Source: Plicaturopsis crispa FD-325 SS-3
Taxonomy: Eukaryota; Basidiomycota; Agaricomycetes; Amylocorticiales; Amylocorticiaceae
Length of the DNA stretch: 34,263 nucleotides
Assembly (NCBI GenBank): GCA_000827205.1
Contig: KN832581.1
Span: 80,769 to 115,031 of the forward strand
Direction of reading: 5' to 3'
The position numbers were made by a program, and so were the translations under genes. How positions within the stretch are numbered: position 1 is the stretch's first letter; every line of letters begins with the position of its first letter. Shown piece after piece: positions 1 through 34,263 of the stretch. The notes under the pieces are model-generated. The model was not told the DNA's origin and ran no database searches. It worked only from the letters and a program-made list of their open reading frames with translations.

Positions 1-688
1 TTGCGCGCAGTGGCTGAACGCGCGCAAAGCTCGCACGTAATCTTTCTGTGATTCTCGCATTAGCCGAGGTGTCCTTAACTGTCCTTAACCGTTACTGACC
101 TGTCTCAACTCACGGGTGGACGTTAATAGGGTTAGTGGTCCTGACAGGTCCTGACAGTTAAGGACGACCACAATTTTTTCCTGATGAGGTATCATAGAAA
201 GTGTCGTGTTTGCAGTGCGATGACCTAGCTACCCCCTTCCTATACGAGATGCACCAGATCCTAGAGAGGCGAGCCCGCGAGTAAACCTTACACGATTTTT
301 GACTCCGACTTCCGGGCTCCGACGCCTCTCAGGATCTGGAACCGAGATTAGGATCTTCCAAACTTCAGCGCGAATTACACAGCGGTTGGCCGATACACCA
401 CAGCCAACCGTTTTCCTCCCTCGGCGACACCGAAATCCCATTTTCGAAATCTCCCCCGCGAGCTCTACGGACGGGTGAACTTGTTGCGGCTAATATGTAA
501 ATGCAGATTTCATCATCATCATCATCAGCGCGAATTACAGAGAGCGTGGGAAATCCCGGTTATCAAGGTATGTGACCGGTGTTGAACCGAAGTTGAACCA
601 TACCTCTTGTTTCAATATTGTTCCGAACCTATGGTAAAACGAAAAAACAAGAAAGAAAGGGTGGGTTCGACGAAGAAGGCAAAGACAC
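1..688. other. Left flank, no supported gene
   Basis: No reading frame here looks like a real protein. The stretch contains a 13-bp inverted repeat (listed separately), a short CAT trinucleotide run near 513-528, and a 15-bp direct repeat (TCAGCGCGAATTACA) at about 364 and 525. The first ~43 bases read in frame 1 as LRAVAERAQSSH and are followed by GTAATC, which could be the end of an exon entering from the left. That is weak and based only on resemblance to a segment at 21918-21966. Confidence 0.4.
71..165. repeat. Small inverted-repeat element (13-bp arms)
   Basis: GTCCTTAACTGTC at 71-83 is the exact reverse complement of GACAGTTAAGGAC at 153-165. The left arm overlaps a tandem doubling of TGTCCTTAAC, and the right side carries a doubling of GGTCCTGACA. 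The whole is about 95 bp, the size of a tiny MITE-like or foldback sequence. No target-site duplication is obvious. CAGGTCCTGAC recurs near 15143-15155, after the SINE-like piece. Confidence 0.45.
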
Positions 689-1126
689 ATGAGGTTCTTT
701 GTGCACAGTGAGTCCCTCATAGACTTCTCAAAACTTTACTCACACAGCTTCCACAGTGTGCCAGACCTGAAGGAGTTTTTGTGGGCAAAGATTTCCACAA
801 AGCTTGAATGGTACACTGCACTGTATGCTTCTAAAAGAGGGAGAACAGCCCCTAGTGCTGCTCAAGAGCGATCAAACATTCTGTATGTATCTCTGTATTT
901 CCTAATAGATAAAGAAGCCTGCTTATTGAAGTGTATTAGTACTCGGATATGGTGTGATTTGGATATTTTACAGCACTGTCCCGTGGTTCCATGCCCAGGC
1001 TTAGATAGCAACGGGAGGGTGCAGCCAATTCAACAAAATGAGCTGGAATGTGTTATTCTTACAATTGTAGGAGCCATTCTCAATCCAGGTCAGCCTTTGC
1101 TACGATTTTCGTCTGTTTCTGGATGA
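689..1126 (+). CDS. Hypothetical ORF upstream of the TET/JBP gene
   Basis: An open frame of 145 codons that I do not recognise. Its composition is protein-like rather than low-complexity, with Leu/Ile-rich segments near its C-terminus, and it ends 29 bp before the first recognisable TET/JBP exon on the same strand. It could be an upstream exon or N-terminal part of that gene, a separate small gene, or chance. No intron signal clearly joins the two. There is no functional motif to assign. Confidence 0.25.
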   Translation: MRFFVHSESLIDFSKLYSHSFHSVPDLKEFLWAKISTKLEWYTALYASKRGRTAPSAAQERSNILYVSLYFLIDKEACLLKCISTRIWCDLDILQHCPVVPCPGLDSNGRVQPIQQNELECVILTIVGAILNPGQPLLRFSSVSG

Positions 1127-1154
1127 AAAATAACATTATACAGTCAAAATAGAT

Positions 1155-2197
1155 GTGGATGCGCAACGAGTAACGGACCGCCTAAAAAATTATCGTGTCA
1201 CCGAACAGGGAAGCCCTTCGCCCACAGAAACAGCCATATCTGAGATATTCGCGGATGTTGATATTGGACGCCGAGACAAGCCAACAACGGTAATTGACCG
1301 CCATGGAAAAATTCTGGTCTGGTTATTGCCAGATATCATCAATGTTACACGGGTCGTAAGTGATGATAACCTGACTACATACCAAAAGGCTGATTTTGAA
1401 ATTACCAGAGTGATGTGAACCTTGCTACAGTTGGAATCGCAGATCTGCTTCGGCGAGGGCATAAACCTGCTGCGGGTGCGGAGAGAGTGTCTTGGCGTAA
1501 TTCTGGATTTCGAGTCGGAACGGTATTTCAAGCAGGGATGGCTGACTTTGTTCCTGGGTGGTTTATGCAAGGGCATAAGGTACGCGCAATCATTTGGGTG
1601 ATTGTATACACTGACTGACGCCTTCGAAAGAGACCAGAGGACATGTTGTATGTGTCAAAATCGTTGAATAACAGCAAAAGCAGCACTTTCCTGGAGGCAA
1701 TCACACCAACCGAGATGCTCTTGAATGCAGTTACCGCTCTCATTTCTCCCGACCTATACGACTTGGGACGGGAAGCAATCACGGAGCTCAAAACTGGACA
1801 ACACCTGAAATCATGGAGCGATAATGTCGCTCTGTGGCCTTCAGTGTTTTCCGGAATTGAGGTAATCTCCAACCGCATGACACCCGATCATCGAGACAGC
1901 AATGGCTCATTTGAAGGGTATGACCTTTTGCTTAGCTGTGGCACCCAGACTTGGTCAGAAGTGTCTCTTCCTGACATGAAGGGATCACTCACGTACCGCC
2001 CGGGAACTGTGGTGGGAATCTGTGGAAAAGTCTTGCGGCACGGTGTAGCAGATTGGGGAGGGGGGGAGCGGATATGTTATGCCCATTTTATGCGGGATGC
2101 TGTTCACAGCCGTCTGAAGGTGGAGAGACCTGGGTGGGTGAACGAGCAGATATATAGGCAATTCATGTCAACGGAGTTTTTGGCCCGACAGGAATAA
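1155..2197 (+). CDS. TET/JBP-type 2OG-Fe(II) dioxygenase (fungal family)
   Basis: This resembles the fungal TET/JBP family of 2-oxoglutarate, Fe(II)-dependent dioxygenases, whose animal and protist members oxidise 5-methylcytosine or thymine in DNA. Three exon-like blocks are visible: 1155 to ~1356 (DKPTTVIDRHGKILVWLLPD), ~1420-1580 (ending PGWFMQGHK) and ~1630-2197. The last block holds the catalytic core. Counting from the Met at 1643, these are His83-x-Asp85 (TPDHRDSNG), the distal His133 (VLRHGV) and a likely 2OG-binding Arg143 (GERICYAHFMR), so the metal triad looks complete. An intron from ~1580 to ~1629 starts GTACGC. The boundary near 1340-1420 is less certain, and the N-terminus may lie upstream. 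The block ends with a normal stop, directly followed by LINE sequence. In Agaricomycetes this family is expanded and reported to travel with KDZ transposons; no KDZ transposase is visible here. It may be a gene or a recent pseudogene. Confidence 0.75.
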
Positions 2198-2257
2198 AAG
2201 TTGTTGTGCACAGTGGTTATTTATGCCGGTATTGAAACTGGAAGTGCCGTCTTGCCC

Positions 2258-2335
2258 TCGCGACGCTGGACTCGAACCAGTGCCCAAGGACCACACTACA
2301 CACAAGGTAATTAATCGCTTTGTCGCTCGGAGACA
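2258..2335 (-). other. tRNA-like segment with a Pol III B-box at the LINE 3' end
   Basis: On the minus strand the 11 bases at 2278-2268 read GGTTCGAGTCC, an exact match to the RNA polymerase III B-box consensus. They are flanked by CTGG and CAG so that they form a T-arm-like hairpin. A GTCGC just 3' of it can pair with a GCGAC about 65 nt upstream, as an acceptor stem would. I could not fold a normal D-arm or anticodon arm, so I do not call a functional tRNA. It is either a tRNA-derived SINE remnant or a tRNA-like tail of the LINE. Confidence 0.4.
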
Positions 2336-3257
2336 GCCAACTAGAACGATTAAGTATATTTTTATCAGAGATAGGGCCTCATCAGTCAGGTGATCAGGAA
2401 GCAGAACCGGTGTCGGCAGGGAGGCGAGTACCAGCATCAGGTCTCCGACCCAGCTTGGTCGTCCCGCCCGACCCAGGGTCAGCGAGTCCAGGAAGGCCGC
2501 CCGCCCAAAGCGTCTCTCCGGCAAACGGATGAGGTATCGCACATAGTGCAGTGCCAAGATCAGGTGTCTGAATTTGATGGAGAGTACTCCAGTTTCGGTG
2601 AATAAGGGGAAAATCAAGCCCCTGCGATTTACTCCGAGCAGCCGACGCAGGAAAGCATGCTGTGCGTCTTCGAGCTCGTGCAGCAGTCCATTGTCAACGT
2701 CGAGCACCGCCTAGCATCCCGATATTAGGTGTGGGTCTAGTCGGGCCATGTAGAGTTGACGACCCTCGAAAGTGGGCAGTGCTCCGATCCTGTGCTCGAC
2801 AGTAAATATCGCATGAGACATGTTGACCGCCTTGGACGCATTTGTCACATAGTGGTCTGCAAAGATATTCCGATGTGTTGATCGGAACCAGACGCCGACG
2901 TACTTGTAGCAATCGACGAGGGCGATGGTTGTTTCGCCTATATGTACCTCTGGCAGTGGTAGTGGGAGCGCTCCGAAGATCATTAGGCTGCACTTCAGCG
3001 CCGCTATCACCATGAAGTTGACGCTGCACCACGTCATGAACACGTCGATCTTGTGTTGGACCCCTTTCGCCGTCCTCGACCGGACCGCAACATCGTCGGC
3101 TTGCGCCACTAGCGAGATATGGTGGCCATTCAGGACCACGTCGTCAACATCATCAGGGAGGTGGCAGTCTGCGAAGTACAGATTCCACAGTCCCGTTGAC
3201 GCTGTGTCGCCAGTGAGCAGCCCAACAAGCGAGTTAAAGCGGGCAGATGTGTCAGAC

Positions 3258-3325
3258 AAGAATATCCGAGCCCGTGAGGTTGAACGAATTGTCTCTCGTC
3301 GGCAAAAGGAGACTAAGAAAAATGG
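3258..3325 (+). repeat. Direct repeat, copy 1 (partner at 3715-3775)
   Basis: The segment starting AAGAATATCCGAGCCCGTGA recurs at about 3715 with few differences over its first ~35 bp and weaker similarity over ~60 bp. Copy 1 is read through by the minus-strand LINE frame (STSRARIFLSD). Copy 2 lies beyond the retropepsin fragment. The arrangement looks like a long duplication flanking the gypsy fragment, or a tandem duplication later interrupted. Confidence 0.65.
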
Positions 3326-3334
3326 CCGTTTCTG

Positions 3335-3820
3335 ATGTGCGAAACCTGTACAAAGGAGAGGAACGCGATGCAACCAAAAGATTTTGTGCATCAAGTACCT
3401 ATCCCTATAGTTATCGATGTATACATCAACGCTGCACCGATGCGCACGCTCCTCAAAACTGGGTCAATGACCGATTTTATTTCTACAAGGGCGGTCAATC
3501 AGTTAAAGCTGAAGGAAGATTATCTTGCAAAACGCTACCTATACACTCGTAGTACACAGCTCACGTTCGGAGATCAATTGTTGCAGGTCGAATCAATTTT
3601 GTGTACCAGGACAGAAGCTGTCGACGCCGGTTCGATATCGTTAACCTCAATAGTTGTGTCGACCGAGGCTAGCCGAGGCTTCAAGTTCGCCTCGCTTCAC
3701 AGTAGCTGCATTGTAAGAATATCCGAGCCCGTGAGGTTGAAGGAATTGTTTCGACGGATGCTAAGGGAGACTACTGCATTGCCGAGTTGCCGAGACGCAC
3801 TGTTGCCACATGGCAAATAG
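3335..3820 (+). pseudogene. Ty3/gypsy retropepsin fragment
   Basis: The plus-strand frame carries a retropepsin-like region typical of the Gag-Pol of Ty3/gypsy elements: VYINAAPMRTLLKTGS followed by a hydrophobic/polar alternation resembling the flap and C-terminal strands. In the active enzyme the triad is DTGS or DSGS; here it reads LKTGS, so the catalytic Asp is replaced by Lys and the domain cannot be active. No reverse transcriptase or integrase follows on this strand. The fragment sits between the two ~60-bp direct repeats and within LINE-derived sequence. The end of the frame is of uncertain origin. Confidence 0.65.
3715..3775 (+). repeat. Direct repeat, copy 2 (partner at 3258-3325)
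   Basis: Second copy of the ~60-bp repeat. Read on the minus strand, it gives ETIPSTSRARIF, close to the LINE frame in copy 1 (ETIRSTSRARIF). The repeat therefore appears to be LINE-derived coding sequence on both sides of the retropepsin fragment. Confidence 0.6.
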
Positions 3821-3947
3821 CCACAAATAGTCGGCCCTTTTGTTCGGATCAGTGAAAAATTCAGAGCTGTTCACTCCTTGCCTCTTGCCACAATCATTGC
3901 CACCTCTCTTTCATCCATCTACCCACTTTTTGATTTTCTTTTCAAGT

Positions 3948-3988
3948 CTTGTGTTGCCCTGGGGGACGCCCCGGGTGAGCAACACAAG
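3948..3988. repeat. GC-rich hairpin with GGGGACGCCCC core (copy 1)
   Basis: CTTGTGTTGC at 3948-3957 pairs exactly with GCAACACAAG at 3979-3988. Between them CCTGGGG and CCCCGGG extend the stem around a GACG turn. A pyrimidine-rich tract with TTTCTTGTTTCTCGA follows on the right. The same architecture and core recur at 4776-4829. Confidence 0.6.
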
Positions 3989-4109
3989 GCTTCCTTTTTT
4001 CTTGTTTCTCGACAGCTTTTCAGCTTTTTTTTTGACTTGCTTTGTTTGAGCAAGTGCGCCGCATCTGACAATTATAGGTTGCTTATCTATATGGAGAGCA
4101 GAACACCTC

Positions 4110-4395
4110 AGACTTTTGTTGCGTCGCTGGTGGCCATTCCCGCCTCGACACGATACTGAGCCTCGGGCTTTTGCTTTACGTTGCTGGCGGCCATTCCTGT
4201 CTCAACGCGATGCAGAGCTCGCTCCCCTCGGGCTTTTGTTGCGTCGCTGGTGGCCATTCCCGCCTCGACGCGATGCTGAGCCCCGGGCTTTTGCTCTGCG
4301 CTGCTGGCAGCCATTCCTGTCTCAACGCGATTTAGAGCTCATCCCCCTCGAGCTTTTGTTGCGTTGCTGGCGGCCATTCCCGTCTCAACTTGATT
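4110..4395 (+). repeat. Minisatellite with 57/63-bp alternating units
   Basis: Five monomers are visible, marked by the shared core GGCCATTCC or its AGCCATTCC variant at about 4132, 4189, 4252, 4309 and 4372. Spacings alternate 57, 63, 57, 63, giving a 120-bp higher-order unit. An open frame of 118 codons from 4116 runs through it and encodes the matching peptide repeat (RRWWPFPPR alternating with RCWRPFLSQRD). The frame probably exists only because both repeat lengths are multiples of three. I see no evidence that it is expressed. Confidence 0.8.
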
Positions 4396-4775
4396 TGGCC
4401 GGCATATGGCTTTGTATGGTTGTGAGCGAAGTCTTTGTCTATCATCGTTTGATACTCAGTGCACTGACATGAACCATTTTACCCGTTAGATTGTCGAGAG
4501 AGTCGAATTTGATGAACTCAAGACTACTAAAGGCTACATTAGCCGCATGCGCTGTAAGTCGCAGCCTCCACTTGCAATGATCACAGGCTCTAATAGCTTC
4601 TAGATCGTGGCAAATAAGGCCTGCATATCTGCCGAAGCAGACATGTTCTGAGTGGTTCACATTGGTAGGTGACTTCAGTGGAAATGTCTGTGTCCCATTA
4701 CCTGACGGTTTTTAGGTTCCACCAGTGTCTGCGTTTGGTTTAGACTTTATCTTTATAATATTTTCGTTGGGGTCG
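4396..4775. other. No supported gene
   Basis: I see no coding block, repeat or RNA signature between the minisatellite and the second hairpin. The sequence is AT-moderate and unremarkable. Confidence 0.5.
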
Positions 4776-4829
4776 GAAGTCCAAGGATGCTCAGTGGGGG
4801 GACGCCCCTGCTGAGCATCCTTGGACTTC
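4776..4829. repeat. GC-rich hairpin with GGGGACGCCCC core (copy 2)
   Basis: GAAGTCCAAGGATGCTCAG at 4776-4794 pairs perfectly with the right arm ending at 4829. The inner stem TGGGG/CCCCTG closes on a GACG turn, as in the hairpin at 3948. It is followed by TTTTTTCTTTTTGTTTCTTGA, similar to the tract after the first hairpin. The outer arms differ between the two, so only the core and the downstream tract are shared. Confidence 0.65.
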
Positions 4830-5215
4830 AAGTTTTTCATCTCTTTTTTCTTTTTGTTTCTTGAAAAAAACTTCACTGTAATCGCTCAAGGGCGGGGGGG
4901 GGCAGAGGGAAGGAAATGCTGCAAATGTAATGCGATCATGTGGCTCGGAATATGCCCCGTGTGATAGTGGAAGAGTAGAAAAGTCACATTCATAGGAAGA
5001 AGGTCGGCGACGATATCCATTCGCAAGGCCGTCACTGCCATCCTCGTCGTCGCTACGTCGCCGGCACTTACCGAGACTGGTGGAGGGGAGCGGTCCTGCG
5101 TTCGGCGGGATTCGGATTCGATGCGCGGCGGCGACCTCCAAAGCCTTCTCGGAGCCAATGGCCTCGATGAGGAGGCCGAACCGAGCGAAGGTGGGCGGCC
5201 AACTGGAGTGTACCT
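4830..5215. other. Degenerate sequence before the Plavaka element
   Basis: No gene is supported. The plus strand around 5121-5208 reads GGDLQSLLGANGLDEEAEPS, which is plausible as coding sequence, but it has no recognised family and no clear start. It may be an old exon cut by the element that begins near 5216. Confidence 0.35.
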
Positions 5216-5415
5216 AGTGCGCGACGCCTACGCGTGCGGCGACTGTCGGAGATTTCCGAAGCTCATTATAATGGGATGGCCATTGCAATCTCATTTCGAC
5301 TCCGCTCGAATTTCCTCACGGCTTGCAGAGATGCCATTGAAATGCCGAGACGAAATTATAACTCCGTTCCAACTCAATCTTGCGCGCCGCGATAATCCAT
5401 CTACACAAACATGAG
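5216..5415 (+). repeat. Plavaka left terminal/subterminal region (candidate)
   Basis: The region upstream of the Plavaka transposase contains CTAGTGCGCGACGCC, then CGACTGTCGGAGATTTCCGA and CTCATTATAATGGGATGGCC. A similar order of words appears on the opposite strand at 15392-15185: CAGTGGCGTGCACGCC, GTTGTCGGAAATTTCTGA, CATTATAATG. The match is partial and imperfect. The (C/T)AGTG-type beginning would fit a CACTA-related terminus, but neither the exact end nor a 2-3 bp target duplication can be fixed by eye. Confidence 0.4.
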
Positions 5416-5478
5416 TCGCTCGCTCGTTTTGCCATAAGTTATCACTGTAACATACAAGATACCTGTCGCTGTACAAAC

Positions 5479-8400
5479 ATGGCTCCTGCTCAAGCCATGC
5501 GGAAATGCCCTCACTGTGGTTCGCTTTTCAAAGCGAGGGTGCCGTCACCCACCAGAAATCGTGTAAGGAGAAGATGGAGAGCGAGCAGCGGGACCAGGAA
5601 TATATGGAGAGCTTGGCGGCTCGCAGGCGGAAGGTTCCTCGTGGTTCTGGTGAGTATCAGCATGCCATATTCACTGTAACGCTAATACTCATTTATTGCC
5701 TTGATAGATTTGAACACCCCCCGCGGCTTTGATGGATATGATGGGCAAGCAGCGAGCGACCGTAATGGTACGCCCTGAACTTGCTGTACCTACCTGTCGC
5801 CAACAATTGTCCCTTTTCTAGACACGGACGGGTTTTTTGATGGTGCTGGAATGAGCAACAATGTCCGCGCGGGGGACATTGACGCTGAAGCTAGCTCAGG
5901 TGAGTCCAATCTTGGTCCGATTCACCGCCGGTTTTCTGTGGGGCTCAATGGACGTTTTTCCCAGGTTCAAATCTACAGCTGCCAAACCTAGACGATATTC
6001 GTGTCGAGTACCACCCGAGCAGCGGGCGCCCCACGGAGACATTCTCGTTCAACGAGTACGGCCATACTCGTCGCAAGCGGGCGAAGCTGGCGGACAGTGC
6101 CAGAAAACCGTGGCGCCCCTTCCAGTCTCGCGAGGATTTCGAATTCGCCGAGATTGCGCTCGACGCCTCGCTTAATCAGAGGCAAACGGATGCGCTCATC
6201 AAGTTTGTGCACCATTGCGTCAAGTCGCCGGGCGCATTCAATATATCAAGTCACGCTGAACTAATGCAGAAATGGGACCAGGCCTCTAAACTTCTCACGA
6301 ACGTATGTACCACATAAGTCAACATGTATCTACTACCATCCGTCTCATCGAGCGTCGCACCTAGTTTAACAAGACGACCATTGTAAAGTCGTACCAAAAC
6401 GACGAGTATACGTTTGATATGTGGAGCCGCGATCTTTTTCAGTGGGCTGTGGATCAAGTTCAGGATCCGCAGCTTATTCCACATTTCACGTTCGACGCAG
6501 AGCGTCTTTCGAAATATAATGGAAACCGATTTAAGCGATTTGTCCATGAACCATGGACAGCGAACCGTTTCTGGGAAATTCAAGTAAGCCTTTGGTGTTG
6601 CGTGATATACAGCTCTGACCCTTCTCTCCGAAAACAGTCTGTTTTGCCCGCTGGAGGCAAGCCGCTATGTTTTATTTTGTACGCAGACAAAACAAAGCTC
6701 TCGTCGTTTGGGACCGAAAAGGGATATCCGGTAATGGCGCGTCTAGCAAACTTACCGGTCGAGATTCGCAACAGCGAAGGCATCGGTGGAGGGCGTGTAG
6801 TTGGCTGGCTACCAGTTGTAAGACATATCACATCTTCATAGCTCTCGTGATCTGACTTGCGTACTTACAGATTGAGGACGAGGCAGCGCACAAGGGTAAA
6901 CCTGGCTACGTCAACTTCAAACGAGCAATTTGGCACGAATCATTTTACGAGCTCCTCAAGAACGTGGCCAAGTATTCAAAGACAGGATACAGTGTAAGAT
7001 GCGGCGATGACGTAGTGCGCCGCTTTTTCCTGTTTGTCTTAATGCTTTCTGCCGATTATGAAGAACAGTGCGTGCTGCTATTCCACTGTATCTCTGAACG
7101 TGACGTTGATCTAGTGCTATAAGGACCGTAATGGCTTTGAACCGTGGACTGAAGGGAAAATCTCCATGTCCCGTCTGCCTCGTGCCCACGGAGAAGCTGA
7201 CCGATTTGTTGCACGATTATCCGCTCCGTACGAGTGAAAGCACCCAAAAAATACTCGAAGAAGCGAATCGGTTGCGGATTGAAGACGACCGGGACAAGCT
7301 CCTGAGTCAATATGGTCTACGAAACATTGAGGTGAGTTCCTTGCTTGTTTTAGGTTCACGTTACTCATTTGTGAATCAACAGAATGCATTCTGGCGCATT
7401 CCCTACTCAGATCCCTTTCGCTTGCTTTCATTTGATCGCTTGCATTTTTATCATAGCGGCTTGTTTGGTGACCATATCTGGCCCGAACTTCAGAAATTCA
7501 TATGTGATCAGGGGCGGTCGTCAAAGGTGAACGTCGATAGATAGTATGTTGTGTCTTATGAGATATCTCGTGCCTTCTAACATGTTGTACGCTGCAGTGC
7601 CGAAAAGATGCCAAGTTGGCGTGGTCTCAATCATTTCCAACAGATCATGGAGATTTCGTTTACGGATGGATCCAAGTACGAGGACATTTCCAAGGTGTGT
7701 CCGAAGATCTACTTGGTCTCGCTAGAACACTTGATGATGCTAGATAGATCGCTGTATTTGCACTCCACAACGAGCTGGCAGACAATCCAGCAGGCTATCA
7801 ACTGCTTCAAGGTCTCCGGTGCTATCTCGAGATTGATATGTATGCCGCTCTGGAGGTACACACCGAGGAAACTATCGCCGCCGGCCAACAAGCACTGGAT
7901 AACTTTGCGGCATGCATGAATGTGAGGCGTATACATATCCTCTATAAAGTGTACTCAATCATCAAAACGTATAGCGCTACATCGAGATGACTAAAGACAC
8001 TTCCGAGAAGAATTGGAATTTTTATAAGTATCACTCACATAAACACCTTTTCGAGGACATTGTTGCTAAGGGGGTCACCCGCAACTATAATACGAAGCCG
8101 AACGAGAAGCTTCACGGTCCTCTCAAGATGTCTTACCTCTTGCGCACAAATTTCAAAAATGTTGCAGAACAGGTCCGTATCGCGCAGTTTCCTATGACTC
8201 TCCACGATGGTCTTGAACTCACCCCGTATCCACAGATACTCAAAATCGAGCAGCACTGTTTTGTGGCTGCATTCATACGGCAACAGCTGGACGCCTTGGA
8301 TGAGGAGAGCCGCCTTCTGCTCGATGACAAAGAGGACAGTGGCATTGACGATACCGACTCACCATCCCAGCCAGCCGCATCTGGACATGTCACGGTCGGT

Positions 8401-9065
8401 GCAAAACAGAAGACTCCGGTCACTTTCGGGGACTTGGAAAGTGAACACCAGACAGATCAGGCTTTCGATCGCTTCCGAATTAAACTCGGGGAGTACCTCA
8501 GTCATTTTCTTCCAGCTCACGGAATAGATCTGCCCGGAGGCAAGCACATTAGATTCAAGGAATCAGATTCTGTGAGCCATTGCGACACGACGAGACATTA
8601 ACAATCCTACTGATGTCACTACTCATATTCTAGATACGTGAATATCGCTTCCTCAAGGTCAATTACGAGTCCATGGTCGACTGGTGTGAAAACACGGACT
8701 ACCTTCGCTGCAACCCGCTATTCTACAATAAGCCACGGTACGATTATGTCTTGGTTCATACACTCAATGGGCCTATGTTTGCACAGCTTCTTTTCATTTT
8801 CACGTGTATCGTGGATGGAAATACCTATCCCAATGCTCTCGTTCGACCATTTGACAAAGCCGGTACTCACCCTCGCAAGGACCAAGACCTCGGCTTCTAC
8901 CGCTTTCGAGCAAGGCGAAGAAAAGCATGCGAATTCATATCCGTCGAATCAATCATACGAGGCGCTCTACTCGCAGATGCAGAAGATTCTAACGAGTTCC
9001 TAGTCATTGATGTTGTCGATCCTGACATGTTTCTTCGCATGAAGAAGATGTATCCTAGGGATTAG
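5479..9065 (+). CDS. Plavaka transposase, 13 exons, one 1-nt frameshift
   Basis: This is a transposase of the Plavaka family, related to CACTA/EnSpm (Tnp2-like) transposases, which cut and paste DNA with an RNase H-fold domain. I assign exons 5479-5649, 5708-5767, 5822-5899, 5965-6302, 6365-6583, 6638-6817, 6871-7067, 7124-7331, 7383-7543, 7598-7694, 7748-7921, 7975-8571 and 8634-9065, all with GT-AG introns of 50-65 nt. An N-terminal zinc finger is visible as MRKCPHCGSLF and, in a different frame, EGAVTHQKSC; a missing base in the T-run at 5524-5529 explains the break. Conserved blocks follow: FNISSHAELMQKWDQA, LCFILYADKTKLSSFGTEKG, SADYEEQ, a CPVC knuckle, GVTRNYNTKPNEKLHGPLK and IREYRFLKVNYESMVDW. 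All other exons join in frame to a normal stop, about 970 codons if the lost base is counted. It may start at a downstream Met without the zinc finger. Otherwise it is the best-preserved transposase here. Confidence 0.85.
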
Positions 9066-10085
9066 CAGCACTTGAGCTCTCAGTCTGGCCGGCTTACTTG
9101 TAGTTCTCCTCTCTCTCTCGTGCTCCCGTGCCAATTCTTACCTTTCTTCCCCGCAGTCTCAAGGACCTGAGGGCATGCTGTTCCAGCCGGTGCGCGCGAG
9201 AGACTATGCGTATTCGGATGGGGCGCAGCACTAGGGCCGCCGTTCGCGCGCGTCGTCGATGGCCTCGTGCGGGTCCACGCACATCTCCGAGCTCGATATC
9301 GTCAGCCCCCCGCGCGGCGACCCGTGAAACTACCCCAATGACCCGTGCAATGACCCGCGCCACCCCAACTACACCAACGACCCGCGCGGCACGACCCCGC
9401 GCCCGCCCTCTCAGCAGTAGCGCCGGAAGACCGAGATCATCGCGGAGCAGTGGCGGAACGCGAACCCGGATGGCCACCATGGGGGAGCAGCAGCACGCAG
9501 GCACAATGTACGCTGATTTTTCTCTGTGGTCGTCATTGTGTCGTGTCGTTTTGAGACGAGGCGCTTGCAGCTGCCGTCCCCGCGCGTGGGCGGGCCGCGC
9601 GAGGTTGTGATGCCAGCGCCGCTCGCAGGTGCATTGCGGCAGGGAAACCCGCCTGCGGGTGGGCCGAGGAAGGTGCAGCCGCACCCGCAGGCACAGTCGC
9701 AAAAGGATACGCGTCGCTCCCCCGCGCGCTATTGGATCGTTGAAGGAGATCACCATTTTACGGTATGAGCTTGCTACCTGTCTCAACGCTTGCCCTGAGC
9801 TCATGACTACTGCCACCAACCTGCAGGTATGTTTTGTCGCAGTCTCGTTACTTTCCTGCGCTTAATCCGCGGTCATTTGGTCGACCAATATGCGACAAGA
9901 CCTCGAAAACAGTGCGACAGACGTGGGCAGAACTCTAAACGAGATTCAGATTCGTGGAGATGGAATGGAAAATCCACGAGGCGTGCGCAGTAGTCCCCAC
10001 GGTTCCCTGGATGATTTACTCGTCGTCCTGCCCCATCCGATCTGCCTGCGCTGCTGTTCAACGATGACCTCGGCTGTTCATTGCA
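9066..10085. other. GC-rich decayed coding-like sequence
   Basis: No intact gene. Several stretches read like broken exons. Around 9160-9480 one plus-strand frame gives STHISELDIVSPPRGDP and RRKTEIIAEQWRNANPDGHH with stops between them, and around 9700-9760 another gives SPARYWIVEGDHHF. They suggest a host gene with disordered, Pro-rich segments. I cannot name the family. The long Arg-rich minus-strand frame here is a composition artefact. Confidence 0.35.
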
Positions 10086-10092
10086 CGAGCCT

Positions 10093-10790
10093 TGAGCGAG
10101 GCGCGCAGCGCCTTGCGGTGGCCTCTATCGATGGTGTAAGTCGCGCTTACAGTTTCCTTTGTGGGTAGTGCTGACCCTATTTCCGTAGAATTGACGACTC
10201 TTGCATGGGAATCCTCCGCGCCCCCTTCAAACTTGTTTTTCGATTTTTTTTGCGTCCCGCAAGCGCCCTGTTTTGAACGAGTACCTCCCCTCTATTGTGT
10301 CGAGGTCTTGGCTGACATCGAGGCTCGCTACGCGAGACACGAGCGAGAGAGTGGGAGCGAGACGCGTAGCGCCTCACGGCACATTCATAGGTAAGTTATG
10401 CATTTGTGGTCTGAATGCAGTGTGCTGATTTTGTTTCTTAGGGCCGGCGCCATTGGCTACTACATCATCCGTGCACCCTCTCAAAAATATTTTTCGATAT
10501 TTGACGCCCCACAAACTACTGCTATCATTTCCGAGTCGACCAATATCGAGTCTCGCTACACGAGACGCAAGTGGGCGATTATGAGCGAGGCGCGCAGCGC
10601 CTCGTGGCACCTTCATTGGTAAGTTATGTATACGTGTTTTGCATGCAGTGTACTGACTGCCCTTGCTTCGTAGGGCTTGCGTCATTGGCGACTACATCAC
10701 CCATACACCACCTCGAAAACATTTTCGGATTTTTGACGTCCCGCGAACTACAACAGTTTGCCCTCATGTTGAGTCTCGCTACGCGAGACA
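10093..10790 (+). repeat. Three ~225-bp tandem repeats with intron-like cores
   Basis: Three consecutive units end in the palindromic word CTCGCTACGCGAGAC or its variant, at 10324-10338, 10552-10566 and 10775-10789, giving periods of 228 and 223 bp. Each starts with another palindrome of the type CGAGGCGC-GCA-GCGCCTCG (10099-10113 partial, ~10357-10375 degraded, 10586-10604 perfect). In the second and third units this is followed by GTAAGTTATG and, about 45-55 bp later, TTCTTAGGG or CTTCGTAGGG, which looks exactly like a short GT-AG intron. The first unit has a weaker version. Outside the intron-like part the units share ATTGGCGACTACATCA-like and TTTTTGACG-like words. No protein is recognised. 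Confidence 0.75.
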
Positions 10791-11574
10791 CGAGCGAGCG
10801 ATTATGAGCAGTGTAGTATGGCCTCTTCGGCGTCCGCCTACCCGGTGCGAATTCTGTTCGTGGATGACACGGGCCCAACAAAAACAAGAACTTTTGAAGC
10901 TCGCGACGGCGAACTGTACGCGACCAGGTTTTTGCATACCAAAATCCGCATTTTATTCGACCAATTACGGTAAATATTTTTCTTTCTCTGTTATTCCTTG
11001 CATTTATCACTCTTGTCTGTTTGTGTAGGGCAAAGAAGGAGAACAATGTATTGAACAGCGGATATGGCACCGCTACCATGATCGGTGATTAGTTAAAGCT
11101 CATTTACATTGCACGGTACTATGCTCACCACCGTGGCATAGATTCGGGTGCCATGTACCCACACATCAGGCCAAACACCACTTGCCAAAACATTGCGGGT
11201 GGTTCTCAGTGGTCTCTTGACCAGCGATCAGAGATCTCACGCACGCTCCGCACGATCCCCGCGTGCGCGTGCGCCAGGTTCGTGCATCTTTCGGACACCG
11301 TATAAAAATGCGGCAACGCAGAGCCGGCAGAACGACCCCGACAAAGCCTCACCCTCCCGTCCATCCATCCTTCATGTCCGCGCTCCTCCCTCGCACCTAC
11401 CCTACACTGCCGCACAACGCCGTCGCTCCTGCAAAAGCCAAGCATTGCGGGAAGACTTACAGCGGTTCAGGCATTATTACCGACCGACGTCAGACTCGCC
11501 CCCGTCATCGGCGCATATCCATCGTCCCATTGAGGTACGACGGCCCCCTTTGTTTCACTGTTCCACAGAGAGAG
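10791..11574. other. No supported gene; promoter-like TATA at 11301
   Basis: A partial fourth repeat unit starts the stretch. No gene is recognised. TATAAAAA at 11301-11308 lies about 270 bp upstream of the broken MDR gene on the same strand and could be its old promoter. This is position-based inference only. Confidence 0.35.
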
Positions 11575-12320
11575 CAGCGACGTCCCTGTGCTGCCTGAAA
11601 ATCGTCGTGAAGTGCAAAAGGCGTTGTCTTCATGCGCAACACGCGCACCATCTGCGAGTTTCCCGTCGTCCTGCCCAGGCCTAGTGAAGTCCTGATCAAG
11701 AACGTCGCCGTCGCGCCCCTCCCAACGGACTGAAAGATCATCATCTGGACAGACTTGGTGAGCCCCTTAGCTTCCGAGTAAACGAGCCCTTATTGACACA
11801 CAGACAGTAGGAAACCGTCGAAGGCAACAATGCCGCGGTCTATGTCGAGGCTATCGGCGAGGACACAGCTGAATACAAGAAAGCGACAAGGTGCGTGCGC
11901 ACAATATCTGTCTGTAGCCCCGATCCTGACCCTTTCCCAGGTGATAGCCTTTACGAAGATACGGCAGGCCGATGCCCGGGAATACTGCCCCAACACGTCC
12001 GTGAACATTGTCTTCCCCCTCAGCCCGTGGACGAGGCCGCGACGCTCCTGCTCGCGGTCGGCATGGCCTTCACCAGGCTCTATTGCCACCTGCGCATCCC
12101 GCCGTTCACTAACACCAGCAAGCCCCTCGCGGGAGAGCCCGTCGTTATCTACTGTGCGTCGAGCAGCGTAGGCTTGTACGCTGTGCTGCAGCTCATGAAG
12201 CTCCCGGGCATGTTGTCAGCATCGTAGGCTGAGCACGGACGTCACGCTCGGCCTCCACGCAAACAGGGTTGTCGACTACCGCGGGCGCACGCGGTGTTCT
12301 AGGTCGTGCTCGTCGGTGAC
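11575..12320 (+). pseudogene. MDR-family (enoyl reductase/zinc-type alcohol dehydrogenase-like) pseudogene
   Basis: Broken gene of the medium-chain dehydrogenase/reductase superfamily, which uses NAD(P)H. The N-terminal substrate-side domain is visible at ~11640-11757 (RPSEVLIKNVAVAPLPTD, then a stop, then KIIIWTDL), where the family normally has a Trp in the NP-x-DW motif; TGA replaces TGG. A second exon, 11811-11890, encodes VEAIGEDTAEYKKATR. The Rossmann entry is at ~12030-12210: DEAATLLLAVGMAFTRLY and GEPVVIYCASSSVGLYAV, the usual GASSSVG nucleotide-binding loop with Cys in place of Gly. VVDYRGRTR follows near 12270. There is a further frameshift near 11625 and no C-terminal domain. Introns at 11758-11810 and 11891-11940 are still GT-AG. 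The gene is clearly dead. Confidence 0.75.
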
Positions 12321-12944
12321 TCTAGTCTGTAACAATGACATTCCACCCACAAGTTGCAGATGTACGTAGCGTGTTGCTCTTCACTTACGTGCTATGCTCA
12401 TGCATCCCTACAGATTTTCGACGGCCGCCAGTAACCGGCCCACCATGCTGACTGTCTCAGCCAAGGGGTGCCGATAAGACGGGGCACAAGGCTGAGCAGT
12501 TTCCGAGTCACTGTGCTGGCAGAAGGTGCGTGTCTACTCACGGTCATTGCTTCCGTCTTTGCCTAACATTTACTTACATGAAATGCTGCGCAAACTCGCT
12601 GCCGCCATCTCTTTAGATCCGACTTTTGTCTGGCGTCCTTCATCTGACAATCATGTATCCGGCTAGTGTTCACTGTATGGACTCGGGGATTTTGACGGCG
12701 GTTACGCTAACAATTGGACCAGTGTCCTTGTGATACACTTCTGCGGGAGAAGTGTTCAATTGAGGTGGGACTTCGGATTATCATTATGCCATTGGGCTGT
12801 TTCCTGACGCCCAAAGCCATGCAGCTGCGGCATGGTCGGTTTGTGTGCGCCGGTAGATGTCCATTTTAAACAGTGACCACATGCTCGTACGCTTGCACTT
12901 TGCACTTTGCACCCACTCCGACATTCTTACACTGTGTATTTGCT
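12321..12944. other. No supported gene; upstream region of the 12945 gene
   Basis: I see no coding block. A short direct repeat TGCACTTTGCACTTTGCACC lies at about 12893-12912, some 35 bp upstream of the next start codon. Confidence 0.45.
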
Positions 12945-14751
12945 ATGTCTAGATCCTACGAAGATGGCGAAGATTACAGTAACGACCTCAACGAGGTTGA
13001 CGAGGGAGAGTACGAAATCCCCCAAATTCCACCAGACGCAACATCGGCTCAAGTGATGGAGGTATGGTGGATACATAGCAGGCTTTGTCTGCATTTTGTT
13101 AACATGAGTGTCCCTACAGGTTCTCGAGGATACGCAAGTCATGCTTGCAGAGGTTCTGAAAGAAAATCGCGAGCTCAAAGCGGAGATTGCTTGCTCCAGT
13201 CTTCTACTCGACGGGGCTCCAAGTCGAAGGGCAAGGATAAGCCGTTCTATAGCGGCGCCATCGAGAGAAGCGGCAGGAAATTTGGGGTTATGGGGGAGCC
13301 TTGGGTGTCCGATCGCATGATTTTTCGTGACCCCCGCCCCACCGGCGAGCTGGAACCATTCAACGTTGATCGCTACACTAATCCTCAGAATGCGCGGAGA
13401 CGTTTACTTGAGGAAATCTATTCTATGATCCCTCCCTCCCTGCACCAGCATGTCCAGAAAATGGATGGAATCGGGCAGGCGGTACGTCCCTTAATTCAAC
13501 ACTCTTTTAACTTCTCGTATTGAATATCTCGTACTCCTAGTTCATTGGGGCACTCAATGGTGCACGTCGCACCAACCTGAATAATCTTCGCGATGTCGGA
13601 GGGATCATATTTGGTATGGATCCCGAGCTGTTTTTCGTTCAATATGATGGACGCAGTCAAATCCCGGAGTTTCGACGCCTTCTGGGAATGTCTCCGGATG
13701 TTGAGCCCAACGAGAAATACCCTGTCACACCCCCGGTTATGTTCAATGAGCATAGCCATGCCATCTTCCAGCATGAAGCTCTACCAAAGGTGAGTCCGAC
13801 CGCTACCTTACACTGCTTCATATCTAATACTTCAACTCCTCTGATAGATCCTTAAGGTCCTTTTGTTTGGCAAGAAATCCATCATGGTTAGCGCTGGGAC
13901 CCGTCAATTGGGACCGCCTCGAGCTGCGGAGAGATGGGACATCACTGAGGTTACTCCCGGTGCCATCGCATTGTCAGTCATTGTGGTGCGTCTTCTTAGC
14001 GAGCTAGTTCTCCATACGGGCTGTTCTCACTAGTCTTTAGGCACGATATCTCCTCTCCCCCGATACCAGTTTCGAGGAGGTAGGCGGGAAATCAGGGATC
14101 ACGTACAAGGCAGACTTCAATTATTACAAGCGCTTGCTAATCGAAACCGCACACTCCCCAAACGTAACGTATCGAGCGAATATCACGAGCGCATATCGCT
14201 TTTTCAATCGAGCTATTTTCTCCGGTTGGAAGGAGGCGTCCTCCCGAGCAGCGGACGAGGCGAACACGGTGGAGAGGGATGCTCAGGACATGGAGAACGT
14301 CATGCGCGCTCTCTCAATGCAGGTCGCTGACGACGAGGCAGCACGCACAAGCGTGGAGAACGCAACCGATACGCCACTTTCCGAGGAGGACGATGAGTAT
14401 TGTGGCGCTGGTGCAGAGCCGGTATTTCGTCGGGCGGTCACCTTCGCTTCCGCCGTCACGGAATACAATCTGGACGTCCCTGGACCTTCGCAACCGCGCA
14501 TTGCACCGCCTCCGCGACTTGAGGAGGGTGTACGGAGGACGAGTAACAGAGGCACAAGTTCTCGCACAACCGCTGCACCTACTAGTGGATTCGCTGTGCC
14601 CGAACCTGATCCAGAGGCTCACGAAGCCATGGAAAATCCGACAGGCCTTTCCACAAGGGGTAAACGAGTGAGTCAGCGCTCTGCAGCGCGTGGCCGAGGT
14701 AGCAGAGGTGGCAGGGGAAGGGGGAAGGGGAAGGAGCCATCGGAGGACTAA
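12945..14751 (+). CDS. Agaricomycete-type hypothetical protein, 5 exons, one frameshift
   Basis: I recognise a pattern common in uncharacterised Agaricomycete proteins but no named function. Exons are 12945-13061, 13120-13481, 13541-13789, 13848-13985 and 14041-14751. The N-terminus is acidic, followed by a short coiled coil (VLEDTQVMLAEVLKENRELK). The centre reads RKFGVMGEPWV, FIGALNGARRTNLNNLRDVG and ILKVLLFGKKSIM. The family-like block is WDITEVTPGAIALSVIVARY-LLSPDTSFEEVGGKSGITYKADF. The tail is Arg/Gly-rich (GRGSRGGRGRGKGKE), suggesting nucleic-acid binding. Exon 2 is in two frames: the coiled coil in one, everything from about 13191 in the other. One missing base near 13185-13195 explains this, and with it the exons sum to a whole number of codons (about 525 aa). 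The gene is a recent pseudogene or carries a sequence error. It lies inside the candidate Plavaka composite, so it may be cargo. Confidence 0.7.
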
Positions 14752-14985
14752 GTCTAGTAGGCTTGCAGTATCACATCGAGCGTTCAGAACGTGATAATAA
14801 TATCAAGATGATCATTTTGTTCTCGACACTGATCTATATGTTAGAGTCTGCGCAGTGACGGTGCGCAAGCATCAAGATTTAGCACAGAGAGGCAGTCGGT
14901 GCATTGCAATCCGACCCAGATGCATTATAATTTCCCGTGCGCTCCAGTGCCGAGTATAGGGATTTGAGTCTCCTCCTAGTTATAT

Positions 14986-15075
14986 GGCTCTCTGGCAGAG
15001 CGGTTTTGTACACTACTGTAATATCTGTAACACCTTATGTAAGCACCTTGTATGCGCGAGTTCGAATCCGCCCTG
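14986..15075 (+). mobile_element. tRNA-derived SINE-like head (A and B boxes)
   Basis: TGGCAGAGCGG at 14993-15003 fits the Pol III A-box, and AGTTCGAATCC at 15059-15069 fits the B-box with one mismatch. The 55-bp spacing is that of a tRNA gene. ACTGTAATATCTGTAA between them resembles a tRNA-Tyr anticodon region. The acceptor and T stems do not pair well, so this is not a functional tRNA gene. It looks like the head of a tRNA-derived SINE, with a body of unclear length to the right. Confidence 0.5.
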
Positions 15076-15184
15076 TGGTAAACGTTTCTACTGACTCGGC
15101 CAGTTGTCAGTCTAATAGCCTTGTATACAATACCAGGACTGGAACAGGTCCTGACTACTTTTTCGTAGTCGTCCTGCCAAATTG

Positions 15185-15392
15185 GAATTCCGCCAAGTCA
15201 AATTCAAATTCCGAATCGTAGTTGTAACGCTCATTGTAATCGGCCATTGTAATGGTCATTATAATGCGCACTCTTACATTCAAACTCCGTCTCAATCGTC
15301 TCAGGGGTTTTCCGTTATAATCACATTATAATGCGTTGAAATTCATCTCAGAAATTTCCGACAACTGCAAGGCGACTTTGCGGCGTGCACGC
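15185..15392 (-). repeat. Candidate Plavaka right terminal/subterminal region
   Basis: Read on the minus strand from 15392 this gives CAGTGGCGTGCACGCCGC, GTTGTCGGAAATTTCTGA, CATTATAATGTGATTATAAC and a second CATTATAATG. These are the same kinds of words, in the same order, as just upstream of the Plavaka gene at 5216-5415. It also contains repeated (C)ATTGTAAT/ATTATAATG palindromic words, typical of subterminal transposase-binding arrays. Similarity is partial, so it may belong to the same element or to a relative. Confidence 0.4.
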
Positions 15393-16289
15393 CACTGCGC
15401 CTCATACGCGGGTCGATGCATTTGGAAATTGCCGGCCGTTTCCTGGAGAAGCCAAACACGACCAACGCAATGTTTTGCCAGGCGTTGGGGTGCGGTCAGT
15501 CCGAATTAAGGTTTGGTATGGTGTTGTTTGTTATGTGGCGGGGTCGAGTGAGTGGCGGGGAATCGTGTATTCAACGCTAAGTACTACTAGCGGTCGTCGC
15601 ACGCGCCGACTAAAACCTTGCTTGCATGATATTTCCAGTCAAGAGTATGTTTTTCTATGCTCAGCTAGTAAGTTTCACTGAGCTGTCCAGCAATTCCCCG
15701 TCCACAATCCTTTCTGCCAGCAAGGACAGTAAGACCAACATTTTCTTCCAAATTGGCCTGGACCGTTAGACTCAGAAACGCGCACAAAGAGACGACGGAG
15801 GAATTGTGGCGCATAACGTGTTTGTACAGCTTTGTTTTTGACAGGTCACGAGGGCCCGCCACAGATAACTACGACATTTCAAGTCGGTATAACAGTTACG
15901 CATGTTTGGTTTATCTTGGTACTCTTTGGTTTGGCATGCGAGGGTTACTTAACTGTGCCACAATTGTGACATGGGAAAGACCTTGACAAGCAAGGTGACA
16001 ACCCTCACGCTCTCGTATTTACTGACCGCACCCCGCGCCTGGTTTGGAGGCTGAGTGGCCGTGTGAGACAGCTCAAATGGCTCTGTGCTGGCGCTGAATT
16101 GTCGTCAATACTGATATGCGCGTGGCTAACGTTAAGTCAAAAACCTCATACTTATCGAGCGCCCGCATCTTACCGCTCGTGGTGGGTGTTTCGATCGAAA
16201 TGTGCACCGCTACATTAAACACTTTCGTCCGCAAGTCATCTTTTGCTACAGCAAGACAAACACAACTCTAAGTGCTATCTGAATGGCGA
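15393..16289. other. No supported gene
   Basis: Reading frames here are short and lack family features. I see no repeat or RNA signature beyond simple AT-richness. Confidence 0.45.
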
Positions 16290-17536
16290 CTACACGCGGT
16301 CGCAATACCGAGCCCCAATGTACAACACCGCCTGTCCCAATGAGCTATTTGGTACTCTGGTCTCCCATCGCTCTAGCGCAAATCCTTTCCCAGCCAACAT
16401 CCCGTAAAATGTCGAGTGCATCGCTAGCACATTCAGACTTACCGCGTCTGGATCATGGCGACCGGTGAACCCATATTCTGGATTGTACTGTGCGGTCCAC
16501 TTGTCGCCCTCCTGTACATAACCACCGATTTCGCTGATGATCCTGTATGCCTCGGCGACAGACAACGGTTTCATCATGAGCGGCCAAATCCCAGCGACGA
16601 CGTCCCAAATCGTGACTCCCTCTTGGTTTGTAACGATGCAACGTAGACCAGGAGCCAGGTCAATGAGGACGGATGTCAACCCTGGGAGCGTGATGAGAGA
16701 GCAAGCATAGCTTGCATTTTCCGATACACGATCTGGGCCATCGAATGTATAGCAGTTTCTGGGGCCCATGAAGTTGCCATGGAAGGGATTGCGAGGGAAA
16801 TCGGACTCGTAGTCGGGGTGATTGAGGCAAATGTAACTCATCCAACGGCGCACCTCTGATATATAACATTTAATTTGAGGAGCGGATATGCGTTATGGCA
16901 CCGCTCACCTGACACTAGCCGGTCTCCCACCACTTCATTATCGTATCCTCGTGCTGCCTCCTCCAACGCCGCGCGATACTCTTTTCTATCTTCCCCTGCT
17001 CCAGCGTTTCCGAAAGCATTATGAAGCACATAGATGACGAAGTTACGGCGGGTGCGATTTCCAAAACTGTTCGGGAAGGCAAGTCTTCCCGGAAAGTGAG
17101 AATCTGCTGCTGGCACCCCAACTCCAAAATGCAGAGCGAGTCTCGCCCAAAACCTTTCGTTGTAAACTTCGTCCATCAGCTCCTTAGAACCAGAGGACAA
17201 GGCGACGTGGCGCTTGAAATCGGACAGTGGAATGCAAGACACGATTAGCACCCATACATCCGAGTTCAGTCGTCCCCTGAAAGCCCATGAACTCAGTCTC
17301 CTATTCGTATGTGCAACGAAACTCACAATCCAGGGTTGACTATAAGACCTTGCAGCAGCATCTAGGGCAACCTCTGTGCTCAGTACGCGATGGCAGGAAG
17401 CAAGCAGGTATGACTTGACAATCAGGTCCTCACCAGTACATGCTTGCATACCACGCACGTGGGAAGTCACGGGATCGAGCCGTCCTTCCAATGTCGAGGG
17501 CTCAGCGCTCCCAGTGAAAATCGACATATTCGACAA
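16290..17536 (-). CDS. F-box-like protein, one intron
   Basis: Two exons, 17536-16909 and 16855-16290, are joined by a 53-nt GT-AG intron (GTGAGC to ATATCAG). The join keeps frame as RLVSEVRRWMSYICLNH and gives about 397 aa. Residues ~90-130 (LNSDVWVLIVSCIPLSDFKR to ERFW) resemble an F-box, the motif that binds Skp1 in SCF ubiquitin ligases. The C-terminal half (GFTGRHDPDAVSLNVLAMHS) would be the substrate side and is not recognised. Agaricomycetes have many such F-box genes. The start at 17536 is the first Met of the frame; possible extra introns in the first 250 nt mean the N-terminus is uncertain. A small inverted repeat (CGACATAT/ATATGTCG) overlaps the start codon. It is the most ordinary-looking gene of the window and has no transposon directly next to it. 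Confidence 0.6.
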
Positions 17537-19887
17537 TATGTCGAGCTAGGACAAAATATGATGAGAGCGGTCAGAAGCTTATGACATTATTTTTCGTTGG
17601 AAAATCACAGTCGTGATTCTCGGTACTCACTCTTTGGTATTTCTGTGATCCTGGCGTGATTTTGCTGTGGTTCTGGTGTGATCCTTTCCGTGGTCCTGCG
17701 TGATCCTGGTCTGTGGTCCTCGGTCGCACGCGCCACTTTAGCTCGGCTATTTCGATCGATTAGGACTTTTTTCCCGCGGCCTCCCAAAACGGGAATGTGG
17801 CTGAACGGTGAGTTGCAAACGGTACATCGGTTTGTAAATCCTCGAAATAAATTCGGAACTCTCTTCCACAACACTCTTCCAGCTATATATTTTGTATAAA
17901 GGTTATATAGGGCCTACCTGGCATGCATACAAGATTATAAGAGAGAAAAGTGGAGCAGAATCCCGTTATTGAGCAAGACAGGTTTGTACCCGGGTTTTGC
18001 AAAACAGTGTCTCGGGCTGTCTGCACCGCCAAGGTACACTCTTTCTCCGAGAAAAAAACAAGGTATCAATGGTTCATTGTGTTCTCTGCCTCCGGTAACA
18101 TTCAATGCTCTGAAAGTGTGTTGTAGCACCTGCATAACTGAGATTTTGCAAGATGTGTGCTCGTGATGCGCAATGAAAACGGCGCGGCGGCATTTTGCGA
18201 CTCCTTGTCTGGTGTAACAAAATTTTCTGGTTTGATACTGTCCTAATATCGGAGGCACGACCATAACACAGGACTGTACTATGTAGCGCTACAGGTATCT
18301 TGCACAGGACTGCGAAGGGACCGGAGAACTTGAAGGAGAAAGGAAATCTGCTGACACTATTCCCTCTGTCTAATGTATATGCTCGAAAAGAGCCCTGCAA
18401 AAATGTACACAATGCATAGGAGATACATACAAGTATTTCATAGTTGCATTCCTGTGAAGTCCGATCCAATAAAGGCCTATTACAGCAGGAACATAACCCT
18501 TTGCAGGGCTTACTGATGAACATTGAAGAGCACAGAAACTCTGCTAGAACAAATATCACAAATGCCTTCTATGCATTTATACAGGTGATTAGAGCATCTA
18601 TGTGATAGCTATACCAGCGAGCGCGCTGAGGAGGCCAGGAGGTGGCGCGTTGGCGGATGTCCGGAACCTCCGGCAACTTTCTTCCAAAAATGGTATCTGA
18701 CGTAATCCGGAAAGTTAGCCGAACCGACCTCGACTGACGACTGACGACCTGCGACCGAGGACAAACATAAAACAACGAAAACTAAATTTATAGTGCGAGC
18801 TCAGAGCGCCTTCAGACTTCAGTTGTGCTCAAAGAATGTCAAAAAAGTTGTCTATCGAATTGTGCTCTATGTACCTCGAAACGCATGAAAATGGTGGTCT
18901 GTAAAGAATGATTTTTTACCGACTGGGGGGGCAAGACTTGGGCGACGGCAGCAAACCGACAGCTTCACAGCTGGACGCCGGTTTTTACCGATATCTCGGG
19001 GCTGCGCGGGGACGGTTTCTGCTGTGGCACAAGTTGGTTTCTGTTGTTGTCGTCTGTGTACGCTCTCTCGCAGCCACTTGCGCGGTTTGCCTCCTGCGCC
19101 CATACAGCTTTGGACACACGCACACGGAAGGTACAAAAAAACCGGGGGTGCAAAGAGGCGACCGTGTAGGTGCAGAAAAACAACTTCAGCATATAATTTG
19201 AGTGTGTCTACGATGAGATACAGAAAACTGCGAAGAAAACTGTCAACTGTGGCGTTTTCGGGACCCCGGGAACTCGCTGAAGTAGGACAGGGGGGTAGTC
19301 GGTTTCACAGATTAAGGTTTCCGCCGCCCCTTGCATGGGTGTCTGAATTTCTCGCTCCGTACCCCCCTGTGACTGGACTGTCTGTCGGCGAGACGGGAAC
19401 GTCAATTTGGCAGCAAGAAACGTACAGTGGAGGGTACCCTTGTGCCTATACCTCCTCCGCCATCCTGTCTTTTCAGCAAACGACCGCAGGCAAAAAAAAC
19501 GGTCCACTTGGAATCGCAAGACGTTCTCCTCTTTGGAGCTTGCCGCGCTTCCTATTGTCTCCGCTCTACCGCCTATCCCAAACCCCACCGTAGGCGCCGA
19601 CTCCCCTCTTTACACCACCCCACTGCCGTGCACACACGTCCTATGGGGATGAAGCCTCCGACACCCCGCCAAATTCAATCCCGGGCGTCGAACGACATCC
19701 TGCGGTAGGCCATTGCTTACAAGAGCATCGCCGCGATCACTCGTGAGTTCTGCACCTGCTGTCTCTGGATTTCGGTTGGCTAATTGCGACTATTCCAGGC
19801 AACAGTACACGGGCAAGGCGCGGCCGTGCACGTTTCGTACAAGCATGTAGCCTTTAGGGACCACCACGTAGGTCTCCTCCCTCTCCC
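17537..19887. other. Long stretch without a supported gene
   Basis: Frames up to 189 codons occur but none shows a family pattern, and several overlap on both strands. 17640-17720 holds imperfect repeats of GTGATCCTGG/GTGGTCCTG words. 18880-19700 is mixed sequence with G and A homopolymer runs. I see no tRNA, rRNA or transposon signature. Confidence 0.45.
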
Positions 19888-21161
19888 TTGACGATATATA
19901 CTGTAACGGGGCTAATTTCGGCTCATGTAGACAAAAGCACACTGGCTGAGTACATCGACGACGACGACGGCGAGCGCTGCACGACTGACGCCGCTCCCGC
20001 TCCGCCAGCCCCATCACCCGCTCGCCTTACATCCACCACGCAGGCTCCCCCTCCTCCTCCACAATCAGCTCCTCCACCTCCCTCACCACCACTACCGGTG
20101 CAGCCGCCACAACACCCACTACGTGCCAACCATCTGGCCTCCGCAAACCCTCAAGCCTCCGCAATCGGCCCTCGAGTACACGCACCACCTCCACCACCAA
20201 CGGCAACTCCTCCTCTCCCTCATCCACTCGCCGTGCAGCCGGCGGTCTGCAGCCGGCAGTCCGAACAACGCCACGCAAGGAGCCGCGCCGCCGCTGCAGC
20301 AGCGCATCCGGACGAACCCGCACATGCCGCACACGAAGGACGTCGAGATCGCGCCCGCGACGGTGATTTACTGGAGCCCCGCGCCCGTGCACGGCGTCCT
20401 CCCCATGCGCAGCATGCGCGCGCACAGTGTCGCCCTCGTCGATAATGTTGCGTGGCTGTTCAGCGGGTGCGATGATAAGGGGTGTTGGAAGGATATTTAT
20501 TGTTTTGATATCGGTGAGTCTCTGTTCCTCGAGTTCCCCATTCCACCACCATAAAATTAAAGTCTCGAAAACAACTTATCTACTACTCCCCACCCAACCC
20601 TACTCGAAAATCAATGCTAACACCCCCTAGACACGATGTACTGGACCCACCTGCCGCGCACCCACCGCCACCCTCGTCGACCGCCGCCTCGTCATCTTCG
20701 GCGGCGGTCAGGGCCCCGTCTACTACGACACCACCTACGTCCTCGACACCGTAACGCGCACCTGGACGCAGGTTCACCTCTCGCACGATACGGGGACAAC
20801 TAATACGGTGCACCCGTCGCCGTGCCGAGCACACACGGCGGTGCTGTACAAGGGCAAGATCCAGATCTTCGGCAGCAGGAACGGCATGACCGCGCTCAAC
20901 GATACGTGGACGCTCGATGTCAGCGGCGTCGGCCGGGCGCGGGGGAGGGATGAAGTGGGTAAAGAGGCAGATGGGACGGCGATGGGGATGCGGTGGGAGA
21001 TGATCGAGACGCGGGGAAGGAAGCCGCTGCCGCGGGGGTACCACACTGCAAACCTCGTGGGGAATATCATGGTCGTTGTGGGCGGGAGGAGTCACATCTC
21101 GCATCGCGAGATTTTGGCCAGCGACCGCGTGAGGTACGAGCACGTTCACGTCTTATACTAG
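19888..21161 (+). pseudogene. Kelch-repeat protein pseudogene
   Basis: Broken gene for a beta-propeller protein with kelch repeats. A Pro-rich N-terminal part leads to ~20330-20513: MRSMRAHSVALVDNVAWLFS and WKDIYCFD, one kelch blade. An intron at 20514-20630 joins in frame to DTMYWTH. The frame is then lost through a small deletion. The next blade continues in another frame at ~20663: LVDRRLVIFGGGQGP, YYDTTYVLDTVTRTWTQV, and then RAHTAVLYKGKIQIFGSRNG with LNDTWTLDV. A last blade (RGYHTANLVGNIMVVVGG) ends at ~21090, after which the sequence diverges. The RAH-L-GG-W blade signature is clear. Related fungal kelch proteins act in polarity or signalling, but the role of this one cannot be told. 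It is truncated and frameshifted. Confidence 0.75.
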
Positions 21162-22199
21162 CCTATAAGGACCCCATGTAAGTCTTCGCCCTCGTCGGTC
21201 TGCCCTGTGGTTGCTCCGCTGATTTAGGCTATTTCAGGCAAGACCTACACGGGATTTTAGCCAGCGATCGCGATCGCGTATCGTACAAGCAGGCCACATT
21301 GAGTGCTCGTTAGGTTTGTGTAGTGTTTTACCTTGTCTTTCGGTGCTGTGGCTAACATCTTGTATTTGTAGGTCATCGGTGTGGTTTACCGACGCCATAA
21401 TCCGCAGTCCTCGGCGTCACAAACATGGCAAGCTCCATCAGCCGTTGCCTATGTCTCGAGGTACGTTTAGTTCGCCTTCACACACAAGTTTGGGTACTGA
21501 TGATATCTTACTTGTAGAACCCCTTTGGTCCTTGTCGTCCTAGCCGTGCGTCTGACATGAGCGGCGCGTAGCGCCGCCTCTCCCCTCATTGTACGTGGTC
21601 GATGGGTGCGCCATTGTGCACAGCACAGTATATACGGATCATGTTCCCGAGAGCGGTGCTAGCCGCTCGCCAAGTCCGCAGGTGTGTTCGCTCTCCCTTA
21701 ATGCGCGCATACGTCCTCATGAATACTCATTCGCAGGTCCGAACGGTCGTGCAACAAGTGTTGTACCTCCTCTTCGCGACCCTATCCGTCCGTGCGCACC
21801 CGTGGAATGTGCGCATTACCGCAAGTTCTGGCGGTGGGCCCTCCGGTATACATCTTCCTCCTTATCGTGCTTTACATTTTTTGACCGTTAATTTCCAGAA
21901 AAATTCTGATTGGTTGGGTGGCCCATGACTTTGCCCGTTCAGTGGCTGAGCGGGCAAAGTTGTCAGGTATTGTCTTCCTCACTAATCTTGGCTCAACACA
22001 ACACAAATCCGCAACAACGTGTGGTACCATCCCTCAAGGGCAAGCCTCCCTCTTCGCGGCCGACTGCACTGCGGCTGCAAACGGCAGACTGGAAAGGGCT
22101 GATGGAGCGCGGGATCAAGGCAATCCTGAACGGCGCAAAGGAGGTCATCACGGTGTTCGACTCGGGAGCACCGTAGCCCCGCCGGCGCTTCGCCTCGAC
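21162..22199. other. Intervening sequence with a perfect palindrome and coding-like scraps
   Basis: GCGGCGC-GTA-GCGCCGC at 21561-21577 is a perfect hairpin of the same class as those in the 10.1-10.8 kb tandem repeats. ATTTTAGCCAGCGATCGCG near 21255 repeats ATTTTGGCCAGCGACCGCG near 21113. At 21918-21966 one frame reads VAHDFARSVAERAKLSG before a GTATTG, exon-like but unrecognised. No gene can be assembled. Confidence 0.4.
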
Positions 22200-22600
22200 A
22201 CTGAATCTCGCGACGACGACAACGGACGCGGCATCAACGTTCTACTCGGCGCATCGCGCGAGCGGGCGGCCCAGGATGCACTACATGAAGCTGCAGTAGT
22301 TGCACGGCCAATAGGACCTTGTCGACCAGGGCTGCCCCGCGGCTATCTTGTTCGTGGACGCCGCGCTGCAGCGGGAAGAGGGTGTCCTCATTCAGTGCGT
22401 ATCTCGCACGGTCGTAGCTAATTTCCCACTAACGTGTGTGTGTGTGTAGCTGCCAGTGTGGCATCTCGCGCTCGGCGACGATGGTCATCGCTCTCGTCAT
22501 GCGAGCGCAAAGGCATCAGTGCAGCAAGCTTATGCGTATGTTAAAGAAAAAAGCAAATGGGTTGGACCCAATATGCCGTGCGTACACTATCCTCCTCGAT
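22200..22600 (+). pseudogene. Dual-specificity phosphatase pseudogene
   Basis: The catalytic signature of a dual-specificity (Cys-based) phosphatase is present: GVLIH ending exon 1 at 22394, a 55-nt intron at 22395-22449 ending in a GT-run plus AG, then CQCGISRSATMVIALVMRA. Joined, the HCX5RS loop is intact, with the nucleophile Cys in exon 2. Upstream, INVLLGASRE resembles the start of the domain, followed by a frameshift. Then MHYMKLQ and LHGQ are each cut by in-frame TAG at 22297-22299 and 22312-22314, before DLVDQGCPAAILFVDAALQR. Downstream, AYAYVKEKSKWVGPNM lies in another frame. So at least two nonsense changes and two frameshifts kill the gene while its active-site loop survives. Such enzymes dephosphorylate MAP kinases in fungi; the substrate here is unknown. 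Confidence 0.8.
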
Positions 22601-23393
22601 GTCGACGCGTGCTCACACAACGCGCAGTGTTATTTATCAATGACTCCACCTGCAGTGCTGTACCCATTGACATATCCACCGGACCGTCCGAGCCCCGCAG
22701 CGTGCCCCTTTGCGGGGTTCTTCGCAACGTACATCCGTGCATCATGTCCTCTGTCCATGGGCGGCGCGCGGGTGGTACAAGCGCCACACTGAGCGGTGGC
22801 GACAGGCTTAGCTGTGCGAGCGTCCGTGCCGTGCCGCCTAGTCCAGCTTGTTGCCGGCGTGCACGAAGGGTGCGCGGTCGGCGGCCTTGTGCGCGTCAAC
22901 CTCTAGCGGGGTGGGTAGGACTTGTGCGACACCTTGCCGACCACGGTGCTTCCAACCTCCTCCCTGTCTCTTCTACCTCCTCCTACGTCCCCGTCGCTCT
23001 CTGGTCTCTTTGCCATACCCTCCACATTACTGCCTGCTCCTCAGCACCTCCGCTTACCGCCTCCGCGCTGTTCTCACCACCCTCTGTTATGTGTACGTGT
23101 GCTGCTCCTCATCTTCAGCCACATGAGTCCTGTCCAGATACTTACAATACATCCATGCTTTATCAATGCACACATTAGAACCTCGACATTGTGCTGCACG
23201 GCCTCGCTGCCCATTATTCGATGTGATAGTGCATGCGGCTGTCATGCCTATTAGGCCTCGCTCTGGCTCCTCAGCAACCTGGTGAATGCATGGCTCTTCT
23301 GAAATGGTGTGCTCGCATGTACACCTCGTGAAGGTGATGTGTCCATCCTTGCTCGAACGGGGCGGATTGATGTGAATGTGGAAATCAAAGGGG
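22601..23393. other. No supported gene; decayed sequence before the recombinase
   Basis: No gene is assembled. On the minus strand near 22905-22845 a short frame reads EVDAHKAADRAPFVHAGNKL, coding-like but not recognised. C/T-rich sequence fills 22970-23080. The left end of the Crypton-like unit should lie somewhere in this stretch. Confidence 0.4.
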
Positions 23394-23400
23394 TATAAAA
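23394..23400 (+). promoter_or_regulatory. TATA box of the tyrosine recombinase gene
   Basis: TATAAAA lies 60 bp upstream of the ATG at 23460 in a G-rich context (GGGGTATAAAAACAGG). The distance is right for a short 5' leader. It is one of the clearest core promoters in the window. Confidence 0.6.
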
Positions 23401-23459
23401 ACAGGAGCTGCAAGTCTGAAAGAGCCGTGTTGTACACCCCCATCATCTCAGCTAACGAT

Positions 23460-25144
23460 ATGTCGCAACTTAGTACTTCACCGGCTTTTGCTGGTGTCCG
23501 CACTGCAGTAAAATCTGCTGACTCTACTGACCCTATTGATGTCGGGCAGATCCAGGATGACATTGACGGCGAGCAAGACTGCTATCCCCCGGTGCCTCCT
23601 ATATCTGGTGCCCGCAAATTGGAGGACGTTATGAGGGACGCTTCGAAAGGTGTTACGGACGCAACAGATGCGGAGTACAAGCGGTAAGTTTACTTAGCTA
23701 TCTCGATAATGACCTAGGCTAATACATGCATTTCTATCCAGACTAAACAAGCAATGTACGGTGTTTATGCGCGACCAGGGGCTGATTGCAAAGGACGCGG
23801 AGTTTTTCAGTTCCAATCCCATTACGAATGCACTACTTTACATTGCCGCCTGGATTATGCACGAGTAAGTGGCTGTCGTTTAGCTACACAATGACTCACC
23901 AACATCGTCCAGCTGCGACGAAATCAACCTTGATGGCACGCCTAAACCCCACACCCAAAGTCGCAGCTCCTATTCGCATGCACAGAAAATGCGAGCCTCC
24001 GCAACGTACGCATTTGGGCGTATTCATGGTCTTGGGATCCTGCCCTGGCATCAGAATGATGCTGGTCGGATGGTTGGGAATCCGTCTGTCTCCACCACCG
24101 TGTCGAGCTTCATGTTAAGCCTCCACCGGCGTAAAGTATGTCTTCTTTTCAAGGCTGCCGGTGGATATTTCAATAACTACTATTGCAACAGATTCGACTT
24201 GGAGAAACCTCCACATGTGCCCGTGCAATCACACCCGTAAGTTTGACACCACGACAAGGTCGAGTGTCTGCAGCTAACCCAATCATTTAGGATATCATGG
24301 AGAAGCTCTATGAATTCAATGGGCGCCCCGAGAACTGGGACCCAAAGCCATATGTACCAGGCACACGGACAGCCGATCGAGCCAACTGGGGCGGCCCAAA
24401 CACTCGTCGCATGCTGCAAGCGATATACACTCTTGCATTTGTATGTATGCTTCGCTTTGACGAAGTCCTCAAGATACAGATCCACGAGATGAGGTTTAAT
24501 GCTGATGAGTCCTTCACATTGACGCTACCGTTTCGCAAAACCCATCAAGAAGGAGGTATGTCCTAGTCCGTTTGACGACAAATTCAGGTTCTCATCTAAC
24601 GGTACCCGGCCTCAGGTATTCAGCCCTACGTTCTGCATCCGTTCCCAGACTGGGAAGCACATTTATGTCCCGTTCGTGGAGTGAGTCAGTGGCTCCTGAC
24701 GAGCCAGCTTAAAAGAGGCTATCTGTTCCCAGCAATGAGGTCTGGTGACCGCATCGCGGAAGATAATAGTGTCCCAATGGTACGTCGCAATGCTTCTTAT
24801 AAACCAGATACATCTCAGGCTCTGACTTTTGGTAATAGACAACGGAGCAGTTCTTAGAGCTGTTCCGTAACAACTTGATCGACATCAAGGTAGACCCGCA
24901 CCCATATGGGACTCACTCATTCCGCCGCGGTGGGTGCCAGTGGCTTGCTGTCTACAAGCGCTGGACCTTGCGGAAGATTTGCGAATGGGCAGGCTGGAGT
25001 ATGAACTTTACGCACTTGACCATTGTCAAGTACCTCATCTCTTCAAACGATGAGGCCGGGGAGCGGAGGGAGGAATTCTTCAAACCAAACCGTAAGCCAG
25101 CCACCAGATGCTACTCATGTGGTCGCACATGCCATTGCTCGTAG
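23460..25144 (+). CDS. Crypton-like tyrosine recombinase, 7 exons, intact
   Basis: The encoded protein looks like the tyrosine recombinase of Crypton DNA transposons, which would excise and integrate a circular intermediate through a covalent Tyr-DNA bond. Exons are 23460-23683, 23742-23864, 23913-24135, 24192-24236, 24291-24555, 24616-24779 and 24839-25144. All introns are GT-AG and the exons add up to exactly 450 codons with no internal stop. An N-terminal SAM-like region (ATYAFGRIHGLG, TCARAITPDIMEKLYEFNG) precedes the catalytic domain. Active-site residues are Arg260 (CMLRFDEVLKI), His374 and Arg377 (GTHSFRRGG) and Tyr413 (TIVKYLIS). The C-terminus ends in a Cys cluster (CYSCGRTCHC). I see no long C-terminal GCR1_C-type domain, which many described Crypton recombinases carry. 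It faces the SAP-like gene tail to tail at 267 bp. With all key residues present it is a candidate active enzyme. Confidence 0.85.
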
Positions 25145-25411
25145 TTGTCTCTGTGCTGTGCTATACATGTATTTCGCCTGTCCCTTCACGGGGCTGCTGA
25201 TTGAATACTATTCCTGTTACGGAGTGTCTCTCTAAAGTCATAAGAGCCTACTGCAGCATGCATTTTGTACCCAGCTACTCTCATTCAAGTCATCAATCCT
25301 ATATTTAAAGTTGAATGGACCGAAACTCGATAGCAGGACTAATGAAGTTGTTATATAGTACGACAAGCATAGCAGGTAGGCATATATGTAAGGAATGTAG
25401 GGTACAAGTAA

Positions 25412-27057
25412 CTAATTAGGATGACGGCTACGGTATTTCGACGCAATGCTTGCTGGGTCCGTCATGACACGATGCGTGTTACCCTTGCGATAACTGAAGA
25501 CCACATCAAACTCGTCACCATACTCAGCCTTGGCCCGTTCAACGATCTCTTGATCAGCTTGCATGCGCTGCTGCCTGAGGATCGAGGCGATCTTGGTATA
25601 CGACATGTAAGTTCCGTTCTCCTCGGTAAATTCTGCCCAAAAGGCCTCGCGCGAGCCGCGGCGGTAGCGCTCGACAATGAACTGTGGTAGATAGATGAGA
25701 AAATATAGACGAGCTAGCGGATACGGGTACTCACTTTCCAATCACACCAGGGAGCCTTAATCCCTTTCCATTGCAGCTCCTTCCCGTAGCGGTAGAGCTC
25801 AGGCCAATATACGAGAGCAATGGGGCGGCCTTGAAGCTGAAGCACAGACTCTCGTCCCCAGTGAAGCGAGGTGTCGTCCCACATGGCGTTGAGGCGGGGA
25901 AGGTTCTTGGCAAAAGTCACAGCCGGCGGGTCAGACACCTCCTCCTTTGTGAAGGAAATCATGGTTCCATCACCAAGCTTGAGCGTGTGGTGTGCAGACA
26001 GTGCAGAAGAACGTGGTGGTGGTGGTGGTGGTGTGGAAAGAGCCAAAGTCGAGGAAATCGAGGAGGATGCGGACGAGGGAGTCAGCTCCGGGAGAGCGGA
26101 CGGCGTTGTCGGTGTCTGCAGCAACGGAACGGACAGGCGGGGGTCATACAGGGACAGTGACGCATTTACAGATGCACCCGACCCTAGCAGATGCAGCGTG
26201 ATTGCCTGCAGGGTCTGCTCCGTAGTCTCCATATGCTTTTGCAGGGCAAGCGTGTCGAGTGAAGGCTAGAGACGGAGGTTCTGACCGTCAGTATAGGGAG
26301 CACACGGTCAGAACATGTGCAATACCTCGTTTACAGGGGTCGGTGGTGGTGCAGGAGGGGCAGCCTTCGGAACTGAGCGCAGGCGCGGGTACTTGATGGT
26401 CATAGCAGTAACCTAAGCAAAGAGGATTAGCGAGACTGGTCGGGGAGATTGCACGGACGCGCGCACCCATTTTGTCACGTTCTCCACCTCTTCAGCAGTT
26501 CTGGTGTCCTTGGAGCGTTCTGTAGGCAGCGCATGACGGATAAAGCCATCCGCCGTGCTTTCGCCAGAACCTCCGAATAGCTCTTGGCGCCTCCGGGTGG
26601 ACTTTTTGACCTTTGTCTTTGAGCTGCGCGACGTCGCTTGCGGTCCCTTGTGCTTCTTGCGTGCGGGGTCGAGAAGACTGATGATAACACGTTACTCAGT
26701 AAGAAGACAACAAATAGCATCGGACGTACCTCGTCCATGCGGCGCGGCCAGCGCTGAACGCGGAGAGCTTCGCAAAAAGCCCTGCCTTGTTCAGGCCAGA
26801 GTAGTTCGCAAGCTTGAAGTCCCTGCACAGCTCTATGAGTTCGGCATTCTTCATGTCATCACTGTGAAAAAGCAAGCGGTCAGCTAGAACGGAGGGGCGA
26901 CAGGTCGAGCTTACATGACAAGGTATGCAACCTTGTGCAGCCCGTCCTCCCCGATCTCCCCTGGGAACGGCATCCCACGTTTCTCGAGCGCGAGGGTATC
27001 GCGATTGGGCGCCGTGGATTCAGGCGCTGGCGGCGCGCCCATCTCGATGTCGCGCAT
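25412..27057 (-). CDS. SAP-motif protein convergent with the recombinase, 6 exons, intact
   Basis: I assign exons 27057-26915, 26861-26730, 26677-26467, 26412-26326, 26265-25735 and 25681-25412. All introns are GT-AG, and the sum is 458 codons without a stop. Residues ~49-85 (MKNAELIELCRDFKLANYSG then LNKAGLFAKLSAF) match a SAP motif, a helix-turn-helix-like fold that binds AT-rich DNA. A Lys/Arg-rich stretch (ARKKHKGP, KTKVKKSTRRRQE) follows, then a Pro/Ser-rich linker with a poly-Pro run. An aromatic-rich C-terminal domain spans ~310-425: LNAMWDDTSLHW, LVYWPELYRYGKELQWKGIK, WCDWKFIVERYRRGSREAFW, SYTKIASILRQQR. I know that C-terminal pattern from uncharacterised Agaricomycete proteins; whether it is a diverged GCR1_C-like DNA-binding domain is a guess. 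The start could also be Met at 27069 or 27042. The role is unknown. Intactness and position suggest a partner gene of the recombinase. Confidence 0.75.
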
Positions 27058-27419
27058 GGGCTCCTGCATGCCGGGATCGGGGAGGAGACGGATCAGGACG
27101 AGAGCGAAGGCGCCGGCGACGACGACGAGAGCGACGGCGACGGCGACGCGCGTGTCAGCGAGGTCGATGTGGAGGCCAGCGCACAGCGAGCGCAGGAGAC
27201 GGCGGGAGACGACAGCAATTTGTAGGCCGCCGGTGCCGAGCTCCAAACGGGCGGCGGCAGCCTGCACGATTTGGTTCCATTGGAGGGCGGCGAACGTCCT
27301 GGGGTCCAAGCTGGTCAGCGAGCGGGATCGAGATAGTCGAGAGGAAACGCGGCTGTGGCTGAATCGTGGTCGCGAAGCCAAACACAGCAGCCACCGAGGA
27401 CCGTCTCGCCAAAAGACGG

Positions 27420-29218
27420 TTCCCGTCCGCTTCCGGGGCCCGACGGTGATTCCGGCGTGACCACACCGTCTTTCTTCCGAGAGAAGACAGACTCGCGGCG
27501 CTGTAGCCACAGCGTCATCTGGCGAACATACTCGCGACGCTTGCTAGCACGGTACGCATCTTTTGTGAAGTCAATGTGTAATCGCTCTGAAGCCTCCGTA
27601 TTGTAGCCGTCCGCAGATCCAAGGTTCCGAATGGCGTCGGCGTAATGCAGCATGGAATGAAATTTGGGAATGTTGAAGTGGGTGCGAATCCCGAGCGTAA
27701 CAAAGATTTCTTTGCGAGTATGGAACTCCTCGAGGGCCGCCGACATCTTCGCGAGAGATTTCGATGTGTGAGTGTTGGAATTGGAATAATAAATAAAGTC
27801 GACTATGGCTCGGGCAGCGGCAATGACATCCGGAGGGACACATCCAGGAAGCGTGCCGACGAAAATCTTCTCCATTTCTCGATACTCGTTACCGGTCCAC
27901 TGGGAGATCGTCGATATTCCCTTCGTGAAGTGGCGTAGACCTGCATGGCCAGGCATGGCACGAAAACGTCGGTCGATCTCCTCAGCACCACCTGTTGCCA
28001 CCTCCGTACACCATTTAACAAGATGATCTTTGAACACGCCTTTGTGGAGTTGGTGAAGGATGTCGGGGCTGATAGAGGCGAAGATGTCACAGTGAGGTAG
28101 ATTGGCCCAGAATGGTTGAGGGATTGCGCGGGCGCATGGCTTTGGGAATATTGCCCACAGTGAGATATACGGGCCATGCTTTTTTGTCGCCACTGAATAC
28201 TGATAGATGAGTTTTGTCCGATGCCAGGATAATGGGTGCGATGGTGGCGCCCTTTGGAAGTAGTTCCTAACACAGATGCATGTTAGTTGAATTCAACGGC
28301 GGTGATTCTGCAGACAAACTGACCTGAATTTTCCACCACCAGTCGGCTGTCCATGCCTCATCGTAGACACGGTCCTCCCCATGTTTGTCGAGGAACACAT
28401 GCTCTGGCGCGTACTTGAGATGGTCTCGGAATGTCGGATTCCCTAGCAGCTCGCGCACGCAGTCCACCGGATCTCTCCGCCAAAGTTCCAGCTCCTCTAC
28501 CATCGGTTTTTTGTCCTCGTCAAGTTTATCTCCTGTGACGGTCAACATGTCGCAGGACCATCCTGGACCGGTGGGGAGCTCGTCAATCCGCTCAAGTAAG
28601 TTGCGGCTGTTGTGATATGATGTTTGTGTGCGCTCTTTAATCTAGTATCGCCCCAGCCTGTTAGTACGTCGGAAACCCGTGGACCTGAGAAGTGCTCACA
28701 ATCGGGAGCTTGAGAAATGATTCCGTTTGTGTCTTCCCTACGTTTTTCATGAGCCATGATGCCAGTTCCTACTCGTCCTCGTCTTCGAACGGCCCCCAAA
28801 ATCCATGGTCCTTTCCAATACCCTCTCGTTAAATTTGCTCAAATTTTGTCCACCCTTCACCAACTGATCCTCCAGCATTCGCCGATCCTGGGAAATCCTG
28901 AACCCATCTCTCGTGCGTCTTTCCCGGCGCATCCTCATCTTCTATCTCCTCCACCCGAGCTCTTTTCGATGGTCGTGGATTGGGCTCGTCCGCGTTGTTC
29001 TCACACACGATCTCAGCCATGGGAGTGACCTCCGGTGCGTTGCTGTGTCGTATGTTGCCGTCTCCGCCCTCATCGCTCACACCTGCTTCCACAACAATTT
29101 GGGCGTCCAGCGGATAGCGCCGTCGATACAAGTCACGGCATGTACGAGTGTGGATGACATGGAGGCGGACACCCTGCCGACTAGGCAGCCATTTCTTGCA
29201 GAAATTGCGTTGAGGCAT
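27420..29218 (-). pseudogene. Second Plavaka transposase copy, dead and truncated
   Basis: The N-terminus at 29218 begins with a degenerate zinc finger (FCKKWLPSRQGVRLHVIHTR then TC). RWVQDFPGSANAGGS leads into two in-frame stops, TAA at 28829-28831 and TAG at 28769-28771; the second sits where EDEDEWELASWLMK expects Trp. The frame goes on through ELELWRRDPVDCVRELLGNP and WTADWWWKIQ. A 57-nt intron (28323-28267) leads to [20 protein letters not shown] and TVGNIPKAM. There the frame shifts near 28140, and the family's middle part (CPVC knuckle and surroundings, some 150 or more residues) is missing. [36 protein letters not shown] and [20 protein letters not shown] follow. Recognisable sequence ends near 27420, where the upstream region of the SAP gene begins; the frame itself runs to 27315. 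It is clearly inactive. Confidence 0.85.
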
Positions 29219-29607
29219 GAGTAACGCAGGAAGCTAGGTTTGTTGCGAGCACAAGGTGGGTGATGTCTTAGTCGTATTTTTGGGGGCTACGTATTGGAGC
29301 TGAAGCTGAGTCAAAGGAACTGAACGTTGCAGAGCGTATGAGCGGACAGGATACGGCATTGAATGCCGAATATTTCCATGCAAACAAGTGCAACGACGGT
29401 ACGTGGTTCTTGGTTACCGCAGCGCCCAGCATTTCAGCTTACGCGTATAGCCTCTTGCTTCAGACGGTCACCTAAAAGCTTGTCTTTCCACAAGGTTTCG
29501 TTTCTCTTTTCCAAGTGCGCCTTTTCCGGCGTGAAACATCATTTGTGAGCAGCTGGAATTGGTTACAATACTCCCCGAACTCATTGCGCGCTGTATTTTG
29601 TCAGGAC
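29219..29607. promoter_or_regulatory. Intergenic region between head-to-head Plavaka copy and DUF6532 gene
   Basis: 390 bp separate the two divergent starts. I see no clear TATA box and no word shared with the terminal regions at 5216 or 15392. It must hold the promoter of the DUF6532 gene. Confidence 0.4.
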
Positions 29608-32078
29608 ATGCCAAAGGTTGGTGTCGCAGGCGCCCTTTCAAGGATGGGGAGTGCGAAGGTGAAAGCAGTGAAAGCAAAGCGCGCGGTTGAGGTGACCACG
29701 GACATTGTGGATGGCCGCCGCGTAAGTAAGAACTCGGAGGCTAAAAACCGTATTTGTAAGTCTCCGCGCCCTCTCTCTGCTAGTGTCCATCCCGTGGCTT
29801 ATCCCCAAGATTCACCCAGTACAAGACGAGGCGGAAAAGACGGCGCAGAAGGCCGCTGCTGCTGCGAAGAAGGCCAAGAGGAAAGCCCTTGCTGAAGACA
29901 AGCTGGCTTTCGACAGGAAGACATCAGCCGAGCATGCAGTGCGTATTCTGACATGGTCGGATCTTCCAAACAACCGCCTATATACTGAAATACATCATTC
30001 AACTTAGGCACAGTCACGCGCTAAGAACAAAAAGGTGTGTTGCGGACCTTGTTTTCGACCGTATATTGACAACGTCTGTGCTGCATAGCAGCTCAAGGAC
30101 AGTGCCGTGAGCGCTGAACTTACTCAACCACCTGCGCAGGCCATTTCAGACGCGGAAGATGACAACACGGACATCACTGGTGACGACAAAGAGGGTACCA
30201 CCACAATCGAGAGCGAGGATACGGAGTCTGAAGATGAAGCCAGCGCAAGTGGTGAAGGTAGCGATAGAGAAGACGATAGTCCCGCGGGTGTCAAGTCGGA
30301 CGGTAACGGCCAGGTGGCCCGTCTCAAAGACAACGATAACAATAGCTCGCGCAAACATCCTTCCTCTCCGGCCCTAGAGAGCGATGAGATGGATCAAGAC
30401 GAGCAGGATGTGCGCTTTGCTAAGCCGACAGGTCACGAGTCAAAGGTGTGTCTGTTGATCCTGCACTATCGTGCTCTCTTGTCTTGTTACTTACACGACT
30501 TTAGATTGCGTTCAAGGTTATCAGCGAGGCACCCAAGGGTCTCGTCGTGCGCAAGGAGGCGGTACCACTTCCCAGTCCATCGGCGGTTGCGAATACTCAT
30601 CGGAGCCCTGCGCGTTTGAATCTGCCGGTCGCCAATGCACCGGGAACGAGAAGTACGTCTGTCCGACTTGTAAATTTGCCTGCAGTGACTAATACGGCTC
30701 CTTGTCACTGCTGTTAAAGCTCCAGGTATCATTCCGCAATCCGTTCTGTCACAGTATATAAAATCTGATCAGCGCACGATAACCACAGAGCACTTATTCT
30801 TGTCGGAGGGTGAAGATGAGCATCCTACACGTTCATCAGTGTCCCCGGTGCAGTCGGACGTCCCCGAACGCCCTCGGAAGAAGCATCGGACGAAAGGCAT
30901 CGACACCGCTACGCCCAATAGCGGCGACGCCATTTCGGCCCCAAAACACAAGTCAAAGCGCGGAAATCGTAAGAAAAGCAAACAGCGCACCCGGCCTACA
31001 GCCAGGGCACTCGGGAGCAGTGATACGAAGGCCGTCCTCAAGGTAGCTGCGAAACTCTACCGCTGCTGGTTATGTACAGCGGAGCCGTACCCTGAAGACG
31101 ATGAACGAGATCTCGCTGCATCCCATGCGTGGGCTGAGGCCTGCCATACGAAGATGTTTGAAGATCAGGAGTTCAACGGAGACCTTCGGTTGCTGGTACG
31201 AGATGGCATCTACATTTCAGTAGCAGTATCCCAACTAATAGTACGGTATCAATTTGCTACAGATCGTGCGTCGCGGCTCACAAGTACGAGGCGAGCTAAT
31301 CACCAAGGCGCGCCCTATTGTGAAAGGGTACTTTGGCTTCCATTCCGGGAAGGACGAGGCTGATGTTGACCACAACCGGGACCTCGTTGACGCTCTCAAA
31401 TCAAACGCTGGATACCTCTATGCGGTACGTGGTACACTACATCTATTAAGTATATGCAAAGTATATCTCACACTTTTTTGCTATGCTGCTAGGATCCCGA
31501 GCAACAGGTCGGCCTCTGCGAGAGTCGCCTTGTTCAAGAGGTCATCAACGCCATGTGGTTCATGAATAAGCGTGACGAAGGGGTAACTGAGACTGCTTTC
31601 TTCGATCCCCTGCCACTGGTCACGGTCGCCCTTGTGTTTACAGTCGTAAGGGTTTTAAGAGTGTATACCCCAAGCTATTCTCCAAGACTGATTTTTTGTT
31701 CACGCACTAGATCGAGCACTGCATTGACGAGTTTTCCACCGGAACACAACGCGAGACAGGATTCAGCGAAATCCTTTGCAAATCGCATCAGGAGGCACAT
31801 GTGCAGATCCTCCGCGACTTCGAAGCGTTTGACCCCGTCAACTTCAGCTCCATTTTGTCCGACATATATACCATGGGATTGTGCGTGATGATCTATTTTA
31901 CTGCCTGGCATCGTGACTGATATCTTGAATCAATTCTAGGACATGCGCAGGTGTCTCAACGTCGTCTCCCGTCCCCAAACCGCTTGTGACCAACATTGAT
32001 TTTGCACGCTCTGTCACAGCGAGGACGGCCAGGAAATATTCGAGGGGGATGACAAAGGATGAGTTTGTGGAGGAGTAG
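29608..32078 (+). CDS. DUF6532 family protein, 10 exons, intact
   Basis: DUF6532 proteins are an Agaricomycete-expanded family of unknown function, often found near transposons. Exons are 29608-29721, 29810-29938, 30008-30034, 30089-30445, 30505-30652, 30720-31195, 31263-31424, 31493-31645, 31711-31880 and 31940-32078. They total 625 codons without a stop, about 624 aa. For the first intron, a donor at 29722 with the acceptor at 29809 keeps frame; a 28-nt alternative seems too short. The N-terminal half is Lys/Ala-rich (AEKTAQKAAAAAKKAKRK), then strongly acidic and Ser-rich, then basic (RKKHRTKG). The DUF6532 domain occupies roughly residues 400-580: IVRRGSQVRGELITKARPIV, LVQEVINAMWFMNKRDEGV, FDPLPLVTVALVFTVIEHCI. 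The gene is expected to be nuclear given its charged tracts. It is head to head with the dead Plavaka copy. Confidence 0.85.
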
Positions 32079-34026
32079 TGCCTCATCAAGCTCATCGCTA
32101 GTCGTCTGGGTTGACGCAGGGAATGGCTCAGTAGGCGCGAGCACCCCTACCGTACATTTCAATTTAATACTGTTTTCGCTGGCTACAATATTAATTTGCG
32201 TCTGCGGCTATATTCGATGATGCAGGCTATAGAGTTATATGGACACTGGTCCCTACGAGATGCTACGTATATGATAATATATGTGTTGGGCTATAGACCA
32301 ACAGCGGTGGTATAGAGTGGTATAGATCTACACCTCGCGGTACGTATGTCTATGTAATCGAGGGGTAGCCTACTTACCTAGAAATGCCTATTTCGACTAC
32401 ATACAGGTCAGTATACTACTGCGTGTTTCCTGATGCTCCGAGGATATCCGCAGGACTACAACAAACGAGAGGTCATTTTCTTTAGTAAAACTTGATATAA
32501 AGGATGAAACGTACCACAAGTCCTTATTCCAGCAGTTATTCGACGCCTAAGGGATGTTGTTGGAGATGCGAGGAGTGCGTAGGCCAAACCGCAGAAGTCA
32601 ACGAAAGATGCGCACTGGATATTGACGCAGCGGTCGAAAACATCACGGAAAGCGAGAGATTGTTGCCTCAGTATGTAGTTGTAGGTTACAAAAGGATTGG
32701 GGATGATCGATCGAGTGTGTCGAGAGGCCGGCGAGTCCGAGCGTCCAGACGACGAGGAAAGGATGCAAGTGCCAAAGTTGCGCTGAGATTTGGCTCAACT
32801 CGCGTTCCCCACATTTGCCTCCGATCCCCTCGACCAAACCACTCTTTGTCGACGATCTCTCTGGCTCTCCGACCGATCTCTCTCAATCCTTTTGTATCTT
32901 CATTTTAGTCTCTGTTTCTTTCATTCCCGCCATATCCGAATGCCTTTCCGCTTTAACCGCCGCCGTTAACCGCCGCTCAACGCCAGCAACGATACGCTGT
33001 GTCGTCACTAACATCGCATCTTTCAGTGATTGTGTACAGGGTGTTCTTGCATATGTGAGTGTTTTTAATCTCTCGGACGTCACTGCTCTCTGACAGCAAC
33101 CCATGTTTCGGCTGTGCGCCGCTTTTGGGTACTACAGCGGCATATGCATGTGTCCTAAGAGCTGAAATCCGGTATAACTCCCTCAAAACAGCCTTGTTTA
33201 TGGTGAGCAATATATAGTAGCTCAGTCCCGGACTATATGCGCAGGAAGGACTATAGCAATGGTAAGCTGCAATATCTCACTCCAGGTTCCTCGTCTCCCC
33301 GGCTAACGTTACGCTTCACCGCCGCGAGATATATCCCACGCAAAGCATTCGTTCGGAATCTAAATGACTCTCCTACGAGGTCTGTGGTGATTTGAAGCTC
33401 GGGAAAAGGCTAGGTGAGTGCCTAGAGACGTATATATGCCTGCATGTTCGCATTTCTGACCCCCTGCACCTACCTCAGACATCTAGGACGGTTTCTATTC
33501 AATGCACACGCTCTTAACACGTCCTTGCGACGTTCCTGGATGTGCGGAAGGTATCTGGTGAGTGTCTAGCCGCCTGCCTCCCCCCCCCCCCTTCGCAGTT
33601 TCGATATCCTGACCATTTACACCTGTCAGGTACCTTTTTCCCTGCATATAGCACCTCTAGTGGATCTATAGGGGCGGGTTTCTGTGCTTATGTGCTCATT
33701 GGATGTGCTGGTAAGTCCCTGCCTCCTCTCCTGCCGGATTTGTGGCACATTTCTGACATATGGAGCGGTCAGATCCATGCTCGTCCCGGCTTCTCCGCTC
33801 AAGAATTCTAACGACCTCGCACATGGCTTGGACTACAAGTCATAATCGACTCATCCCACCTTACGATCCTCCGCCCTTGGTCTTTTCTCGCGACCTCGTT
33901 CTCTCTGTCGAGGCGACTTAGTGCGACTTGGGATCAGCCGACGACACTTCGCTTACTCTTATCTTCGTATCTACGACCTTCGCCATCATCGCCTCATCCG
34001 TTCGGAGTTCGCGTTTTGTCCTTGAG
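32079..34026. other. No supported gene
   Basis: The longest frame (32504-32908, 134 codons) has no family pattern beyond a small Cys cluster (CCWRCEEC) and is probably chance. 33400-33760 contains loosely repeated GTGAGTG/CTAG words and a poly-C run. C/T-rich sequence just before 34026 probably belongs to the leader of the gene at the right edge. Confidence 0.45.
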
Positions 34027-34086
34027 GTGCGTTTATCTATTCAATATCCATTTAATTGCCTAATTAGACACTCTATTACAGGCTCA

Positions 34087-34263
34087 ATGACTTACAAACC
34101 CTCCGCCATCATGAATCTCGTCGTCCACTTTCCGGGCATCCTCAAGGCGTCGCCCTCGGAAAGGTCGACTGCTGAGTGGGCTGCGCGTGCGTATCGCCGC
34201 GACAACGGCTGGTTGAAAGAGTCGGTACATAGCCCGCGGTACAGGAGGTGGCCGAACGATATC
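34087..34263 (+). CDS. Start of an unidentified gene (runs off the right edge)
   Basis: From ATG at 34087 the frame stays open for 59 codons to the window end: MTYKPSAIMNLVVHFPGILK, then SPSERSTAEWAARAYRRDNG. A well-formed GT-AG intron (34027-34081, GTGCGT to TTACAG) sits directly before the ATG, so the gene would have a 5'UTR intron. A later Met at codon 9 is an alternative start. The family is not recognised from this short piece. Confidence 0.5.
   Translation, partial: MTYKPSAIMNLVVHFPGILKASPSERSTAEWAARAYRRDNGWLKESVHSPRYRRWPNDI

Follow-up and report, generated by a model that had tools for sequence, protein, structure and literature searches.

At one locus of the basidiomycete Plicaturopsis crispa FD-325 SS-3, a gene for a tyrosine recombinase (YR) and a second gene converge tail to tail, and the question raised is whether the two belong together as a mobile unit. 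The original prediction was of a split, two-component Crypton, in which DNA-binding capacity had moved from the recombinase to a separate gene marked by a SAP motif. The window, meaning the whole stretch of DNA analysed, comprises 34,263 nucleotides of contig KN832581.1.

Two open genes amid debris

The two spliced genes, of 7 and 6 exons and 449 and 457 aa, are open throughout all 13 exons (Table 1), as had been described. The introns, six in the YR gene (48-60 nt) and five in the partner gene (52-60 nt), are all of the GT..AG type, and GC content at third codon positions exceeds that of the introns in both the YR gene (0.57 and 0.43) and the partner gene (0.64 and 0.51). Chance is not a plausible source of this many open codons in the two genes. 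That both gene models are real is settled by the existence of homologues at a second locus, L058, described below.

Table 1. Positions in the window of the two genes and their surroundings, with regions of the partner protein in residues.
Feature	Position	Strand	Description	Basis
Tyrosine recombinase (YR) gene	23460-25144	+	7 exons, 449 aa	splicing
YR gene exons	23460-23683, 23742-23864, 23913-24135, 24192-24236, 24291-24555, 24616-24779, 24839-25144	+		
Partner ('SAP') gene	27057-25412	-	6 exons, 457 aa	splicing; L058 homologue
Partner gene exons	27057-26915, 26861-26730, 26677-26467, 26412-26326, 26265-25735, 25681-25412	-		
Gap between the two stop codons	25145-25411		267 bp	
TATAAAA box	23394-23400	+	59 bp upstream of YR start codon	direct reading
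Left flank fragment	22087-22646	+	85% identical to C2:1152440-1153038; left limit of the unit	
Right flank, decayed Plavaka transposase	27484-31886	-	relative at C9; DNA similarity ends at 27484, the right limit of the unit	
Partner protein, SAP/Rho_N-like segment	aa ~50-85			
Partner protein, basic stretch	aa ~97-124			
Partner protein, conserved aromatic C-terminal domain	aa ~290-452			

In an alignment of the window YR with two paralogues (3 sequences), R260, K288, H374, R377, W398, W401 and Y413 are invariant columns, which bears out the tetrad first named (R260, H374, R377, Y413); by its sequence the active site is complete, and catalytic competence is predicted. The Pfam match to Phage_integrase is sub-threshold (0.0015; 18.8 bits, cut-off 27.1), so the assignment as a YR is drawn from the full set of active-site residues and from the relatives of the protein. 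The Cys cluster noticed at its C-terminal end (CxSCGRxCxC) is present and is common to the window and L058 YRs, while the YRs at C6 and C13 have none. Pfam scans gave no match in either window protein to GCR1_C or DUF3435 (E up to 10), nor to a reverse transcriptase family in these proteins or the L058 gene products scanned.

The partner protein fits its first description less well. When the segment read as a SAP motif was scanned alone, SAP was matched at E 0.11 (12.6 bits, cut-off 23.9) and Rho_N at E 0.0088 (16.4 bits, cut-off 24.9); in the whole protein the only such match was to Rho_N (0.12), again below the cut-off. A SAP domain above the curated cut-off is thus not found in the partner, and the motif is missing from the L058 partner altogether; its standing as the defining feature is not supported. 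No peptidase was matched in the partner in Pfam scans of the window proteins and L058 products.

The locus is a single copy sitting amid debris: the only close copy in the 33.2 Mb genome is this one, with no second one found. On the right, an ORF at 27315-28292 matches Plavaka (Pfam, 3.3e-18). Cryptons in the broad sense end in terminal direct repeats of 4-6 bp without terminal inverted repeats, and neither repeat searches nor a flank-against-flank test gave convincing element ends or direct repeats in the window, where the best direct flank match was below the null mean. The best inverted flank match (22986-23001 and 27127-27142, 15 of 16 nt), with a score of 13 that 1 of 200 shuffles attained, is the sole inverted pair bracketing both genes, and was discounted because on the right it falls within a tandem stretch rich in GAC/GGC. 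A 36-nt palindrome (21924-21960) was likewise rejected as an element end, being a dispersed repeat in this genome unconnected to the pair.

A second occurrence of the pair

The pair recurs in L058, a eukaryotic contaminant contig in a prokaryote genome collection, which comes from another, distant organism; among 94 pattern-matching stretches in that collection it is the one that encodes a relative. Homologues of both genes lie adjacent there, within 4.9 kb. The L058 YR is 40% (39.8%) identical to the window YR and further from those at C6 (25.8%) and C13 (24.7%), and the two group together in a tree with support of 0.975. The partners align by BLASTP at 1e-25 over aa 105-452, and a query with the L058 partner C-terminal domain found the window gene as its sole match in the whole 33.2 Mb genome. 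All introns compared are alike in alignment column and phase (4 of 4 in the YR gene, 1 of 1 in the partner gene). Because L058 carries both homologues with all five introns shared, the pair is real and conserved, and the comparison supports the view, put forward at the outset, that the two genes are inherited together as a unit.

The convergent layout is not part of what is conserved: gene order is divergent in L058 (<partner YR>) and convergent in the window (YR> <partner). The two orders are related by circular permutation, a relation that a circular intermediate re-opened elsewhere could yield.

Unlike the window, L058 resembles a bounded element. A 14-nt exact inverted repeat lies close to both its ends (inverted score 15, where 200 shuffles gave 13 at most), and 16 dispersed palindromes, GTCGTTNNNAACGAC, are present when as many as 2 mismatches are allowed, the expected number being 0.09; these are a candidate binding site. 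No match to the motif occurs in the window, and similar iterated palindromes in the window, at C6 and at C13 were rejected, their scan maxima (3, 2 and 4, with 2 in shuffles) standing against 11 in L058. The inverted end repeats speak against a classical Crypton at L058; YR transposons are described without them in the portions of the literature consulted, the exception there being MarCry-1_FO, a fusion with a mariner element. The ends of eukaryotic YR transposons are stated to be hard to define in the available part of one account (PMC3212892).

Further linked pairs were not found in the viral contigs scanned, and the sole other match in the metagenome-assembled genome of L058 was 32% over about 50 aa (E 0.0117). 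A third L058 gene scored highly against the SAP protein (z 8.9, 0 of 1000 shuffles) and was discounted, the stretch aligned by tblastn being Pro/Ser/Thr-rich. A relationship of a convergent ORF at C6 to the partner or to this third gene was rejected, the full-length partner giving 10 of 300 or 79 of 300 shuffles depending on the matrix.

Relatives in the genome and described elements

The same genome holds, at C8 and C13, two copies of a gene in which a YR is fused to a C-terminal domain in one protein of 657 aa. Its YR is homologous to the window YR (25-27% identical), and no intron falls in the same column, the nearest being two columns away and in the same phase. In a search with a profile of the partner C-terminal domain, over a redundant set of 6806 ORFs from selected loci of the genome, the fused domain was the top match outside the window (E 0.24; next distinct match 5.9), and it ranked first of 2001 when set among 2000 shuffles. 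The two domains gave an hhalign P of 0.0018 (probability 15%), and pairwise shuffles equalled the fused domain at 11 and 22 per 1000 for the window protein and 2 per 1000 for L058. This likeness is weak and was spotted first by eye. Since the fused domain resembles that of the partner, it weakly favours one protein having been split into two, and to this extent the suggested move of DNA-binding capacity to a separate gene is weakly supported by the sequences. Neither the fused domain nor the partner has a Pfam match to GCR1_C or a pairwise signal against the C5 GCR1_C locus.

Beside three other YRs of this genome, a SAP-type partner was found at 0 of 3 loci within 9.4-9.9 kb, two showing only matches to the Pro/Ser-rich part (E 0.64-0.85). 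Homologues of the SAP-type gene without a recombinase had been named in advance as evidence against a unit, and here the outcome is divided, L058 having a neighbouring YR and a partner relic at C27 having none within 9.5 kb around (best E 1.3). A doubtful homologue at C5 (C5:1725392), matching partner residues 112-223 at E 0.0124 genome-wide and, in tblastn searches that were small and uncorrected, at 1e-4 and 3e-5, also has no YR within 9.5 kb around (best E 1.3).

Among described elements, the pair shares with Cryptons in the broad sense a YR that appears catalytically complete and the lack of a reverse transcriptase match. A Starship captain is a DUF3435 protein. Captains, in the partial accounts available, are fungal YRs that mobilise DNA, whereas the window proteins have no DUF3435, and the unit, provided that it is bounded by the debris around it, would be shorter than 5 kb. 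DIRS and Ngaro elements are set apart by an RT/RNase H gene and by repeats that are split or inverted. Like the pair, CryptonF is DNA-only and has an R-H-R-Y recombinase, and the genome matches GCR1_C (E up to 1) at three loci only, C5, C1 and C4; it differs in the fused GCR1_C, which both window proteins lack, putative DNA-binding capacity sitting instead in the second gene, and in the YR motif (THSFRRGG in the window, HATR at the C5 locus).

The statement that Cryptons usually encode one protein is partly correct, with exceptions in the portion of PMC3212892 available: some CryptonS and oomycete CryptonF encode a C48 peptidase in a second gene. CryptonS is defined by a YR with a conserved C-terminal region, with TATGG termini in the majority. 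Those CryptonS that have the second gene resemble the pair as two-gene YR elements without GCR1_C (PMC3212892, same portion). The window differs from both in having no peptidase match in its second gene and no established end repeats. Animal CryptonA and CryptonI, as that portion presents them, resemble the window in a YR without a C-terminal domain and in having no terminal repeats found, but no partner gene is described for them there, whereas the window has a conserved one (PMC3212892).

Origin of the pair

From the intact genes, the active-site residues and the linkage in a second organism, which are observed, we infer that the locus is probably a conserved two-gene module that is, or derives from, a Crypton-like DNA transposon. 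Of the split Crypton first proposed, the linked pair and the complete YR hold up; a place among the Cryptons is putative, since no GCR1_C, no convincing ends or direct repeats and no further close copy were found. The pair is likely to be a novel form of DNA transposon with a tyrosine recombinase, and the window copy may now be dormant or domesticated.

Outright domestication, in which a pair of mobile-element origin now serves as a single-copy host locus, for example in regulation or programmed DNA rearrangement, is rather unlikely. It would account for the one close copy in 33.2 Mb, for both genes being intact beside decayed elements and for the lack of convincing ends, and domestication of Crypton YRs is on record in the part of PMC3212892 available; the same part, however, gives very low copy numbers as usual in most Crypton hosts and describes DUF3504 domesticates as without most catalytic residues, all of which the window YR keeps, and L058 resembles a compact element with end repeats. 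It is improbable that the pair is cargo of a Plavaka (CACTA-like) transposon whose transposase adjoins it. The partner gene does start 426 bp from the end of the Plavaka DNA similarity, on the same strand, but neither gene was found (E up to 1) in the 9.9 kb of the nearest Plavaka copy (C9, L042), the relic in the window breaks off at 27484, and the L058 gene products scanned include no Plavaka match.

A YR relic beside an independent SAP-type host gene is very improbable: the partner relic without a YR, the three YRs without a SAP-type partner and the differing orientation would suit unrelated neighbours, yet L058 has both genes adjacent with common introns, its partner domain matches the window gene alone in this genome, its YR lies nearest to that of the window, and adjacency by chance, roughly estimated as 4 YR loci x ~4 kb / 33.2 Mb, comes to about 5 in 10,000. 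Slighter still is the prospect of a DIRS or Ngaro remnant that lost its reverse transcriptase. Ngaro elements with YRs do occur in fungi, including Agaricomycotina (PMC3783388, as far as the accessible text goes), but no reverse transcriptase was matched in either window protein or in the L058 gene products scanned, the YR is paired with a non-RT gene at both loci, and several introns are kept that retrotransposition of spliced RNA would be expected to strip.

If the pair is, or was, a DNA transposon, the YR would break and reseal the ends of the element by way of a covalent phosphotyrosine linkage, with the partner acting in trans to bind the DNA of the element or of its target, a putative role analogous to that proposed for the C8/C13 fused C-terminal domain and for the GCR1_C of CryptonF. 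More tentative is the proposal that the pair might represent an uncatalogued lineage of eukaryotic YR transposons, with catalysis and DNA recognition over two genes, related by descent, in either direction, to a surviving fused form, and bounded in L058 by inverted repeats with its 16 candidate palindromic sites. To our knowledge, the targets and accessory factors of eukaryotic YR transposons are mostly unknown, and the conserved split between recombinase and partner offers a clean system for asking whether such elements require a second DNA-binding subunit. The fused form at C8 and C13 is the natural comparison within the same genome: its two copies show 0 stops in 656 codons compared and a dN/dS of 0.11.

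The recombinase and partner genes form a conserved pair

The original reading of the locus as two genes was accurate: both splice open, with their stops 267 bp apart, and third-codon-position GC exceeds intron GC in each (see table). The proposed complete active site of the recombinase was also borne out, as R260, K288, H374, R377, W398, W401 and Y413 are among the columns invariant between it and two paralogues in the same genome; together these are the complete set of active-site residues expected of a tyrosine recombinase (YR). Phage_integrase scored under the Pfam cut-off, and an integrase family was matched in PHROGs (0.006).

Features of the window locus and of the linked genes in contig L058 (VBAU01000226.1)
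Feature	Position	Strand	Structure or size	Similarity
Recombinase gene	23460-25144	+	7 exons, 449 codons, by splicing	
Partner gene	25412-27057	-	6 exons, 457 codons, by splicing	
Left flank fragment	22087-22646			85% identity to a stretch of contig C2
Right flank, decayed Plavaka transposase	27484-31886			DNA similarity to the C9 copy ends at 27484
L058 recombinase			434 aa	40% identical to window recombinase
L058 partner homologue		opposite to recombinase	364 aa	BLASTP 1e-25 across window residues 105-452

That the two genes belong together was upheld by L058, where homologues of both adjoin and share introns with those of the window. This 4883-bp contig, filed under a Bacteroidetes MAG yet plainly eukaryotic with GT..AG introns, was the one of 94 pattern-matching stretches from a prokaryote genome collection to encode a relative. 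Its recombinase and partner are separated by 137 bp between predicted start codons. All four introns of its recombinase and the single intron of its partner match window introns in alignment column and phase, the window genes carrying additional introns (two in the recombinase, four in the partner). The L058 partner domain, searched against the whole genome that holds the window (33.2 Mb, 49 contigs), matched solely two exons of the window partner gene. Both recombinases end in CxSCGRxCxC, a motif absent from those at loci C6 and C13 elsewhere in this genome, and they cluster with a support of 0.975 in a four-sequence tree. Taken together, the linkage, shared introns, genome-wide match, Cys cluster and tree, drawn from two linked cases, point to a recombinase and partner that form a unit kept together over a long time. 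The pair is almost certainly real and conserved.

Two details of the original prediction did not carry over to L058. The convergent layout is not shared, the L058 genes being divergent, and the SAP-like segment is absent from the L058 partner, which begins beyond its expected position with little room upstream. A third L058 gene, with the Cys motif KCSHCKFIKK..ICGC, lies tail to tail with the recombinase and had no counterpart in the window by tblastn. With this third gene left out, circular permutation of the gene order in L058 gives that of the window; such a permutation linking the two, with two cases to compare, is an idea rather than a finding.

L058 as a candidate element and its described relatives

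An exact 14-nt inverted repeat, GAAAATACAGTCTC, occurs close to both ends of L058. CCGCGG sits immediately outside it, at a distance two bases greater on the left, and the left end contains extra copies of the repeat. Comparison of the flanks gave a best inverted match of 15, at an inner left copy, above all 200 shuffles (maximum 13), and a direct match of 13, likewise above them (maximum 12). The palindrome GTCGTTNNNAACGAC is present in 16 copies at up to two mismatches across positions 1-4883 (0.09 expected), spread over introns, exons and intergenic DNA; the window has none (1.5 expected). A search by eye for a target-site duplication at L058 gave no clear case. This single contig resembles a compact transposon, about 4.7 kb long.

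In the available parts of Kojima and Jurka (2011; PMC3212892), CryptonF elements have the YR fused to GCR1_C, whereas the window partner is a separate gene with no Pfam family above cut-off, and the pair falls outside the CryptonF definition. The same parts describe a C48 peptidase gene added in some CryptonS and oomycete CryptonF elements, animal Cryptons without a C-terminal domain, mostly very low copy numbers, and ends formed by short direct repeats, with TIRs just in the mariner-fused MarCry-1_FO. The excerpts of Bao and Jurka (2013; PMC3627910) give TIRs as absent from YR-using transposons, from which L058 differs in its inverted end repeats, and report MCi-2, which carries part of a Crypton YR and has target duplications. 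A full-text literature search, with most subscription journals and preprints outside its coverage, returned no title on such a two-gene YR pair. On balance, the pair probably represents a YR transposon, past or present, made up of two genes and acting in the manner of a Crypton.

Recombinase relatives and the origin of the partner domain

The pattern H-[SC]-F-R-R-G-G occurs at exactly four sites in the genome, namely the window, C6, C8 and C13; the control reading gave 0 and 1. A 6-kb stretch is present in two copies, at C8 and C13 (92.6% identical; L038 85-6097, L039 3023-9021), and in it an extra C-terminal domain continues the YR gene on the same strand to a total of 657 aa; the gene is stop-free over 656 compared codons, with a dN/dS of 0.11. 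The left end of these copies is sharp at TA[CT]GTAGGCCCTAC, so this could be a YR element that was active recently. Both copies also hold an ORF resembling a TET/JBP-type 2OG oxygenase by eye, for which Pfam gave nothing above cut-off. The YR at C6 lacks a fused domain of this type, and its last intron is common, in column and phase, to the YRs of the window and L058. This C6 gene lies tail to tail, at about 30 bp, with a different single-copy ORF (L037 5143-5793) that had no Pfam match; C6 is another YR with a convergent neighbour, of a kind not assigned by Pfam. GCR1_C matches were found at C5, C1 and C4, the first close to a HATR-type YR motif (L052, C5:1356809), which we take to be CryptonF-like.

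The partner protein matched no solved structure at E up to 1. The segment originally proposed as a SAP DNA-binding motif is suggestive of SAP, at a score below the Pfam cut-off. The genome holds one good copy of the partner, a decayed piece with stops at C27 and a doubtful match at C5. The C5 match, with an E of 0.0124 across the genome and of 3e-5 to 1e-4 when small sets were searched uncorrected, is a 375-aa open frame (L041, C5:1725392) with weak likeness to partner residues 112-223. No YR was found in the 9.5 kb fetched around each of the C27 and C5 matches (best E 1.3).

The likeness of the partner C-terminal domain to the domain fused to the C8/C13 YR was noticed by eye first and tested afterwards. 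The score was reached by 11 and 22 of 1000 shuffles for the window partner (two matrices) and by 2 of 1000 for the L058 partner. A two-sequence profile of the partner domain placed the real fused domain ahead of all 2000 shuffles (rank 1 of 2001) and ranked the C8/C13 ORF top of the non-window entries among 6806 ORFs, a redundant set from fetched loci of this genome, at an E of just 0.24; hhalign gave P 0.0018 with a probability of just 15%. Common descent of the two domains is favoured by this likeness, not proven, and the proposal that DNA-binding capacity lies in a separate gene is weakly supported, the E value and hhalign probability weighing against it.

Repeats around the window locus

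Plavaka profiles gave 84 matches in this genome, each exon of a gene counted separately. A near-perfect 36-nt palindrome, TGACTTTGCCCGTTC[AG]GTGGCTGAACGGGCAAAGTCA, lies at 21924-21960 of the window; among the matches listed it has six further near-identical genome copies, four of them with CCAATCA within about 20 nt.
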